From: Rhizobium sp. CF122 | Lineage (GTDB): Bacteria; Pseudomonadota; Alphaproteobacteria; Rhizobiales; Rhizobiaceae | Length of the DNA: 64,000 nt | Assembly (NCBI RefSeq): GCF_000282035.1 | Contig: NZ_AKKA01000033.1 | Span: 1-64,000 of the forward strand | Direction of reading: 5' to 3' | Shown: positions 1 through 64,000 of the stretch, one piece after another | How the letters are laid out: the number at the start of each line of letters is the position of its first letter | How positions within the stretch are numbered: position 1 is the first letter of the stretch | Position numbers and translations under genes: made by a program | The notes under the pieces: generated by a model | What the model saw: the letters and a program-made list of their open reading frames with translations, nothing else | What the model was told of the DNA's origin: nothing | The model's database searches: none

Positions 1-114
1 CCGGCTACTGCCGGCCGCTGCCGATCCGATGTTGCGGGTGAGGAGGCGAATGCGGAAGATCGTTTCGAGGCTCTGAATGGCGAGAATCAGTTCGGCAGAC
101 TGCATGGTGGTCAT
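1..114 (-). CDS. partial gene downstream of the DapA-family gene, unrecognised
   Basis: An open frame of 38 codons runs off the left edge. Its ATG at 114-112 overlaps the TGA of the DapA-family gene (113-111) in the classic ATGA arrangement, so it is very probably the next gene of the same operon and translationally coupled. It begins MTTMQSAELILAIQSLE. The fragment is too short to assign a family; from context it should be a sugar-acid or amino-acid catabolic enzyme or transporter component. Confidence 0.5.
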   Translation of the reverse strand, partial: MTTMQSAELILAIQSLETIFRIRLLTRNIGSAAAGSSR

Positions 115-1031
115 CCACCGAGGAGACCGGTTGCACGCAGGATCTCGTTGATCCTTGCTGTTTCCACTTGATTGAGCGCGGCGCGCGGGCGCGGCATGAC
201 GGCGGTATCGATGATGCCAAGGCTCTTCATTGCGGTCTTGAAGCCACCTATGCCGGAGGCGCCGCCGCTGACGCGGTCCTGGGCAACCCAGACGATTTCG
301 AAGAGACGGCAAAGCCGCTCCTGCTCCTTGCGCGCGGCGACCCAGTCGCCACGCTGGGCTGCATCCCACAGGCGTACGTAACCATGCGGATCGACGTTTG
401 CGATGCCCGGAACAACGCCGTGGGCGCCCATCAGCAAGGCACTGTCGACGGCAATCTCCGACCCGGTCATCAGGAACACGTCCGGCTGGTCGGCAAGATC
501 GAGCAGCACATAACGGAAATTGCCGTCGTCGCCGCTGGAATCCTTGAGGCCGATAATCGTGCCTTCTCTTGCCAATGTCACCGTCGTCTGGCGTTGCAGC
601 TTGACGTGCACACAGACAGGAATGTCGTAGGCGACGAGCGGGACATCGACGGCGTCACGGATAAAGCGGAAGTGGTCCAGGATCTCCGATTGGCTGGTGA
701 CGGTATAGAACGGCGCGGTGGCGACCACGGCATCGGCGCCCGCCCGCTTGGCGAAGTCTGCATGATGAATGACGCGATCCGTGGTCGGATCGATGACGCC
801 GACGATCAGCGGCACGCGCCCGTTCACCACCTTTGCTGAGTGCTCGATGATCTCGCGGCGCATCTTGTCGTCGTGAAAGATCACCTCGCTGGTCGAACCA
901 AGCACGAAAACGCCGTGGCATCCGCCCTCGATAAGATGCTCCAGAACCCGCGTATAGGACGGATAATCGACCGTGAAATCCGCATTGAGAGGCGTCACGA
1001 CTGGGGGAATTACACCCTTGAATTCTGTCAT
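111..1031 (-). CDS. DapA/NanA-family aldolase (dihydrodipicolinate synthase-like)
   Basis: 306 aa class I aldolase of the DHDPS/N-acetylneuraminate lyase family, a cytoplasmic TIM barrel that uses a Schiff-base lysine. Visible marks are the N-terminal GVIPPVVTPLN strand, the GSTSE loop near residue 46, the central Tyr in APFYTVTS, and the Schiff-base lysine in IIGLKDSSGD near residue 165. Length is normal. The start ATG has an AAAGAGA-type ribosome site. Family members act on lysine precursors, sialic acid, keto-deoxy sugar acids or hydroxyproline derivatives; being beside a FadR-type regulator and a transporter remnant, a catabolic role is more likely than housekeeping lysine synthesis. Substrate unknown. 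Confidence 0.85.
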   Translation of the reverse strand: MTEFKGVIPPVVTPLNADFTVDYPSYTRVLEHLIEGGCHGVFVLGSTSEVIFHDDKMRREIIEHSAKVVNGRVPLIVGVIDPTTDRVIHHADFAKRAGADAVVATAPFYTVTSQSEILDHFRFIRDAVDVPLVAYDIPVCVHVKLQRQTTVTLAREGTIIGLKDSSGDDGNFRYVLLDLADQPDVFLMTGSEIAVDSALLMGAHGVVPGIANVDPHGYVRLWDAAQRGDWVAARKEQERLCRLFEIVWVAQDRVSGGASGIGGFKTAMKSLGIIDTAVMPRPRAALNQVETARINEILRATGLLGG

Positions 1032-1051
1032 TGTCTCTTTCTTTCGCGGGA

Positions 1052-1200
1052 TCAGTTTAGGTCAGCGCGGGGGTCAAAAACGGCCCCAAGACCGTCGCCG
1101 ATAAGGTTGATGGCAGGCACCGCGACGATGAGTGTGCCGTCTGGGAACAGCCGCTGCCAGGCCGGGCGGGTGACGCCCGCCACGGCTGTTGCCATCATCG
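1052..1200 (-). pseudogene. C-terminal remnant of a DppC-type ABC transporter permease
   Basis: Reading the minus strand from about 1198, an open frame ends at the TGA 1054-1052 with a tail containing LFPDGTLIVAVPAINLIGDG followed by LGAVFDPRADLN. This matches the conserved end of DppC/OppC permeases (W..LFPG.AI....A.NLLGDGLRD.LDPR). Nothing upstream matches the membrane domains, because the FadR-type gene ends at 1235. The fragment lies between regulator and aldolase in the same direction, as expected if most of a peptide/opine-type ABC transporter was deleted from a once larger operon. Confidence 0.75.
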
Positions 1201-1215
1201 GCGATCGCGATCGCC
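1200..1215. repeat. perfect 16-bp palindrome GGCGATCGCGATCGCC
   Basis: A self-complementary 16-mer lies exactly where homology to the permease stops, between the remnant and the stop codon of the GntR gene. It could be a deletion scar, a recombination hotspot or a small hairpin after the regulator gene. Only the palindrome itself is certain. Confidence 0.5.
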
Positions 1216-1234
1216 GAAAGTCGCGGCAAATGTT

Positions 1235-1966
1235 TCACTGCGTTCCTCCCACATTTGAACTTGTCTTGCTGGTTGCGATAACCTGGGTGATACCCTCGTA
1301 ATGGTGGTCGAGGCGCCGGCGGGCCTCGTCCAGCTCCCGGGCTTCAACAGCATCGACAATGGCGACGTGATCCCGCCAGGTGGCCATCGGATCGACATTG
1401 ACGAGATTGACGAAATCCGAGGCCTTATGGAAAGCGAGCCAGAACACGTCGATCAGCCGGCTCAGCGTCTCGTTCTCCTGGCAGCGGAAGAGCAGGCGAT
1501 GAAAAAGCTGGTCGTCCTCGGCAAACGATTCCCCGCGTTCGGCATGCGCCTTCATCCGATTGACGGTAGCGCGCAGCTCAGCAATGTCGTCCGTGCCGAT
1601 TGTCTCAATCGTCTTTCCGATCAGGCCGACCTCGAGGGTTCGGCGGATCTCAATGACTTCCTCGATCTGGCGAAGAGCGCCTCCAAGACCATAGGCAAGA
1701 TTGTCCAGCAACGGCTCAAACGAGAACGCTTTGACGAATATCCCGACGCCGCGCCGCGATTCCAGCACGCCGAGAGATTCAAGTGCCTTGATACCCTCAC
1801 GCAAGGAGTTGCGGCTGACGCCAAGCTGGGTCGCAAGCTCGCTCTCGGCCGGCAGAAGGGTTCCCGGTTTCAGGTCATTGTCACTGATGAAGGCGCGCAG
1901 GCTCTCCTGCACGGAAACATGCAGCAAGGGGGCTCTCGTCAAAGGCTTCATGATCTTGAGGGGCAT
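1235..1966 (-). CDS. GntR-family regulator, FadR subfamily
   Basis: About 243 aa from the ATG at 1966 (MPLKIMKPL); an open frame extends upstream to 2053, with another ATG at 2005. The N-terminal winged helix is clear: LPAESELATQLGVSRNSLREGIKALESLGVLESRRGVG. The C-terminal all-helical FCD domain follows, with the usual acidic and histidine metal/ligand positions in DDQLFHRLLF and RDHVAIVDAVEA. Such regulators bind a catabolic effector and control the adjacent pathway, so the downstream aldolase operon (same strand) is the expected target, now separated from it by the permease remnant. Confidence 0.85.
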   Translation of the reverse strand: MPLKIMKPLTRAPLLHVSVQESLRAFISDNDLKPGTLLPAESELATQLGVSRNSLREGIKALESLGVLESRRGVGIFVKAFSFEPLLDNLAYGLGGALRQIEEVIEIRRTLEVGLIGKTIETIGTDDIAELRATVNRMKAHAERGESFAEDDQLFHRLLFRCQENETLSRLIDVFWLAFHKASDFVNLVNVDPMATWRDHVAIVDAVEARELDEARRRLDHHYEGITQVIATSKTSSNVGGTQ

Positions 1967-2253
1967 GTCGATCTCACTGCGGAAACGTCTGATGGCGAGA
2001 TACATATCTACTTGTAGGATATCCGTCAAATGAGCGTGCGTCAGGAGTGCCAAGGAAGATTCGTGCTCGGGATTTCATTGGGAAAATTAGGAGTGGGGGG
2101 CGGTGCTTCGTCTTCTGACAGTCGCGGTCGCCCTACATCGACCACTCGACCGGTTTGCCGATAGCTTGCAGCCAGAATCTAAGCGGTATCGACGTTTGCG
2201 TAAACGCTGTCGGGCCTTCGGCAAGTTTTTGCAGGGAACGTAGCCCAAGTGTC

Positions 2254-2268
2254 ATAGCTTTTTGTTAT
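2254..2268 (+). promoter_or_regulatory. possible OxyR half-site upstream of katG, in the 1967-2459 intergenic region
   Basis: The 490-bp region between the divergent regulator gene and katG has no convincing gene. ATAG-N7-TTAT at 2254-2268 fits one OxyR dimer half (ATAG-N7-CTAT) with one mismatch; the expected second half one helical turn on (about 2276) is poorly conserved. It lies about 190 bp before the katG start. Weak evidence. Confidence 0.25.
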
Positions 2269-2318
2269 CGTAATGATCAGTAAATCCAACTTAGCATTAT
2301 AGCCTGGTTCCGATATGA

Positions 2319-4640
<2,322 letters not shown>

Positions 4641-4652
4641 TCGTTAAATCTT

Positions 4653-4682
4653 GCTTGGACGCGGCCCGGGCCGCGTCCAAGC
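4653..4682 (+). terminator. katG terminator, perfect 15-bp inverted repeat
   Basis: GCTTGGACGCGGCCC is followed immediately by its exact reverse complement, 12 bp after the katG stop, then TCTTTC. The strong stem with a short pyrimidine tail fits a factor-independent terminator. The remaining 4683-5003 holds no recognisable gene. Confidence 0.8.
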
Positions 4683-5003
4683 TCTTTCGCACACAGGACC
4701 ACGTTGATGGGGACTGATGGGCGAAAATGGAGGGCGATCCGATTGCCCTTCAACAGTGGCTCCGCCGGGACAGGCCGTCCGCGCGACGCCGCAAGGATCG
4801 GCATGTCCGGCGAAACGTGCGGTTCCGGATGATTGTGGGTGGCCGGAGCTGAGTATGGCGTAGAGCCGACAAGCTTCCTGCGCCGCCACATATTTGCGTA
4901 GAGTTTCGGTCGACGCCAAATTCAATCTAAAATGGACATTTTCGAAGGATGCGGGAAATGTTATGTGTTTCCGTATAGGGCCAGCTAGACAGAAAAGTCC
5001 TCC

Positions 5004-5888
5004 ATGGGCGGGAATGCGGATACGACGGAGCATATTCGCCGGCTGCAACACGGCCTGTCGCCGCCCGTGGTCGCGGAGGCTTTTTCTGGTGACACGCGGC
5101 TGGTAAGCCGTTGGCACAATGTTCCTTTTGAGTATGATCTGCCGCCGCTCGAACACCATGTCATTTCCGCGATCTATGCCGGCTCCGGCACTGCTTCGGT
5201 AAAAATGGGTGGCCAGGTGATCTCGGGCGTTCCCGGGATGGGTACCGTCACGTTGGCTCCGCGGGGGCACGGCGGCTTCTGGCGAGCCGACTGCTCCATC
5301 GAAGCCTCGAATGTCTTCCTCGGCCATGACCGTTTTCGCGCATGCGTCGACGAGATCGGAAATAGCCGCGAGCCCGAACTCGTCCACCGCGTACATCACT
5401 ACGACCCGAAACTTTTCGCGCTCATGTCGCTGATCAACGACGAGATTGGCTCGTCTGACGCGATCTCGCATCTCTACATCGAGCAGCTACTTGATCTCCT
5501 GTGCCTGCAGCTGCTTCGTGCCCATTCCGGAGCTGCGACGCCGATCGCGCCGGGTCCACGGGGCGGGCTTTCGGGATGGCAGGTGAAGCGGGTGACCAGC
5601 TACATGCGCGACAGACTGGCGGACGATATCAGGATCCAGGAGCTGGCGGATCTCGTCCATCTCAGTCGCTTTCATTTCTGCACGGCCTTCCGTATCGCCA
5701 CGGGCCACACGCCTTACGAATGGTTGACCCGCCAACGAATTGCCTATGCCAAGACACTCCTCAAAGACAGAAGGTTGCGGATCGGAGATATCGCGCTTGT
5801 CGTCGGATATGAGACGCAATCTGCTTTCTCCGTAAGCTTCCGCAAGGTCGTGGGCATCACGCCGCGTGAGTTCCGCCAGAGGCTTTGA
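5004..5888 (+). CDS. AraC-family transcriptional regulator
   Basis: 294 aa. The C-terminal third has the two helix-turn-helix motifs of AraC/XylS proteins: IRIQELADLVHLSRFHFCTAFR followed by a recognition loop (TGHTPYEWLTRQRI), then IGDIALVVGYETQSAFSVSF and the closing GITPREFRQ. The N-terminal 180 residues resemble the variable cupin-like effector region. Downstream on the same strand, about 330 bp away, lie the GlcG-like and SDR genes, which are plausible targets; no operator was identified. Confidence 0.85.
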   Translation: MGGNADTTEHIRRLQHGLSPPVVAEAFSGDTRLVSRWHNVPFEYDLPPLEHHVISAIYAGSGTASVKMGGQVISGVPGMGTVTLAPRGHGGFWRADCSIEASNVFLGHDRFRACVDEIGNSREPELVHRVHHYDPKLFALMSLINDEIGSSDAISHLYIEQLLDLLCLQLLRAHSGAATPIAPGPRGGLSGWQVKRVTSYMRDRLADDIRIQELADLVHLSRFHFCTAFRIATGHTPYEWLTRQRIAYAKTLLKDRRLRIGDIALVVGYETQSAFSVSFRKVVGITPREFRQRL

Positions 5889-5954
5889 CGACTCCTAGTA
5901 TTTCTGTTGGTGGGGCGTCCTTGGGGCGGCGGCATCTGCTTTTGCTCTGTCGAT

Positions 5955-5985
5955 TGTCGCAACATCCAAACAATGTCGCAACATC
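5955..5985 (+). repeat. 12-bp direct repeat TGTCGCAACATC, period 19
   Basis: Two exact copies (5955-5966 and 5974-5985) sit in the 330-bp gap between the AraC gene and the GlcG-like gene. Tandem sites spaced by about two helical turns are typical of AraC-family binding, so this may be the operator of the neighbouring regulator. Otherwise 5889-6217 shows nothing. Confidence 0.35.
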
Positions 5986-6217
5986 GCGAAAGTCACTGAG
6001 CAACTTAAAGCCTATTCTTCGTGCCGTTATCAGGGGTGGGGCGTCATCCAACTCGATCCAAATGAATTCGATGACCGTCTGCCTTCTCTGAGAGGCCGGA
6101 TCGGTGCGCCGCACCGTCATGCGGCGGCATGATATTTTTATGCTGATTTGTAGTGCTGAATTTGCGCCGCCCGACGATCCGCTGATGTCGGAAACGGCGC
6201 GTGAGGGGAACGAAGTC

Positions 6218-6631
6218 ATGCAACTTACCTCCCGTCAGGCGCAAGCCATTCTGGACGGCGGCGAAGCCAAGGCCAATGAACTCGGTCTTCCGGTGGTCGT
6301 CGCCGTGCTGGATGCCGGTGCTCACCTGAAGGCTTTCCGCCGTATGGACGGAGCCGTCCTCGCCTCGATCGATATCGCTATCCGAAAGGCAACCACCGCC
6401 GCATTGTTTCAGGCAAACAGCGAGGCGGTCTGGGAATACTGCAAGCCAGGCGCGCCGGCGCAGGGGCTGCAGCTGACAAACGGCGGCCTCGCCACCTTTG
6501 GGGGAGGTATTCCGCTCCGATCACTAGACGGCACGGTGATCGGCGCTCTTGGCGTATCCGGCGGCGCCGTCTCGCAGGATATCGAGGTCGCCCAGGCAGC
6601 GCTTGGTGCGTTTGAGAATCTGATCCGCTGA
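6218..6631 (+). CDS. GlcG/HbpS-family protein (DUF336)
   Basis: 137 aa from the ATG at 6218, chosen because GAGGGG lies 9 bp upstream and the family begins here (MQLTSRQAQAIL). The fold marks are LPVVVAVLDAGAHLKAFRRMDGA, ASIDIAIRKATTA and the closing GGIPLRSLDGTVIGALGVSGG. Members bind haem or small ligands (HbpS) or accompany glycolate and diol catabolism (GlcG, PduO C-terminal domain). Cytoplasmic, no signal peptide. It is followed 48 bp later by the interrupted SDR, likely one transcription unit with it before the insertion. Confidence 0.8.
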   Translation: MQLTSRQAQAILDGGEAKANELGLPVVVAVLDAGAHLKAFRRMDGAVLASIDIAIRKATTAALFQANSEAVWEYCKPGAPAQGLQLTNGGLATFGGGIPLRSLDGTVIGALGVSGGAVSQDIEVAQAALGAFENLIR

Positions 6632-6981
6632 GCACTGCGATCCTCATCACGGCTAGCAACAGGCAAGGAAGGAAACACTATGTCCAAGACCGTCCTCATC
6701 ACCGGCGCGGGGTCCGGCTTCGGTGAAGCTGCCGCCATCTGCATGGCTAAGAATGGCCACCGGATCATCGCCACGGTGCAGGTTTCGCCGCAGGTCATGC
6801 CTTTGCGTGAGAAAGCCAAAAAGCTCGGCCTCGACAATCTTCGCGTCGAACGCCTCGATTTGACCGATCCGTACGATATAGCGCAGGCGCAGTCCTGAGA
6901 GCTGGCTCGGGAAATTTGGACAGCACGGATAAGTGGAATTTCTGCCTGACTTCGGCTTAGATGCCGGGAACAGGAGATACC

Positions 6982-7293
6982 ATGACGAGACGACCGCGCC
7001 GGAACCATAGCCCGGCTTTCAAGGCGAAGGTGGCGCTGGCCGCCATCAGGGGCGAACAGACGCTTGTGGAATTATCCCAGCAGTTCGACGTGCACGCCAA
7101 TCAGATCAAGCAGTGGAAAGACCAGCTCCTTGAGGGGGCGACAGGCGTTTTCGGCGATGACGCCAAAGCGGAACCGGCGGCTCCGACCGTCGATGTCAAA
7201 ACCCTGCACGCCAAGATTGGGGAGCTGACGTTAGAGAATGATTTTTTATCCGGTGCGCTCGGCAAAGCCGGACTGCTGAGCGGAAAGAAATGA
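6982..7293 (+). CDS. IS3-family transposase OrfA
   Basis: 103 aa. The N-terminal helix-turn-helix of the IS3 OrfA family is visible: HSPAFKAKVALAAIRGEQTL, then VELSQQFDVHANQIKQWK. A leucine-rich coiled segment near the end (LHAKIGELTLENDFLSGAL) fits the oligomerisation zipper. The start ATG at 6982 follows AGGAGA. The last codons overlap orfB by 4 bp (ATGA), so OrfB can be made by coupled re-initiation or, as an OrfAB fusion, by frameshifting in the preceding A-rich stretch. Confidence 0.93.
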   Translation: MTRRPRRNHSPAFKAKVALAAIRGEQTLVELSQQFDVHANQIKQWKDQLLEGATGVFGDDAKAEPAAPTVDVKTLHAKIGELTLENDFLSGALGKAGLLSGKK

Positions 7294-8120
7294 TCAACCG
7301 CGAGCACAAGCTGTCCGTTGTCCGCCAAGCGAAGCTTCTCGGCTTCAGTCGTGGCAGCCTCTATTATTCGCCGCGTCCTGTGTCAGACGGCGATCTGACC
7401 CTGATGCGGCGGATTGACGAACTGCATCTCGATTACCCGTTTGCCGGAAGCCGGATGTTGCAAGGCCTTTTGAAGGCGGAAGGGCTTCAGACAGGGCGGC
7501 TTCACGTCGCGACGCTGATGAGGAAGATGGGCATTGAGGCAATCTACCGTCGTCCGAATACGTCGAAACCGGCACCTGGTCACAAGGTCTATCCATATCT
7601 GCTCAGGAAGCTGGCGGTCACCAGACCCAACCAGGTCTGGGCAATGGATATAAGCTACGTCCCCATGGCGCGGGGCTTCGTCTATCTCTGCGCTGTCGTC
7701 GATTGGTTCAGTCGACGAGTGCTTTCATGGCGGCTGTCGATCACGATGGAGACGGCCTTTTGTATTGAAGCGGTCGAGGAAGCTCTTTGCCGATATGGCA
7801 GGCCAGAGATATTCAATACCGACCAGGGATCGCAGTTCACCTCCATCGACTTCACCTCGGTACTCAAGAAGGCCGGGATTGAAATCTCGATGGATGGCAA
7901 GGGCGCATGGCGCGATAACGTCTTCGTCGAGCGGCTCTGGCGGTCGATCAAATACGAGGAGGTCTATCTCCATGCCTACAAGACCGTGTCCGAGGCCCGC
8001 GCTGGCATCGGCCGCTATCTGACCTTTTACAATACCCGACGTCCACATTCATCCCTTGACCGGCAGACGCCGGATCAGGCTTACTTTAACGCGCTGACCC
8101 CAATGATGGTGGCGGCATAA
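7290..8120 (+). CDS. IS3-family transposase OrfB (DDE integrase)
   Basis: 276 aa with an HTH_21 segment (YPFAGSRMLQGLLKAEG) and an rve integrase core. The DDE triad is seen as Asp in WAMDISYVPM, Asp in IFNTDQGSQFT and Glu in FVERLWRSIKYEEVY, with the usual 35-residue D-to-E spacing block. The ending YNTRRPHSSLDRQTPDQAYF is the standard IS3 tail. Cuts and joins the element ends together with OrfA. Confidence 0.95.
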   Translation: MINREHKLSVVRQAKLLGFSRGSLYYSPRPVSDGDLTLMRRIDELHLDYPFAGSRMLQGLLKAEGLQTGRLHVATLMRKMGIEAIYRRPNTSKPAPGHKVYPYLLRKLAVTRPNQVWAMDISYVPMARGFVYLCAVVDWFSRRVLSWRLSITMETAFCIEAVEEALCRYGRPEIFNTDQGSQFTSIDFTSVLKKAGIEISMDGKGAWRDNVFVERLWRSIKYEEVYLHAYKTVSEARAGIGRYLTFYNTRRPHSSLDRQTPDQAYFNALTPMMVAA

Positions 8121-8853
8121 TCGAGGCGGAAATCCACTTAGCGAAACGCCGCAATCTGTTCAGACAAACCGAGCCAGCTCTCTGGGACTTCGACGTGCTT
8201 TGGAACAATGCTGGCCAAGGCGAGGCGGGTCCAGTTTGGGAGATTCCGATTGATCTCGTGCGCCGCAACTACGAGGTCAACGTCTTCCTGCCGCTTGTGC
8301 TGACGCAGGGCGTCGTGAGAAAATGGGTGGCCGAAAAGAAGAAGGGTAAGGTCGTCTTCACCTCTTCCATGGGCGGCCTGTTCACGCCAGCAAACTGGGG
8401 CACTTATGTCTCGACCAAGCACGCGCTAGAGTCGATTGCTGAAGCATTGCAGCAGGAGTTGGCGCCCTATGACATCAAGATCCAGACGATCAATCCGGGC
8501 GCCTATTACACCGGCTACAACGAGACCATGGCCGATAACCCGTTCCGCTGGCTGGACGACAGCAAGAACTTCACCAAGCGCGAGGTTCTACGCAAGGGCT
8601 TCGACGATTTCTTTGCTACGCCGGAAGGCAAGATGGATCCTCAGGAGATGATCGAGCGGATGATCGAGATCGTTCCGGCGGACACCGGAAAGTTCCGCAA
8701 CGTCGTTCCGAAGACGATCGAGGACATGCTCAAGGCCCACCAGCTCGCCGCCTGGGAAAACCAGATCTGAAGTTGCCAACGGTGAGCATTCGCGCGGGCT
8801 GGCGCGAGACGACCTTATGGCGCCGGCCTTTCTGAGACCATGGGAGAGATCAA

Positions 8854-9354
8854 ATGACAGGTTTCGGATTTGCGCAGGTCACAGCTACGGCGGCAGGACT
8901 GTTGCTGACCTCCTTGCCTCCTGCCGCGCAGGCCCAGACGGCGAGCGACGAGACGGGAAACAAGGCGATCGTCCAGCGCGCGTTCGATGCCTGGGCGTCC
9001 GGCACTGGCAGCCCATACGACCTGCTTGCCGAGGATGCCAGCTGGACCATCACCGGCAACTCACTGGCTTCAAAGAACTATCCGAGCCGTGAAGCCTTTA
9101 TCACGGAGATCATCAGGCCGTTCAATGCTCGCATGAGCGTCGGCCTGAAGCCGGCGATCCGCAATATCTATGCGGACGGCAACACGGTCGTGGTCTTCTT
9201 TGACGCCAGCGGCACGGCACGTGACGGCAAGCCCTACGCAAACACCTATGCATGGTTCCTTGCGTTGAATGACGGCAAGATAACCGAGGCATCGGCCTTC
9301 TTCGACAGCATCGCGTTCAATGATCTTTGGAACCGGGTGCCGGTAAATCCCTAA
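8854..9354 (+). CDS. secreted SnoaL/NTF2-like protein
   Basis: 166 aa. A signal peptide is predicted by eye, hydrophobic from residue 8 and ending LPPAAQAQ, so cleavage near residue 27 and periplasmic location. The rest follows the SnoaL/ketosteroid-isomerase-like cone fold: KAIVQRAFDAWASGTGSP, YDLLAEDASWTITG, then DGNTVVVFFDASGTARDGKPY and NTYAWFLALNDGKITEASAFFDS. Catalytic role unknown. GGGAGAG lies 8 bp before the ATG. It follows the interrupted SDR by 83 bp on the same strand and may belong to the same unit. Confidence 0.75.
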   Translation: MTGFGFAQVTATAAGLLLTSLPPAAQAQTASDETGNKAIVQRAFDAWASGTGSPYDLLAEDASWTITGNSLASKNYPSREAFITEIIRPFNARMSVGLKPAIRNIYADGNTVVVFFDASGTARDGKPYANTYAWFLALNDGKITEASAFFDSIAFNDLWNRVPVNP

Positions 9355-9643
9355 GCCTTGAGACATCTCCTAGCACGTCATGAAAGGAGTGATAATGAAG
9401 ACGTGGTCATTGCCGATGTCCGCGCCGCGGCGCTCAACGCCTGGAATCTCAGATCGCCGAAGGGCTCTATGCTGGCAAGGAGTATTTTCAGGGCAATCAG
9501 CCGACGCCCGCCCCTCTCACAGTACCACGCCGATCCCCTACAGCCGGTAATGAGGAACTAGCAGCTCTGCTTCGAGGACCTGCGTCGGAGAACGGTTAAA
9601 GCAGCTCCAATCGGCTGCTCGGCCGGAGAGGCGGGTATCGTGC
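9355..9643. other. intergenic region with a possible decayed coding fragment
   Basis: No intact gene. In one plus-strand frame around 9448-9520 the translation QIAEGLYAGKEYFQGNQPTP looks protein-like while a different frame just before it reads DVVIADVRAAALNAWNL, which would be consistent with a frameshifted remnant. The family is not recognised. Confidence 0.25.
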
Positions 9644-10003
9644 TTATTGCGCGGGTCCGAGCTTCCAGTCAGAGTCGCCGGACGGGCAGGCAAGGCCCTT
9701 GAAGCGGGTTTCTCCCTCGAGCGTGCGCTGGGTCGTTACAAAGGCGCGGCATGAACTTTCAGGATCAACGCCGATTTCTTCAATCACGCCGGCACTTCCG
9801 GTCGATGGGTTGGCCCAGGCAAGGGGCTTCACTCCGACGGGGCCGCGGCTGACTGTATCAGCAATAACCGCCTGATCCGTCTTCGCGGGTGTCGGGATCG
9901 CCTGTGTGACGGCGGCGGTTTCCAAGGGCTCGACCTTGGTACATCCCGCCAGCAGCACGGCCAGAAGAGCCAATTGCAATGCGCCTTTACTTTTCCGCGT
10001 CAT
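9644..10003 (-). CDS. lipoprotein with RT0821-like surface-antigen tail
   Basis: 119 aa from the ATG at 10003, preceded by GGAAAG. A type II signal peptide ends in the lipobox LLAGC (Cys about 22), so it is anchored in a membrane. The C-terminal half (GVKPLAWANPSTGSAGVIEE, SCRAFVTTQRTLEGETRFKG, ending WKL) resembles the 17-kDa/RT0821 surface antigen domain seen in rhizobial lipoproteins, in which the pattern of a Trp-Asn-Pro-Thr-Gly loop and two cysteines recurs. Function unknown. Transcribed alone; no partner evident. Confidence 0.7.
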   Translation of the reverse strand: MTRKSKGALQLALLAVLLAGCTKVEPLETAAVTQAIPTPAKTDQAVIADTVSRGPVGVKPLAWANPSTGSAGVIEEIGVDPESSCRAFVTTQRTLEGETRFKGLACPSGDSDWKLGPAQ

Positions 10004-10242
10004 CTGGACTTTCCGATGGTTGTTCTCCCGCATCGTAGCGTGCAATTCTGACAGCAAGCTGAGGAGCTACTATAGAAATGGGAGCAGTGCCAGTCCGTTC
10101 CGTCGATTCCGATGTTTTGCTGGTATGTTCCACCACAATCTGGCCTTTCCCGGCTCAGGCCGGAACTCGATGCTGATGCCGCTCCCTGTGCCGTCGGGGT
10201 CTTTGGGAAGGCCTTCGATGAGCTTCGATTGCGGGCCTAAAC

Positions 10243-11145
10243 CTAACCTGGACGGTTGCCAGATGTCTGATGAGCAAGCCAGCTCCTTACCGCAGCCACG
10301 GATGCGGGATGACGAGGCCTGCGTGGCGAGACCACGTAAAAATCGGTGCCAACAGTAAGTTCCGTTGGTAGCACGCGGACAAGGCGACCGGCTGCTAAAT
10401 CATCCTCCACGAAGAACGTGCTCGTCAGAGCAAGGCCCTGACCGGCAATCGCGGCCTCAATCGCCAGCGACGTTTGATTGAACCGAATGTTCTTGGCGCC
10501 CGTCAGCGGAGTGGCGGGAAACGCCAACTCGAGAAATTGTGGCCAAAAATCGTGGCCGTCGTGAAGAAGCGGGTAGCGTGCGAAATTGCCATCTTGAGAG
10601 GGGCGGCCGAGCTTCTCCACCAGCAGGGGGCTGCCGACGGCAATAATGACGTGGTCGAATAAAAGTTCTGCGTTCAGGTTCGGTCCAAAGGGAGGGCGGC
10701 CATGGCGGACGGCGAGATCCACTGCGTCGGTTTGGAAATTGGCAATGCGGTCACTCGCCAGAATGCGCAGATCGATGTTCGGATGGGTTGCCGTAAAATC
10801 GGGCAGGCGCGGGATCAGCCACTTCGAGGCGAAGGTCGGCGTAACGCTGATCGTCAGACGGAGCGGTTCCGGCTTCAGCGTTTCGGTTGCTTCAAAGATC
10901 AGTTCGAATGCGCGGCGGATATTCGTCACGTAGCTCTGGCCCGCCTCCGTCAACGCCAGCGTTCGCGGAAGCCTGTCAAACAGCTTCAAGCCCAGCTCTG
11001 CTTCCAACCCCCGTATCTGTTGGGCTACAGCCCCCTGAGTCACCCCGATTTCCTCCGCTGCCAGGCGGAAGTTCAAGTGCCGCGTGACGACCTCGAACAC
11101 GCGAAGGCCATTAAGAGAGGGAAGACGCCTGATACCTTCTGCCAT
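10243..11145 (-). CDS. LysR-family regulator, GcvA-like
   Basis: 300 aa. The N-terminal winged helix is typical (LNGLRVFEVVTRHLNFRLAA, EIGVTQGAVAQQIRGLEAEL, LKLFDRLPRTLALTEAG). The phrase TQGAVAQQIRGLE and the effector-domain motif TPTFASKWLIPRL are characteristic of the GcvA branch. It is divergent from the SDR at 11275 with 129 bp between starts, the standard arrangement for a LysR regulator and its target. Confidence 0.88.
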   Translation of the reverse strand: MAEGIRRLPSLNGLRVFEVVTRHLNFRLAAEEIGVTQGAVAQQIRGLEAELGLKLFDRLPRTLALTEAGQSYVTNIRRAFELIFEATETLKPEPLRLTISVTPTFASKWLIPRLPDFTATHPNIDLRILASDRIANFQTDAVDLAVRHGRPPFGPNLNAELLFDHVIIAVGSPLLVEKLGRPSQDGNFARYPLLHDGHDFWPQFLELAFPATPLTGAKNIRFNQTSLAIEAAIAGQGLALTSTFFVEDDLAAGRLVRVLPTELTVGTDFYVVSPRRPRHPASVAAVRSWLAHQTSGNRPG

Positions 11146-11203
11146 TCGATAGATTTTCTACTGCTTGCTGAGAACGGAACTCGTTCGCATTGCTGATGTC
11201 GTA

Positions 11204-11213
11204 GTGATATCAC
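11204..11213. promoter_or_regulatory. palindrome GTGATATCAC between LysR gene and SDR
   Basis: A perfect 10-bp palindrome, 61 bp before the SDR start and 58 bp from the LysR start. Position fits an operator for the divergent LysR protein, though no T-N11-A box is unambiguous. Confidence 0.35.
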
Positions 11214-11274
11214 GCTTCACATGCGACTGCAGACGGCAATAGTGCGGATCCCTTTGAAAATAGGAGAAAGTATA

Positions 11275-11979
11275 ATGTCAGTAGAAAAGGTAGCGGTGAT
11301 TACGGCCGGCGGCAGCGGAATGGGCGCCGCCGCAGCGAAGCGTCTTGCAGCGGATGGGTTCAAGGTGGCAATCCTGTCATCGTCGGGCAAGGGGGAGGAG
11401 CTTGCCAAGACATTCGGGGGTGTCGGTGTGACCGGCTCGAACCAATCGCCCGACGATCTCGGCAAGCTCGTTGAGCTTGCAGTCTCGGCGTGGGGACGCA
11501 TTGATGTGCTCGTAAATAGCGCCGGCCACGGCCCTCGCGCGCCCATCCTCGACATATCGGACGAGGACTGGCACCGCGGCATGGAGGTCTACCTCCTGAA
11601 CGTCATCCGCCCGACGCGCCTGGTGACGCCGCACATGCAGAAGCAGAGGGCCGGATCCATCGTCAACATTTCCACGGCATGGGCTTTCGAGCCGAGTCCA
11701 ATGTTCCCGACGTCGGCGGTGTTCCGCGCCGGGCTGGCGTCGTTCACAAAGATATTCGCGGAGACATATGCGGCTGAAAACATCCGCATGAACAACATTC
11801 TTCCCGGCTGGATCGATAGCCTACCCGCCACCGAAGAGCGCCGCGATAGCGTTCCGATGAAGCGCTACGGCACGAGCGAAGAGATTGCCGCGACTGTTTC
11901 GTTCCTTGCGTCGGCAGGCGCAGCCTACATGACAGGACAGAACATTCGCGTTGACGGCGGACTGACCCGTTCGGTGTGA
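11275..11979 (+). CDS. short-chain dehydrogenase-like protein without canonical Tyr-Lys
   Basis: 234 aa from the ATG at 11275, with AGGAGA 7 bp upstream. The cofactor site AVITAGGSGMGAAAA, the NSAG motif (LVNSAGHGP) and the C-terminal GQNIRVDGGLT are those of FabG-type SDRs. The region that should carry Tyr-x3-Lys reads FPTSAVFRAGLASFTK: Thr stands where Tyr is expected and no Lys follows at the right distance. Ser of NISTAWAF is kept. This could be a catalytically altered SDR or one with a shifted active site. Probably controlled by the divergent LysR gene. Confidence 0.85.
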   Translation: MSVEKVAVITAGGSGMGAAAAKRLAADGFKVAILSSSGKGEELAKTFGGVGVTGSNQSPDDLGKLVELAVSAWGRIDVLVNSAGHGPRAPILDISDEDWHRGMEVYLLNVIRPTRLVTPHMQKQRAGSIVNISTAWAFEPSPMFPTSAVFRAGLASFTKIFAETYAAENIRMNNILPGWIDSLPATEERRDSVPMKRYGTSEEIAATVSFLASAGAAYMTGQNIRVDGGLTRSV

Positions 11980-12040
11980 TGCTGGCGGGCACTGCTGCGG
12001 AGCCAAGTTGCCTCCGGGGTGGCGTACCACAGAACGTCGA

Positions 12041-12829
12041 TCAGAAGCGGATGACCGCTCCGAAAATCGGGCCGTGCTCGATCACGTCGTAGGTGAAGCC
12101 GTCGTTGCTGTAGTCGACACCGAGGGCGCGGTAACCCGCAACTGCGGAGATCGTGTCATTGAACTTATAGCCAACGCCTGCCAGCACGTCCCAATCCAGG
12201 TCGGCACCACCGGCACCGATCATGCCCCAGCCGGTGAGATAGACTTTGTCGGTCAGCGAGTAGTTGCCCTTGACGCCCGCAACCCCGTCCACCCAGTTCG
12301 CAGAGTCGGTCCGCGACACGTTGCCGATAAGGCCGCCGCTCAGCCCGATCGTCGTTTCGGCATGCCAGTATCTGGCGCCGGCAATCACATCCAAGCGAGC
12401 CTTCGGATCTTCGTAGACGGTGTATCCGACGCCCAGCAGTGAGCTGAACGTGACCGACTTGACATCGACCTCGTCGGCAATGACGCCGCGCGGCGTTGCA
12501 GCGTCCGTCGTTATGCGAGCATAGATTATGTCAGTGAAGATGCTGAACCGGTCATAGCGGGCTTCACCGGCTGCCATGAAGGCAAAGTCCAGATCCTTCA
12601 GGATGTCGCTGAAATCCTGATTTATGTCGACGGTCGGCAGGCCGAACACCTGGGTCTTGCCATCGAGGCCCGCAACCCAAAAGTAGGGCGCGAAAGAAAA
12701 CGTCCAGCCATTCGGTTGCGCAGTCTGAGGCTGCGGTGCCGTGGCGGGCAACAGATCCGCGGCGTGCAGAGGCGCCACGAACGCCAAAGCGGAAACGGTG
12801 CATGCGATCAGCGAAATCCTGCTACTCAT
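12041..12829 (-). CDS. outer-membrane beta-barrel protein, Omp25/RopB-like
   Basis: 262 aa from the ATG at 12829, which has GGGGACAGG upstream. A signal peptide ends APLHAAD near residue 24. The remainder alternates amphipathic beta strands rich in aromatic residues (FSFAPYFWVAGLDG, LDVIAGARYWHAETT, YKFNDTISAVAGYRALGVDY) and ends with terminal Phe, the outer-membrane assembly signal. Convergent with the upstream SDR, 61 bp apart. Role probably structural or porin-like. Confidence 0.8.
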   Translation of the reverse strand: MSSRISLIACTVSALAFVAPLHAADLLPATAPQPQTAQPNGWTFSFAPYFWVAGLDGKTQVFGLPTVDINQDFSDILKDLDFAFMAAGEARYDRFSIFTDIIYARITTDAATPRGVIADEVDVKSVTFSSLLGVGYTVYEDPKARLDVIAGARYWHAETTIGLSGGLIGNVSRTDSANWVDGVAGVKGNYSLTDKVYLTGWGMIGAGGADLDWDVLAGVGYKFNDTISAVAGYRALGVDYSNDGFTYDVIEHGPIFGAVIRF

Positions 12830-13051
12830 GGTCAACCTGTCCCCTCTCGTGTTCAGGTTACAATCGCCCCGATTCGCTGACCTGAACTGATAACGCAGGT
12901 TGCACCAAGTCCTGTCTTTCGCAAAGTGATTATATTCTGGTTCTCATATATGAAACCCGAAATCCCGTTTGTCATTGGCATCGTCCGGCATTCGGCTTCA
13001 GCGATCGCGTCCGTGTCAGAAGTCCTCCGCATGGCGTCGGGCTTGTCCGCT

Positions 13052-14509
13052 TCATCCCCGCCAGAACCTTTTTCGCTCCATCAATTCATCCAGGGATGAT
13101 TGGGCGGCGCTGACCAGTTTCTCGCTGTTGCCATGGACGATCAGGGAGTCGGCGTCGGGATGTGACTCCAGCTCCAGGGTGCGAACGACTGTCGGCGCGG
13201 TTGCCATGTCGTTCAGAAGGCCGAGTTCGTCCTGCAGTTGTTCCATCGTCTTGATGAACTTGCCGTATCGTCGCTCTGCCTGCCTGCTGGTGAACAACGA
13301 GCCCAGGAATTCGCTTGCATATCTAAGCTTCTTCGCCGCCTTGCGCGCTTCGTGCCGATGCGCGTCGTCGGCTTCCGCCAGAGATTTACCCCGCTTTTTC
13401 AGCTTCTTGCGTTGACGATCGAGAACCTCGATTGCGAAATCGACCACCGGTCCGTTACGGATCTCCGCCGTTTCCGGCAGCGTCAGATACTCCCCGCAGT
13501 GGAGCCATTCGTTCAGGTCAAGCATAAGGGCCTTGGCGCGGGAGCCGTAGAGCGCGTTAAGCACCTCTTTATAGGCGCTGTCGCGCGCTTCGAGCAGGCG
13601 GTCTTTGATGTCGCCGCTTCCGACCCTGGCAATCATCACATCAATATTGCGCGCCGCTCCGAGAACGCCAGTCAGCCACTTCAACTCGTCCTTGAGCCGC
13701 TCGGATTCCGCATCGACCAGGATCTGCTTGTAGGGCGAGAAGGCAGAGCGCAGTCGCCGCAGCGCCACGCGAGCCTGATAGAGTGCCAGCGGATTTGCAT
13801 TATCCAGGAGGATGGATTCGTTCAACCGGAAATGCCGAAAACATGCTTGAGCAATGACCTGGAACGAAGCCCCGACCCGCAGGTCGCGATCGAGATGCAC
13901 GGGTTCAGCCTTGAAAACCGATGCCTGCTCGCCGAGCAGGCGGTATCCTCTCTCCGCCTTTGAAGCGACACCAAAGCGGACCGGGACAAGCGCTTCGATC
14001 TTGCGAGCAAGGATGAACAACGCGCTTGGCTTACCGTCCTTCAGCTCCAGCTCCAACTCCCGTACCTGCATCTGGCGATCGCCGGCGACGATCAAGCCCA
14101 TGTCCAGGGCAACTTCAATCTTGCTCCCGTCCTCGTCGACGTTCCACCGGTGCCGTTCCACCGGGGTGGAAAACTGTTGGATGAGAGCGCTGTCTTCGAT
14201 ATCGAGCTCCGCCCGCAGCGGCGTCGTGTAGTCAATCACAGGCGTGTCGCCTGTTACCGCCGCTTCCCATTCGGAGCGCGCAAAGATGGCACTGTTCGGG
14301 CCCATCGCCTTTACGGTTTGGACGTGCGCTGCGCCAACCGTACGGATCCGCAGAGAATAGCCGCCCTCCCATACCTCGTGGTCGGGCGTGTCAAAATAGA
14401 TGGACGTCAGAGGATCCGCCGAGACGGGGTTGCCCAGCAAGCCGGATCCCAGCAGTGTGTCAACCGCGTCAGCGCTCAGCTCAAGTTTCAATTCTGTTTC
14501 GATTGCCAA
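13052..14509 (-). CDS. CYTH and CHAD domain protein
   Basis: 485 aa. The N-terminal CYTH domain has the ExExK signature (AIETELKLEL at the start) and binds triphosphates or polyphosphate in relatives. The C-terminal CHAD helical domain carries paired conserved histidines and basic residues (VALRRLRSAF, HEARKAAKKLRYASEFLGSL) and associates with polyphosphate granules. A TTG at 14509 with CGGAGA upstream best fits the family start; the frame stays open to an ATG at 14635. Cytoplasmic. A tripolyphosphatase or phosphate-polymer binding role is inferred. Confidence 0.85.
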   Translation of the reverse strand: MAIETELKLELSADAVDTLLGSGLLGNPVSADPLTSIYFDTPDHEVWEGGYSLRIRTVGAAHVQTVKAMGPNSAIFARSEWEAAVTGDTPVIDYTTPLRAELDIEDSALIQQFSTPVERHRWNVDEDGSKIEVALDMGLIVAGDRQMQVRELELELKDGKPSALFILARKIEALVPVRFGVASKAERGYRLLGEQASVFKAEPVHLDRDLRVGASFQVIAQACFRHFRLNESILLDNANPLALYQARVALRRLRSAFSPYKQILVDAESERLKDELKWLTGVLGAARNIDVMIARVGSGDIKDRLLEARDSAYKEVLNALYGSRAKALMLDLNEWLHCGEYLTLPETAEIRNGPVVDFAIEVLDRQRKKLKKRGKSLAEADDAHRHEARKAAKKLRYASEFLGSLFTSRQAERRYGKFIKTMEQLQDELGLLNDMATAPTVVRTLELESHPDADSLIVHGNSEKLVSAAQSSLDELMERKRFWRG

Positions 14510-14708
14510 GTGCGGTCTCCGCTCGGTCACATGATGATCGGTGGATACAATTCTCTGACGAGAGATAGAGCGGTGCCATGCGGACAAAACGTCTTGATGA
14601 CAAAAACGTCTGTGGCAGTACGACCGTAGCGACATCCCACAGGAAAATCTGGCCGTCAGAGCTCAGACGATCGACCGGAGCAAGAATTTGGCTTGGGCTA
14701 CGTTCGAT

Positions 14709-15587
14709 CTAGGATCCCGATTGGCGAGCCGCGGTATCCAAAGCAGCGAAATCCTCGTCATCCAGAGCGATGCTCGCCGCAGCGACATTCTCCTCAAGAT
14801 GCTTCACCTTGGAGGTTCCGGGGATCGGCAACATCACGGGGCTGCGCTTAAGCACCCAGGCCAGCGCAATCTGGCTCGGCGTCGCCTCATATTTCTTGGC
14901 CAGCCTGTCGAGGATGGAGCCTGGCCGGGCAAGCGCACCCGCTGCCAGCGGGTACCACGGAATAAAGCCGATGCCCTCGCGCTCGCAGTAATCGAGCACG
15001 TCCTCGCTGCCACGGTCGACGAGGTTATAGCGGTTCTGAACTGTCGCGACAGGAAATACCTTTCGAGCCGCCTTAATGTCTTCAACTGAAACTTCGCTTA
15101 GGCCCGCATGAGCAATGAGGCCCTGATCCAGAAGCGTCTTTACCGCGTCGAACTGCTCGTCGCGAGGAACTTTCGTGTCTATGCGGTGCAACTGCCACAG
15201 ATCGATCCGGTCGATGCGAAGTTTCTTGAGGCTGCCTTTCGCTCGCTCGAGAAGATAGTCCGGCCGCCCATTCGGCGTCCAGATGTCCGGTCCTTCGCGG
15301 ATCAGACCGGCCTTGGTCGCAATCAACAGCCCCTTGTAAGGATGCAGCGCTTCGCTGATGAGCTCCTCGGACACGTCGGGGCCGTAGGAATCGGCTGTGT
15401 CTATGAAATTGACGGCGATCTCCGGTAACCGGCGCAAGGTTGCAAGTGCTTCGGCCTTGTTCGCAGGCGGTCCCCATATGCCGGGCCCCGTGACACGCAT
15501 GGCGCCGAAGCCGAGACGATTGATGGTGATGTTGCCGATCGAAAATTGACCCGATGCGGCGGCTGAGATCGTGGAACCGTCTGGCAC
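14709..15587 (-). CDS. aldo/keto reductase
   Basis: 292 aa TIM-barrel NADPH oxidoreductase. The catalytic tetrad is visible: Asp and Tyr in [11 protein letters not shown], Lys in LLIATKAGL, His in LWQLHRID. The cofactor loop [15 protein letters not shown] is near the C terminus. A GTG at 15587 is preferred because GGGAGAAGG precedes it; an ATG at 15623 is possible. It reduces aldehydes or ketones; no specific substrate can be read. Transcribed alone. Confidence 0.87.
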
Positions 15588-15769
15588 TGACCTTCTCCCG
15601 ATTGCCTGTCTTGGTGGGCTCAATCGGGCCTAAGGTGGAGCGAGCTGGGCACAATGCAAGTCCACCTAGGCGCAATCCGCCATTGCCTTCCGCGGGCTGG
15701 TCCCCAAGGGCGGCAAAGTGCGGTCCGGCGCGGAATCTCAGTGGATAGCGACAGCGCCGGGTCTAGGGG

Positions 15770-16060
15770 TCAGGGCCGCCCTGAATCTACCGGTCGTCCT
15801 GAGATCATGCGCAGCCATGGCGGCAGGTGGAAGACGCACATCAGCAGATACATCGCCGTCATGCCGTCCATTGGAAAAACGTCCGGCATTGCGGAGCAGA
15901 TCATATCTGCTCCGCCGCCTGCCAAGGTGACAATCGCCATGATGGCGAAGATTGGCGCCGCTGCAAGGCACAGCCAGTTGCCGATGCTTGCTGCATTGTC
16001 TGTCGGCGTCTTGACCGAGGCGCCATGCCGTGTTTGGCCGAAGGAAAGCATGACCGTCAT
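15770..16060 (-). CDS. small inner-membrane protein coupled to the DUF899 gene
   Basis: 96 aa whose ATG at 16060 overlaps the TGA of the DUF899 gene (ATGA), implying coupled translation. Two hydrophobic segments (WLCLAAAPIFAIMAIVTLAG and GMTAMYLLMCVFHLPPWLRM) predict a two-helix membrane protein with a polar loop containing CSAMPDVFPMDG. No family recognised. The 15588-15769 stretch beyond it contains nothing clear. Confidence 0.65.
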   Translation of the reverse strand: MTVMLSFGQTRHGASVKTPTDNAASIGNWLCLAAAPIFAIMAIVTLAGGGADMICSAMPDVFPMDGMTAMYLLMCVFHLPPWLRMISGRPVDSGRP

Positions 16061-16854
16061 CCGCGGCCGTATTCGTCGTGAAGCCGCCACCAGATGCCTT
16101 GCTCGTTGCGGCCCAGGGGTGCGCGGTCGAGCCACTGATACACGCCCCAAATACCGTCCACGCCGCGTGCATAGCTGGAGTAGGTGTGGTAGACCACGCC
16201 GCCATCGAGCACGAAGGCGCTGAGGCCCGGCCGGTCGCGCGTGTAGGTGGCGACGTCGGTTCCGGTCATTGCGGCGATCTGAGCGACTGGGCTCTCGCTG
16301 CCGCGCAGTTTCCATTCCTGCACGGTCTGGCCTTCCAGCGGTACGCGAGCTGGCGGTTCACGGCGGTAGTTGTATTCTATCCCGCCTTCGCGCTGCTGCT
16401 GCTCGCTGAACAAGACGCTGAAGTCGAGGTTGAAATCGCTACCGAAGGAGGATGCCCAGTCGAAGGTCCATCCCATCCGTTCCTTGAAAGCCTGCAGCTT
16501 TGGAAGCGGCGCGCGCGAAACGGCGGTGAAGGCGACGTCATGGTTCTCAAGGTGAACGACGACGCCGTTGAAGCCATCGGCGATCGACGAGCAGGACGGG
16601 CACCCGGCGGTATAGTCGGGGCCGAACATGAAGTGGTAGATCAGCAGTTGCGAACGGCCCTTGAAGAGATCGATGAGCGAAGCGCTGCCGTTGGCGGTCT
16701 CGAACCGGTAGTCCTTGTCGATCCTGACCCACGGCAGCTCCTGGCGGCGTAGCGCCAGCATATCGCTGCGCCGCGTCAGTTCCTTCTCTTCCGCTAGCAG
16801 CTCGAGCCGTGCCGCAAGCCATTCTTCGCGTGTGCCTGTAATGTGCATCGTCAT
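16057..16854 (-). CDS. DUF899 thioredoxin-like protein
   Basis: 265 aa of the DUF899 family. It starts ITGTREEWLAARLELLAEEKELTRRSD and contains DLFKGRSQLLIYHFMFGPDY and GCPSCSSIADGF, a thioredoxin-like fold with CPSC in the peroxiredoxin-type position, followed by the conserved ending HTYSSYARGVDGIWGVYQWL. Start ATG 16854 sits 6 bp after AGGAGA; ATGs at 16857 and 16848 compete. Function unknown, possibly redox. It is divergent from the helix-turn-helix regulator gene, with about 120 bp between them. Confidence 0.85.
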   Translation of the reverse strand: MTMHITGTREEWLAARLELLAEEKELTRRSDMLALRRQELPWVRIDKDYRFETANGSASLIDLFKGRSQLLIYHFMFGPDYTAGCPSCSSIADGFNGVVVHLENHDVAFTAVSRAPLPKLQAFKERMGWTFDWASSFGSDFNLDFSVLFSEQQQREGGIEYNYRREPPARVPLEGQTVQEWKLRGSESPVAQIAAMTGTDVATYTRDRPGLSAFVLDGGVVYHTYSSYARGVDGIWGVYQWLDRAPLGRNEQGIWWRLHDEYGRG

Positions 16855-16975
16855 CATGCTTCTCCTCATGGTGTCCGTTGGCGTAGCATGCCGCCACTTG
16901 CGGCTGCTTGGTGGTCGTGAGCAGACTATGGCCAGAGCGGGAGAAGGTGGGAGTTACAAGTTTGACGGGATTCCG

Positions 16976-18196
16976 ATGGACTCGATGATCATCGCTGCGG
17001 CGAGGCTGCTTGCGACCGGCGATCTTCTCGGTGCCTTGAAGAGGGTTGCGTTGCGCAATGATGCGCCGGCGCTCGCCCTTCGTGGCATCGCGATGGCGCA
17101 GCTTGGTGATCTCGCCCGGGCAAAGGTTTTGCTGAAGACGGCTGCGCGCGCGTTCGGCTCAAAGGAGCCGGTCGCGCGCGCACGCTGCCTCGTGGCCGAG
17201 GCGGAAATCGCGCTTGTCTCGCGTGATCTGACCTGGCCCGCCAAGACACTCGCCGCCGCGCGGGAAGTGCTCGAAGCTCACGATGATCGCTTGAACGCAG
17301 CGCATGCGCGACATCTGGAGGCAAGGCGGTTGCTACTCATCGGCCATCTCGATGAGGCCGAACGCCTACTCGCCAGCGTCGATCCGGCACCGCTTCCCCC
17401 GCCGTTGCGGACCGCCCACGAGCTGGTCGTTGGAGGGATTGCCATTCGGCGTCTTCGCACGAGTGCTGCAAGTACAGCTCTCCGCCGAGCGGAAAATGCT
17501 GCGCGCGAGGCGGGTATTCCTGCCCTCGATGCCGAAGTCGAGGCCGTGTCCCAGGTTCTGAAAACGCCGGCAGCGCGGCTGATCGGGCAGGGAGGGGAGC
17601 GCTTCCTGCTGCTGGAGGAGGTAGAGGCGGTTCTGACGTCGGGGGCGCTGGTCGTCGATGCATGCCGTTACGTCGTGCGCAATGGTGACGAGGTTGTTTC
17701 GTTGACGACGCGTCCGGTGTTGTTCGCGCTCGTTCGGGCACTTGCGGAGACCTGGCCGAAAGACGTGTCGCGGACCATGCTTCTTGCTCGCGCGTTTGGG
17801 GCCAAACATGTCGATGAATCGCACCGTGCCAGGCTGCGTGTCGAAGTCGGGCGGTTGCGCGGCGAGCTTCATCGCATAGCGGATATCAATGCGACCAAGG
17901 ACGGTTTCGTGCTCGCGCCGCGTCGGGCAACCGACGTGGTCATGCTCGCCCCGCCCGTCGAGGAACAGCATGGCGAGATCCTTGCATTTCTGGCCGATGG
18001 GGAGGCCTGGTCGAGTTCGGCGCTCGCAATCGCGATTGGTACCAGCCCACGCACGGTGCAGCGGGCACTTGATGCACTCGCGGAAACAGGCAAGGTGCAA
18101 TCCTTCGGACGCGGGCCGGCGCGCCGGTGGACGATCCCATCGCTGCCGGGGTTCCCGTCAACTTTGTTACTCCCAGGTCCACTACCCAACGACTAG
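16976..18196 (+). CDS. TPR/winged-helix transcriptional regulator
   Basis: About 406 aa from the ATG at 16976 (MDSMIIAAARLLATGDLLGA); an ATG at 16928 is also open. The first 200 residues are alanine- and leucine-rich helical repeats (ALALRGIAMAQLGDLARAKVLL, LEARRLLLIGHLDEAERLL) like TPR bundles. A middle segment (VVSLTTRPVLFALVRALAET) resembles an OmpR-type winged helix, and the end (EILAFLADGEAWSSSALAIA, then TSPRTVQRALDALAETGKV) is a second helix-turn-helix. Probably controls the divergent DUF899 pair or the downstream propeller gene. Confidence 0.7.
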   Translation: MDSMIIAAARLLATGDLLGALKRVALRNDAPALALRGIAMAQLGDLARAKVLLKTAARAFGSKEPVARARCLVAEAEIALVSRDLTWPAKTLAAAREVLEAHDDRLNAAHARHLEARRLLLIGHLDEAERLLASVDPAPLPPPLRTAHELVVGGIAIRRLRTSAASTALRRAENAAREAGIPALDAEVEAVSQVLKTPAARLIGQGGERFLLLEEVEAVLTSGALVVDACRYVVRNGDEVVSLTTRPVLFALVRALAETWPKDVSRTMLLARAFGAKHVDESHRARLRVEVGRLRGELHRIADINATKDGFVLAPRRATDVVMLAPPVEEQHGEILAFLADGEAWSSSALAIAIGTSPRTVQRALDALAETGKVQSFGRGPARRWTIPSLPGFPSTLLLPGPLPND

Positions 18197-18205
18197 GATA
18201 GGCCC

Positions 18206-18850
18206 ATGAAACACTCCAAAGCTGAAATCCTTCGTGAATATGGCCCCTTTCCGGATGTGAAGCAGGTGGGCGGCGTCACCTATGATGGTCGACATGTCTG
18301 GTTTGCCTCCGGCGACAAGCTCAATGCCTTCGATCCCGATGCCGGCGAGGTTGTCCGCTCGATCGACGTTGCGGCACATGCCGGAACCGCTTTCGATGGA
18401 CGGTATCTTTTTCAGATTGCGGAGGATCGAATCCAGAAGATCGATCCGAAGACCGGTACTGTGCTCTCGACGATCCCGGCACCCGCGAACGGTGGTGATT
18501 CCGGGCTCGCCTGGGCTGAAGGAACGCTCTGGGTAGGAGACTACCGTGGCCGAAAGATCCATCAGATCGATCCGGAGACCGGCGCACTTCTTCGCAGCAT
18601 CGAGTCCAACCGTTTTGTTACCGGCGTGACCTGGGTCGATGGCGAGCTTTGGCATGCCACCTGGGAAAGCGATGAGAGCGATATCCGACGCATTGAACCC
18701 GAAACCGGACGGGTGCTGGAACGCATCGACATGCCGGCGGGCATAGGCGTATCGGGACTTGAGTCCGATGGCACGGATCGGCTGTTTTGTGGCGGTGGCA
18801 ACAGTGGCAAGATCCGGGCCATCCGCCGGCCCGGAGTTAGCCAATCCTGA
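18206..18850 (+). CDS. beta-propeller protein of the glutamine cyclotransferase/SMP-30 type
   Basis: 214 aa, 9 bp after the regulator stop, so co-transcribed. At least four repeats of the form VTYDGRHVWFASGDKLNAFD, LAWAEGTLWVGDYRGRKIHQ and VTWVDGELWHATWESDESD mark a propeller of the glutaminyl-peptide cyclotransferase/gluconolactonase type. No signal peptide. It is shorter than the usual enzymes (about 250-300 aa), so it may bind rather than catalyse. Confidence 0.75.
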   Translation: MKHSKAEILREYGPFPDVKQVGGVTYDGRHVWFASGDKLNAFDPDAGEVVRSIDVAAHAGTAFDGRYLFQIAEDRIQKIDPKTGTVLSTIPAPANGGDSGLAWAEGTLWVGDYRGRKIHQIDPETGALLRSIESNRFVTGVTWVDGELWHATWESDESDIRRIEPETGRVLERIDMPAGIGVSGLESDGTDRLFCGGGNSGKIRAIRRPGVSQS

Positions 18851-18863
18851 TGTCTCCTGCCGT

Positions 18864-20012
18864 CTAGTCCAATGTCCTGCGGAAGCGGCGGACAGCAATC
18901 AGCATGGCGACTGTCATCAGGCAGGCGAGGGCGATCGTGTCATAAGCAAGGATCTGGATACTGGCGCCCTTCAGCATGATCGCCCTGACAATGCGGATAT
19001 AGTGGGTCAGCGGCAGCGCCTCACCGATCCATTGCGCCCACTTCGGCATGCCGGCGAACGGAAACATGAAGCCCGACAGCAGGATATTCGGCAGGAAGAA
19101 CATCATCGCCATCTGCATGGCCTGCAGCTGATTGGCAGCGATCGTCGAGAAGGTGTAGCCGATCGACAGGTTGGTGATGACGAAGAGCGTGGTCGCAGCC
19201 GCGAGCGAAGCCGGGCTGCCAAGGATTGGAACGCCGAAGACAAGCAGGCCGGCCGCGATGATAAGAAGCGACTGAACGAGGCCGATCAGCACATAGGGCG
19301 CAATCTTGCCCAGCATGATTTCCAGCGGCTTGATCGGCATGGAGAGCAGGTTCTCCATCGTGCCGCGTTCCACCTCGCGAGTGACCGCGAGAGCCGTGAA
19401 GATCAGCAGCGTCATCGTCAGGATTGTGCCGAGCAGGCCGGGCACGATATTCAGGGTCGATGAGCCGGCCGGATTATAACGACGGTGCTGGACGATGGAG
19501 AAGGCGGGCTTGGTCGGCTCGGCGAATTCGACCTGCCGGTCGTTGGCAAGTGCCGACGTCACGATGCCGGAGAGCGCACCGAGCGCCGAGCTCGATGCGA
19601 CCGGATCGGTGGCATCGGCTGCGACCAGCAGGGAGGGTGTATCGCCGCGCCGAAGCGAGCGTTCGAACCCTTCAGGAATTTCTACGACGAACAGAGCCTT
19701 GCCGGATTCCAGAAGCGAATCCATGTCTTCGGCACGGGTAACGACAGAACGAATCTCGAAGAAGTCGGTATTCTCCAGCGCCGCCAAAATCGACCGGCCG
19801 ATATCGGTGTTCTCGCGCATCAGCACCGCGGTTGGCAGGTTGTGCGGCGTCGTGTTGATCGCAAAGCCGAACAGGAACAGCTGCATGATCGGCAAGGCGA
19901 CCATCGTCGCCAGCGTTATGCGGTCGCGGGTCATCTGGATGAATTCCTTGATCGTCATCGCCCAGAAACGCCCGAAGGAGATACCGTTGCCGTTCGCCGT
20001 TGTCGTTGTCAT
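18864..20012 (-). CDS. ABC-2 type permease (YhhJ/YbhR-like)
   Basis: 382 aa from the ATG at 20012, which overlaps the ATPase stop as ATGA. One N-terminal helix (LATMVALPIMQLFLFGFAIN) is followed by a large periplasmic loop and a C-terminal group of about five helices (TILTMTLLIFTALAVTREVE, then GTMENLLSMPIKPLEIMLGK, the conserved RGTxExL signature of ABC-2 exporters). It forms the membrane pore of the efflux system coded with the ATPase and fusion protein. Only one permease gene is present, so a homodimer is expected; YbhFSR systems have two. Confidence 0.88.
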   Translation of the reverse strand: MTTTTANGNGISFGRFWAMTIKEFIQMTRDRITLATMVALPIMQLFLFGFAINTTPHNLPTAVLMRENTDIGRSILAALENTDFFEIRSVVTRAEDMDSLLESGKALFVVEIPEGFERSLRRGDTPSLLVAADATDPVASSSALGALSGIVTSALANDRQVEFAEPTKPAFSIVQHRRYNPAGSSTLNIVPGLLGTILTMTLLIFTALAVTREVERGTMENLLSMPIKPLEIMLGKIAPYVLIGLVQSLLIIAAGLLVFGVPILGSPASLAAATTLFVITNLSIGYTFSTIAANQLQAMQMAMMFFLPNILLSGFMFPFAGMPKWAQWIGEALPLTHYIRIVRAIMLKGASIQILAYDTIALACLMTVAMLIAVRRFRRTLD

Positions 20013-20959
20013 TGGAAATTGTCCTCCGAGCGGCGCATCAGATCGATGAACGCATCTTCCAGCGTCGCTTCGCCCTCTTGCCACTTGAGATCGGACCGTT
20101 CTCGGTATGGCGCGATTGCTTTTTCAAGCGCCTCGGGATCGCGACCGGCAACATGCAGGCTGGTCCCGAAGGGCGCGATCATGTCGACCCCTGGCTCGTT
20201 CTCCAGTTCGGCTTGGAGGCGATGCACGCCCGCTCCGGAGACGGTCCAAGTGACCAGACCGGTGCTGGCGATCACCTCGTCCACCGTTCCCTGCGCCAGC
20301 AGTTTGCCGTAGGCAATATAGGCGATCTCATGGCAGCGCTCTGCCTCGTCCATATAATGGGTGGACACCAGCACCGAGAGGCCGTCGGCGGCAAGCGCGT
20401 GAATCTCGTTCCAGAAGTCACGGCGGGCTTTTGGGTCGACGCCTGCCGTCGGTTCGTCGAGGAGGAGCAGGGCCGGTTCCGGTAGGATGCAGGCGCCAAG
20501 TGCGAGGCGCTGCTTCCAGCCTCCCGAAAGTTCCCCAGCCAGCTGCTGTTCCCGACCTTTCAAGCCGAGACGTTCTATTGCGGCGCTTGCTCTGCCGCGG
20601 GCATCTGCCAGGCCGTAGACGCGGGCGACGAACTCCAGGTTCTCCCGGATCGACAAATCCTGATAGAGCGAGAACTTCTGCGTCATGTAGCCGACGCGAC
20701 GGCGGATGCGATCGCTTTCGGTCAGGATGTCGAAGCCAAGGCATGTGCCATCGCCGCTGTCTGGCGTCAGCAGGCCGCAGAGCATGCGGATCGTCGTGGT
20801 CTTGCCGGAGCCGTTCGGACCGAGAAAGCCGTGAATGCGGCCCTTCTTCACTGACATCGACACATCGTCGACCACCTTCCGGCTGCCGAAACGCTTGGTG
20901 AGGTGATGGACGTCGATCACTGTCTCGGGAGCGTCGATGGGCATTGCCGTGTCGCTCAT
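20009..20959 (-). CDS. ABC exporter ATPase (single domain, YbhF-like)
   Basis: 316 aa. Walker A GPNGSGKTTTIR near residue 48, Q-loop MTQKFSLYQDL, signature LSGGWKQRLALG, Walker B LLLLDEPTAGVDP and the switch His in VLVSTHYMDEAERC are all present. The C-terminal 80 residues form the DrrA-type accessory region. It drives export with the overlapping downstream permease; it overlaps the HlyD gene upstream by 4 bp. Confidence 0.92.
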   Translation of the reverse strand: MSDTAMPIDAPETVIDVHHLTKRFGSRKVVDDVSMSVKKGRIHGFLGPNGSGKTTTIRMLCGLLTPDSGDGTCLGFDILTESDRIRRRVGYMTQKFSLYQDLSIRENLEFVARVYGLADARGRASAAIERLGLKGREQQLAGELSGGWKQRLALGACILPEPALLLLDEPTAGVDPKARRDFWNEIHALAADGLSVLVSTHYMDEAERCHEIAYIAYGKLLAQGTVDEVIASTGLVTWTVSGAGVHRLQAELENEPGVDMIAPFGTSLHVAGRDPEALEKAIAPYRERSDLKWQEGEATLEDAFIDLMRRSEDNFQ

Positions 20960-21921
20960 GGGCGGGCTCCCGCGGTGACATCCACCGGCTGGCCAGGGCG
21001 CAGCGCCTTTGGGTCGGCGGGGATTGCCTCGACGCGGTAGACGAGTTTGGCACGCTCTTCGAGGCTGTAGATTACCGGCGGTGTATACTCGGCATTCTTT
21101 GCGATGAAGCTGATCTTCGCATCGGTGGGTTGGCAGGCGTTACAGGCGACGCGGATCGATTGATCAAGCGAAAACAGCGCAATCTCGCCTTCGGGCACGA
21201 AGAAGCGGATGCGAATGTTCTCTGGCGGTAGGAGGGCCACGATCGGCCGTCCGGCGGGGACGACCTCACCGGCGCGGTAATAGACGGTCTCGATGCTGCC
21301 TGTTGCCGGAGCAGACACGAAGCGGCGGGCAAGCGCGGCTTCCGCAGAGGCTAGATCGGACTTTGCCGCAGCGACCGCCTCCCTTGATTGGCGCAGCATT
21401 TCAATACGGGCCGGCAGGTTCGCAAGCGTAATCTGGCTGCGGACATTATCGAGGACGGCACGGTTGGCGGCTTCGGTGGCCGTCGCCGTGTCGAGGTTTG
21501 CCTTTGTCGCCGTGCCGCGCTCGACCAGCACGCGGGTGCGATCGAGATCCTGTGCGGCAAGCTCAAGTCGGGCGACCGCCTCGCGTTCGCTGGCGCGCAG
21601 CATGTCGATTTCTTCCGGCCGCTTTTGCTTCGCCTCGGCGAGTTCTAGTTCGGCCTGCAGACGAGCCAGCGAAGCGCGTGCGGCGCCGACAGCGGCCTCT
21701 TCGGTTTGAGAATCCAGACTGAAAAGCGGCGAGCCGGGCGCAATTGCCTGCCCTTCGGCGACATCGAGCTTAACCACACGGCCGCTGGTGTCGGCACCGA
21801 TGAACAGCGTGTCGGCCTCGACCCAGCCCTGGTAGGCGCGCTGGGATTTGTCGGAGAACAGGAAAGGCAGGGCGGCAAGGGCCGCGCCGGCCACGATGAC
21901 GACGATAAGGATTCGTTTCAT
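20956..21921 (-). CDS. HlyD-family periplasmic adaptor (YbhG-like)
   Basis: 321 aa. An N-terminal anchor (ILIVVIVAGAALAALPFLF) leads to a lipoyl half-motif (VEADTLFIGADTSGRVVKLD), a long alpha-helical hairpin rich in Ala, Glu and Arg (residues about 75-200), and the second lipoyl/beta-barrel part (FVSAPATGSIETVYYRAGEVV). It links an inner-membrane ABC pump to an outer-membrane channel, which is not coded here. A Cys-x2-Cys (ACNACQP) near residue 258 is unusual for this family. Confidence 0.88.
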   Translation of the reverse strand: MKRILIVVIVAGAALAALPFLFSDKSQRAYQGWVEADTLFIGADTSGRVVKLDVAEGQAIAPGSPLFSLDSQTEEAAVGAARASLARLQAELELAEAKQKRPEEIDMLRASEREAVARLELAAQDLDRTRVLVERGTATKANLDTATATEAANRAVLDNVRSQITLANLPARIEMLRQSREAVAAAKSDLASAEAALARRFVSAPATGSIETVYYRAGEVVPAGRPIVALLPPENIRIRFFVPEGEIALFSLDQSIRVACNACQPTDAKISFIAKNAEYTPPVIYSLEERAKLVYRVEAIPADPKALRPGQPVDVTAGARP

Positions 21922-22547
21922 GTCGTGCCTCCTTCCGGCACGAAGAGCGTGTCGAGGAACGTGTCGAAGAGTTTCTGCGCGTCGAGGTGCTCGTAGCCTT
22001 CGAAAAGCGTCGTCCAGACGATCGACATCAAGGCCGGTGCCATGACCAATTGCGGGACGTCAGCGACGGCGGGATTGCGAAGCTCGCCGCGCGCGGCGGC
22101 ACGGGCAAGCAGGACACGCACGATCGCGAGGCCTTTGGTGATAATCTCGCGGTAATAGAATTCGGTCACAACGGGGAACATCGGACCCTCGGCGAGGATT
22201 AGCCGCAACAGGTGCCGGCGCTCCGTCTCCAGGACCTCGCGCTTGAAGAGCGCATAGAACATCGAAACGGCAGCACGCGGCGGGATCGCCTCCTTCTGGA
22301 CCATGCCGCCGACTTCACCGAGGAGCGGCGAGGCGATGCCGGACACGAGCTCGATGAAAAGTCGCTCCTTGTCGGGGAAATGCAGATAGACCGTACCTTT
22401 GGCGATGCCGGCGCGAGCCGCGACATCCTCCATGCGGGTCGCGGCAAAGCCCCGTTCCGCAAAGCAGGCGAAGGCCGCCGCCAGGATCTCGGCCCGGCGC
22501 TGCTCCGGATCTCGTCTTTCTCGCTTTTTCTCAGGCATTGGCTTCAT
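21918..22547 (-). CDS. TetR-family repressor of the efflux operon
   Basis: 209 aa. The N-terminal helix-turn-helix reads RRAEILAAAFACFAERGFAA then TRMEDVAARAGIAKGTVYLHF, and the C-terminal helices form the ligand pocket as in the CecR/YbiH group. First gene of a four-gene operon in which every junction is a 4-bp ATGA overlap. A 20-bp palindromic operator lies 9 bp before its start codon, so autoregulation of the pump is likely. Confidence 0.92.
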   Translation of the reverse strand: MKPMPEKKRERRDPEQRRAEILAAAFACFAERGFAATRMEDVAARAGIAKGTVYLHFPDKERLFIELVSGIASPLLGEVGGMVQKEAIPPRAAVSMFYALFKREVLETERRHLLRLILAEGPMFPVVTEFYYREIITKGLAIVRVLLARAAARGELRNPAVADVPQLVMAPALMSIVWTTLFEGYEHLDAQKLFDTFLDTLFVPEGGTT

Positions 22548-22555
22548 TTTCTATT

Positions 22556-22575
22556 ATGACTGACTGGACAGTCAT
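22556..22575. promoter_or_regulatory. TetR operator: ATGACTG-N6-CAGTCAT
   Basis: Perfect 7-bp inverted repeat separated by ACTGGA, directly before the tetR start. TGAC...GTCA palindromes are typical TetR-family operators, and the position would block transcription of the whole efflux operon. Confidence 0.75.
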
Positions 22576-22955
22576 TAACATCATGTGTGGTTTTTTGCAA
22601 GAAAATATTGAGCACGCAAGTGTTCCTGGGCCCACGAAATCGGCGCTTCAAAGAGGTGGAGAGCCGCCGATGCGACTGCAGCGCGCCAATGTCGCGCCGA
22701 CCTATCCCGATGCAGGATTCGACGCCATGATCTGGCCGTTTGTCCGGTTGGCGAAGGAATGACGCTTATTCCACGCGCGGCGGCGGCCTCGAGGATGGAA
22801 AAGTTTTCGCCAAGCGGGCTGTGGCAGCGAACAACGCAGAACTTGTCGCTGCTGCGGTTGCGATCTTTCGCGGTTAGAACTTCACCTGAGTTGCAAAATG
22901 CCGGCAAATATTAGAAGTTTGTGTTCAACTAGGCTTTTGCTGGAGGTCGCGGACC
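22576..22955. other. 380-bp region without a supported gene
   Basis: Between the divergent TetR operon and the cyclase gene. Short open frames exist on both strands, among them a 30-codon one from the ATG at 22670 preceded by AGGTGGAG, but none resembles a known protein. It holds the promoters of both flanking genes. Confidence 0.4.
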
Positions 22956-23711
22956 ATGCCAACCTCCCATCCGATGGATCCGGTCAGTCACAGGGATGCC
23001 CAAATCTGCCGGGGTTGTTGGGATCAAATGCATGTCCCCATTCCGATTCGTGGCGCGCTTGCGCTGCCGTTCCGCATGTTTGGTGTCACCCGCAGCAAGA
23101 TGAACCCCAACATCTGCACGATTTGCGAGCGGTCGTTTCGTTACGTCAAGAAGCAGCGCCATGTTACCGCGACCGCAACCATCTTGTTTGCTGATATCAG
23201 AGGGTTCACTGCCCTCTCGGAGCAGATCGAGCCGATCAGGTTGAGTGAGATTGTCAGCCTGTTTCATGACCGATGCGCGCAGGCGATCTGGGCTCACGAC
23301 GGTATCGTCAACAAGCAGATGGGCGATGGCTTGATGGCGATCTTCAATTTTCCGATCCTGAGAAAGGATCATGCCGCCGCCGCGGTTATGGCGGCGCTCG
23401 ACATACAGCAACACTGCACCGCGGTATTCGAAAGCCTTGATCGTGGTCACAGCTTCGGTGTCGGTGTCGGTATTCACACCGGCGAGGTCGAGATCGGTGA
23501 GTTTTCGAGCTTCCGTAGCGATTTTACGGCAATTGGTGGTGCTGTTAATCTTGCGTCGAGGCTGGAATCGCAGGCAGGCGCAGGCGAGATCGTCATGTCG
23601 CCAGAATCTGCATCTCAGGCTGCGCATCTCACAGCCGCAGCGCATGCCCGTACGCTGTCGCTGAAAGGCATAGAATTGCCGGTACAGGCGAGCGTGCTGG
23701 TTCGGAGATGA
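22956..23711 (+). CDS. class III adenylate/guanylate cyclase with four-cysteine N terminus
   Basis: 251 aa. The cyclase domain spans about residues 70-250. Metal-binding Asp80 is in ILFADIRGFT and Asp124 in QMGDGLMAIFN; the FTAIGGAVNLASRLES segment holds the transition-state Asn and Arg. The Lys of VNKQMGDG is retained, but the residue setting adenine or guanine choice is not certain. Ahead of it are two Cys-x2-Cys pairs, C18/C21 (ICRGCW) and C54/C57 (ICTICE), 32 residues apart, suggesting a metal-binding or redox-sensing module. No membrane segment. GGAGG lies 9 bp upstream of the ATG. Confidence 0.88.
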   Translation: MPTSHPMDPVSHRDAQICRGCWDQMHVPIPIRGALALPFRMFGVTRSKMNPNICTICERSFRYVKKQRHVTATATILFADIRGFTALSEQIEPIRLSEIVSLFHDRCAQAIWAHDGIVNKQMGDGLMAIFNFPILRKDHAAAAVMAALDIQQHCTAVFESLDRGHSFGVGVGIHTGEVEIGEFSSFRSDFTAIGGAVNLASRLESQAGAGEIVMSPESASQAAHLTAAAHARTLSLKGIELPVQASVLVRR

Positions 23712-23968
23712 TTTTCCGACCACACAGCGGCAGAATAGATCGAGGCCGTCGCCGACTCTATAGCGATAACATCTCGCTTTCGATCAATAGGGACCGCTAA
23801 TCCACGCACATTGGCCTCGAAAGGGTAAGCTTTTTCCAAACGGAGCGAACGCGGCGAACAAGAGAGCTCGTTACCGCCGCGATAGCGATCTTTCGCACTT
23901 GAGGTTGAGCGCGACGCCTCCGGAGATCGGTCTCGCGTTGCCGCGCCCTGAAAGGCTCTAGCGCGCAA

Positions 23969-24229
23969 TCAGCGTGGGCAGTTGGCGACGTATCGCCGGC
24001 CGTATCGATCGCGGTAGTAGCACTGGCCGGGCTGCCCGGCGACATTGCCGATGACGGCGCCAGCGGCGCCACCTATGGCCGCACCCACGGCGGCGCCGCG
24101 CACATTGCCGGTCGCTATACCGCCAATGACCGCGCCCGAGGCCGCACCAATTCCCGCTCCTTGCTGGGTCGGCGTGCATCCGGCCATCGTGGCTCCTGCT
24201 AGAAGCAGCAAAATCGACATGCGTTTCAT
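23969..24229 (-). CDS. glycine-zipper lipoprotein
   Basis: 86 aa from the ATG at 24229. The lipobox ATMAGC ends the signal peptide. It is followed by glycine-zipper repeats (GAGIGAASGAVIGGIATGNV, then GAAVGAAIGGAAGAVIGNVAG) that insert in membranes, and a short tail with two cysteines (CYYRDRYGRR, NCPR). Proteins of this form sit in the outer membrane or periplasm and are often stress-induced. First of several small genes in 24-25.7 kb. The stretch 23712-23968 shows no gene. Confidence 0.8.
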   Translation of the reverse strand: MKRMSILLLLAGATMAGCTPTQQGAGIGAASGAVIGGIATGNVRGAAVGAAIGGAAGAVIGNVAGQPGQCYYRDRYGRRYVANCPR

Positions 24230-24414
24230 CTTGTTTCCTTCCTGCTGAATTCGTTCGCGCGACGGTAGATAGAGGCATTTCGGAAAAGACAATCGCTGCT
24301 TTGCGTTCGCTTCTGTTGCCGGCTTCTTTCGATCAATCGAGGCCGGTGTCTCCATTGCCTATTGGACCGCTTGCGCCAATTAAGATTGGTTTCAACAAGG
24401 AGCAGGGTCCCGTC

Positions 24415-24714
24415 ATGAACGAGCATGAAGAGAACATTCGCCGCCGTGCCTATGAGATCTGGGAGCAGGAGGGCCGCCCACACGGGCAGGATATGAAACA
24501 TTGGCTACAGGCGTTCAAGGAATTTGGCGAGCGCGTCGATGCTGCGACAAAGCCGACGGTGAAGGTGAAATCCGCCAAGCCGCGAGCCGCAGCGAAATCC
24601 GCGGCTGAAAAGCCGGCGACGAAGAAGACAAAAGCGGCTGGGGTCGCAATAGCCGCGTCTTCCCAAGACAAGCCCCGTCGCTCACGCTCTCCGAAGTCCG
24701 TCACGACGCATTAG
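24415..24714 (+). CDS. DUF2934 small protein
   Basis: 99 aa from the ATG at 24415, with AAGGAG 12 bp upstream. The first 45 residues (IRRRAYEIWEQEGRPHGQDM) are the DUF2934 helix-turn-helix-like motif. The second half is a Lys/Ala-rich basic tail (KSAKPRAAAKSAAEKPATKK) like histone-H1 tails, suggesting nucleic-acid binding. Divergent from the glycine-zipper gene. Function unknown. Confidence 0.8.
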   Translation: MNEHEENIRRRAYEIWEQEGRPHGQDMKHWLQAFKEFGERVDAATKPTVKVKSAKPRAAAKSAAEKPATKKTKAAGVAIAASSQDKPRRSRSPKSVTTH

Positions 24715-24844
24715 ATTTTCATTACGGCTTTGGGCCGAGTGATACGACGCGGCGCGTCCGTATGTTTGGGCGTAACGATTTCAGTCGCGCGCAATTGGGC
24801 GGGCGACGAAGACGGCCATGACCGCAAGCAGCCGTCGGAGTTGA

Positions 24845-25102
24845 TTAGGCCAACACCTTGGCCTCCACAGCGGCTGCGACGAAGGCATCTCTGGCGGCTT
24901 CCAGGTGCGCGAGGTGGTTCATGGCCTCCACGCACCGGCGCTTGGCCGCCTCAACGTGCATGCTGCTTTGGAGCGGCCATCTGTGCTCCAGATACTCAAC
25001 CGCTTCGGCCGGACCATGGATATATTCAGAGGGTCGTGTCCCAATCTGAATTGCCACGGGCGCCGCCCATGTTGGTTCAGTTGCGTGGCCGATCGTGTTC
25101 AT
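24845..25102 (-). CDS. DUF982 protein
   Basis: 85 aa. The ATG at 25102 is chosen because AGAGGAGG precedes it. The central IGTRPSEYIHGPAEAVEYLE and the helix EAAKRRCVEAMNHLAHLEAA are the DUF982 signature, a family almost confined to Rhizobiales and often in many copies. Function unknown. Confidence 0.82.
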   Translation of the reverse strand: MNTIGHATEPTWAAPVAIQIGTRPSEYIHGPAEAVEYLEHRWPLQSSMHVEAAKRRCVEAMNHLAHLEAARDAFVAAAVEAKVLA

Positions 25103-25225
25103 GACGAACCTCCTCTTTGCCAACGAGCGATAAGCGGGATGTAGGTGTTTGTGTGAGCCGATCAACCCGTCGTGAGACCGTGACTTGATTGGCATTTTCA
25201 TCCGTCGATCAGCCACGCGGGCCAA

Positions 25226-25420
25226 TCAGTGAACGCTCGGGAACTTGGCCAATACGGCGTAGTCCTCTGCGACGAGTTCACTGATTGCAATCAGAACCTC
25301 TTCGGCTGAGAAGCCGGAGGCGATTGTCGTTCGAATGAGCTCCTGGAGATCCGGTTCGATCACCTCCCGGCAGTCCTCGAGCCGTTCATCGGAAACAGTC
25401 AGGCTGTGCAGTTCTTCCAT
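25226..25420 (-). CDS. small acidic protein, unrecognised
   Basis: 64 aa, beginning MEELHSLTVSDERLEDCREV. Entirely helical in appearance and acidic, with AAAGGA before the ATG. It lies between the S21 gene and the DUF982 gene on the same strand. Rhizobial genomes carry similar short acidic ORFs beside DUF982 genes, but no function is known. Confidence 0.55.
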   Translation of the reverse strand: MEELHSLTVSDERLEDCREVIEPDLQELIRTTIASGFSAEEVLIAISELVAEDYAVLAKFPSVH

Positions 25421-25483
25421 AGTTGGTCCTTTCTCGGGATGGGGCTGCCGTTGAGAACATCGGACGGCAATATTTTTGACAGC

Positions 25484-25720
25484 CTATCGGCTGGAGGAGC
25501 GTCGCCTCGGCGAGGCCAGGAGACCTTCGCGCTGCAACTTCTTCCGGGCAGCCTTGCGCTGCCTGGCGATTGCCTGCGCCCGTTCACGGACTCTCCGCTC
25601 GGATGGCTTCTCGTAGGATCGGCGTTCCTTCATTTCGCGGAACAGTCCCTCGCGCTGCATCTTCTTCTTCAGCGCGCGCATGGCCTGCTCGACGTTGTTG
25701 TCTCTGACGATGACCTGCAT
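25484..25720 (-). CDS. rpsU: ribosomal protein S21 (bS21), probably an extra copy
   Basis: 78 aa. [20 protein letters not shown] with [20 protein letters not shown] is the bS21 sequence, with the basic C-terminal extension usual in alphaproteobacteria. bS21 sits near the anti-Shine-Dalgarno region of the 30S subunit and helps initiation. CAGGAGA lies 6 bp before the ATG. Its place among stress-type orphan genes, not beside tRNA or DnaG loci, suggests a paralogue used under particular conditions. Confidence 0.93.
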
Positions 25721-25847
25721 GTTTTTCTCCTGGCTTTGAGGATGGGGTGCGTCTCAGCCAAGCTGCTGAGCAATCAGTTCCTGCAGTTCTCGCAGCGTGA
25801 GAAGGCAGGGGTAAGGTTTCCAGTTCTTGTCCGGGCTGCGAGCGGCG

Positions 25848-26183
25848 TCATCGCGCTCGCGCGGACCCGCCGCTGATGCGACGGCGATATTGGGTTTGTT
25901 CAGTTGAAATCCTTCGCCGCACTTGCGGCATGCTCAACACGGCGCCGGTTTTTCGATCACGCAGACCGAAGGAAAGCGAAGATACGGCGCGCGAGGCATC
26001 GGCCGTGCCAGGTTCGTATTTTTTGGGTGTCCGCCATAAGATGGGAATGCGAGCGACCCGTTGCAAGGCTTCGATCGCCGCACACCCCGTTCCGGAGCGT
26101 CGCGCTTCGTCAACCGTCACATGCTTGATGTCGTGGAGGTCGAGAGACAGGATCCGCCGCTCGCGGATTTTTGGCGAGGTCAC
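25848..26183 (-). CDS. doubtful open frame, 111 aa
   Basis: A frame from a GTG at 26183 giving MTSPKIRERRILSLDLHDIK and a plausible mixed composition in its first half; the end is arginine-rich and looks non-coding. The start codon falls inside an inverted repeat. No family recognised and no good ribosome site, so this may be a chance frame. Confidence 0.2.
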   Translation of the reverse strand: MTSPKIRERRILSLDLHDIKHVTVDEARRSGTGCAAIEALQRVARIPILWRTPKKYEPGTADASRAVSSLSFGLRDRKTGAVLSMPQVRRRISTEQTQYRRRISGGSARAR

Positions 26184-26218
26184 CGCAAAACAAACGATGT
26201 GAGTTTTGCAGTGACCTC
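26176..26218. repeat. 16-bp inverted repeat with 11-bp spacer
   Basis: GAGGTCACCGCAAAAC (26176-26191) and GTTTTGCAGTGACCTC (26203-26218) pair with one mismatch. It lies in an otherwise featureless 400 bp before the DUF3095 promoter. A hairpin or large operator is possible; no U-tract follows on either side. Confidence 0.6.
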
Positions 26219-26467
26219 TTGATGACTAGGAAATGTAATCATCCAAGCACATGCTACCTGAAGTGCAGCGATATGGAATTTATCACATGCGGTAATCCAC
26301 ATGTACTTTGGGAGCGGGTGCCTATTGCGTGGATGACGGCTATGAGCCTTTCGGGGGAATATCGGGTCTGAACGGTGATACTGCGGTTTGTAGCCGCCCC
26401 TATTTCGTATGATGCGTCAACCGGGCGAAAGGTGATTCGGCCGTTTCTGTACCACCATCTTTGATAA

Positions 26468-26540
26468 ATAAATCGCATCCGATTAAATCGGATATTGACG
26501 TTTGCGCGCGGCCCGCGTATTTAAAGCGTATCCGAGTTAT
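26468..26540 (+). promoter_or_regulatory. OhrR-type operators and sigma70 promoter of the DUF3095 gene
   Basis: Bases 26468-26490 are identical over 23 bp to 30192-30214 in the ohrR-ohr intergenic region (core ATCGCATCCGATTAAA). TTGACG at 26495-26500 and TATTTA at 26518-26523, spaced 17 bp, copy the ohr promoter elements. Directly after the -10 a second, degenerate box (AAGCGTATCCGAGTTA, 26524-26539) stands where ohr has its second box. Control by the OhrR coded at 29649-30155 is inferred. Confidence 0.75.
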
Positions 26541-26577
26541 TCGCGCGCGAAATAAATCGAGCGGAAAGGACTTCGCT

Positions 26578-27687
26578 ATGTGGCACGGGAACAGATTCAT
26601 GCAGTCGGTACAATCGGTCGTCAGTGTGACGAAGGCCAAGGAACGCTGGATCGTCAGCGATCATCCAAACACGCCCCAGGCCTATGGCGAATTTTCGCGG
26701 GTGCTCGACCCATCCGTCTATGAGGCGCTCCCCGATGATTGGTTGATCGGGATAACCGACGTCGTCGACTCGACGTCGGCGATCAAGTCAGGGCGTTACG
26801 AAGACGTCAACTACGCCGGCGCATCGGTGATCGCCGCCGTGGGAAACGCCTGGGGCAACTTCGATTTTCCCTTCGTGTTTCGCGGAGATGGGGCTGCGTT
26901 CGCACTGCCGCCCCATGGGATCATGACCGCGACGTCCGCGTTGCGGCAGGTGGTCGCCTTTGCCAGTGCCAATCTCAACCTGGCTCTTCGGGCCGGTTTG
27001 GTGCGCGTGGGCGCGATCCGTGCCAATGGACGTGACGTGCGCATCGCGCACTATGCCGCCTCTGAAAACGCGACCTATGCGATGTTTGCCGGCGGCGGCC
27101 TAAAATGGGCGGAGCGTCAGATCAAGAATGGTCGATACCTAGTAAAGCCGGGCAGCTACACGACGAAACCCGATCTGACCGGCCTGACCTGCGATTGGGA
27201 GCCGTTTCCCAGCCAGAGGGGCGAGATCCTGTCGCTGCTCGTCGAGCCAGCCGAAGATAGGAGCCCGGAGGTCTTTGCGTCCTTGGCGAAGTGCGTGCTT
27301 TCGGTTCTCGACGCCGGCACGCGGCAAGCCCAGCCGGCATCGCGGGAGACCGCCATCCCCAGGGACGGTGCCAGGTCGGTCGACCGCGAAAGCTGGTTGG
27401 CCGTCGCCTCCAGCTCCGACTTCCGCAAATATGATGACGGCCTGCGTCTCACACTGGATTGCACGAGCGAACAGATCGAAGCGGTCGAGGCCATCCTCGT
27501 TGCGGCAAAGGCGCGAGGTGAGGTCAACTTCGGACTCCACCGCCAGTCTCATGCGCTCATGACCTGCTTCGTGCCTTCGGGAAAGCCGGATTCTCACCTG
27601 CACTTTCTCGACGGTATGGGGGGCGGGTATGCCAAGGCAGCCGAGATGATGGAGGCAAACGAGCTTCCGATGGTGTCATCACGGTAG
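26578..27687 (+). CDS. DUF3095 protein, class III cyclase-like
   Basis: 369 aa from the ATG at 26578, with GGAAAGGA upstream. DUF3095 signatures run throughout (PDDWLIGITDVVDSTSAIKS, RYEDVNYAGASVIAAVGNAW, FVFRGDGAAFALP, LRAGLVRVGAIRANGRDVRI). Asp61/Asp64 in the DVVDST loop and Asp104 in the GDG turn correspond in order and setting to the two metal aspartates of class III nucleotidyl cyclases, so a nucleotide-converting or -binding role is inferred but unproven. The C-terminal 100 residues are an extra domain. Its promoter carries OhrR-type sites. Confidence 0.82.
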   Translation: MWHGNRFMQSVQSVVSVTKAKERWIVSDHPNTPQAYGEFSRVLDPSVYEALPDDWLIGITDVVDSTSAIKSGRYEDVNYAGASVIAAVGNAWGNFDFPFVFRGDGAAFALPPHGIMTATSALRQVVAFASANLNLALRAGLVRVGAIRANGRDVRIAHYAASENATYAMFAGGGLKWAERQIKNGRYLVKPGSYTTKPDLTGLTCDWEPFPSQRGEILSLLVEPAEDRSPEVFASLAKCVLSVLDAGTRQAQPASRETAIPRDGARSVDRESWLAVASSSDFRKYDDGLRLTLDCTSEQIEAVEAILVAAKARGEVNFGLHRQSHALMTCFVPSGKPDSHLHFLDGMGGGYAKAAEMMEANELPMVSSR

Positions 27688-27971
27688 GTGTGGCTCTGTT
27701 GGAATCGGGCGACATTCGGAATAATATCCGGTGCTGCCCGATCGGCTTTGCGATTTCCAGGGGGCTTCGGGTGATTCCGGTGCTCGGCTGTTCGATCAGC
27801 CGATCTCTCTTCAAGCGTTGCGCGGCGGCTCGTAGCCAGCGGTGCTTTTCTAATCGGCGTGTCGAGGTCAAGCGCTGTTCGCGTTTTTTCTCTTGGGGCG
27901 CTCTCGGCGGGACGAGATCACACCATCGTCTGCAGTCGGCCCGAAGCCGACTTACCCGGACCGGCTAACGC

Positions 27972-29105
27972 CTACTTTCCGCGATGTTTGCTAAAGAGAG
28001 CGACTACGCTGTGAGGGGCATTATCACCAAGAAATCGGCTGAGGTTCTGTGCGGTTTCTTCGGCGACCTTCATGCTTCTGGGAAAGAGATTCATTTCATA
28101 GAGCGCAAGCGCGGCTTCCACATCATCGGGCGTCGAGATGAGCACACTTGCAAGCTCGTAGCCATCATACAGGGCAAGGTTGGCACCTTCTCCCGCGAAC
28201 GGCGACATCAAATGTGCCGCATCGCCAAGCAACGTCACGCCGGGTACTCGTCGCCATTGGTGTTCGACTGGCAGCGCATAAATTGGGCGAAGCACGGGAT
28301 CGGCCTCACCCTTTGTGATAAGGGCGGTTAGGTGGGAAGCCCATCCTTCGAATTGCTCGGCGATACGAGCCAAGCCAGCCTTCGGGTCGGCGAAGTCGAT
28401 TGAATTCGCCCAGTCTTCCGGCTTGTTCAAGGCCGCATAGGTATGCAGCATTCCGTTTGCATAGCGGTGCGCCAAGATGGCCTTGCCCGGAGCGACTGCC
28501 ATAAGCGTGCCACTTCCTATTGCTTCCGCGCTTGCCTTATGGCGTGTGTGGCCATCGAAAAGGATGGTTTCGATGAACAATGTGCCTGAGTAGAGGGGCT
28601 TAGCAGGGGACAAAAGCGGACGAACTTTCGACCACGCGCCATCGGCACCCACAAGCAGATCAGAAAGGACGGTTGAACCGTCGGCAAAAGTGACCTCGTG
28701 CTGATCTGCGCCATGCGGGGCTATCGATGTGACCCTGTGGCCCCACTTGATCGTTTCCGGGGGAAGCGAGCCGATAAGCATGTTCCGAAGGTGGCCTCGA
28801 TCAATTTCAGGACGATTGGCGACGTTGTCGCCAGGACTGTCGAATAGGATATGACCGTCCTTATCAACGACCCGTTTTGCATCTTCGCCGTGGCGGACGA
28901 GGCCAAGGAAGGTTTCAAAAAGTCCTGCGGCCTTAAGGGCAATCTGGCCGTTGTATTCATGGATATCCAGTAGCCCGCCCTGCGTTCTCGCGCTCGCCGA
29001 GGCTTCGGATTCGTAGATGACCGAGGGGATGCCGTGAAGATGGAGAACACGGGCTAGCGTAAGGCCACCGAGACCAGCACCGATGATCGTAACTGGGTTT
29101 CGCAT
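27972..29105 (-). CDS. FAD-dependent monooxygenase, TetX-like
   Basis: 377 aa from the ATG at 29105 (AGGAGCG upstream). The N-terminal dinucleotide fold [20 protein letters not shown], the DG-type motif [16 protein letters not shown] and the second FAD motif [20 protein letters not shown] place it in the group A flavin monooxygenases (PHBH fold). [18 protein letters not shown] and the [14 protein letters not shown] end are close to TetX and related hydroxylases of aromatic or antibiotic substrates. Cytoplasmic, NAD(P)H-dependent. It sits between the DUF3095 gene and ohrR, without a coupled partner. Confidence 0.85.
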
Positions 29106-29648
29106 TGCAGCGCTCCTATCAAATGCAAGCATGCAGCGTCCGCAGCGCTGATGATTGCTGTAGCCTGATCGTATCAGGCGATTGCTTCGGGAGACGCTGG
29201 CCGAGCCGGAGCTATGTGCTCGTCCGACTTGTATTCGGCGGCTGAAATCGGCCTGCCGTTTTTCGCGACGGCATTAGCCTGTATTAAAAGCCTGAGTGAT
29301 GCAACCCTGTCTTCTGCCATTGGCAATCGGACGCCATTCTCGGATGATGACCGCAAATGGCGCATTCCAGCCGAAATCGCTGCTCTAAGGAGCAAAAGTC
29401 TTCTGACAGCCACTGCCGTTTCCAACTTGTGCAGCGTTCAACGTCTTTTCGCGGCGCGCGCTTCTCTCCGGGGTCGGCTTGGTGAAGATCGGGAACGAAG
29501 CCGATTAGCCCATCTATGCTCTACCGCCACGCCCAATCCTGCCCGCCGGTTGGTCGCGGATTGTTGCCAGCGCGCCAAATGCGCGACGCTCTCGTCCCGC
29601 ATGCCAAGCGAGCGCCGCATACATCGACGCTTACAGCAGTGAGAATGA
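29106..29648. other. 540-bp region without a supported gene
   Basis: Open frames on both strands (plus 29214-29642, minus 29174-29425) have skewed composition and match nothing known. They may be remnants or chance frames. The promoter of the FAD monooxygenase must lie near 29110-29200. Confidence 0.4.
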
Positions 29649-30155
29649 TCAATCCTTCGCCGGCCCGTCTTGCGTTGCCTTTAGGAGGTTGTCGCGCAGC
29701 CGTACCACGGATTTCTGCACGACCGGAAAGTCCTCGCCGAGGCCGGTGGCTTCCACCAGTGGCGCGCCGGGAACCGCCTCAACCAGATTGCGTCCGGCCG
29801 GCGTCAGGCTCAGTCGCACCTGCCGCTCGTCAGCGGGATCGCGTTTGCGTTGGATATAGCCCAGGGACTCAAGTTTCTTAAGCATCGGCGTCAGCGTGTT
29901 TGATTCCAGGAAGAGCTTTTCGCCGAGCGTTCCCACGGTCTGGTCGTCCTTCTCGGAGAGGGCGACCATTGCGATATACTGGGTGTAGGTCAGATTCAGC
30001 TTGTCCAGGATCGGCTTGTATGCGCGGCCGAAGGCCAGATTTGCCGAGTAGACCGCGAAGCATAAAAAGTTGGAGAGCTTGTTGCTCTTGCTGTCGCTCT
30101 CGCCGGAAGAGGGCGCTCCTGTCTCCAGGTTCTTGGCGGTTTTGGATGCGGACAT
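29649..30155 (-). CDS. ohrR: organic-hydroperoxide sensor OhrR (MarR family)
   Basis: 168 aa. The reactive cysteine, Cys32, is in LSNFLCFAVYSANLAFGRAY, the diagnostic OhrR N terminus; the tyrosines that contact it (YSANLAFGRAYKP, LTYTQYIAMV) are present. The winged helix is VGTLGEKLFLESNTLTPMLK followed by KLESLGYIQRKRDPADERQV. Oxidation of Cys32 by organic peroxides releases the repressor from DNA. It has an N-terminal Ser/Lys extension of about 25 residues and a C-terminal tail. Divergent from ohr across 149 bp containing two operator boxes. Confidence 0.95.
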   Translation of the reverse strand: MSASKTAKNLETGAPSSGESDSKSNKLSNFLCFAVYSANLAFGRAYKPILDKLNLTYTQYIAMVALSEKDDQTVGTLGEKLFLESNTLTPMLKKLESLGYIQRKRDPADERQVRLSLTPAGRNLVEAVPGAPLVEATGLGEDFPVVQKSVVRLRDNLLKATQDGPAKD

Positions 30156-30191
30156 GGGAGATCCTATTCGGTTGTTCGTCCTGCTTTTTAT

Positions 30192-30280
30192 ATAAATCGC
30201 ATCCGATTAAATCGCAATGGTATTGACAATGCATTTTCATCGGCCTATTTAGATCGCATCCGATTAAAGCGGATACGATT
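30192..30280 (+). promoter_or_regulatory. ohr promoter with two OhrR operator boxes
   Basis: Box 1 (30192-30214) and box 2 (30251-30280) both contain ATCGCATCCGATTAAA; each holds the inverted repeat AATCG-CATC-CGATT or a close variant. Between them TTGACA (30223-30228) and TATTTA (30246-30251) with 17-bp spacing form the ohr promoter. Box 2 begins at the last base of the -10, so bound OhrR would block RNA polymerase. OhrR binding is inferred from position between ohrR and ohr. Confidence 0.85.
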
Positions 30281-30304
30281 AACAAACCCAGAAAGGATTT
30301 TACC

Positions 30305-30700
30305 ATGACCGAGAAACTCCTCTTTACCGGCAAGACCCGCAACAAGGGCGGTCGCAATGGTTTCACACGCAGCAGTGATGGCGAGCTTGACCTTCAGTTG
30401 TCGCAGCCGCACCCGGCGGCCGAACGCCTCTTCGGCGCTGCATGGTCGGCTTGCTTCATTGGTGCCATTGAGGTCGCTGCGGCGCAAAGAAAGATCAAGC
30501 TGCCCGTTGAGCCCGAGATCGACACGGAAATCGATCTGAACGCCGACGGTGGTTCCTACTTCCTGCGCGCACGCCTGAACGTCAGCGTGCCGGGCATTGA
30601 GCGTGATGTCGCCGAGGAACTCATCCACGCAGCGCATGAGATCTGCCCGTATTCCAAGGCAACGCGCGGCAACATCGACGTGGCGCTCAACCTCGTTTGA
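30305..30700 (+). CDS. ohr: organic hydroperoxide resistance peroxidase Ohr
   Basis: 131 aa OsmC/Ohr-family thiol peroxidase reducing organic and fatty-acid hydroperoxides with lipoyl proteins as reductant. Catalytic Cys50 in AAWSACFIGA and resolving Cys114 in HEICPYSKAT are present, as are the RNGFTRSSDG loop and the catalytic Glu helix. Ribosome site AAAGGA 8 bp before the ATG. Expressed from the OhrR-controlled promoter just upstream. Confidence 0.97.
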   Translation: MTEKLLFTGKTRNKGGRNGFTRSSDGELDLQLSQPHPAAERLFGAAWSACFIGAIEVAAAQRKIKLPVEPEIDTEIDLNADGGSYFLRARLNVSVPGIERDVAEELIHAAHEICPYSKATRGNIDVALNLV

Positions 30701-30828
30701 AGGGATGAGAACGCTCTCGGCGAGAACCAATCCAAAGGTATCGCCAACACCATCACGCAACGGGATGCGCGCCGCCTTCAGTGAAATCGTGCCCGCATCC
30801 CGAGCAACCTCAAGCACAGGAGGATATC

Positions 30829-32118
30829 ATGACAGCTCCAGTATCATCGATCACACGGCGTAGCCTGCTTGGATGCGCGGCGGTTGCCGGCGTCGTCAGT
30901 CTCCTGCCGGTATCATTCGCTATAGCGGCTGACAACGGCAATGCAATCCACCCCTTCCGATGCAAAGCCTCCGATCAGCAGCTCGCCGATCTGCGCCAGC
31001 GGATCAACGCAACCCGATGGCCGGAGCCGGAAACGGTGACCGACAGTTCGCAAGGTGTACAGTATGCGACGACCCGGAAACTCGCTCGCTACTGGGCAAA
31101 CGAATATGATTGGCGCAAGGTCGAAGCCCGGCTGAATGCTCTGCCGCAGTTTACGACGACGATCGACGGGGTGGACATCCACTTCATTCACGTTCGCTCG
31201 AAGCACAAGGATGCGCTGCCTCTCATCGTCACACACGGATGGCCGGGCTCTGTCATCGAGCAGTTGAAGATCATCGAGCCGCTGACGAACCCGACGGCGC
31301 ACGGCGGCACGGCGTCGGATGCCTTCGATCTGGTTATCCCGTCGATGCCCGGTTACGGCTTTTCCGGTAAACCAACCACGACCGGCTGGGACCCGATCCG
31401 CATTGCGCACGCCTGGATCGAATTGATGAAGCGGCTTGGCTACACCAGATACGTGGCGCAGGGCGGCGATTGGGGCGATGCGGTAACCGAGCAGATGGCT
31501 CTGATCGCTCCTCCGGAATTGATCGGCATTCATGTCAACATGCCGGCGACTGTTCCAGCCGATATCGCCGTGGCGCTTCAACCCGGCGGCACGCCACCGA
31601 AAGGCCTCTCGCCCGAAGAACAGCATGCCTATGATCAACTGGACGATTTCTACAAGCACGGGCTTGGCTATGCGATCGAAATGGCGAACCGTCCGCAGAC
31701 GCTCTATGGGATCGCGGACTCGCCGGTCGGTCTGGCAGCATGGATGATCGACCACGATATCCGCAGCTACGAGATGATCGCACGCGTCTTCGATGGAAAG
31801 GCCGAAGGCCTGACGCGGGACGATATCCTGGACAACATTACACTCTACTGGCTGACGAACACAGCCGTCTCGTCGGCGCGGCTCTACTGGGAAAACAAGC
31901 TGGCGTTCTTTGCCGTCAAGAATGTCACCATTCCGGTCGCTGTTAGCGTTTTTCCGGATGAGATCTATGCGGCTCCGCGCAGCTGGACGGAACGCGCCTA
32001 TCCGAAGCTCATCCACTACAACAAGCTCGACAAGGGCGGGCACTTTGCTGCCTGGGAGCAGCCGAAGGGCTTCGCTTCGGAGCTCAGAGCGGCCTTCCGC
32101 TCGCTGCGGTCGGCGTAG
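30829..32118 (+). CDS. Tat-exported epoxide hydrolase-like protein
   Basis: 429 aa from the ATG at 30829, with AGGAGG 5 bp upstream. A twin-arginine signal (ITRRSLLGCAAVAGVVSLLP) predicts export in folded form. The epoxide-hydrolase N-terminal domain (FRCKASDQQLADLRQRINAT) precedes an alpha/beta hydrolase core: oxyanion HGWPGS, nucleophile Asp214 in GGDWGD and the catalytic His in GGHFAAWEQP. Relatives open epoxides; substrate unknown. Located 128 bp after ohr on the same strand and may be partly co-transcribed. Confidence 0.88.
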   Translation: MTAPVSSITRRSLLGCAAVAGVVSLLPVSFAIAADNGNAIHPFRCKASDQQLADLRQRINATRWPEPETVTDSSQGVQYATTRKLARYWANEYDWRKVEARLNALPQFTTTIDGVDIHFIHVRSKHKDALPLIVTHGWPGSVIEQLKIIEPLTNPTAHGGTASDAFDLVIPSMPGYGFSGKPTTTGWDPIRIAHAWIELMKRLGYTRYVAQGGDWGDAVTEQMALIAPPELIGIHVNMPATVPADIAVALQPGGTPPKGLSPEEQHAYDQLDDFYKHGLGYAIEMANRPQTLYGIADSPVGLAAWMIDHDIRSYEMIARVFDGKAEGLTRDDILDNITLYWLTNTAVSSARLYWENKLAFFAVKNVTIPVAVSVFPDEIYAAPRSWTERAYPKLIHYNKLDKGGHFAAWEQPKGFASELRAAFRSLRSA

Positions 32119-32218
32119 GGGCGGTTAGGACGGCGCTTCAGCGGCGCCGTCTCTTTGGTGACGGTAATCTGCGCGAAGAAGGTCTCGGGAAACCGCCGGG
32201 ATCGAAGGAGAACCAGGA

Positions 32219-32701
32219 ATGCGTGACGTCGTCGAATTGCAGTTCGATCTTACCCCTCCCACTCGGGAACAGATGGAGCAGCTGGTGGCGGACCTCAGCG
32301 AAGAGGATCGCCATCTGCTTTTGGAGCATGGTGAGGAGGCGCCATTCTGTGGCGTGTTCCTCCACGAGCGACGCGAGGGGTTCTTTACCTGCCGGCTCTG
32401 CGGCCTTCCGCTGTTCAAGGCCGTTGCGAAATTCGAAAGCGGTACAGGCTGGCCGAGCTTCACGGCCCCGGCAGCCGACAATCACCTGCGGCGCGTTCGT
32501 GATACCCGCTACCGCATGCTCAGGACGGAAATTGTTTGCGCGCGTTGCGACGCGCATCAGGGGCACGTCTTTCCCGACGGCCCGCCTCCGACAGGCGAGC
32601 GCTTCTGCATAAACTCAGGGTCGCTCGAATTCACCCCGAAAGGGCAGCCGCTTCCTGACAAGCTTGGTCGCGGTGGCCCGGAAGGAGCGCCAGCACGATA
32701 G
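32219..32701 (+). CDS. msrB: methionine-R-sulfoxide reductase MsrB
   Basis: 160 aa. The SelR domain has zinc cysteines C58/C61 (CRLC) and C107/C110 (CARC), the substrate motif GTGWPSFTAP, the GHVFPDGPPPTGERFC block, and catalytic Cys130 in RFCINSGSL. It repairs oxidised methionine with thioredoxin. GAAGGAGA lies before the ATG. An N-terminal 45-residue extension replaces any signal peptide, so cytoplasmic. Last gene of the organic-peroxide group, with a hairpin after it. Confidence 0.95.
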   Translation: MRDVVELQFDLTPPTREQMEQLVADLSEEDRHLLLEHGEEAPFCGVFLHERREGFFTCRLCGLPLFKAVAKFESGTGWPSFTAPAADNHLRRVRDTRYRMLRTEIVCARCDAHQGHVFPDGPPPTGERFCINSGSLEFTPKGQPLPDKLGRGGPEGAPAR

Positions 32702-32710
32702 ATGCTCGCC

Positions 32711-32749
32711 GCCGGAGCAATCGTCGCCGTCGACGGCGATTGCTCCGGC
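32711..32749 (+). terminator. msrB terminator hairpin
   Basis: GCCGGAGCAATCG pairs with CGATTGCTCCGGC over 13 bp (32711-32723 and 32737-32749), 10 bp after the msrB stop. GC-rich stem followed at 32760 by TTTT. Confidence 0.75.
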
Positions 32750-32922
32750 CCACAGGCAGTTTTAACCGATCATCAACGCTGATGGGCGACTTCCCCGTGA
32801 TTTGTCGCAAATGGGGTGCGGCCCAGTCTGTAGATGATTGCGCAATGCACAGGTCCGTCTATTTTGGCCGCATCATCTCGGCGCTTGTGGCAACACTTTG
32901 CGCACAACCGGGGCAGGGGATC

Positions 32923-33267
32923 ATGAAAGCGGCCTTCCATACGACCTTGGGGATCGTAGTCCTTCTACCAGCAGCGGCCTTGGGTCAGTCAGGCGGTTGG
33001 CAACCCAATGGCAGTGGTATGAGCACCTGGCATGTGTCGCCATCGGAAGGCACCTGCAACGTCAGTCAGGCGCAGAACCGGGCCCGCCGCGCTGGCATCT
33101 ACCGCACCGACCTTGTCTATCGCGACGAGAACGTTCTGACGCTGAGAGGACTGACCGAATGGGGCGATCGCCGGGAGATCACCTTTGCCAACATCCGAGG
33201 ATGTCCTGAGGTCGGGTTTCAAGATATGCAGCAGAGCCAACCCGGACGAGCGCCCACCAATCGATGA
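32923..33267 (+). CDS. small secreted protein, unrecognised
   Basis: 114 aa from the ATG at 32923 (GGGGATC upstream). A signal peptide (AAFHTTLGIVVLLPAAALGQ) precedes an 85-residue mature protein with two cysteines (GTCNVSQAQN and IRGCPEVGF) that could pair. Segments VLTLRGLTEWGDRREITFAN suggest a beta-rich fold. No family recognised; similar short exported proteins are common in rhizobia. Confidence 0.6.
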   Translation: MKAAFHTTLGIVVLLPAAALGQSGGWQPNGSGMSTWHVSPSEGTCNVSQAQNRARRAGIYRTDLVYRDENVLTLRGLTEWGDRREITFANIRGCPEVGFQDMQQSQPGRAPTNR

Positions 33268-33305
33268 CTTGACGTCGCACGGCTCGCCGGCGTAACTGAG
33301 CGCGA

Positions 33306-33500
33306 TGGTTCCCCAAGGACGACTCTAAGGGGATTAATAGGGAACACGGTGAGGACGACCCAAGAGGGACCAAAACCGTGGCTGCCCCCGCAACTGTAGG
33401 CGGATTGTCGCTCATCCGAGGTCGTTTAGGACCATGTCACTGCGAACCAATCGCGGGAAGGCAGATGAAGGCATATATCCGTGAGCCAGGAGACCTGCCG
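33306..33500 (+). promoter_or_regulatory. cobalamin riboswitch
   Basis: The conserved parts occur in order: the opening GGTTCCC stem partner, GGGAACACGGTG (33339-33350), GCTGCCCCCGCAACTGTA (33381-33398), CACTGCGAAC with CGGGAAGGC, and the B12 box GAGCCAGGAGACCTGCC (33483-33499). It should bind adenosylcobalamin and lower expression of the downstream uptake genes. A hairpin CCGGGC-N6-GCCCGG (33520-33537) just after it, touching the ribosome site of the next small ORF, is a candidate expression platform. Confidence 0.92.
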
Positions 33501-33549
33501 TCAATCACGATCCAATCACCCGGGCGGGGATGCCCGGAAAGGAACAGCC

Positions 33550-33615
33550 ATGATTGACCTGAGCCTTCGCCGATATAGAGCACACATCCGTCTCGATTGG
33601 GTTTTCCGTCGCTAG
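33550..33615 (+). CDS. 21-codon ORF behind the cobalamin riboswitch
   Basis: ATG at 33550 preceded by AAAGGA 6 bp away, ending with TAG at 33613-33615; it starts MIDLSLRRYRAH and is Arg-rich. The ribosome site lies against the 3' side of the putative riboswitch platform hairpin, so translation could be what the riboswitch controls. It may be a leader peptide for btuF, 80 bp downstream, or chance. Confidence 0.35.
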   Translation: MIDLSLRRYRAHIRLDWVFRR

Positions 33616-33695
33616 CGTTAGCCCGGCGTGCCGTCATTCCTAGCGGTTGCGCCGGCAATAAACGCTGGCCCCTTTCCTCCTAATCGAGATTGCCT

Positions 33696-34712
33696 ATGTG
33701 TAAATTTCTTGCAGCCATTGCGCTTGCCTTCGGCTTTGCTGGCTTGGCAGCGCCAAGTCTTGCCGCCACCCAGTATCCATTGACCATCAACAATTGCGGC
33801 CGCGAGGTCGTCTTCAATAAGGCGCCGGCCAACATCGTATCGATCGGTCAGGGCATGACCGAAGTTCTTTTCTCGCTCGGGCTGGCGGACAGGATTGCCG
33901 GAACGGCAGTCTGGGTCGGCCCGGTTTTGCCGCAATATGCCGAAGTCAACGCGAGGATCAAACGGCTTGCCGACAACGATCCGAGCTTTGAAACCGTCGT
34001 CGGTCAGGAACCGGATCTGGTCGCCGCCGAGTTTGAGTGGCACGTCGGTCAGCAAGGGTCCGTCGGCAAGCGGGAGCAATTCGCCGAACTCGGCATCAAT
34101 ACCTACATCGCGCCGGCGGATTGCGTCGCCAAGGTCAATGCCGACAGCGGCGACGGCGTTCGCAAGGAACTGTTCACGATGGGCCTGATCTATCGGGAGA
34201 TCGCTGAGTTGGCCGAAATCTTCGACATCACGGACCGCGGCGATGCGCTCGTCGCCGAGCTGCAGCAACGCGAAGCGCGGGCCGTCGCATCGGTTGCCGG
34301 TGCCGCTGCAAAGAACCTCCCGGTCGTCTTCTGGTTCTCCAGCAAGGAAATCAACGGCGATGCATTCATCGCCGGAAAGAACAGCGCCCCGGCCTATATC
34401 CTGAAGATGCTCGGTGCGAAGAATGTGGTCGCGACAGACGAGGAGTGGCCGCTCGTCGGCTGGGAGACGATTGCAGAGGCCAATCCGGCTGTGATCGTCG
34501 TAGCGACGATGGACCGGCGCCGCTATGCGGCGGATGACCCCACGGTAAAGCTCAACTTTCTGGCAAAGGACCCGGTCACGAGCCAACTCGATGCCGTCAG
34601 GAATAAGCGCTTCGTCATGATGGATGCCCAATCGATGAACCCGACGATTCGGACGATCGACGGGATCGAGATACTGGCGAAGGGCATCAATTCCTTCGGT
34701 CTGGCGCAGTGA
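33696..34712 (+). CDS. cobalamin-type ABC substrate-binding protein (BtuF/FepB family)
   Basis: 338 aa. Signal peptide from MCKFLAAIALAF to PSLAAT (cleavage near residue 24); periplasmic. The class III binding-protein fold is seen in NIVSIGQGMTEVLFSLGLAD near the N terminus, the FETVVGQEPDLVAAEFEW link, the long connecting helix, and the C-terminal SKEINGDAFIAGKNSAPAYI lobe. ATG 33696 is preferred; a TTG two codons earlier is possible. With the riboswitch upstream, vitamin B12 or a corrinoid precursor is the likely ligand. Ends in a GTGA overlap with the permease gene. Confidence 0.85.
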   Translation: MCKFLAAIALAFGFAGLAAPSLAATQYPLTINNCGREVVFNKAPANIVSIGQGMTEVLFSLGLADRIAGTAVWVGPVLPQYAEVNARIKRLADNDPSFETVVGQEPDLVAAEFEWHVGQQGSVGKREQFAELGINTYIAPADCVAKVNADSGDGVRKELFTMGLIYREIAELAEIFDITDRGDALVAELQQREARAVASVAGAAAKNLPVVFWFSSKEINGDAFIAGKNSAPAYILKMLGAKNVVATDEEWPLVGWETIAEANPAVIVVATMDRRRYAADDPTVKLNFLAKDPVTSQLDAVRNKRFVMMDAQSMNPTIRTIDGIEILAKGINSFGLAQ

Positions 34713-35749
34713 GCGGCGCCATTTTCAGGCAGTCGGTATGGTGGGCGCATGGTGCGCTCGCCATTGCTGCATTCTCCCTGCTCGCTCTGATGATCGGTCT
34801 CGCCGTTTCGATCGGGGAGATATCGATCCCGCTGGCGACGACCGCGAAAGCGGTGTCGAACCGCCTCCTCGGTACGACTTTCGAGCTTAGCCGCATCCAT
34901 CAAGGCATCATCTGGGACTATAGATTGAGCCGAGCGTTGGTGGCCGCAAGTGCCGGGGCGTCGCTCGCGCTCAGCGGCGCGGTTCTGCAGGCGTTGCTGC
35001 GAAACCCGTTGGCCGAACCCTACGTGCTCGGCGTTTCCGCAGGAGCCTCGACCGGCGCGGTTGGCGTGATGCTGCTCGGCTTCGGCTATGGTGTTCTCAG
35101 TCTGTCCAGCGGCGCCTTTATCGGCGCCGTGATCGCATTCCTGCTCGTTGCCTTTCTTGCGGCAGGCGCCGGAGGCACTAGCGAGCGCATTATTCTTTGC
35201 GGCGTCGCCGGATCGCAGCTCTTCAATGCGGCCACCTCCTATATCGTCACGACCTCGGCAAATGCCGAGCAGGCGAGGGGCGTCATGTTCTGGTTGCTTG
35301 GCTCGCTGAGCGGTATCCGCTGGCCTGACGTCTATCTGGCCGTGCCGGTGACGGTGCTCGGCTTCGTCGTTTCGCTGTTCCATGTGCGGGCGCTGGATGC
35401 CTTCGTCTTCGGAACGGACGCGGCGGCATCGTTGGGTATTGCGGTCAGGCGTGTGCAGGTGGTGCTTCTTGGAACAACGGCGCTGATGACGGCAACCGTG
35501 GTCAGCATGGTTGGCGCAATCGGTTTTGTCGGACTGGTCATCCCGCACGCCGCGAGGTTCCTTGTCGGGCCCACGCATGATCGCCTGCTTCCGGCGACTG
35601 TGCTCGGCGGCGCGATCTTCATGGTCGGCGCCGATATCATCTCGCGGATCATCATCCCGCAACAAGTCTTGCCAATCGGGGTCGTCACGGCCTTGTTCGG
35701 CGCGCCTGCCTTTGCGGTCATCCTGTATCGCGCTCGGAGGACGGCATGA
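34709..35749 (+). CDS. cobalamin-type ABC permease (BtuC/FecCD family)
   Basis: 346 aa polytopic protein with about ten membrane helices. FecCD marks include WDYRLSRALVAASAGASLAL, GAVLQALLRNPLAEPYVLGV with SAGASTGA, WLLGSLSGIRW and GAIGFVGLVIPHAARFLVGP near the coupling helix. Starts with GTG overlapping the btuF-like stop by 4 bp and ends with an ATGA overlap into the ATPase gene, so the three are translationally coupled. Confidence 0.9.
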   Translation: MSGAIFRQSVWWAHGALAIAAFSLLALMIGLAVSIGEISIPLATTAKAVSNRLLGTTFELSRIHQGIIWDYRLSRALVAASAGASLALSGAVLQALLRNPLAEPYVLGVSAGASTGAVGVMLLGFGYGVLSLSSGAFIGAVIAFLLVAFLAAGAGGTSERIILCGVAGSQLFNAATSYIVTTSANAEQARGVMFWLLGSLSGIRWPDVYLAVPVTVLGFVVSLFHVRALDAFVFGTDAAASLGIAVRRVQVVLLGTTALMTATVVSMVGAIGFVGLVIPHAARFLVGPTHDRLLPATVLGGAIFMVGADIISRIIIPQQVLPIGVVTALFGAPAFAVILYRARRTA

Positions 35750-36510
35750 GCATCAGCCTCGACAATGTGAGCTTTACAGCAGGCAACTCCCTGATCGTCA
35801 ACGGCGTCAGCCTGACGGTGCAGACAGGAACGGTTCTCGGGCTGCTCGGGCCAAACGGATCCGGCAAGTCGAGTCTGTTGCGGCTGATCTGCCGGTTGCG
35901 GAAGGTGCGCAGCGGCATTGTTCGTTTGGGCGAGAGCGACGTTTCGACTATGGCGCGGAGCGATCTCGCGCGCCGTGTTGCTTTCGTCGAGCAGCAGGCG
36001 ACAACCGAGACGCAGTTGACCGCAAAGGATGTTGTGCGCCTCGGGCGTACGCCTCATCGCAGTCTCCTGTCTCCCTTGGGTGCAAAGGATGATGCTGCCG
36101 TGGATGAGGCGCTCTCGCGCGTCGGCATGGAAGGCCGAGCGAGGCAACTTTGGCAGACGCTCTCCGGCGGCGAGCGCCAGCGTGTCCATATCGCGCGTGC
36201 CCTTGCGCAGAGCCCGACCGAACTACTCCTTGATGAGCCTACGAACCACCTGGACATCCAGCATCAGCTCGAGATCCTGGGCCTGATTTCCAGGCTCGGC
36301 GTCACCTGCATCATCGCCCTGCACGATCTCAATCTGGCCGCCATGTTCTGCGATCAGCTGGCTGTGCTCCAGCGGGGTAAAATCGTTGCGACGGGGACGC
36401 CGCAGCACGTGCTGACGCGGGATCTGATCGGCGACGTGTTCGGCGTGCAGGCGCATGTCGAGACGTCCTCGATCCATGGGCGGTGCAACATTCAATACAT
36501 TATCGCCTGA
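35746..36510 (+). CDS. cobalamin-type ABC ATPase (BtuD/FecE family)
   Basis: 254 aa. Walker A GPNGSGKSSLLR near residue 36, Q-loop VEQQATTE, signature LSGGERQRVHIARALAQ, Walker B ELLLDEPTNHLD and switch His in IIALHDLNLAAMFCD. This is the energising subunit of the riboswitch-controlled importer. Last gene of the operon. Confidence 0.93.
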   Translation: MSISLDNVSFTAGNSLIVNGVSLTVQTGTVLGLLGPNGSGKSSLLRLICRLRKVRSGIVRLGESDVSTMARSDLARRVAFVEQQATTETQLTAKDVVRLGRTPHRSLLSPLGAKDDAAVDEALSRVGMEGRARQLWQTLSGGERQRVHIARALAQSPTELLLDEPTNHLDIQHQLEILGLISRLGVTCIIALHDLNLAAMFCDQLAVLQRGKIVATGTPQHVLTRDLIGDVFGVQAHVETSSIHGRCNIQYIIA

Positions 36511-36822
36511 CGATGCTGCTGTTGGGCCCAAGCATAGCGGGCCGGACGAACTACCGAGGTACGGTGCCCTTCGGGCCTGTTGCTCATCGACAAATACCTC
36601 ACCAAGAACTGGCACGACCATCCGTGGCGCTGTCAAGAAACGGCGTATGCTACCGTAAAATACGTTGGGTGCTCCGCCCAATGCGCTTATGCTGCATCTG
36701 CTAACAAAACATGTGTCTGACGGCGCGAGCTGTCCATTCACAGAGCGGACGCAGACCGAGAATACTATCCAGGGCATAGGATTTTGATCCCTCGCAGAGA
36801 GGGTGGATGAGGGAGCTTTGGC
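36511..36822. other. 312-bp region before the DUF3141 gene
   Basis: No gene recognised. It ends with GAGGGAG at 36809-36815, the ribosome site of the DUF3141 gene, and should hold its promoter. Confidence 0.45.
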
Positions 36823-39072
36823 ATGCGGTACTCTTCCTATCTTCCGACGACCAGTTTTGCCGCTCAGTTTGGCCCAGCCGGTCTTGCTTTCGACTATGCC
36901 TTGGATGCCGCCCAGCGCAGCGTGTTGTTCTGGGATGTCATGCGCAAACGCGGCAACCAGTATAGGGCTCATGCCGAAGCGACGGCGCCGCATGTCCTAA
37001 GCTTCACACCCGAAATCGTGCTCGACGGGCGTACGTTCGAGCGGCCCGTCAACTACGCGCTGGTCCGGATCGTCCCGCCTGATGGAATAGAGGTTGACCA
37101 GACACGCCGACCTTTCGTTGTCGTCGATCCGAGAGCCGGGCACGGACCGGGCATCGGCGGGTTCAAGGCGGACAGTGAAATCGGCGTCGCGCTGAGAGCC
37201 GGGCACCCATGCTATTTCATCGGTTTCCTTCCGCAGCCGGTGCCGGGACAGACGATCGAAGACATTGCTCTGGCGGAAGCGGTCTTTCTGGAGAAAGTCA
37301 TTTCGTTGCAGCCGCAGGCGGACGCCAAGCCCTGTGTGATCGGAAATTGCCAGGCGGGCTGGGCCGTCATGATGCTCGCCGCCATGCGCCCGGAACTCAT
37401 CGGATCGATTATCATTGCCGGTGCGCCGCTTTCCTATTGGGCTGGTGAGCGCGGCAAGTATCCGATGCGCTATACGGGCGGGTTGCTGGGCGGCACCTGG
37501 CTCACCGCGTTGACGAGCGACCTTGGCCACGGACAGTTCGACGGCGCCTGGCTGGTTCAGAATTTCGAGAACCAGAACCCCGCCAACACGCTCTGGACCA
37601 AGCAGTATAATCTCTACTCGAAGATCGATACTGAGGCGCCGCGCTATCTCGGCTTCGAGGAGTGGTGGGGCGGGCACGTCAGCCTGAACGCCGAAGAGAT
37701 CCAGTTCATCGTCGACGAGCTCTTCGTTGGCAACAATCTCGCTGCGGGCCGCATCGAGGCATCCAATGGCGAGGCAATCGATCTTCGCAATATTCGTGCG
37801 CCGATCGTGGTCTTCTGCTCCAAGGGAGACAACATCACACCCCCCGCACAGGCGCTCGGGTGGATCCTGGACCTCTATGATGACGTGAACGAGATACAGT
37901 CGCACGGGCAGACGATCGTCTACACCGTTCACGAAACCGTCGGCCATCTCGGGATCTTCGTGTCCGCCAGCGTTGCCCGCAAGGAGCATGGAGAACTCTC
38001 CAGCAACATCGACCTGATCGATGCGTTGCCGCCAGGCCTCTATCAGGCAATCTTCGAGGCAAGGACCGATGAGACCATCGGCGGGGATCTCGTCGAGGGC
38101 GATTGGATTATGCGCTGCGAGGCAAGGACGCTCGATGACATCAAAGTATTCGGCTGCAATAGTGCCGAGGACGACCGCCGCTTTGCAACTGTCGCCAAGG
38201 TGTCGGATATCAACCTCTCGCTTTATCGCAGGTTCCTCCAGCCTGTTGTCCGCGCGATGGTGCCCGAATGGGCGGCCAGTCAGTTGCGCGAAGCGCATCC
38301 GCTCCGGCTGCAGTACGAGCTGTTTTCTGACATTAATCCCCTGATGGCACCGATTGCGGACCTTGCCGTCGATGTTGAGGACGAGCGGCGCCCCGTTGCT
38401 GCGGACAATCCCTTCCTGGCGTTGGAACAGGCATTCTCCCGGCAGATTGTTGCGGGGCTGGATGCATGGCGCGAAGGAATGGAGGCCCTAGGCGAGGCGA
38501 CGTTCCTCTCTGTCTATGGCTCTCCGCTTTTGCAGGCGGCCGTTGGTATCGATCCGTCCGACGCAAAGCCGCACCGGCGCGCGAGCAAAACCGGACTTCA
38601 TCGTCAGGTCCTTAAGACGAAGGTCGAGGAACTCAAGGCGCAAATCGGCAATGGTGGGCTTCGCGAAGGCCTGGCGCGTAGCCTGCTTTACGTCGCCATG
38701 GCGAGCGGCGCAGCCGACGAGCGTGGATTTGCCGCGATCCGTCGGATGCGCGACGCCGAGGACGCAATGCCGGCAATGACGCTGGCGGAGTTCAAGGCGT
38801 TGATCCGCGATCAGTTTTTCATGCTGGTGATCGATGAGGAGGCTGCCGTCAATGCGATACCTCGCCTGTTGCCGGCGGAAGAAGACGTTCGCCGCGAAGC
38901 CTTGTCGTCTCTCCAGCAGGTCTTGAATGCGCGTGGGCCGCTTTCGGAAGAAGCCGAGCGGCGCTGGCAGAGGGTTATCGGGCTTTTCGATCTCTCCGCA
39001 GAGCCGCTTGCCGGACCCGTATCGCCACCGAGGAAGCCCACGCCGCTCAAGGCGGTCAGGCGCGCAAACTGA
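36823..39072 (+). CDS. DUF3141 protein, PhaC/alpha-beta hydrolase-like
   Basis: 749 aa. The N-terminal 400 residues are a hydrolase fold close to class III polyhydroxyalkanoate synthases: RPFVVVDPRAGHGPGIGGFK, then the nucleophile elbow GNCQAGW with Cys176 (G-x-C-x-G as in PhaC), Asp in VFCSKGDNITPP, and His in ETVGHLGIFVS. The C-terminal 300 residues are a helical domain found only in DUF3141. No signal peptide. Followed at 58 bp by pta and then ackA and fabI, a linkage suggesting acyl-CoA or hydroxyacyl metabolism. Exact reaction not established. Confidence 0.85.
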   Translation: MRYSSYLPTTSFAAQFGPAGLAFDYALDAAQRSVLFWDVMRKRGNQYRAHAEATAPHVLSFTPEIVLDGRTFERPVNYALVRIVPPDGIEVDQTRRPFVVVDPRAGHGPGIGGFKADSEIGVALRAGHPCYFIGFLPQPVPGQTIEDIALAEAVFLEKVISLQPQADAKPCVIGNCQAGWAVMMLAAMRPELIGSIIIAGAPLSYWAGERGKYPMRYTGGLLGGTWLTALTSDLGHGQFDGAWLVQNFENQNPANTLWTKQYNLYSKIDTEAPRYLGFEEWWGGHVSLNAEEIQFIVDELFVGNNLAAGRIEASNGEAIDLRNIRAPIVVFCSKGDNITPPAQALGWILDLYDDVNEIQSHGQTIVYTVHETVGHLGIFVSASVARKEHGELSSNIDLIDALPPGLYQAIFEARTDETIGGDLVEGDWIMRCEARTLDDIKVFGCNSAEDDRRFATVAKVSDINLSLYRRFLQPVVRAMVPEWAASQLREAHPLRLQYELFSDINPLMAPIADLAVDVEDERRPVAADNPFLALEQAFSRQIVAGLDAWREGMEALGEATFLSVYGSPLLQAAVGIDPSDAKPHRRASKTGLHRQVLKTKVEELKAQIGNGGLREGLARSLLYVAMASGAADERGFAAIRRMRDAEDAMPAMTLAEFKALIRDQFFMLVIDEEAAVNAIPRLLPAEEDVRREALSSLQQVLNARGPLSEEAERRWQRVIGLFDLSAEPLAGPVSPPRKPTPLKAVRRAN

Positions 39073-39130
39073 ACGAGAGTTGCCTACGGTCGAAAACTTG
39101 TACTCGTCCTTCAACACGGAGCACGTGCAG

Positions 39131-40099
39131 ATGCCGGATTTGGACAACATCGGGGAAGAAGCCGGGCGTCATGAAAAGTATGAACGGCTGATCGCAAAGG
39201 CAAAACAGGTGCCGCAGATGCGGACGGTTGTCACCCATCCTTGTGATGAGACATCGCTGCGTGGAGCGGTCGAGGCGGCCGAGGTTGGGTTGATGCGTCC
39301 GATCCTTGTCGGGCCGGGAGAGAAGGTGCGCGCGGTCGCCAAATCTCACGACCTTGATATCTCGCCATTCGAACTGATCGACACGCCGCATAGCGATGCA
39401 GCAGCGGCGAAGTCGGTGGAGATCATCCGGGAAGGCGGTGCCAACCTGCTGATGAAGGGGAGCCTGCACACGGATGAGCTCATGCGGGCCGTCACCTCAT
39501 CGGCTACCGGGCTGCGGACGGCGCGCCGGATCAGCCATGTCTTTGTGATGGATGTGCCGAACTATTCGGAAACGCTTTTTATCACCGATGCCGCAATCAA
39601 CATTGCGCCGGATCTCGATGCCAAGCGGGATATCATCCAGAACGCGATCGACTTGTTCACACAGGTCGGCCTTGGCGTGCCCCGGGTGGCAATCCTTTCG
39701 GCTGTCGAGACCGTCACGTCGAAGATACCCTCGACCATTGACGCAGCCGCCCTCTGCAAGATGGCCGAGCGCGGGCAGATAACGGGTGGCATTCTCGACG
39801 GGCCGCTTGCATTCGACAACGCGATCGATCCGGAAGCGGCCCGGATAAAGGACATCAAGTCGCCGGTTGCGGGACACGCCCAGATCCTCGTCGTTCCCAA
39901 TCTCGAGGCCGGCAACATGCTGGCGAAGAACCTGACCTTTCTGGCAAGAGCGGACGCAGCAGGCATCGTGCTGGGTGCGCGCGTGCCGATCATTCTGACA
40001 TCGCGGGCGGATTCAGTGCGGGCGCGCCTTGCCTCCTGCGCTGTCGCAGTCTTGCTCGCCGATGCGCGCCGTCGCACGGCACCGATACAAGGCGGCTGA
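39131..40099 (+). CDS. pta: phosphate acetyl/butyryltransferase
   Basis: 322 aa PTA/PTB-family enzyme converting acyl-CoA and phosphate to acyl phosphate and CoA. It begins near [20 protein letters not shown]; a GTG two codons earlier is also possible. Markers are [49 protein letters not shown] and [20 protein letters not shown], all conserved in the short MaoC-less Pta proteins. It works with the acetate kinase whose gene starts 5 bp after its stop. Confidence 0.9.
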
Positions 40100-40103
40100 T
40101 GCC

Positions 40104-41276
40104 ATGGACACCATCCTCGTCGTGAATGCCGGTTCGTCCAGCCTGAAGTTCGAGGTGTTTTCGGTCGCGAACTCACTGGCGCGGCTGGTCAAAGGACAGA
40201 TGGAGGGGATCGGAACGACGCCGCACCTTTCCATCAAGAGCAGTGACGGAGAGCGGCTGGCGAACGAAAACTATCCACCCGAAGCCGTTCCCGACCTGCC
40301 GGCGGCGATACGCCTGGTGGGGGAATGGTTGCGGCAGCGGCAGCAGGGCCGGCTGATTGCCGTCGGCCATCGCGTCGTTCATGGCGGACCGAACCATTCG
40401 CGTCCGGCACGCGTCGATGACGATTTGCTCCGTGAACTGGAACGGTACACGCCGCTGGCGCCGTTGCATCAGCCCAACAATCTCGCGCCGATCCGTGTAC
40501 TGCTGGAACGCCAGCCGCAACTTGCGCAGGTCGCGTGCTTCGACACGGCCTTTCATCGCGGCCATGACCCCATGACGGACCACTATGCCATTCCGGCGCG
40601 CTATTTTGATGAGGGTGTCCGGCGCTACGGCTTTCACGGGCTGTCCTACGAATATGTGGCTGGAAGACTGGCCGAGATCGCACCCGCTGTCGGCAGGGGA
40701 CGGGTTATCGTGGCGCATCTCGGGAGCGGAGCATCGATGTGCGCGCTGTATCAAGGGTTAAGCATCGAGAGCACCCTCGGATTTACCGCTCTTGATGGAC
40801 TCCCGATGGGCACACGATGCGGACAGATCGATCCTGGCGTGCTTCTCTACCTCCTCCAGCAGCATGGCATGACGGCACCGCAACTGCAGGACTTTCTCTA
40901 CAAGGAGTCCGGCCTGAAGGGGCTTTCCGGCATTAGCAACGACGTGCGCGACCTGCTTGCCAGCGGCGAGGCGGGCGCAACGCTTGCGCTTGATCATTTC
41001 GTCCACCGCATCGGCCTGAATGCGGGTGCGCTTGCTGCCGCCCTCGGTGGACTGGACGCCTTCGTGTTCACGGCGGGCGTAGGCGAAAATTCGGTCGTCA
41101 TGCGGGCACGGATTGCCAAAAAGCTGGGCTGGCTCGGAGCGTCGCTTGACCCCGAGAGAAACGACACCGGCGACCTGCTCGTCTCGAGCGACGACAGCAA
41201 GGTCGCCATCTATGTCGTGCCGACCGACGAGGAACTGATGATCGCACGACATACGTTCGCGCTTATCACTGCGTAG
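40104..41276 (+). CDS. ackA: acetate kinase
   Basis: 390 aa. Phosphate-binding start [17 protein letters not shown], the acetate-kinase signature [27 protein letters not shown], the adenosine motif [15 protein letters not shown] and the C-terminal [13 protein letters not shown] are all present. It interconverts acyl phosphate and ADP with acid and ATP, completing the Pta route. ATG 40104, coupled closely to pta. Confidence 0.95.
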
Positions 41277-41323
41277 AGAGATCGCGCGATACAGAGCGTT
41301 TTGATGCTGAAGAGAGGGCTAAT

Positions 41324-42106
41324 ATGATTCCCGAGGTAAAGGCCAAGCTTCTCGAAGGAAAGCGCGGGCTGGTGGTCGGCATCGCCAATGACCAGTCGAT
41401 CGCCTGGGGCTGTGCCAGGGCATTCCGGGCCTTGGGCGCGGAGCTGGCTGTCACCTATCTCAACGACAAGGCTAAGCCCTATGTTGAGCCGCTAGCTGAG
41501 GCACTGGAAGCACTGATCGTCATGCCGCTCGACGTCGCGGTGCCTGGACAGTTGGAGGCCGTGTTCGACCACATCACCGAGCAATGGGGCGAGCTCGATT
41601 TCGTCGTGCATTCGATCGCCTTCTCGCCGAAGGATACGCTGCAAGGACGTGTGGTCGACGTACCGCGCGACGGGTTCCTGAAGACGATGGACATCTCCTG
41701 CTGGTCGTTTATCCGCATGGCGCATCTTGCAGAACCCCTGATGAAGCGCGGCGGCACCCTGTTCACCATGACATACTACGGCAGCCAGATGGTGGTGAAG
41801 AATTACAATGTCATGGGGGTGGCCAAGGCGGCGCTGGAAAGCGCGGTTCGCTACATCGCCGCCGAACTTGGACCAAAGGGCATTCGCGTTCATGCCATCT
41901 CGCCTGGCCCGCTGGCAACACGGGCGGCGTCCGGCATCCCGGAATTCGATGAGCTCCTGAACAAGGCGCAGGAAACGGCACCGACTCGCAGCCTCGTCTC
42001 GATCGACGATGTCGGCATGGCAACCGCCTTCCTTGCCCATGATGCGGCGCGATTGATCACTGGTGATACGATCTACATCGATGGCGGTTATCACATCATA
42101 GATTAA
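41324..42106 (+). CDS. fabI: enoyl-[acyl-carrier-protein] reductase FabI
   Basis: 260 aa divergent SDR of the FabI type. Cofactor motif VVGIANDQSIAWGCARAF, the FVVHSIAFSPKD strand and the catalytic Tyr-x6-Lys in TYYGSQMVVKNYNVMGVAKA identify it. It reduces trans-2-enoyl-ACP with NADH. The location behind ackA suggests a paralogue for a special acyl pathway rather than the housekeeping fatty-acid gene. A bidirectional hairpin follows. Confidence 0.93.
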   Translation: MIPEVKAKLLEGKRGLVVGIANDQSIAWGCARAFRALGAELAVTYLNDKAKPYVEPLAEALEALIVMPLDVAVPGQLEAVFDHITEQWGELDFVVHSIAFSPKDTLQGRVVDVPRDGFLKTMDISCWSFIRMAHLAEPLMKRGGTLFTMTYYGSQMVVKNYNVMGVAKAALESAVRYIAAELGPKGIRVHAISPGPLATRAASGIPEFDELLNKAQETAPTRSLVSIDDVGMATAFLAHDAARLITGDTIYIDGGYHIID

Positions 42107-42152
42107 AGCGACGCGGGCTGGCGCTCTGCGAAGTGCTGTCGAGGCACATAAC

Positions 42153-42193
42153 GCCCGGACCCGTCGCTCGCAATGTGAGCAACGGGTCCGGGC
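42153..42193. terminator. bidirectional terminator between fabI and the tautomerase gene
   Basis: GCCCGGACCCGT and ACGGGTCCGGGC pair perfectly; inside, GCTC/GAGC extends the stem after a one-base mismatch, loop GCAATGT. It lies between convergent genes. Confidence 0.8.
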
Positions 42194-42210
42194 GCAGGCC
42201 TTTGACAGCT

Positions 42211-42450
42211 TCAGGACTTTGCTGCCGCGGCGCGCTGTTTGCGGTATTGCACGGTGGGCAGGCCGCCCCAGCCCCAATTGTCGAGATCGACCTCCTCGAT
42301 GACGACATAGGTTGATTCAAGCGGTTTGTTGAGCACATCGAGCAGCACCTGGCTGACGCCCTTGATGATAGCGGCCTTCTCAACGACCGTGACCGAATTG
42401 CGGTCAGGCGTGGTTCCTTCGCGGGTAACCTGTACGGTGACGATGGGCAT
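42211..42450 (-). CDS. 4-oxalocrotonate tautomerase-family protein
   Basis: 79 aa. The catalytic N-terminal proline follows the initiator Met (MPIVTVQVTREG). The helix KAAIIKGVSQVLLDVLNKPL and the strand TYVVIEEVDLDNWGWGG match the 4-OT family, slightly longer than the 62-residue archetype. AAAGGAGA lies before the ATG. It follows the SDR at 42584-43297 on the same strand and may share its transcript. Confidence 0.88.
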   Translation of the reverse strand: MPIVTVQVTREGTTPDRNSVTVVEKAAIIKGVSQVLLDVLNKPLESTYVVIEEVDLDNWGWGGLPTVQYRKQRAAAAKS

Positions 42451-42583
42451 TGCAGTCTCCTTTCTCGGGTTCGATTTAAATGTCGCTATGCGGCGAGCAG
42501 GTGCCGATCTCGGGTTCCAATGTTTCGACATGGGCATATCCGTTGCCGACCCGGCGCTGGGAGCCGAACCGGAATCGCGCGCC

Positions 42584-43297
42584 CTACCAGCGGCCAGCGT
42601 TCTGACCGCCATCGACATGGAGGATTTCGCCTGTGACGAAGCTTGCCGCCTCGAGATAAAGGACGGCATCGACGACATCGCGAATTTCACCCATTCGGCC
42701 GACCGGATGCAGGGTCGAAAGCGCTGCATGCGTTTCCTGCGGATGCATCGGCGTCTTAATCACGCCTGGCGAGACTGCGTTGACGCGAACGCCGGTCTTT
42801 GCGTACTCGATGGCCAGCTCCTTGGTGACCGCGTTCAAGCCGCCCTTGGTCAAGGAGGCGAGGGCGGCGGGTACACCGGCGATCGGCTGATTGACCAGGC
42901 TGGTGGTAATCGTGACGATGTGGCCCGAGCCCTGTTTCAGCATTTCGGCGATTGCGCGCTGCGTGATGTGAAAGAAGCCGGCGACATTGACGCTCATGTT
43001 GTGGTCGTAGTCCTGTTGAGTGAATTCGGTGAATGGCTTAGCGAGGAAAACGCCGGCATTGTTCACCAGTGTGTCGATACGGCCGAAGCGCTCAAGCGCC
43101 TCGCGGACGACCCGCTCGGCAGTCTCGGGCTTGCTGATATCGCCGGGGACGGCCAGGATGCCGGTGTCCGAGCTGGGCTCGATCGACCGGGAGGTGGCGA
43201 CGACGTGGTAGTTCCGGTCGCGATAGGCCCGCACCAATTCTGCGCCGATGCCTTGCGATGCGCCGGTGATGATGGCGACCTTCTGTTGCGTGCTCAT
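42584..43297 (-). CDS. short-chain dehydrogenase-like protein with Ala in place of catalytic Tyr
   Basis: 237 aa. The Rossmann site AIITGASQGIGAELVRAY, NNAG (LVNNAGVFLAKPF) and the GEILHVDGGQNAG end are canonical. In the active-site helix the sequence is GVPAALASLTKGGLNAVTK: the Lys is kept but the residue four before it is Ala, not Tyr. Catalysis by the usual mechanism is therefore doubtful. Upstream at 139 bp on the same strand lies a LysR gene; downstream is the tautomerase. Confidence 0.88.
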   Translation of the reverse strand: MSTQQKVAIITGASQGIGAELVRAYRDRNYHVVATSRSIEPSSDTGILAVPGDISKPETAERVVREALERFGRIDTLVNNAGVFLAKPFTEFTQQDYDHNMSVNVAGFFHITQRAIAEMLKQGSGHIVTITTSLVNQPIAGVPAALASLTKGGLNAVTKELAIEYAKTGVRVNAVSPGVIKTPMHPQETHAALSTLHPVGRMGEIRDVVDAVLYLEAASFVTGEILHVDGGQNAGRW

Positions 43298-43436
43298 GAT
43301 GTGATCCTTTCAATTGTCGCGGCCGCTACGTTGGGGCCGCCCTACGCCCTCGGCGTTGGTGCAATTGATTTAGATCCATTCGACATTTGGGAGAATTGCC
43401 GCTGATTGAGCGACAATAAACCATATTTCGGCATAA

Positions 43437-44369
43437 TCAGGCGAGAGTGCCTGCCGCTGCTGCCATGCGCGCGAATTCGGAGCGCAGGCGTGGAGTGGCG
43501 AAATCCACGAAGGCGCGGACCTTCGGCACCGACATACGGCCCTGCGGCGCGAGTAGGTGCACCGGCAGCGGCGGGTGCTCGGCGTCGGCGAGCACGATCT
43601 TCAACCGTTCGTCGCGCACATAAGATGCGACATGGTAGGAGTAGAGCCTTGTCAGGCCGCCGCCTGCAGCAGCGGATGCGGCGGCGGCGCGAACGCTGTT
43701 GACGATGCACCGCGGCGTGAAGTGAACCGTGCGCGGGATGGAGGAGCCCTTCGCCGGCGTGAAGCTCCAGGAATCCAGGCCGAAATTACTGAACGCGATG
43801 ATCTGCTGCTTTGACAGGTCTCCGGGCTCGTCGATGCGCGGATGGCTAGCAAGATAACGAGGAGAGGCGACCACGACGCGTCGCACGTCGCCACCGAGAC
43901 GGGTGGAGACATGCGAGGAGTCCGACAGGTGGCCGATACGCACGGCAAGGTCGACGCCTTCATCGACCAGGTTGACGAACCGATCCAGCATGAGAAACCG
44001 CACGGAGACCGTCGGGTGAAGGTCAAGGAAGTCGTCCAGTATGGGGCGCAGCACCTCTTCGCCAAGGATCGGCGGCGCCGAAATTGTCAGCGTTCCGCGC
44101 GGGGCCGCCCGCTCGCCGCCCGCCAGCATGTCGGCTTCCTCAAGATCCACCAGCACGCGCCGACAGGCAGCCGCATAGCGTTGACCCGCCTCGCTCAGCT
44201 TCAGCGTCCGGGTCGTCCGGTGCAGCAGTTCGACACCGACATGTGCCTCCAGGAAGCTCAGGGCGCGACTGACCGCCGTCGGCGATCGTTTGAGATTGCG
44301 GGCTGCTCCGGCGAGACTGCCCTCATCAATCGCCGTCACAAACACCTTCATTGCGTCGATGCGATCCAT
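43437..44369 (-). CDS. LysR-family regulator
   Basis: 310 aa from the ATG at 44369. N-terminal winged helix MDRIDAMKVFVTAIDEGSLA with AARNLKRSPTAVSRALSFLE, and a CrgA-type effector domain (GTLTISAPPILGEEVLRPIL, LAVRIGHLSDSSHVSTRLGG). It is divergent from the PfpI-like gene at 44601, its most likely target, and also lies just upstream of the SDR/tautomerase pair. Confidence 0.9.
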   Translation of the reverse strand: MDRIDAMKVFVTAIDEGSLAGAARNLKRSPTAVSRALSFLEAHVGVELLHRTTRTLKLSEAGQRYAAACRRVLVDLEEADMLAGGERAAPRGTLTISAPPILGEEVLRPILDDFLDLHPTVSVRFLMLDRFVNLVDEGVDLAVRIGHLSDSSHVSTRLGGDVRRVVVASPRYLASHPRIDEPGDLSKQQIIAFSNFGLDSWSFTPAKGSSIPRTVHFTPRCIVNSVRAAAASAAAGGGLTRLYSYHVASYVRDERLKIVLADAEHPPLPVHLLAPQGRMSVPKVRAFVDFATPRLRSEFARMAAAAGTLA

Positions 44370-44600
44370 TCTGCCGCCTCGCGGAATAGTGATTGTCCGG
44401 CGGCAAGTATTCACCCGAAATCGGCAGGAAGTAAATACGGAGAGGTGAAGCAAGACAGGTTGCGCTACCGCTCTATCTGTTGGGTAAGCCAGCAGCTGTT
44501 CAAGGTTCGATGACGAGAGCCTGGGGTGCGAAGTGCTCGCGGGTGCGAGGATAACCGGCCAAGCCGCGTCTTGCGTTCGTTCAACAAAGGGAGACTGACG

Positions 44601-45278
44601 ATGAAGATCCTGATGGTTTTGACATCGCATGATCAGCTCGGGAATACCGGCAAGCCGACGGGCTTCTGGCTCGAGGAGTTCGCTGCACCTTACTATGTGT
44701 TCAGGGATGCGGGTGCCGAGATCACCTTGGCGTCGCCGAAAGGAGGGCAGCCGCCGATCGATCCGAAGAGCGACGAGCCAGCCAACCAGACGGAGGCGAT
44801 GGCACGCTTCAAGGGCGATCCGGCAGCTCAAAAGGAGCTTGCAAACACCGTACGGCTAAGCGAGGTTAAAGCGGATGGTTTCGCCACGGTCTTCTATCCC
44901 GGTGGCCACGGCCCGATGTGGGATCTCGTCAACGACCAGGACTCGATTGCCCTGATCGAAAATTTCTACAATGCGAGTAAGCCGATTGCCTTGGTGTGTC
45001 ACGCCCCCGGCGTCCTAAGAAGGGTAACCTACCAGGGGCAGCCCCTCGTCAAGGGCAAGCGCGTCACCGGCTTTGCGAACAGCGAGGAAGAGGCTGTCCA
45101 TCTCACCGAGGTCGTGCCCTTTCTCGTCGAGGATGAGTTGAAGCGTTTAGGCGGGCACTACGAGAAAGCCGGCGATTGGATCGATTTTACGATTGTCGAC
45201 GGGCGGCTGATCACGGGGCAGAACCCGGCTTCATCAGGCTCGGCTGCCAAGAAACTGCTGAAGCTCTTGGACGCTTGA
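44601..45278 (+). CDS. DJ-1/PfpI-family protein (HchA/Hsp31-like)
   Basis: 225 aa. Start KILMVLTSHDQLGNTGKPTG, with GFWLEEFAAPYYVF and ITLASPKGGQPPIDP, is typical of the class I glutamine-amidotransferase-like group. The nucleophile Cys is in IALVCHAPGVLR and its Glu partner in TGFWLEE. FYPGGHGPMWDL completes the site. Relatives are glyoxalase III or protein deglycases acting on methylglyoxal damage. GGGAGAC precedes the ATG. First gene of the second redox island. Confidence 0.9.
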   Translation: MKILMVLTSHDQLGNTGKPTGFWLEEFAAPYYVFRDAGAEITLASPKGGQPPIDPKSDEPANQTEAMARFKGDPAAQKELANTVRLSEVKADGFATVFYPGGHGPMWDLVNDQDSIALIENFYNASKPIALVCHAPGVLRRVTYQGQPLVKGKRVTGFANSEEEAVHLTEVVPFLVEDELKRLGGHYEKAGDWIDFTIVDGRLITGQNPASSGSAAKKLLKLLDA

Positions 45279-45326
45279 ACCCGTGGTTGGCGTCGGTTGC
45301 ATTCTGATACAAATCCGGCGGAACGC

Positions 45327-45343
45327 GACACATCCGGGATACT
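45327..45343 (+). promoter_or_regulatory. GATACA-like tandem site upstream of dipZ
   Basis: GACACATCCGGGATACT resembles GAACACATTCGGGATACG at 48056-48073, and both are degenerate forms of the tandem GGATACA repeat upstream of the response-regulator gene (52810-52826). A further TGATACA is at 45305-45311. Possible binding site of the two-component regulator at 51972-52709. Confidence 0.45.
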
Positions 45344-45351
45344 TCGGACTG

Positions 45352-45408
45352 ATCCCCTGCAGTCACCATCAACGACCAGTGCGCGAGCATTGGTTAACTG
45401 CAGGGGAT
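45352..45408 (+). promoter_or_regulatory. hairpin covering the dipZ ribosome-binding site
   Basis: ATCCCCTGCAGT (45352-45363) is the exact reverse complement of ACTGCAGGGGAT (45397-45408). The 3' arm contains GGGG, the only ribosome site for the ATG at 45413. An inner hairpin ACCAGTGC/GCATTGGT (45374-45393) lies in the loop. In RNA this would hide the site, suggesting translational control; it is too early in the message for a terminator of dipZ and lacks a U-tract for the pfpI gene. Confidence 0.55.
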
Positions 45409-45412
45409 GACA

Positions 45413-47179
45413 ATGATCCTATTTCTGATCGCCTATCTAGCAGGGGTGCTGACCATCGTCAGCCCCTGCATCCTTCCGGTCCTGCCATTCGTGCTGTCAC
45501 GAGCAGGTCAGCCGTTTACAAGAAGCATCCTGCCGATGCTGATCGGCATGATCGTGACCTTCGCGGGCGTGGCAACGCTTGCCGCGGTCGGCGGAAGCTG
45601 GGCAGTGCATGCGAACGAAATCGGCCGATACGTTGCCATTGCATTGATTGCCGGCTTCGGCGTGACGCTGCTTTCGCCGCGTATCGCGGCGGTGGTAACG
45701 CGGCCAGCCGTGGCGCTGGGCAGCCGCTTGTCGCAGCAAGCGAGCGGGAAGAAGGGGAGTGTCGGCACCTCCTTCCTTCTCGGCGTCGCGACCGGTCTTC
45801 TTTGGGCGCCCTGCGCCGGCCCGATCCTCGGACTGGTCCTCACCGGTGCCGCCCTGCAAGGGGCAAACGTGCAGACCACGCTCCTGCTGACGGCTTACGC
45901 CGCAGGTGCCGCTACCTCGCTCGCAATGGCTGTTCTTGCCGGGGAGAAGGTGTTTGCCGCGATGAAGCGATCGCTCGGCGTCGGCGAGCGTGTGCGGCAG
46001 GGCCTTGGCGTTGCCGTACTGGCCGGCGTCACGGCCATCGCGCTCGGGCTCGATACCGGACTGCTGGCGCGTCTCTCCTATGCCAGCAGCACCAGCATCG
46101 AGCAGTCGCTGCTGGACAGGCTGCGCGGCGCTGGCGGTACTGCTGGGAAGCCGGCAGCCAATGCGATGGCACTCGCTGCGAGTGATGCGCGCAAGGGATA
46201 CCAGAGCGAGTTGCCGGTGCTGGGCCGCTTCCAGTCGCTTGACGGTGCTGTGGAATGGTTGAATTCGAAGCCACTCACGGCTAAAGAATTGCGCGGCAAG
46301 GTTGTTCTGGTCGATTTCTGGACCTACTCCTGCATCAACTGCATTCGAACGATCCCTTACCTTCGGGCATGGGCGGAGAAGTACCGGGACCAGGGCCTTG
46401 TCGTGATCGGCGTCCATTCCCCCGAATTTGCCTTCGAGAAGCGGATCGACAATGTCCGTCAGGCGATCGACAAGTCCCAGATCGGCTATCCCGTCGCGAT
46501 CGACAACAACTTCAAGATCTGGCGGGCATTCGGCAACAACTACTGGCCGGCTCACTATTTCATCGATGCGAAAGGCCAGATTCGGCACACGCAGTTCGGC
46601 GAGGGAGACTACGAACAATCCGAACGGCTGATCCAGGATCTGCTGGCGGACGCCGCAGGCAGCAAAAAGGTTGACACCGCTACTGTCGTGCTGAACGCCA
46701 CAGGTGCCGAAGCGGCGCCCGACCTCGCGCAGCTGCAGTCCGGCGAATCCTATATCGGTTATCTCCGAGCTGCGAACTTCATCTCGCCGGAAGGGGTCGG
46801 AGCAGACGTTGCACGTGATTACACGGTGGGAAAACCAAGCCTCAATGAATGGGGTCTATCGGGCAAGTGGACCGTAGGGGGCGAGCAGGCCTCGCTTGAG
46901 CAGGTCGGTGGAGGCATCACCTACCGGTTTAGTGCACGGGATCTCCATCTCGTCCTTGGGCCTGGAACGGGCGGCAAGAAAGTCCGCTTCCAGGTGACGG
47001 TGGATGGCGCAGCGCCGGGGGTAGACCACGGCTCTGATATTGACGCCGAAGGCAAGGGTACCGTTTCAGAAACGCGCCTCTACCAACTGGTGCGCCAGTC
47101 GAAAGACGTGCGGGAACGGACATTCGAGATCCGATTCCTCGATCCCGGTGTCGAAGCATTCGTCTTTACCTTCGGATGA
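45413..47179 (+). CDS. dipZ: DipZ: CcdA-thioredoxin fusion protein
   Basis: 588 aa from the ATG at 45413; an in-frame ATG at 45407 is too near the GGGG site. The N-terminal CcdA/DsbD-beta membrane domain (about 230 residues, six helices) carries Cys19 in VSPCILP and Cys134 in WAPCAGP. Next a TlpA-like thioredoxin domain has the CxxC site YSCINCIRTIPY and a cis-Pro region. The last 130 residues form a beta-rich NPCBM-like domain. It passes cytoplasmic reducing power across the membrane to periplasmic thiols, probably serving the adjacent membrane-anchored MsrA. Confidence 0.92.
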   Translation: MILFLIAYLAGVLTIVSPCILPVLPFVLSRAGQPFTRSILPMLIGMIVTFAGVATLAAVGGSWAVHANEIGRYVAIALIAGFGVTLLSPRIAAVVTRPAVALGSRLSQQASGKKGSVGTSFLLGVATGLLWAPCAGPILGLVLTGAALQGANVQTTLLLTAYAAGAATSLAMAVLAGEKVFAAMKRSLGVGERVRQGLGVAVLAGVTAIALGLDTGLLARLSYASSTSIEQSLLDRLRGAGGTAGKPAANAMALAASDARKGYQSELPVLGRFQSLDGAVEWLNSKPLTAKELRGKVVLVDFWTYSCINCIRTIPYLRAWAEKYRDQGLVVIGVHSPEFAFEKRIDNVRQAIDKSQIGYPVAIDNNFKIWRAFGNNYWPAHYFIDAKGQIRHTQFGEGDYEQSERLIQDLLADAAGSKKVDTATVVLNATGAEAAPDLAQLQSGESYIGYLRAANFISPEGVGADVARDYTVGKPSLNEWGLSGKWTVGGEQASLEQVGGGITYRFSARDLHLVLGPGTGGKKVRFQVTVDGAAPGVDHGSDIDAEGKGTVSETRLYQLVRQSKDVRERTFEIRFLDPGVEAFVFTFG

Positions 47180-47192
47180 AAGGGACAGGATC

Positions 47193-47933
47193 ATGAAAAA
47201 TCGAGAAAAAACCCGTTTGTCGCCGCTGGGTCGCATCGCGCGCCTCGGTCTTGTGGCCCTGGCGGTGATCGGTGGCGGCGGCCTTGCACTGAAATTGACT
47301 GGCGGATCGGCGCCTGAAGAGGCCAGGCCCGTTCCCCCGGCCCTGCATGACGTAGCTGCGACATCCGGAATGCAATCGCTGGTGCTTGCCGGCGGCTGCT
47401 TCTGGGGCGTGCAAGGGGCGTTTCAGCACGTTGCCGGCGTTGTGAGCGCCACGGCAGGGTATGCCGGCGGGAGTGCCGCGACTGCGACCTACGAGATAAC
47501 CGAGACCGGGCAGACCGATCATGCGGAGGCGGTGGAGATCGTCTTCAATCCGAAGCAGATCACCTACGGTCAGTTGCTGCAGATCTTCTTCTCCGTGGTT
47601 CACGACCCGACGCAGGTGGATCAGCAAGGGCCCGACGTCGGGAAACAGTACCGCTCGGCGATCTTTCCGCTGAGCGACGAACAGGCAAAGGTCGCTTCCG
47701 ACTACGTTGCGCAACTAGGCAAGGAAGGCGCGTTTGGTCGCCCGATTGCGACTTCAATCGAAATCGGGAAGACGTTCTATCGCGCCGAGGCCTATCACCA
47801 GGACTACGTCTACAACAATCCCAGCCAGCCCTATGTCTACATCTACGAGCAGCCGAAGATCGAAGCACTGAAGCGGCTTTTCCCGGTGCAGTACCGGGAG
47901 CGTCCAGTTCTGGTTGCAGAGCAGGCAGGCTGA
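47193..47933 (+). CDS. msrA: membrane-anchored peptide-methionine-S-sulfoxide reductase MsrA
   Basis: 246 aa. An N-terminal signal/anchor (GRIARLGLVALAVIGGGGLAL) places the enzyme in the periplasm. Catalytic Cys69 is in AGGCFWGVQGAF; VSATAGYAGGSA, GQTDHAEAVEIVFNP, QYRSAIFPLSDEQ and YHQDYVYNNP complete the MsrA site. No resolving cysteine is visible in the C-terminal tail, so DipZ or another thiol partner probably reduces it directly. Starts 13 bp after dipZ with GGGACAGG upstream, one operon. Confidence 0.93.
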   Translation: MKNREKTRLSPLGRIARLGLVALAVIGGGGLALKLTGGSAPEEARPVPPALHDVAATSGMQSLVLAGGCFWGVQGAFQHVAGVVSATAGYAGGSAATATYEITETGQTDHAEAVEIVFNPKQITYGQLLQIFFSVVHDPTQVDQQGPDVGKQYRSAIFPLSDEQAKVASDYVAQLGKEGAFGRPIATSIEIGKTFYRAEAYHQDYVYNNPSQPYVYIYEQPKIEALKRLFPVQYRERPVLVAEQAG

Positions 47934-48033
47934 CTTTGGCCACAGCGATGCCGTGGGGGTGTCGCCTGCGGCATATGGAGGGTCAATACAATTCGGGATC
48001 GGGGGTCGGTCGAACCAGCCCGCGCCTACACAG

Positions 48034-48073
48034 CGATACAGTTCTCACCGCGCCCGAACACATTCGGGATACG
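48034..48073 (+). promoter_or_regulatory. GATACA-like sites upstream of the peptide/GST genes
   Basis: CGATACA (48034-48040) and GAACACATTCGGGATACG (48056-48073), about 95 bp before the small-peptide gene. The latter is nearly identical in its ACACATTCGGGATAC core to the site before dipZ. The rest of 47934-48165 holds no gene. Confidence 0.45.
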
Positions 48074-48165
48074 CGCAGCCATCAGGCTGAATTCAATCCG
48101 CTCCCCGGAAAAATCAGAGCTTGCCGGGATTGGCTTAAACGGACCAAGCAATTGAGGAGAAAGCA

Positions 48166-48348
48166 ATGCGCATTCTAGTCACCACTTTTGCCATGCTTGC
48201 GTTGGCCGCCGTGCCTTGCGCCTGGGATACCGCTCCGGGTGAACCACCCCCGATCGCGGCACTCTTCTCCCGATTGTCGCCTCCAGCCGATGCTGCCTTC
48301 GTGACGACGTCGGCCGATAAAGCACTGCCCCAACGCGCGAATTACTGA
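48166..48348 (+). CDS. small exported peptide, 60 aa
   Basis: ATG at 48166 preceded by GAGGAGA, a strong ribosome site. A short signal-like stretch (RILVTTFAMLALAAVPCAW) is followed by a proline-rich mature part of about 40 residues. The Cys near residue 18 is not in a good lipobox. The GST gene starts 11 bp after its stop, so the two are co-transcribed. No family recognised. Confidence 0.6.
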   Translation: MRILVTTFAMLALAAVPCAWDTAPGEPPPIAALFSRLSPPADAAFVTTSADKALPQRANY

Positions 48349-48359
48349 GGGGATCCACG

Positions 48360-48992
48360 ATGAAACTCTTCGAAGACAAGATTTCGTCGGCAGCATCCCG
48401 TGTCAGGATCGCGCTGGCTCTGAAAGGGCGCGACGTCGAGCGTGAGACAATCGGTATCCTCGGTGCCGATGCCATCAATCGCAAGCCCGAATATCTGCAG
48501 GTCAACCCACAGGGGCTCGTCCCAGCTTTGCTGACGGATGAAGGCGTGCTCCTGACGCAGTCTCTCGCCATTATCGAATATCTCGATGAGCGCTACCGCG
48601 AACCTCCACTCCTGCCCGGAAAGCTTGAAGATCGCGCCTTTGCGCGGACAGTCGCCTTGGCGGTCGCCGCGGATATCCATCCGCTTCTTCCGCCCCGGGT
48701 GACTGCCTACTTAGGGAGCATAGACCTCAGCACCGAGGACATCGCTGACTGGAGTCGCCACTGGATCCGCGTCGGACTGACGGCAGTCGATGAATTGCTC
48801 GCGCGGCGTCAGACAGGTCGATATGCCGCCGGCGATGCGCCGTCGCTGGCCGACATTTGTCTTTTCCCGCAGGCGGTGAATGCCGAACGGATTGGCCTTT
48901 CGCTCGACCAGTGGCCTCGCATCGCAGCGCTTATGGCCAGACTTCGGGAGATTCCCGCCTTTGCCGACAATGGCCCGGCCCCCCGAACCTGA
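48360..48992 (+). CDS. glutathione S-transferase, zeta/maleylacetoacetate isomerase-like
   Basis: 210 aa. The thioredoxin-like N-terminal domain shows SSAASRVRIALALKGRDVE, the zeta-class SSxxx(W)RVRIAL motif with Ser as the glutathione-activating residue, and NPQGLVPALLTDEGVLLTQS with the conserved cis-Pro and Gln-Ser. The C-terminal helical domain has YAAGDAPSLADICLFPQ. Zeta enzymes isomerise maleylacetoacetate; beside redox genes a general electrophile role is also possible. Confidence 0.88.
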   Translation: MKLFEDKISSAASRVRIALALKGRDVERETIGILGADAINRKPEYLQVNPQGLVPALLTDEGVLLTQSLAIIEYLDERYREPPLLPGKLEDRAFARTVALAVAADIHPLLPPRVTAYLGSIDLSTEDIADWSRHWIRVGLTAVDELLARRQTGRYAAGDAPSLADICLFPQAVNAERIGLSLDQWPRIAALMARLREIPAFADNGPAPRT

Positions 48993-49040
48993 GCGTCCGT
49001 GAGCTGAACATTCACCTCAGGTCGCTCAGTTATGGCCGAA

Positions 49041-49117
49041 TGTATACCAATGTATCTCTCGACCTGATCCCTACACCGGCATTCAATTCCCGCCATCGGG
49101 CACACATTGGATATACA
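49041..49117 (+). promoter_or_regulatory. GATACA-like tandem sites upstream of the Tat hydrolase gene
   Basis: On the minus strand 49058-49041 reads GAGATACATTGGTATACA, two heptamers spaced 10 bp as in the response-regulator promoter. A second element GCACACATTGGATATACA lies at 49100-49117. Both are within 125 bp of the start at 49166. Confidence 0.45.
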
Positions 49118-49165
49118 CGCGTACCGGCTTTTACGAATGTCTTTAACGCAATCTGGAGAACATCG

Positions 49166-50218
49166 ATGGCTGAGGAAATCAATCAACAGCGACGGCGGTT
49201 CATGGGCGTGGCGGCCCTGACTGTCGCTGCCGTGCAACTGGGCGCCATCGGGACGAGCGTTGCACAAGCGGCGACGCCGGCTGCCGTCCGCATTCCCACC
49301 ATCGCGCCAGGCACCAACACGTCCTTCGGCACAATCAAGCAGATCGATGCAGGTCTGCTCAACGTCGGTTATGCCGAACTTGGAGCGAGCGACGCGCCTC
49401 CGGTCATTCTCCTGCATGGCTGGCCCTACGACATCCACACCTATGTTGACGTCGCACCGCTGCTTGCAGCGGCCGGATATCGCGTCATTGTGCCCTATCT
49501 GCGTGGCTACGGCACGACGCGATTCCTCTCCGAGAAGACGATGCGCAACGGTCAGCAGTCTGCAATTGCTTCCGATATCGTCGCGCTCATGGATGCGCTG
49601 AAGATCGAGAAGGCGCTGATCGCTGGTTGTGATTGGGGAGCCCGGACGGCCGACATCATTGCGGCTCTTTGGCCGGAGCGTTGCAAGGCGCTGGTTTCCG
49701 TTAGCGGTTATCTCATAGGCAGCCAGGAAGCCAACAAGGCGCCGTTGCCGCCGAAGGCCGAGCTTGCCTGGTGGTATCAGTTTTACTTTGCTACCGAACG
49801 CGGTCGGGAAGGCTATCAGCAATACCGGAGCGAGTTCGCCAAGCTCATCTGGCAGCTTGCGTCACCGAAATGGAATTTCGACGACGCGACGTTCAACCGC
49901 AGCGCCGCCGCCCTCCAAAATCCCGATCACGTCGACATCACCATCCACAACTACCGTTGGCGCATCAGCGCGGCCGAGGGCGAGCGAAAGTATGACGAGT
50001 TCGAAGCGCGGCTGGCCAAGTTCCCGGTCATTGGCGTGCCTGTAATCACGCTGGAAGGCGATGCCAATGGTGCGCCTCATCCGCAGCCGGAGGCGTATGC
50101 CAAGAAGTTCTCGGGAGAGTACGAACACCGGCTGATCACCGGCGGTATCGGTCACAACCTGCCACAAGAGGCGCCGCAAGCCTTTGCCCAAGCCGTGGTT
50201 GACGTCGATCGCTTCTAG
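49166..50218 (+). CDS. Tat-exported alpha/beta hydrolase, haloalkane-dehalogenase/epoxide-hydrolase type
   Basis: 350 aa from the ATG at 49166 (GGAGA 7 bp upstream). Twin-arginine signal QQRRRFMGVAALTVAAVQLG with cleavage near SVAQAAT. Core motifs: oxyanion HGWPYDIHTY, RVIVPYLRGYGTTRF, nucleophile Asp156 in AGCDWGARTAD, and catalytic His in GGIGHNLPQEAP. A cap domain lies between. The Asp nucleophile points to epoxide or C-halogen chemistry. It parallels the Tat-exported epoxide hydrolase in the OhrR island. Confidence 0.88.
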   Translation: MAEEINQQRRRFMGVAALTVAAVQLGAIGTSVAQAATPAAVRIPTIAPGTNTSFGTIKQIDAGLLNVGYAELGASDAPPVILLHGWPYDIHTYVDVAPLLAAAGYRVIVPYLRGYGTTRFLSEKTMRNGQQSAIASDIVALMDALKIEKALIAGCDWGARTADIIAALWPERCKALVSVSGYLIGSQEANKAPLPPKAELAWWYQFYFATERGREGYQQYRSEFAKLIWQLASPKWNFDDATFNRSAAALQNPDHVDITIHNYRWRISAAEGERKYDEFEARLAKFPVIGVPVITLEGDANGAPHPQPEAYAKKFSGEYEHRLITGGIGHNLPQEAPQAFAQAVVDVDRF

Positions 50219-50402
50219 TCGTTTTCCCGGCGACAGCGCGGCGGTTGACCGCGACGTCCTCCGATTTCACTTTGGTTTGAATTCTGCGGTGTTCGTGGCA
50301 AATCCTACCAACCGCAGCTGTCGGCCCATAACCGCTGTTGGAGTAGTCTCGACGGGCCTATGTATCCCCGAAATCGCCAACAGGGAGGACGTTCCGCCGG
50401 GA

Positions 50403-50573
50403 TTTCTTGATGGCGTACCGCGAGGTCGCCTGGAGCCGGAGACCGTCATCCGTCTCCTCAGGGACGTTGCGATGAGGACGGATATCGTCGGCTTGGCCAT
50501 CACCTGGTACATCTCATGGGACGCCATCCAGAAACGGCAGTTCTTGGCGGGACTCCCTTTGATACTCGGATGA
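50403..50573 (+). pseudogene. possible C-terminal remnant of an arginase/agmatinase-family gene
   Basis: A plus-strand frame ending at the TGA 50571-50573 translates as GRLEPETVIRLLRDVAMRTD then IVGLAITWYISWDAIQKRQF and LAGLPLILG. This looks like the last 55 residues of ureohydrolases (typically VVGLxITExxPWDAxxxxxLLAGLPL). The metal-binding DxDxxDP motifs and the rest are absent. The 420-bp gap otherwise has no gene. Confidence 0.5.
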
Positions 50574-50637
50574 CCTTTTTGAGCGGCGGCGGCCGTCAAG
50601 GGCTGCCGCTTTTTCCACAGTGCCGACGGTGCGTAAT

Positions 50638-51972
50638 TCAAGCCGCCGTTTGATTGATGGCGATTTCGGCCACAAGGCCGCCGCCGTCCCGATTGCGCAG
50701 CGTCAGCGATGCACCGATCGCGGTCGCCAGCTGTACAGCAATGGCGAGGCCAAGCCCGGTTCCGCCGGTGTCGCGATTACGCGACTGCTCAAGGCGGAAG
50801 AATGGCTTGAGGACGGCTTCCAGCTGGTGATCGGGAATGCCGGGCCCATGATCCATCACCCTGATGACGATGGCCTCGTCGGCCCGACGTTCCACTTCGA
50901 TCTCAGCGCTGCCGCCGAACTTCAGCGCGTTGTCGATGAGATTGGCCAGAACGCGCCTCAAGGCGTGCGGCCGTGTCATGATCGCGCCGCCGCGCATCTC
51001 CGTTATCGCAACGTCCTTGCCGGTGTCCTGATAATCGTAGACAAGGCTCTCGATGAAGGAAGACAGGTCGATGCGCGAGGCTTTCTCGACATTGCCATGG
51101 GCGCTGCGAGCATAGGCGACACCTTCCTTGACGAGGCGTTCGATCTCGGCGAGATCCTGCATCAACTTGTCTCTATCACCGAAATCCTCGGCCATCTCAG
51201 CCCTGAGCTTCATACGCGTGATTGGCGTTTGCAGATCGTGCGATATGGCCGCGAGTATCTGTACGCGCTCCTCGAGATATTGGGCGATGCGCTCGCGCAT
51301 TGCGTTGAAGGCGGTTGCGGCATAGGCGACTTCGCTTGGCCCTGTCTCGCTGAGGCGAGGGGCCTTCACATTCGGATCGAGCGTGTCCGCGGCTCTTGCG
51401 AGATTGACGAGAGGGCGAATGGCCTGGTGCACGGCAAACCAGCTGCAGAGCACCAGCAACGCGAGTTGTGTGACGAGCACATAGGGCAGCCAGTCGGCGA
51501 GAGGCATGATGCCAGCGGGATTGACGTCGATCGTCAAGGGCGTGCCATCGCTGAGGGCCAAATGCGCCTGGAGGCGAAAGTTCGGACCGGGGATGGTCTC
51601 GACCGTGATCGGATATTTCGGCCCGATCGCCGCCCGAATTTTGGCGGCAATTTCGGTGCTGCGCACGTCGAACGCGGGCTGTCCCGGCAAGCCCGGCCCA
51701 AGAACAAATCTGTAGCTTCCCCGATCAAGGCGATCGAGCCAGTCCGCGCGCTCATCCGGTCGGAGGCGATCAAGGATGGCGATCGAGGTCGAGATATCGT
51801 TTTCGAGGGTGTTGAACATCACCGACTTTGCCGCCGTATAGCGCTCGAAGAACAGCACCGTGAACGACATGGCATGCGCGATCGCGAGACCCGCAAGCAG
51901 GATAAGAAATAGCCGCGCTCCGAGAGTGCGCGGCCACAGACGAAATCCATTCAGAAGGGCGTGCGTCGCCAT
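50638..51972 (-). CDS. sensor histidine kinase
   Basis: 444 aa. Two membrane helices (LGARLFLILLAGLAIAHAMS near residue 20 and LPYVLVTQLALLVLCSWFAV near 165) flank a periplasmic sensor domain of about 120 residues. Then HAMP (AIRPLVNLARAADTLD), H-box AAISHDLQTPITRMKLRAEM with the phospho-accepting His, N-box NLIDNALKFGG, G1 DHGPGIPD and G2 GGTGLGLAIAVQLA. EnvZ/CpxA-type. Its start overlaps the response-regulator stop by one base (TGATG). Confidence 0.95.
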   Translation of the reverse strand: MATHALLNGFRLWPRTLGARLFLILLAGLAIAHAMSFTVLFFERYTAAKSVMFNTLENDISTSIAILDRLRPDERADWLDRLDRGSYRFVLGPGLPGQPAFDVRSTEIAAKIRAAIGPKYPITVETIPGPNFRLQAHLALSDGTPLTIDVNPAGIMPLADWLPYVLVTQLALLVLCSWFAVHQAIRPLVNLARAADTLDPNVKAPRLSETGPSEVAYAATAFNAMRERIAQYLEERVQILAAISHDLQTPITRMKLRAEMAEDFGDRDKLMQDLAEIERLVKEGVAYARSAHGNVEKASRIDLSSFIESLVYDYQDTGKDVAITEMRGGAIMTRPHALRRVLANLIDNALKFGGSAEIEVERRADEAIVIRVMDHGPGIPDHQLEAVLKPFFRLEQSRNRDTGGTGLGLAIAVQLATAIGASLTLRNRDGGGLVAEIAINQTAA

Positions 51973-52709
51973 CAGCGGGCCTCGGTGATCTCGATCGGCA
52001 TGGAAAAGACATAGCCCTCGCTGCGGACCGTCTTGATGTAGGTCGGCTCTCGGGCATCGTCGCCGAGGCGCTGGCGGACACGGCTGACGAGAAGGTCGAT
52101 CGAACGGTCGAAAAGCTCAGCGTCGCGGCCCTGCGTCAGGTTGAGAAGCTGGTCGCGGTTGAGCACGCGCTGGGGATGGTCGATGAAGACGCGCAGCAGG
52201 CGATATTCGGCGCCGCTGAGTGCGATCACCGTTCCATCAGAATCGACGAGATGGCGTGCCGTCGTGTCGAGCTTCCACTTGCCGAAGCTCAGCAGCTGGC
52301 CGGCTTCTGACACCTGCAGATTGGGGGGCAACATCCGGGTGCGCCGAAGGACAGCCTTGATGCGGGCCAGCAATTCGCGCGCCGAAAATGGCTTGGCGAG
52401 GTAGTCGTCCGCACCCATCTCGAGACCGATGATGCGATCCATTTCGTCGGTGCGGGCCGTCAGCATGACGATGGGAATGGCCTTGTGTCGGCCGGCACGC
52501 AACTCACGGCTCAGAACGAGGCCGTCGTCGCCGGGCATCATAACATCCAGGATGATGAGATCGACTGAATTTGCTTCGAGGAAGGAACGCATATGCCGCC
52601 CGTCGGCAACGGCGGTGACGCGCAGGCCATTCTTCTGCAGGTAGCTCGATACGAGCTCCCTTATTTCGCGATCGTCATCGACGATCAGGATGTGGTCGAT
52701 GTGCTCCAT
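51972..52709 (-). CDS. OmpR-family response regulator
   Basis: 245 aa. Receiver domain: acidic DDD at residues 11-13, phospho-Asp55 in LIILDVMMPGDDG, Thr in VMLTARTDE and Lys in YLAKPFSA. The winged helix follows (LSGAEYRLLRVFIDHPQRVL, then DLLVSRVRQRLGDD and TVRSEGYVF). Partner of the overlapping kinase gene. OmpR-type regulators bind tandem direct repeats; GGATACA repeats 100 bp upstream of this gene are likely its own sites. Confidence 0.95.
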   Translation of the reverse strand: MEHIDHILIVDDDREIRELVSSYLQKNGLRVTAVADGRHMRSFLEANSVDLIILDVMMPGDDGLVLSRELRAGRHKAIPIVMLTARTDEMDRIIGLEMGADDYLAKPFSARELLARIKAVLRRTRMLPPNLQVSEAGQLLSFGKWKLDTTARHLVDSDGTVIALSGAEYRLLRVFIDHPQRVLNRDQLLNLTQGRDAELFDRSIDLLVSRVRQRLGDDAREPTYIKTVRSEGYVFSMPIEITEAR

Positions 52710-52747
52710 CGCGCGATCTTCCTTATTGCACTGTTAGTGACGCCCTT

Positions 52748-52826
52748 GATGTATCCGCTCTATGTTTGCGGCATCCAGGCTTGCATGTTGCCGTATCCTG
52801 CGGTTCGTTGGATACATTCGGATACA
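52748..52826. promoter_or_regulatory. tandem GGATACA repeats in the two-component promoter
   Basis: GGATACA-TTC-GGATACA (52810-52826) is a direct repeat with exact 10-bp period. TGTATCC (52750-52756) and GTATCC (52793-52798) are further copies on the other strand. All lie in the 350-bp region upstream of the response-regulator gene, which has no other content recognised. Confidence 0.65.
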
Positions 52827-53062
52827 ATGTCTGCATTTTGAAAGGCTGTCCGATCGAACCCATAGCGGGCCGGCAGCCGAAGCCGCGATCACGAGTTCGG
52901 GCGGTGATCGCCCTCTTTGATTGCGACGTCTATCAAAGCACAATTTCCAAATGGCGAGGTAGATCAATACAAACTTCAATGTCGACAATGGGCCCGAAAG
53001 CTGCCGTCGACGGCATTCTCTGCAATATCGGAGTTCCGTCGATAGTGCGCTTCGCCGCTCTA

Positions 53063-53968
53063 TCAATGGCTCATCAGCAGGGGAACAGTGGCATGCGACA
53101 GTAGGCGATAGGTGACGCGGCCGAGAAGCAATTCGAGCAGATAGCCGTGCTTGAACGCGCCGATCAGAATGCAGGTCGCGTTCACCGATGCTCCAAAGTC
53201 GAGAATCGTGTTGCCGACCGAGCGGCCTGTTGACGAGGTCACGACGATCTCGGCATCGAGTCCCAGCTGGCGGCAGATTTGCCTCGCGGTGGTCTCGTAG
53301 TGCCTGTTCGGCTTGTCGTCGACGCAGAGGACGGTGATGCGGTTGGCGGCAAGGAGCCAGCGCCTTGCTGCAACCATTGTGCGCCGCGCGTGGTCATGCG
53401 GCTTCCAGCCGATCAGGACATGGTCCAACAGACGTCCGCGGTAGCCACCGGCCGGTGGGACGAGCACAAGCTTGCCTTCATGAAAAAGGACATTGTGGAA
53501 GACATCACGTGCATCGAGATTGCCCCTGTAGGGCGTGATGACAAGCGACGCATTCTGACAGACGTCGCCCACGCAGCGGCGCAGGTCACCCTGGCAATCG
53601 CCGAGCACTAGGCTTTGCCGGTGAGGAGCGCCGAGTTTCCATTCGCCGAAGAGCCGCTTGACGCGCTCGAACCGCTCGTGCGTCGATCCTTCCTCGAGGT
53701 CCCGCAGCATCTGCAATTCGATTTCCTCAGCCGACACAAGCATCGCCAGTGGGTCGGCACCGATATGTACGGCGGCGATGCTATCCTGCACGGCATCGGC
53801 CGCGTCGTCGGCCAGATCGAGGCAGGACTGTGCCGAGGCTGGATCGGGCAGCAGCACGATAATATCGGCATCCTGGGTGAGGTCACGAACGTTACGCGGC
53901 GCTGCGCCTGGGCTAGGTGCGTTGAAGCCTTGTGACCAATTTTGGTGATCGCTGGTTGTCGTGGTCAA
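53063..53968 (-). CDS. universal stress protein, tandem UspA-like
   Basis: 301 aa. Two Usp-type folds, the second clearer: HVLIGWKPHDHARRTMVAAR, ITVLCVDD and a C-terminal ATP-site-like GRSVGNTILDFGASVNATCI then LIGAFKHGYLLELLLGRVTY and the ending SHATVPLLMSH. The usual G-2x-G-9x-G(S/T) is imperfect. The start is a TTG at 53968 backed by AGGAGGG, the strongest ribosome site in the area. Cytoplasmic stress protein; mechanism unknown. Confidence 0.85.
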   Translation of the reverse strand: MTTTTSDHQNWSQGFNAPSPGAAPRNVRDLTQDADIIVLLPDPASAQSCLDLADDAADAVQDSIAAVHIGADPLAMLVSAEEIELQMLRDLEEGSTHERFERVKRLFGEWKLGAPHRQSLVLGDCQGDLRRCVGDVCQNASLVITPYRGNLDARDVFHNVLFHEGKLVLVPPAGGYRGRLLDHVLIGWKPHDHARRTMVAARRWLLAANRITVLCVDDKPNRHYETTARQICRQLGLDAEIVVTSSTGRSVGNTILDFGASVNATCILIGAFKHGYLLELLLGRVTYRLLSHATVPLLMSH

Positions 53969-54234
53969 GCTGGCCCTCCTTCTTGGATCGGCCTCGCAAA
54001 GTTACCCGGGAATAATACGCCAATATGGTCGTTGTTGAAATCGTCTCGGCAGACGAAGGCCGACCTATTTGAGAATTCGTCGGCTGGATGAGCGTCGCAT
54101 CATAGGCTGCGTGACATCGATGGTGATGTTTCTGGCGGTCTTGCGCCCTGATCGCGACCTGTTAGAATTTTGGGTTGCCAAGCTTTTGTGTTGGCTGCAT
54201 TTTTGGGTTCCCTCTGGCTTGTATGCGGTGCGCG

Positions 54235-55263
54235 ATGGAGAGGACAGTTATCTCTAGGCTGAGTTACGGCGCGGAGCCCGGATTGCGCTTCGCCCTGCTC
54301 TTGGATGGGCAGGGCGGCTGCAGGCAGCTGGACATTGCCCAAGCACGACGATGGAAGCCGGACGATGGGATCATCTGGCTGCATTTGGAGCGAGACCATG
54401 CAGCGGCGGCCGATTGGGTCAAGGGGGAAAGTGGCCTCGATAGCTTCGTGACGGAAGCGCTTCTGGAAGAGGAGACGCGGCCGCGCGTCGAGCCAGTCGA
54501 CGATGGCCTGTTGATCATCCTTCGTGGCGTGTGTGCGACTGCGCCGGACGAAGAGCCGGAGAAACAGACCGACATCGATCTCGTGCCGCTTCACATGTGG
54601 GTCGACGCCAACAAAGTCATCTCGCTACGGGACAGCGGCCATTACATCACCGCACTTCGCGACATTCGCCTGGCGCTAGAAAAAGGCAAGGGCCCGCATC
54701 GCACCGGGGATCTTTTGGCGCTGATCGGCGACAAGCTCGTCCGTGACCTGGAGCCCGTACTAGACTCCATGGATGAGGAGGTGGACGAACTTGACGAAAT
54801 GATCTTTCACGGTGAGGCAAGCGAGGTCCGCGAGCGCCTCAAGCTCTTGCGCCGGCGCTCCGTGCAGCTTCGCCGCTACCTTGCGCCGCAACGGGATGCT
54901 TTGAACCGCATCGAGCATGATGACGCACCATGGCTCTTTGAACGCGACAAGCTGCGGATGCGCGAGGTGATCGACAAGCTGATGCGCTTCATTGAATACC
55001 TCGACGCTATCCGCGACCGCACGGGCATTCTGCACGACGACCTCTCGACGGTGATCAGCGAGCGCATTGCGCGCAACTCCAACCGGCTGGCGGCGCTGGC
55101 GGCGCTGCTGCTGCCGCCGAGCGTGGTGGCCGGCTTGTTCGGGATGAACGTCGGAGGCATTCCGGGGGTCAACGATACCTGGGCGTTCGTCATCATCGTC
55201 GTGTTTGTGACGGTCACATCGGTAGCGACGCTCTGGCTGCTTCGGCGGATCGGCTGGCTTTAG
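54235..55263 (+). CDS. zntB: CorA-family divalent cation transporter, ZntB-like
   Basis: 342 aa from the ATG at 54235 (an ATG at 54223 is in frame). A large cytoplasmic N-terminal domain with a long stalk helix (DEEVDELDEMIFHGEASEVR) ends in two membrane helices. The pore motif GMNVGGIPG after LAALAALLLPPSVVAGLF is the GMN signature, followed by FVIIVVFVTVTSVATLWLL. ZntB proteins move Zn2+ with protons. Probably transcribed alone; the gene before it is divergent. Confidence 0.9.
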   Translation: MERTVISRLSYGAEPGLRFALLLDGQGGCRQLDIAQARRWKPDDGIIWLHLERDHAAAADWVKGESGLDSFVTEALLEEETRPRVEPVDDGLLIILRGVCATAPDEEPEKQTDIDLVPLHMWVDANKVISLRDSGHYITALRDIRLALEKGKGPHRTGDLLALIGDKLVRDLEPVLDSMDEEVDELDEMIFHGEASEVRERLKLLRRRSVQLRRYLAPQRDALNRIEHDDAPWLFERDKLRMREVIDKLMRFIEYLDAIRDRTGILHDDLSTVISERIARNSNRLAALAALLLPPSVVAGLFGMNVGGIPGVNDTWAFVIIVVFVTVTSVATLWLLRRIGWL

Positions 55264-55295
55264 CCAGCGATCCACCGTCCCGTAATCCCTTGCCG

Positions 55296-55922
55296 TCAAT
55301 TGGCTGCGAAGCAGTAGAACAGGCCGTCACCTCCGGTCCCGTTGAAGGCCTTGACCGTGCAGCCGCCGCGTGTCGCGTGCGAGGAATTCCATGATTTGGC
55401 TTCCGCGGAGTCGTTCAGGCCCGTTCGGTCGCTGTGACCTACGATCGCGGCACCCTCTTCGCCGCCCATCGTCCAGTTGCCGCATGTTTCCGGCGCGGCA
55501 GTACCATCGGCTTTCGAGCCGGTCAGGATGTCGTGTCGGTTCGGCGTATCGCCGCGGCCACTAATGACTTCACCCTTCTCGTTCAGGGCGGTCTGCTTGG
55601 TCAGGTTGTTTTTGTCGCTGTGCAGCGAGGCCACGTCGTCGGCGACTTTTTCGCCCTTGGCGTTGTGCCACGGCCCGGAACCGATGCGATCCTTTGCGTT
55701 TTCAGCGTCGGTAGACAGATAGGCTTTCCAGGTCTTGCCGGTCACGCCGGCGGCCGTGGCAAGCGTGTTGCAGTATGCGTCGGCACCGGCGAGGCCGCCA
55801 AGATCGCCGCCCTTGCCCGGATTTACGCTGGTCACGAAGAAGCTCATGGCGGTGTCCTGAGCATGGACCCCAACTGCTGAAAAGGCCAAAGCGGCCGCGA
55901 TATAGGCAAACCTACGTCTCAT
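55296..55922 (-). CDS. secreted lectin-like protein (C-type lectin fold, DUF1554-like)
   Basis: 208 aa. Signal peptide to GVHAQD near residue 22. The mature part has FVTSVNPGKGGDLGGLAGAD with AYCNTLATAAGVTGKTWKAY and LSTDAENAKDRIGSGPWHN, a pattern found in bacterial lectin-like surface proteins, with cysteine pairs in CNTL/CGNW and GGCTVKAF/LFYCFAAN at the end. The GTGGDGLFYCF end is the usual C-type-lectin closing strand. Ligand unknown. Convergent with zntB, 33 bp apart. Confidence 0.75.
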   Translation of the reverse strand: MRRRFAYIAAALAFSAVGVHAQDTAMSFFVTSVNPGKGGDLGGLAGADAYCNTLATAAGVTGKTWKAYLSTDAENAKDRIGSGPWHNAKGEKVADDVASLHSDKNNLTKQTALNEKGEVISGRGDTPNRHDILTGSKADGTAAPETCGNWTMGGEEGAAIVGHSDRTGLNDSAEAKSWNSSHATRGGCTVKAFNGTGGDGLFYCFAAN

Positions 55923-56140
55923 GGCGTCTCTCCCTGGTTGAAGTTTCTAGCGAGGCGAAGCGTATTGCAGGTAAGTGCCGGCGTAAAATCGAAATCGCGT
56001 GATGGGTCACTGAAGCTGGATGGTCTGAAGCGGCTAAGGCCCCATTACCCTGGGCTTCGGCTTCATTTCGCGGTGCGTCGCCGATGTGCGAGCCTTACCC
56101 CAGGCTTCAGTCACGTCGCCGTGATTTCAACCAAGCGTTC

Positions 56141-56170
56141 TTGACAATGAATTCGCGCGGCAAATATCTG
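56141..56170 (+). promoter_or_regulatory. putative sigma70 promoter of the Rrf2 gene
   Basis: TTGACA at 56141-56146 and TATCTG at 56165-56170 with 18-bp spacing, about 35 bp before the start codon. The rest of 55923-56205 shows no gene. Confidence 0.4.
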
Positions 56171-56205
56171 TGATCTCTGGCTTCAGACGCAAGGCCCAGC
56201 TCAGC

Positions 56206-56700
56206 ATGATCGACACGCGCTTTTCGACTGCTTTACAGATTGTCATCAGTGTGGCCGTCAACGACGAGGCAAATCTCCGCACCACAAGCCGATCACTTGC
56301 GCAAGGGCTCGATACAAGCGCCAGCTTCGTGCGCAAGCTGCTGTTGCCGCTCAATGAAAGCGGCATCCTCGCCACCGCTCAGGGCGGCAAGGGCGGCATC
56401 CGCTTGGCACGACCGCGCGACCAGATATTGCTCAGCCAGATCTATGCTGCCGTGACTGGCGACAAGAAGATCTGGGAGACCCGGCACGACATTCCGCATG
56501 AGGGCCTTGTGGGCGAGAATATCGGCGATCTCTCGGAGTTTCTTTGCGATCGAGCCGAGCAGGCCGTCGTCGACATGCTTGGTTCGGTGACCATCGAAGA
56601 CAGCGTGGCGGAGCTACGCCGCCTCGAGGCACAGAAAGCTGCCGGCCATCCGCAGCCGGTGGATGCCGGCCTCGTGCGCGATCGCCACGCCGCCGAATAG
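56206..56700 (+). CDS. Rrf2-family regulator without iron-sulfur cysteines
   Basis: 164 aa from the ATG at 56206. The Rrf2 winged helix is seen as MIDTRFSTALQIVISVAVND, TTSRSLAQGLDTSASFVRKL and the wing GILATAQGGKGGIRLARP. Where IscR and NsrR have three clustered cysteines, this protein has only one (FLCDRAEQ), so it is not a cluster-binding sensor of the usual type and resembles YwnA-like members. Targets unknown. Confidence 0.85.
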   Translation: MIDTRFSTALQIVISVAVNDEANLRTTSRSLAQGLDTSASFVRKLLLPLNESGILATAQGGKGGIRLARPRDQILLSQIYAAVTGDKKIWETRHDIPHEGLVGENIGDLSEFLCDRAEQAVVDMLGSVTIEDSVAELRRLEAQKAAGHPQPVDAGLVRDRHAAE

Positions 56701-56719
56701 CTTCATCCTCAAAATGAAA

Positions 56720-56752
56720 GGGGCGGCCCGGGCAGGGAACCCGAGCCACCCC
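56720..56752 (-). terminator. porin gene terminator
   Basis: Arms 56720-56732 and 56740-56752 form a 13-bp stem on the minus-strand RNA with two G-U pairs, loop of 7, followed by TTTCATTTT. It lies 110 bp after the porin stop; on the plus strand, just beyond the Rrf2 stop, the stem has two mismatches. Confidence 0.65.
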
Positions 56753-56863
56753 CCCTAACTGATCGGAGGTCAATCTGATCAGAAACTTTCAAGCGCCGCG
56801 CCGCGCTGCCTCGCTCCGCAACTATAGCCGCAGAGAGAGGCGAAAACGCGGCGCCGCTTCTGA

Positions 56864-57895
56864 TTAGAATGCGCGCTGGAGGCGGAAGAAGCCCGACGTT
56901 ACGTCGTTGCCCTGGTCCGGATCGAGGTAGTTGACGGTCGCCTTGGCATAGAGGTTGTCGACGATCTGATAGTCAACCGTCAGACCAACCTTCCAGGCGT
57001 CGTTGTTGTCGTTGAAGTCGCCAGCGACGATGCCGTAGTTGCCGTAGTACTGGGCGGCTGGGGTGATCTTCAGCTTGTCGGTAGCCTTGATGGCGTATTC
57101 AGCGGCGATAGCCCATTCGGCAGCCTGATAGTAGGAGTTGGGGCCGCTGGAGTAGACGCCTGCGAGGCCGAGGGTGCCTGGGCCGATAGCGACAGTACCC
57201 ATGGCGCGAACGGCGCCTTCTTCGTTGTCGGTGTCGTAGCCGGCCGTGATCTGGTAGCCGAATACGCCGGCCTTGCCGCCGATGCCGATTGCTACGCCAA
57301 CGTTGTTCGGCTGTTCGCCGGCGCTGTAGTAGCCGTCTTCCAGCTCGTCAACGCTGATACCAGCGTAGAAGTTGTCGGCTTCGTACTGATAACGGATCGA
57401 GTTATGCAGCGTAACCTTGCTGCCGATGTCGTCCGTTTCGCCCGACAAGCCATCGTCCCACCAGCTGTAGAACAGACCGGCGCGGATGCCGGCGATGTCG
57501 ATGTAAGCCGAGTCGAGCTTTGCGATCTGTCCGGACGCATTGTCGGCATTTGTCTGAAGAACGATGACACCCGTCAGCGGACCGTATTCGGTGTCGCTCT
57601 TGGCAGTGAACTGGAGCTGACCGCGGGTAACGGCATCCCAGTCAGAGGTGCCGGAAGTGGAAGCGCCGCCCGTTACAGCATTGGGGGAAGCGTTGACTTG
57701 GAATCGGATGTAACCGCTGATCTTCAGGCAGGTTTCCGTGCCCGGGATGTAGAAGTAGCCGCTGCCGTAAGCGTCGCAGACGCGGACGTATTCAACCGGT
57801 TCCGGTTCAGCAGCAACGATGGCGTCAGCAGCCTGCGCGCTCGAGACAGCAGCCAAGGCTGCCGCCGAGCTCATGAGGATCATCTTAATGTTCAT
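56864..57895 (-). CDS. ropA: outer-membrane porin, RopA/Porin_2 family
   Basis: 343 aa from the ATG at 57895. Signal peptide MNIKMILMSSAAALAAVSSA ending AQAADA. The mature start EPEPVEYVRVCDAYGSGYFY then IPGTETCLKISGYIRFQV is the fixed N terminus of rhizobial RopA porins, with its two cysteines. A beta-barrel follows (GVIVLQTNADNASG, AGLFYSWWDDGLSG) and the end FFRLQRAF has terminal Phe. It allows small solutes through the outer membrane as a trimer. One of probably several ropA-type genes. Confidence 0.93.
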   Translation of the reverse strand: MNIKMILMSSAAALAAVSSAQAADAIVAAEPEPVEYVRVCDAYGSGYFYIPGTETCLKISGYIRFQVNASPNAVTGGASTSGTSDWDAVTRGQLQFTAKSDTEYGPLTGVIVLQTNADNASGQIAKLDSAYIDIAGIRAGLFYSWWDDGLSGETDDIGSKVTLHNSIRYQYEADNFYAGISVDELEDGYYSAGEQPNNVGVAIGIGGKAGVFGYQITAGYDTDNEEGAVRAMGTVAIGPGTLGLAGVYSSGPNSYYQAAEWAIAAEYAIKATDKLKITPAAQYYGNYGIVAGDFNDNNDAWKVGLTVDYQIVDNLYAKATVNYLDPDQGNDVTSGFFRLQRAF

Positions 57896-58178
57896 AATCA
57901 GTCCAATCTTCTGTCGATTGGGCACAGGTCATCATTGCCGAACCCGGCTCTACCTACCCCAAATTGTTTCGTACAAGCCCTTACGGGAAACGCGGTACGT
58001 CCGCGGCGCCAAATTACATTTCCGATTAAATGTATCAATAATAGATACAGTCAAAATTGAGTTTTGCTGCAAGGCGGAATTCCGGTGTTGCACAAAGGCA
58101 ACTGTCGATTCTTGCGCAAGGATGCGTTTGCTACCGCAGGCTATAACTGATTGTTACTAAACACGTTTTTGTAGCGGA

Positions 58179-58194
58179 TGTTATCCGGATAACA
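58179..58194. promoter_or_regulatory. 16-bp palindrome TGTTATCCGGATAACA
   Basis: Perfect palindrome in the 360-bp region upstream of the porin gene (285 bp from its start) and 64 bp past the stop of the transhydrogenase-like gene. A regulator-binding site for porin control is possible; no other feature was recognised in 57896-58257. Confidence 0.45.
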
Positions 58195-58257
58195 ATGTTG
58201 CGCCGCAGCATTTCGTCACGCGGTTGCGTACATCCTTTCTTCAGTCGCGTGCCGGAA

Positions 58258-59319
58258 TCATCGTAAAGCGCGCCTCATTGGATTCGCTTTATCTGTGAGC
58301 GCGGCCACCACGGGATCACCGGAGTCGAGCCTGAGAACGCCATGCTCGTCGATCAAGTATTCCAGCAGATTTCTCAGTCCATCACTGAAGTGCCGGCTCG
58401 CCTCGGCAGCCTCGTCGCTCGCAAGTATCGAGGAGCCGATGATTCGAATGCCGAAGACGTTGATGGTTTCGTCGGTTCGCGTCAGCGCGCAATTCCCGCC
58501 ACTTTCGGCGGCGAGATCGACAACGACCGTTCCCGGCCTCAGCCGCGAAAGCATGTCCTCGTCAAACAGTACGGGGGGAGTTTGACCGGGAATCACGACG
58601 TTGGTCGTGATCAATTGCATCTTGGACAGAGGAACGGAAAGCTCTTGGCGAAGCCGTGCCAACTCCGAGGACATGCCGAGGAATTTGGCACCGAGCCGTT
58701 CGATTTTCTCCTGCGAATCCTTGGCAAGGCTGAAGCCATGGGTCAAGGCGCCGAGGCGGCGCGCGGTCGCCAGTGCCTGCAGGCTTGCAGCGTCGCTGCC
58801 CAAAGCGGCCATTTTGACCGGCCGGACAAAGCTTCCGTCCACCATCAGCATCGGATGCGAAATGCCGAACTGCCTGGCCGCTTCCAGTACGGCGGCGTGG
58901 CCGGTAATTGCTGCCTGCCTCGATGAAATGTCCGCACCCTTGATGCCCTGCATCCCGGCAAGCCTGGCAACGTCGAGATGGAGCGGCCGTTGTCCAGCTG
59001 GCAGACCGGCCACCGGTGCTGCGTTCGAGCCAAGGAAAATCAGAACCGCTGTCGCTGGGAAAGTCCGCGTGGCTGCCGGTTGTCGCACACTGACGAATAT
59101 ATCCGATGAGGACACCATGTCAGCGAACTCGGCGGGCTCGGCCCCCGCGACGATATAGGCGTCGTCGGCGTGGCCAGCGCCGACGCCGCAGCCGCGCTCG
59201 AAACGAATCGACATACGCTCGGAAAGGCGCCGCACATCGTCCGGCGTCAACGCAACGCGACGCTCACCGGGATGTGTTTCCCGAAGCAGCCCGGCGCGGA
59301 CGCGGATAAGGTTAGACAT
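58258..59319 (-). CDS. transhydrogenase alpha/alanine dehydrogenase-like protein with altered nucleotide site
   Basis: 353 aa of the AlaDH/PntA family. The N-terminal part is well kept (GLLRETHPGERRVALTPDDV, RFERGCGVGAGHADDAYIVA) and so is TTNVVIPGQTPPVLFDEDML with MLSRLRPGTVVVDLAAESGG. But the NAD motif, normally G-A-G-V-A-G, reads KMAALGSDAASLQALATARR, losing two glycines. The segment RFVPAMDL-like seen in PntA is also replaced. The membrane helices of PntA are absent and no pntB is adjacent. It may be a regulatory or substrate-binding relative. Divergent from nadE. Confidence 0.75.
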   Translation of the reverse strand: MSNLIRVRAGLLRETHPGERRVALTPDDVRRLSERMSIRFERGCGVGAGHADDAYIVAGAEPAEFADMVSSSDIFVSVRQPAATRTFPATAVLIFLGSNAAPVAGLPAGQRPLHLDVARLAGMQGIKGADISSRQAAITGHAAVLEAARQFGISHPMLMVDGSFVRPVKMAALGSDAASLQALATARRLGALTHGFSLAKDSQEKIERLGAKFLGMSSELARLRQELSVPLSKMQLITTNVVIPGQTPPVLFDEDMLSRLRPGTVVVDLAAESGGNCALTRTDETINVFGIRIIGSSILASDEAAEASRHFSDGLRNLLEYLIDEHGVLRLDSGDPVVAALTDKANPMRRALR

Positions 59320-59557
59320 TCATCGCTCTGGAAGAGGGGTAAATCGAACTGTGGCGCGCGAGCGATATAGGCTGACTCTTCCATAGTTTTATGACAGTTT
59401 TGTAATTTTTATTTGGGCAGTTTCGCGGGCTTTCCCTTTTCGCAACTGTTGGTAAGCCCTTCATTTTACAGGATACTGTTTGCAGCTTGCATGAGCGATG
59501 TCGAATAAGGCTGTTCGCAGTGCGAGATCAGGTTTTGCCTGGAGGCATTTGGATGTA

Positions 59558-59599
59558 ATGGTCAGTCATGAGGGGCTTGGCTGCTGGAGGCATTGGTGA
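59558..59599 (+). CDS. 13-codon upstream ORF overlapping nadE
   Basis: ATG at 59558 reads MVSHEGLGCWRHW and stops at TGA 59597-59599, which overlaps the GTG start of nadE (59596) as GTGA. The ribosome site GGAGG lies at 59541-59545, and a second copy of CTGGAGGCATT (59584-59594) serves nadE. A start-stop ATGTAA at 59553 precedes the uORF. Coupled translation or leader control of nadE is possible. Confidence 0.4.
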   Translation: MVSHEGLGCWRHW

Positions 59600-61647
59600 A
59601 TTTCTATTCGGTTTATGATCAAGGTTTTGTCCGCGTTGCGGCCTGTACGCCGAATTGCGAGATCGGCGATCCCGATTTCAATGCGCAGGCAACATTGGAG
59701 CTGGCGCGCCAGGGACATGCCGAGGGCGTTGGCCTCATGGTGTTCCCCGAACTCGGGATCTCGAGCTACGCGATCGACGACCTTTTGGGGCAGGACGCGC
59801 TTCTCAAGGCTGTGGATGCTGCGATCGCCGAGGTTGTCCGGGCAAGTCGCGATCTCACGCCGGTACTTCTCGTCGGTGCGCCGCTGCAGACCGGCGGGCG
59901 GCTCTACAATTGCGCTGTCGCCATTCATGCGGGCCGTGTTCTCGGTGTCGTTCCGAAGATGCACCTCCCGAACTATCGCGAGTTCTACGAGAAGCGCTGG
60001 TTCGCGTCCGGACGAAGCGTCCGCGGCGAAAGTATTCGTGTCGCCGGCGAGAAGGTGCCATTCGGCACGGATCTCATCTTCGCAGCCGAGGATATGGACG
60101 ATTTCGTTTTCCATATCGAGATTTGCGAAGATCTCTGGGCTCCGGCGCCACCAAGCGATTTCGGCGCGCTGGCGGGTGCGTTGATCCTCGCCAACCTTTC
60201 GGCCAGCAACATAACGGTTGGAAAGGCCGACACGCGCAAGCTTCTGTGCTCGGCGCAATCGGCGCGCAGCCTGTCGGCCTATGTCTATTCGGCCGCCGGC
60301 CCGGGCGAATCAACGACTGATCTCGCATGGGATGGTCAGGCCTGCATCTACGAACTTGGCAGCCTCCTTGCCGAAACCGATCGCTTCCCGACGACGTCGC
60401 AGATGTGCGTGGCAGATATCGATGTCGAGCGGTTGCGGCTCGAGCGGTTGCGGACCGGCACGTTCAATGATGCGGCGACGCTCAACCTCGCGGCGGGGTA
60501 CGAATTCCGGTGGGTAGCGTTCCAGTTCAGGAAGCCGAAAGGCGATATCGGCCTGAAGCGCGACGTTGCGCGCTTCCCCTTCGTGCCGGCTGATGAAAGC
60601 CGCCTCGATCAGGATTGCTACGAAACATTCAACATCCAGGTGCAGGGGCTGATGAAGCGGCTGCGCTCGACGGGCATCAAGCGGCTTTGCATCGGTATTT
60701 CGGGCGGTCTCGATTCCACCCATGCGCTGCTCGTTGCGGCGCGCGCCTTCGACCAGCTCGGCTGGCCGCGCTCAGACATTCTTTGTTTCACCATGCCGGG
60801 ATTCGCGACGGGCGACGCAACCAAGTCGAACGCCTGGGCGCTGATGCGGAGCATGGGCGTCACCGCGGAGGAAGTCGACATAAGGCCGTTGGCGCTGCAG
60901 TTGTTGAAGGACCTGAAGCATCCATTCGCAGGCGGCAAGCCGGTCTACGATACGACCTTCGAAAATGTTCAAGCCGGCCTGCGCACGGACTTCCTGTTTC
61001 GTGCCGCAAACCAGCGCGATGCGCTGGTGCTCGGTACGGGAGACCTGTCGGAAATCGGTCTCGGATGGTCGACCTACGGCGTCGGCGACCAGATGAGCCA
61101 CTACAACGTCAATGCATCGGTGCCCAAGACCTTGATCCAGCACCTGATCCGCTGGGTGATCCGTTCCGGTGATTTCGATGCGGAAGCAAATGCGACATTG
61201 GAGAGTATTCTTGGCACGCTGATTTCGCCCGAACTGGTTCCCGCCGATGAGAACGGCGTCATGCAGAGCACGGAGGACAAGATCGGGCCATATGATTTGC
61301 ATGACTTCGCGCTCTACTACACGACGCGTTTCGGCCTTCGCCCCTCGAAGATCGCCTTCCTCGCCTACAATGCCTGGCGGGATGCCGAGGCAGGCGTCTG
61401 GCCGCCGCATTTCCCTGCCGACAAGCGCCGCAGCTTCGATCTGCCTGTGATCAAGCACTGGATGGAGGTTTTCCTGTTTCGGTTCTTCACGATCAGCCAG
61501 TTCAAGCGGTCGGCATCGCCGAATGGCCCGAAAGTGACGTCTGGCGGTTCGCTGTCTCCACGTGGGGATTGGCGTGCACCATCAGACGGTAACGCCCGGA
61601 TATGGCTGAAGGAATTGAAAGCCAATGTTCCTGACGTAAAGGGCTAG
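59596..61647 (+). CDS. nadE: glutamine-dependent NAD+ synthetase
   Basis: 683 aa two-domain enzyme making NAD+ from deamido-NAD+, ATP and glutamine. The GTG at 59596 has GGAGG 5 bp upstream; a TTG just before it is less well spaced. The N-terminal nitrilase-type glutaminase has Glu in MVFPELGISSYA, Lys in VVPKMHLPNYREFYEKRWF and Cys in IEICEDLWAP. The synthetase domain has the pyrophosphate loop ISGGLDSTHALLVAAR, and FTMPGFATGDATKSNAWALM, GTGDLSEIGLGWSTYGVGD. Length and form are those of the long bacterial NadE (TB-NadE-type). Transcribed alone. Confidence 0.95.
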   Translation: MNFYSVYDQGFVRVAACTPNCEIGDPDFNAQATLELARQGHAEGVGLMVFPELGISSYAIDDLLGQDALLKAVDAAIAEVVRASRDLTPVLLVGAPLQTGGRLYNCAVAIHAGRVLGVVPKMHLPNYREFYEKRWFASGRSVRGESIRVAGEKVPFGTDLIFAAEDMDDFVFHIEICEDLWAPAPPSDFGALAGALILANLSASNITVGKADTRKLLCSAQSARSLSAYVYSAAGPGESTTDLAWDGQACIYELGSLLAETDRFPTTSQMCVADIDVERLRLERLRTGTFNDAATLNLAAGYEFRWVAFQFRKPKGDIGLKRDVARFPFVPADESRLDQDCYETFNIQVQGLMKRLRSTGIKRLCIGISGGLDSTHALLVAARAFDQLGWPRSDILCFTMPGFATGDATKSNAWALMRSMGVTAEEVDIRPLALQLLKDLKHPFAGGKPVYDTTFENVQAGLRTDFLFRAANQRDALVLGTGDLSEIGLGWSTYGVGDQMSHYNVNASVPKTLIQHLIRWVIRSGDFDAEANATLESILGTLISPELVPADENGVMQSTEDKIGPYDLHDFALYYTTRFGLRPSKIAFLAYNAWRDAEAGVWPPHFPADKRRSFDLPVIKHWMEVFLFRFFTISQFKRSASPNGPKVTSGGSLSPRGDWRAPSDGNARIWLKELKANVPDVKG

Positions 61648-61714
61648 GCCAAAGAGTGACTTGCAAAAGCGGCGCATCGCGGCAGATAAGATCCAGGAGA
61701 ACACTGAGGGAGCG

Positions 61715-61933
61715 GTGAAAAACGTGACGGATGAACCTTGTCCATCTGAAGATCTCCCCCGCTACGAGATCCGTCAGGAATTGCGTGGAAGGTGGACGAT
61801 CATCGATACCTTGACGTCGCTGCCGGCGGCAACGGACGGAAGGGATTTCGTCGGCCTCAGCAAGAGGGATGCGGAGGACATCGCTCGCGAACTGAACCTC
61901 AGCGTCGCCCAAGGCCGCGATCCTCTGATCTGA
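61715..61933 (+). CDS. small hypothetical protein
   Basis: About 72 aa from a GTG at 61715 with GAGGGAG upstream (a GTG at 61724 or a TTG at 61661 are alternatives). Sequence features: PRYEIRQELRGRWTIIDTLT, a beta-hairpin-like start, then LSKRDAEDIARELNLSVAQG, a helix. It resembles small rhizobial proteins of unknown function that follow unrelated genes. 67 bp after nadE on the same strand. Confidence 0.55.
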   Translation: MKNVTDEPCPSEDLPRYEIRQELRGRWTIIDTLTSLPAATDGRDFVGLSKRDAEDIARELNLSVAQGRDPLI

Positions 61934-62084
61934 TCTCCCGGAACTTGCCGAACACCGGCTGCGTTTTGCCACTCAGCGTTTGGGCCGGAGGCGGCCCCGG
62001 CCCCGCGCCAAGAGCGCCGGCGGGGGGCTAGCAGTCCGAACGCCGCGCCGCCCCCCGACGCAAAACTCGAACTGAGCCAACCCT

Positions 62085-62987
62085 TCACGTCATCCATTTC
62101 CGGTGCTCCGCAAAGCGTTTCGCGAGCAGGTCAATGAACAGGCGAACTTTCGTCGGCAGGTGACTGCGGTTCGGATAGACGGCGTTGATGCTGAACTCGA
62201 CGGCGCGATAGTCGGGCATCATCGGGATGAATCTTCCGGAGGCGATGTCGTCGAACACAACGAAACTCGGCGCCAGGAAGATGCCCTGGCCCGTCGCCGT
62301 GAGGTGCCGTAGCGTCTCGGCGCTGTTCGATACGACGTTGCCGCCGATCTTCACGCTCGCCTGGGCGCCATCGGCGCCTTCGAAGCGCCACTCGTCTCCG
62401 TAGGGGTAGTAGGTATATTGCAGGCAGTTGTGGTTGGCCAAATCCGCCGGTATCTGCGGCATCGGATGGCTCTCAAGATAGTTTGGCGAGCAGACGAGGA
62501 GGTGCCTCCACGGTGTCAGCTTCCTGACGACGAGGCTTGAATCCGGCGGCGGCACGGTGCGGATCACCAGGTCGTAACCTTCCTCGACCATATCGATCAT
62601 GCGCTCCCCGACATTCAAGTCGAGGGCGATCGAGGGGTAAAGTTCAAGATACTCGCTGACAACGGGCAACAGGAAACGGACGATGGCTGCGCTGGTATAG
62701 ACCTTGAGCGTACCGCGCGGTGTCGAGCTCATCGCTCCGGCGGTGTTGTCGGCTTCCTCGAGGTCGGCCAGGATCTGAGCCGAGCGTTCGTAGTAATATT
62801 TACCGGTTTCCGTGAGGCTGACCTTGCGCGTCGTGCGGTTGAGTAGCCTGACGCCCAGCCTATCCTCCAGGGACTGCACGTGGTTGCCAACCATTGTCAC
62901 CGACATGTTGAGACGGCGTGCCGCCGCGGAAAAGCCGCCGCACTCCACCACGCGACCAAAGACTGTGAGGCTTGTCAGCCTGTCCAT
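62085..62987 (-). CDS. LysR-family regulator of the adjacent efflux genes
   Basis: 300 aa. N-terminal winged helix MDRLTSLTVFGRVVECGGFS with AARRLNMSVTMVGNHVQSLE; CrgA-type effector domain (RGTLKVYTSAAIVRFLLPVV, YDLVIRTVPPPDSSLVVRKL, LLVCSPNYLESHP). Divergent from the EmrA-like gene across 133 bp, in which GATTATC occurs twice near 62998 and 63039; probably controls that exporter. 61934-62084 beyond its stop is GC-rich without a gene. Confidence 0.9.
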   Translation of the reverse strand: MDRLTSLTVFGRVVECGGFSAAARRLNMSVTMVGNHVQSLEDRLGVRLLNRTTRKVSLTETGKYYYERSAQILADLEEADNTAGAMSSTPRGTLKVYTSAAIVRFLLPVVSEYLELYPSIALDLNVGERMIDMVEEGYDLVIRTVPPPDSSLVVRKLTPWRHLLVCSPNYLESHPMPQIPADLANHNCLQYTYYPYGDEWRFEGADGAQASVKIGGNVVSNSAETLRHLTATGQGIFLAPSFVVFDDIASGRFIPMMPDYRAVEFSINAVYPNRSHLPTKVRLFIDLLAKRFAEHRKWMT

Positions 62988-63120
62988 TGTGTTCCCCGAT
63001 TATCCGCTCTGAGTTGATGATCCTTCCAGATTTAAGCAGATTATCAGAACGCGCGTAACAACGCATTGTCCGTCTCATCGAGTTAGGCCTCGCGACGAGG
63101 CAAACCACTGGAGAAGGACA

Positions 63121-64000
63121 ATGGTCGAATTACCTCGCAAGGAAGCGTTCGAGGCTGCCGGCGGCCCCGAGGTGGCACGGGTCACCGAAGCCCCGGCTGC
63201 GCCGGCCGCGGATGTCGCCCCTGCCGTCGAAGCCAAAGGCCAGAACAGCCGCAAGATCGTCAAACGGACGATCGTTGCGGCTGCGCTTCTTGCCGGTGTC
63301 GCGTTTGCAGTCGACTATGGTCATCACTATTGGACGGTAGGCCGCTTCATCGAATCCACGGACGATGCCTATGTGAAGGCTGACTATACGACGGTTGCGC
63401 CGAAGGTCTCCGGTTACGTTGCCGAAGTTCTTGTCAACGACAACGATGCGGTGAAGGCTGGCCAGGTGCTTGCCAAGATCGATGATCGTGACCATCAGGC
63501 CGCATTGTCCCAGGCCAAGGCCGACGTTAAGGCTGCCACAGCAGCCCTCACGAATCTCGATGCGCAGATCGAACTGCAACAATCGATCATCGGCCAAGCC
63601 AGGGCGACAATCGATGCATCACAGGCGACGCTGGATTTTGCCCGTTCCGATGCGGCCCGCTCGCAGCGGCTGATCACCAACGGCGCCGGGACCCAATCGC
63701 GGGCCGAACAGAGCCAGTCTCTTCGCGACCAGGCGCAGGCGGCGCTTCAGCGAGACCAGGCTGCACTGGTTGCCACAGAAAAGAAGATTCCGGTGCTTCA
63801 GACTGAGCGCGATCAGGCTGTCGCCCAACGCGACCGCGCAGCCGCTGCCCAGCATCAGGCAGAGCTCAATCTTTCCTACACACAGATCGTTGCGCCGGTT
63901 GACGGCACCATTGGCGCCCGCACCATTCGAGTCGGACAGTTTGTCACTTCGGGCACACAACTGATGGCCGTCGTGCCGCTGCACTCCGTCTATGTCGTCG
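63121..64000 (+). CDS. EmrA-like membrane fusion protein of an efflux pump (partial)
   Basis: The frame opens with an ATG at 63121 behind GGAGAAGGA and runs through the right edge (293 codons seen). A proline/alanine-rich cytoplasmic tail of about 50 residues precedes one membrane anchor (RTIVAAALLAGVAFAVDYGH), then the HlyD/EmrA core: STDDAYVKADYTTVAPKVSG with YVAEVLVNDNDAVKAGQVLA, a coiled hairpin of Gln/Ala-rich repeats, and LSYTQIVAPVDGTIGARTIR. It links an MFS pump, expected just beyond the edge, to the outer membrane. Confidence 0.9.
   Translation, partial: MVELPRKEAFEAAGGPEVARVTEAPAAPAADVAPAVEAKGQNSRKIVKRTIVAAALLAGVAFAVDYGHHYWTVGRFIESTDDAYVKADYTTVAPKVSGYVAEVLVNDNDAVKAGQVLAKIDDRDHQAALSQAKADVKAATAALTNLDAQIELQQSIIGQARATIDASQATLDFARSDAARSQRLITNGAGTQSRAEQSQSLRDQAQAALQRDQAALVATEKKIPVLQTERDQAVAQRDRAAAAQHQAELNLSYTQIVAPVDGTIGARTIRVGQFVTSGTQLMAVVPLHSVYVV

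Follow-up and report, generated by a model that had tools for sequence, protein, structure and literature searches.

A rhizobial gene for a predicted cyclase-shaped DUF3095 protein appears to share OhrR-type operators with ohr

A rhizobial gene for a cyclase-shaped protein of the DUF3095 family appears to be switched on together with ohr, whose product defends the cell against organic peroxides, and sequence comparison suggests that the link has been kept across many species. The gene lies in the window, the 64,000-nucleotide stretch of Rhizobium sp. CF122 that was analyzed. The explanation considered probable as a whole is that DUF3095 is a fixed member of the OhrR regulon, that ohr was lost upstream of it, and that it encodes a predicted NTP-binding pseudo-cyclase. 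OhrR is known chiefly as the switch for ohr. From the DNA we infer OhrR binding to the operator boxes described below, induction by peroxide, and co-transcription. In the proposed mechanism, reduced single-cysteine OhrR would sit on two palindromic boxes (core ATCCGATTNAATCGGAT) bracketing the -35 and -10 elements and would block transcription. Organic hydroperoxide would oxidize the OhrR cysteine and release the protein, whereupon ohr and DUF3095 would come on together, probably along with the epoxide hydrolase and msrB genes behind ohr. The features concerned are given below in window coordinates.

26472..26493, no strand: operator box 1 of the DUF3095 promoter, ATCGCATCCGATTAAATCGGAT, containing the perfect 17-bp palindrome ATCCGATTAAATCGGAT
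26495..26500, + strand: -35 element of the DUF3095 promoter, TTGACG (sequence, conservation in relatives)
26518..26523, + strand: -10 element of the DUF3095 promoter, TATTTA (sequence, conservation in relatives)
26525..26548, no strand: operator box 2 of the DUF3095 promoter, AGCGTATCCGAGTTATTCGCGCGC, an imperfect palindrome
26565..26580, + strand: probable ribosome-binding site and start, AAAGGACTTCGCTATG, resembling the ohr start region AAAGGATTTCGCTATG
26578..27687, + strand: DUF3095 paralogue 2, 369 amino acids, predicted tandem class III cyclase fold (Pfam, model)
27972..29132, - strand: FAD-dependent monooxygenase gene between both parts of the locus; regulon membership is not claimed
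29649..30155, - strand: ohrR, putative MarR-family repressor with a single cysteine, C32 (Pfam, PDB matches, alignment)
30196..30217, no strand: operator box 1 between ohrR and ohr (sequence, genome scan)
30223..30251, + strand: ohr promoter, TTGACA at 30223-30228, 17 bp, TATTTA at 30246-30251
30253..30279, no strand: operator box 2 before ohr, ATCGCATCCGATTAAAGCGGATACGAT, a good palindrome
30305..30700, + strand: ohr, 131 amino acids, Ohr family with both motif cysteines (Pfam, TIGR03561)
30829..32118, + strand: epoxide hydrolase gene, 3' of ohr (Pfam)
32219..32701, + strand: msrB, methionine sulfoxide reductase B (Pfam, curated model)

Genes, promoters and operators of the locus

The protein encoded at 26578-27687 passed the gathering cut-off of DUF3095 (PF11294) with 356.3 against 22.2 bits. 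It is a second, shortened paralogue, hereafter DUF3095-2, which lacks Pfam positions ~235-294; the genome also carries a full-length core DUF3095 (G000:C71:78557-79672). The start codon is most likely the ATG at 26578, preceded by AAAGGACTTCGCT. OhrR passed the Pfam MarR model (54.3 bits, cut-off 24.6), and its best PDB matches, 2pfb and 1z91, are both OhrR. The C32 residue, aligned to the cysteine of LCFALYSANLA in 2pfb, is the predicted reactive cysteine; all 53 orthologues have it, and exactly one cysteine was found in 52 of the 53 aligned parts. The position of the gene agrees with the assignment: ohrR is the neighbor of ohr, whose promoter has operator-like sites. Against NCBIfam NF052638, the equivalog model of Vibrio OhrR, the protein scored 117.4 bits, below the cut-off of 200, and it is not assigned to that model. 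Ohr passed TIGR03561 (127 versus 88.85 bits), with its motif cysteines located within WSACFIGA and CPYSKATRGN. The nearest named relatives of the window include Rhizobium sp. R711, R. mesoamericanum and R. tibeticum. At 33690-34712 the window also encodes a siderophore-type ABC substrate-binding protein that scored under the EitA cut-off (337.9 versus 640 bits).

A sequence-only reading of the window had described a 23-bp block before DUF3095 as identical to operator box 1 between ohrR and ohr. This was borne out by sequence comparison, positions 26468-26490 (+) and 30192-30214 being the same 23 bp with identity ending at both edges. No other exact direct repeat of the window is as long, and shuffling the sequence 60 times with dinucleotides preserved gave maximum repeat lengths of 14-19 bp. 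The sequence ATCGCATCCGATTAAA occurs in exactly three copies in the window, one before DUF3095 and two at ohr. The whole genome (6,140,991 bases) was scanned with the 22-mer ATCGNATCCGATTNAATCGNAT at up to three mismatches, which returned four listings at three boxes, with 0-1 mismatch, and two sites elsewhere with three mismatches each. Matches with at most one mismatch in this 6.14-Mb genome were confined to ohr/ohrR and the region before the DUF3095 gene, and the reversed ATCGNATCCGATTNAATCGNAT, used as a control at up to three mismatches over the whole genome, gave 0 sites. With the 13-mer ATCGCATCCGATT, 11 matches were obtained at up to one mismatch, eight of them outside the three boxes; in the seven of these that were inspected (the eighth, C95, was left out) the palindrome does not continue. 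A wider regulon in this genome was rejected, the 22-mer scan having given no good site beyond the three boxes.

It is scarcely credible that the 23-bp identity is chance or a meaningless repeat, a reading favored by the shortness of the block and nothing more: the shuffles (n = 60) reached 19 bp at most, the genome is without any other good site, and the block is kept in relatives. A recent meaningless duplication was also rejected, as conservation is highest in the boxes, -35 and -10.

The two promoters have TTGAC, a 17-bp spacing and TATTTA in common, as the sequence-only reading had stated and as the letters of both confirm. Its further claim of a second box right after the -10 holds at both genes: the box before ohr is a good palindrome, and that before DUF3095 is imperfect, with a degraded right half, yet conserved in six Rhizobium loci (window included) in which DUF3095 and ohr are likewise split. 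The start of box 1 lies 23 bp from TTGAC before DUF3095 and 27 bp from it before ohr, a difference that the sequence-only reading did not mention. The degraded half of box 2 and this 4-bp shorter distance at DUF3095 count against shared control by OhrR.

Distribution of the boxes, OhrR and ohr among relatives

The locus was compared in 37 genomes of the same genus (own one included) and in 77 loci from a GTDB scan; the two sets partly overlap and their counts are not independent. The GTDB loci, found by two short peptide patterns that miss distant members, span Rhizobium, Sinorhizobium/Ensifer, Microvirga, Phyllobacterium, Pararhizobium, Pseudochelatococcus and further Rhizobiales. An upstream ohr was accepted within 600 bp; a box was allowed up to three mismatches and had to lie no more than 350 bp from the first gene; and OhrR was sought in the locus by tblastn. 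At 15 loci the tblastn DUF3095 match overran the true start upstream, crossing a stop, which makes the ohr-DUF3095 distances there too short and leaves the 600-bp operon criterion unaffected.

The ohr gene lies directly upstream of DUF3095-2 on the same strand, as one apparent operon, at 61 of the 77 loci; 46 of these have both OhrR and boxes, three have boxes with no OhrR found, and 12 have neither. Nine other loci have a box before DUF3095 and no upstream ohr (eight with OhrR, and L193, which is cut by a contig end), and in the remaining seven a directly upstream ohr, OhrR and the box are all absent. Counted by regulator, boxes precede ohr-DUF3095 or DUF3095 at 54 of the 54 loci with OhrR in reach and at 4 of the 23 without; three of those four (L124, L133, L193) stop at or near a contig end, and the fourth, L140, has no ohrR within 6 kb. 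The regulatory link between OhrR and DUF3095 suggested by the sequence-only reading is strongly supported by this comparison: boxes accompany OhrR at all 54 loci, and 19 of the 23 loci without OhrR lack them. The reading had also proposed that operators be searched for at orthologous loci, where their absence would refute the link, and boxes were present at every such locus with OhrR.

Within the genus, DUF3095-2 is present in 14 of the 37 genomes. An Ohr at least 66% identical to that of the window was found in the same 14, and the remaining 23 have only copies of at most 61%. OhrR of at least 70% identity occurs in 13 of the 14, and all 13 have boxes at the locus; the fourteenth genome, G008, has neither window-type OhrR nor boxes. 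As a control, 59 loci with core or distant DUF3095 were examined (some redundant, flanks of ~1.5 kb); these contained 0 instances of ohr, ohrR, epoxide hydrolase, msrB or monooxygenase, and 0 copies of the cyclase gene of the window. Among 289 sampled genomes of the class, the other 17 with a DUF3095 match have weaker, core-like matches only.

These data bear on whether a MarR-type regulator other than the OhrR of the locus binds the boxes. The genome does contain further OhrR/MarR homologues (12 matches in all at E ≤ 0.001), and the palindrome is unlike the Sinorhizobium meliloti OhrR motif GCAAATTAATTTTG as it appears in the excerpt of the published account. This alternative is nonetheless very unlikely, given that the boxes track window-type OhrR both in the 77 loci and in the same-genus genomes, and that a box also precedes ohrR itself in the 13 loci inspected.

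Several single loci depart from the common arrangement. In G029 (L084:8652-9833) ohrR and msrB point away from each other and a box lies in between, which suggests that msrB is a further putative OhrR target in that genome. DUF3095-2 of Rhizobium leguminosarum strain Norway (L083 in G026, and L187) has a frameshift near codon 189, either real or a sequencing error, and broken or partial DUF3095-2 matches were seen at L188, L190, L191 and L192 (Microvirga lupini, M. aerophila, R. giardinii). Given these broken or incomplete copies, DUF3095-2 may be dispensable in places.

History of the split locus

The sequence-only reading had taken the promoter of DUF3095 for a copy of the ohr promoter. The shared block and promoter stand, but simple copying does not, because the apparent operon is the usual arrangement and the split in the window is derived. 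The "copy" is most likely the old ohr-DUF3095 promoter, retained after the upstream ohr was lost. Five Ensifer-type loci (L159, L160, L161, L164, L166) have two ohr genes, one before DUF3095 (partial in L164) and the other divergent from ohrR, with boxes ahead of each, and at the eight split loci with OhrR the sole ohr found is the one beside ohrR. In the DUF3095 tree, in which the short upstream leaders of the overrun tblastn matches were left in, the split loci fall in two places, with supported branches that force at least two origins. The splits of ohr and DUF3095 arose at least twice. In the ohr tree the divergent ohr of the window clade groups with those of the Ensifer two-copy and split loci with moderate support (86/88). 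From these sequences we infer the order of ohr duplication and loss: most relatives carry ohr and DUF3095 within one apparent operon, and in the window lineage, and separately in an Ensifer lineage, ohr would have been duplicated next to ohrR and the DUF3095-side ohr then lost, with DUF3095 retaining the old promoter and boxes.

The start regions offer a hint of the same promoter origin. The sequence AAAGGATTTCGCTATG, which forms the ohr start region in the operon loci L121-L123, is also the start region of the split DUF3095 gene in L118, and the window is one base off it; of the other split genes, four from Rhizobium differ from it by 2-3 bases and four from Ensifer by 6-8, so that a near match to the ohr-like start is found in L118 and the window alone of the ten.

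All eight loci with OhrR and no ohr before DUF3095 retain the box there. Averaged over columns, conservation across the six split Rhizobium loci was 96% in box 1, 94% in the -35, 97% in the -10 and 89% in box 2, followed by 86% in the ribosome-binding region and 81% just before it; the reference regions gave 64% (upstream) and 68% (spacer). The dN/dS of the window DUF3095 gene against the other five split Rhizobium genes was 0.10-0.15. Because the box is kept at eight of eight split loci, and because both boxes, the -35 and the -10 stand above their surroundings, the pattern argues for selection for continued co-regulation of DUF3095 with ohr.

A second regulator history is suggested by the 12 ohr-DUF3095 loci that have neither OhrR nor OhrR boxes. 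All 12 (among L168-L180, plus L191 and L194) carry CACGTTAGGCGTTGTTAG and its inverse CTAACAACGCCTAACGTG upstream of ohr, with 0-2 mismatches each. At L171 (400-5231), the one locus inspected, the divergent cluster comprises genes for an epoxide hydrolase, for another Ohr/OsmC protein and for a 969-residue regulator with winged-helix, NB-ARC and TPR parts, which is a candidate replacement regulator. In the DUF3095 tree the 11 rows of this clade form one group (100/100), whose position within the OhrR-linked set is moderately supported (83/82). As far as the trees and neighborhoods indicate, the ohr-DUF3095 pair thus seems to have survived a change of regulator. As these 12 loci have neither OhrR nor its boxes, the ohr-DUF3095 partnership does not need OhrR everywhere.

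The persistence of promoter and pair is also what weighs against DUF3095 being a hitchhiker, transcribed with ohr through operon history and without a role in the peroxide response. In favor of a hitchhiker, core DUF3095 has no ohr link and some DUF3095-2 copies are broken or incomplete. However, two separate lineages without the upstream ohr still have boxes, -35 and -10 ahead of DUF3095, the promoter elements are measurably conserved in the Rhizobium split lineage, and the ohr-DUF3095 pair persists in a clade without window-type OhrR and boxes. The hitchhiker account is held to be improbable. The locus also illustrates how a regulator can retain a putative target once two paired genes have come apart, as happened in two lineages or more.

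Predicted DUF3095 protein and comparison with known systems

An AlphaFold2 model of the DUF3095 protein built on 54 diverse DUF3095 sequences had a pLDDT of 88.1 and a pTM of 0.86; an earlier model from 15 close sequences, at pLDDT 52, was too poor for use. The best structural match to the model was 6yii (VIA Z 14.0, rmsd 5.1, 274 residues), followed by tandem mammalian adenylyl cyclases (Z 10.9-13.6), and Foldseek matched it to human soluble adenylyl cyclase at 6.5e-6. The tandem-domain class III cyclase fold was seen in the predicted model only. Pfam matched DUF3095 alone at E ≤ 0.001, with the class III cyclase family PF00211 absent, and the DUF3095 profile, searched for solved homologues at E ≤ 10, recovered just 8jsz, a uridylate cyclase, at E 1.6, and not 6yii. 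No viral structure matched the model at E ≤ 0.001. An anti-phage defense role was rejected, there being no PADLOC match at E ≤ 1.

Residue conservation was read from an alignment of 53 sequences, hand-picked from 71 listed, plus that of the window. D61 is aspartate in 50 of the 50 rows having a residue there (four gaps), and D104, R138, K183, C205, D281, T329, C330, H342 and D345 are invariant in all 54. A profile alignment (hhalign) to 17 class III domains from this genome, selected from 26 cyclase matches, was weak, with a probability of 14%, and paired D61 and D104 with the metal aspartates. Together with the predicted fold, this pairing agrees with the sequence-only reading of a class III-like protein with metal-aspartate loops. 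In the same weak alignment, positions 176 and 180, which correspond to the class III Asn and Arg, are variable; in domain 2 the corresponding residues, located by eye, are Gly350 and Ala354, each found in all 54 rows. Neither the profile alignment nor, for domain 2, inspection by eye gave a conserved Asn-Arg pair of the class III type. Cys205 and Cys330 are not specific to the peroxide setting, since they are invariant in core DUF3095 as well; core DUF3095, for which no link to ohr was seen, conserves the same metal and cysteine residues.

Since no conserved Asn-Arg pair was found, the DUF3095 protein is more likely an NTP-binding pseudo-cyclase than a cyclase, judged from the predicted structure, and an unusual enzyme is possible. 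The earlier description of it as nucleotide-handling and cyclase-like is accordingly divided: nucleotide handling is plausible, and cyclase activity is doubtful for want of that pair. The competing proposal, that DUF3095 is an active NTP enzyme (cyclase, nucleotidyltransferase or hydrolase) making a peroxide-stress signal, is regarded as unlikely. In its favor, both metal aspartates and many other polar residues are invariant and the fold resembles tandem adenylyl cyclases; against it, no conserved Asn-Arg pair was seen at the class III positions (domain 2 by eye), and 6yii, the solved structure nearest in fold, bears the title of an ATP-binding cyclase-like protein. The 6yii protein is reportedly inactive and ATP-bound, and we know of no tie of it to peroxide. 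As a pseudo-cyclase, the DUF3095 protein would most likely bind an NTP with a metal ion through Asp61 and Asp104, would show no cyclase activity of the kind that makes a cyclic nucleotide by the usual route, and would serve as an ATP-binding sensor or regulatory subunit under peroxide stress.

Cyclase genes were also observed near DUF3095 genes. The window carries a single-domain class III cyclase gene (22956-23711), 2.9 kb upstream of DUF3095, whose product has GG where GD before VN is usual, and cyclase genes lie likewise upstream in the related split loci L118, L120 and L170. A class III cyclase gene occurs at 11 of the 77 DUF3095-2 loci against about 4 expected (26 per genome); a link is not claimed, as several of the loci are close relatives. 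In all three same-genus loci inspected (L279, L280, L281) core DUF3095 has a class III cyclase gene on either side, one flanking cyclase of L279 (G000:C71:72000-86000) carrying a 2Fe-2S domain, and in five loci of other groups it does not lie between class III cyclase genes.

DUF3095 was named in no paper of the literature searched, and nothing on a link was found in the excerpts of papers pairing ohr or OhrR with adenylate cyclase and organic hydroperoxide. The present locus places DUF3095 for the first time in a physiological context open to experiment, namely the response of nodule bacteria to organic peroxide. OhrR would control a nucleotide-handling protein besides ohr, provided that the protein is indeed an NTP-binding pseudo-cyclase. 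Rather doubtful, by the evidence at hand, is the broader idea that a subfamily of OhrR regulons in rhizobia and Microvirga pairs peroxide reduction with a dedicated protein of a new functional class that binds or converts nucleotides, through which organic peroxide would trigger a nucleotide signal or a check of energy state.

Among known systems, the DUF3095 protein is like 6yii, a class III adenylyl cyclase-like ATP-binding protein of Pseudomonas aeruginosa, in its predicted tandem cyclase fold, and unlike it in sequence, being just 10% identical. With core DUF3095 (PF11294) of the same genomes, the paralogue shares the family, the metal loops and the invariant residues, but core DUF3095 is full-length with an inter-domain stretch that the paralogue lacks. 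Ohr of the window, at 131 amino acids, is without a few residues present in 4mh4. According to the excerpted reports, OhrR of S. meliloti (the SMc00098/SMc00040 system) recognizes a pair of neighboring palindromes, GCAAATTAATTTTG and GCAAATTGCTTTGC, located in the ohr-ohrR region, and is prevented from binding DNA by oxidation (PMC3107159), and OhrR of Azorhizobium caulinodans binds the ohr promoter until peroxide stops the binding (PMC7141136). As far as these excerpts go, the present locus resembles both in its MarR-family regulator with a reactive-type cysteine, predicted here, and resembles S. meliloti in having ohrR divergent from ohr with two adjacent palindromic sites between them. It differs from S. 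meliloti in its operator core, ATCCGATTNAATCGGAT in place of the two palindromes described there (PMC3107159), and from the two systems as excerpted in that OhrR has one cysteine instead of two and DUF3095 is an extra, conserved putative target.
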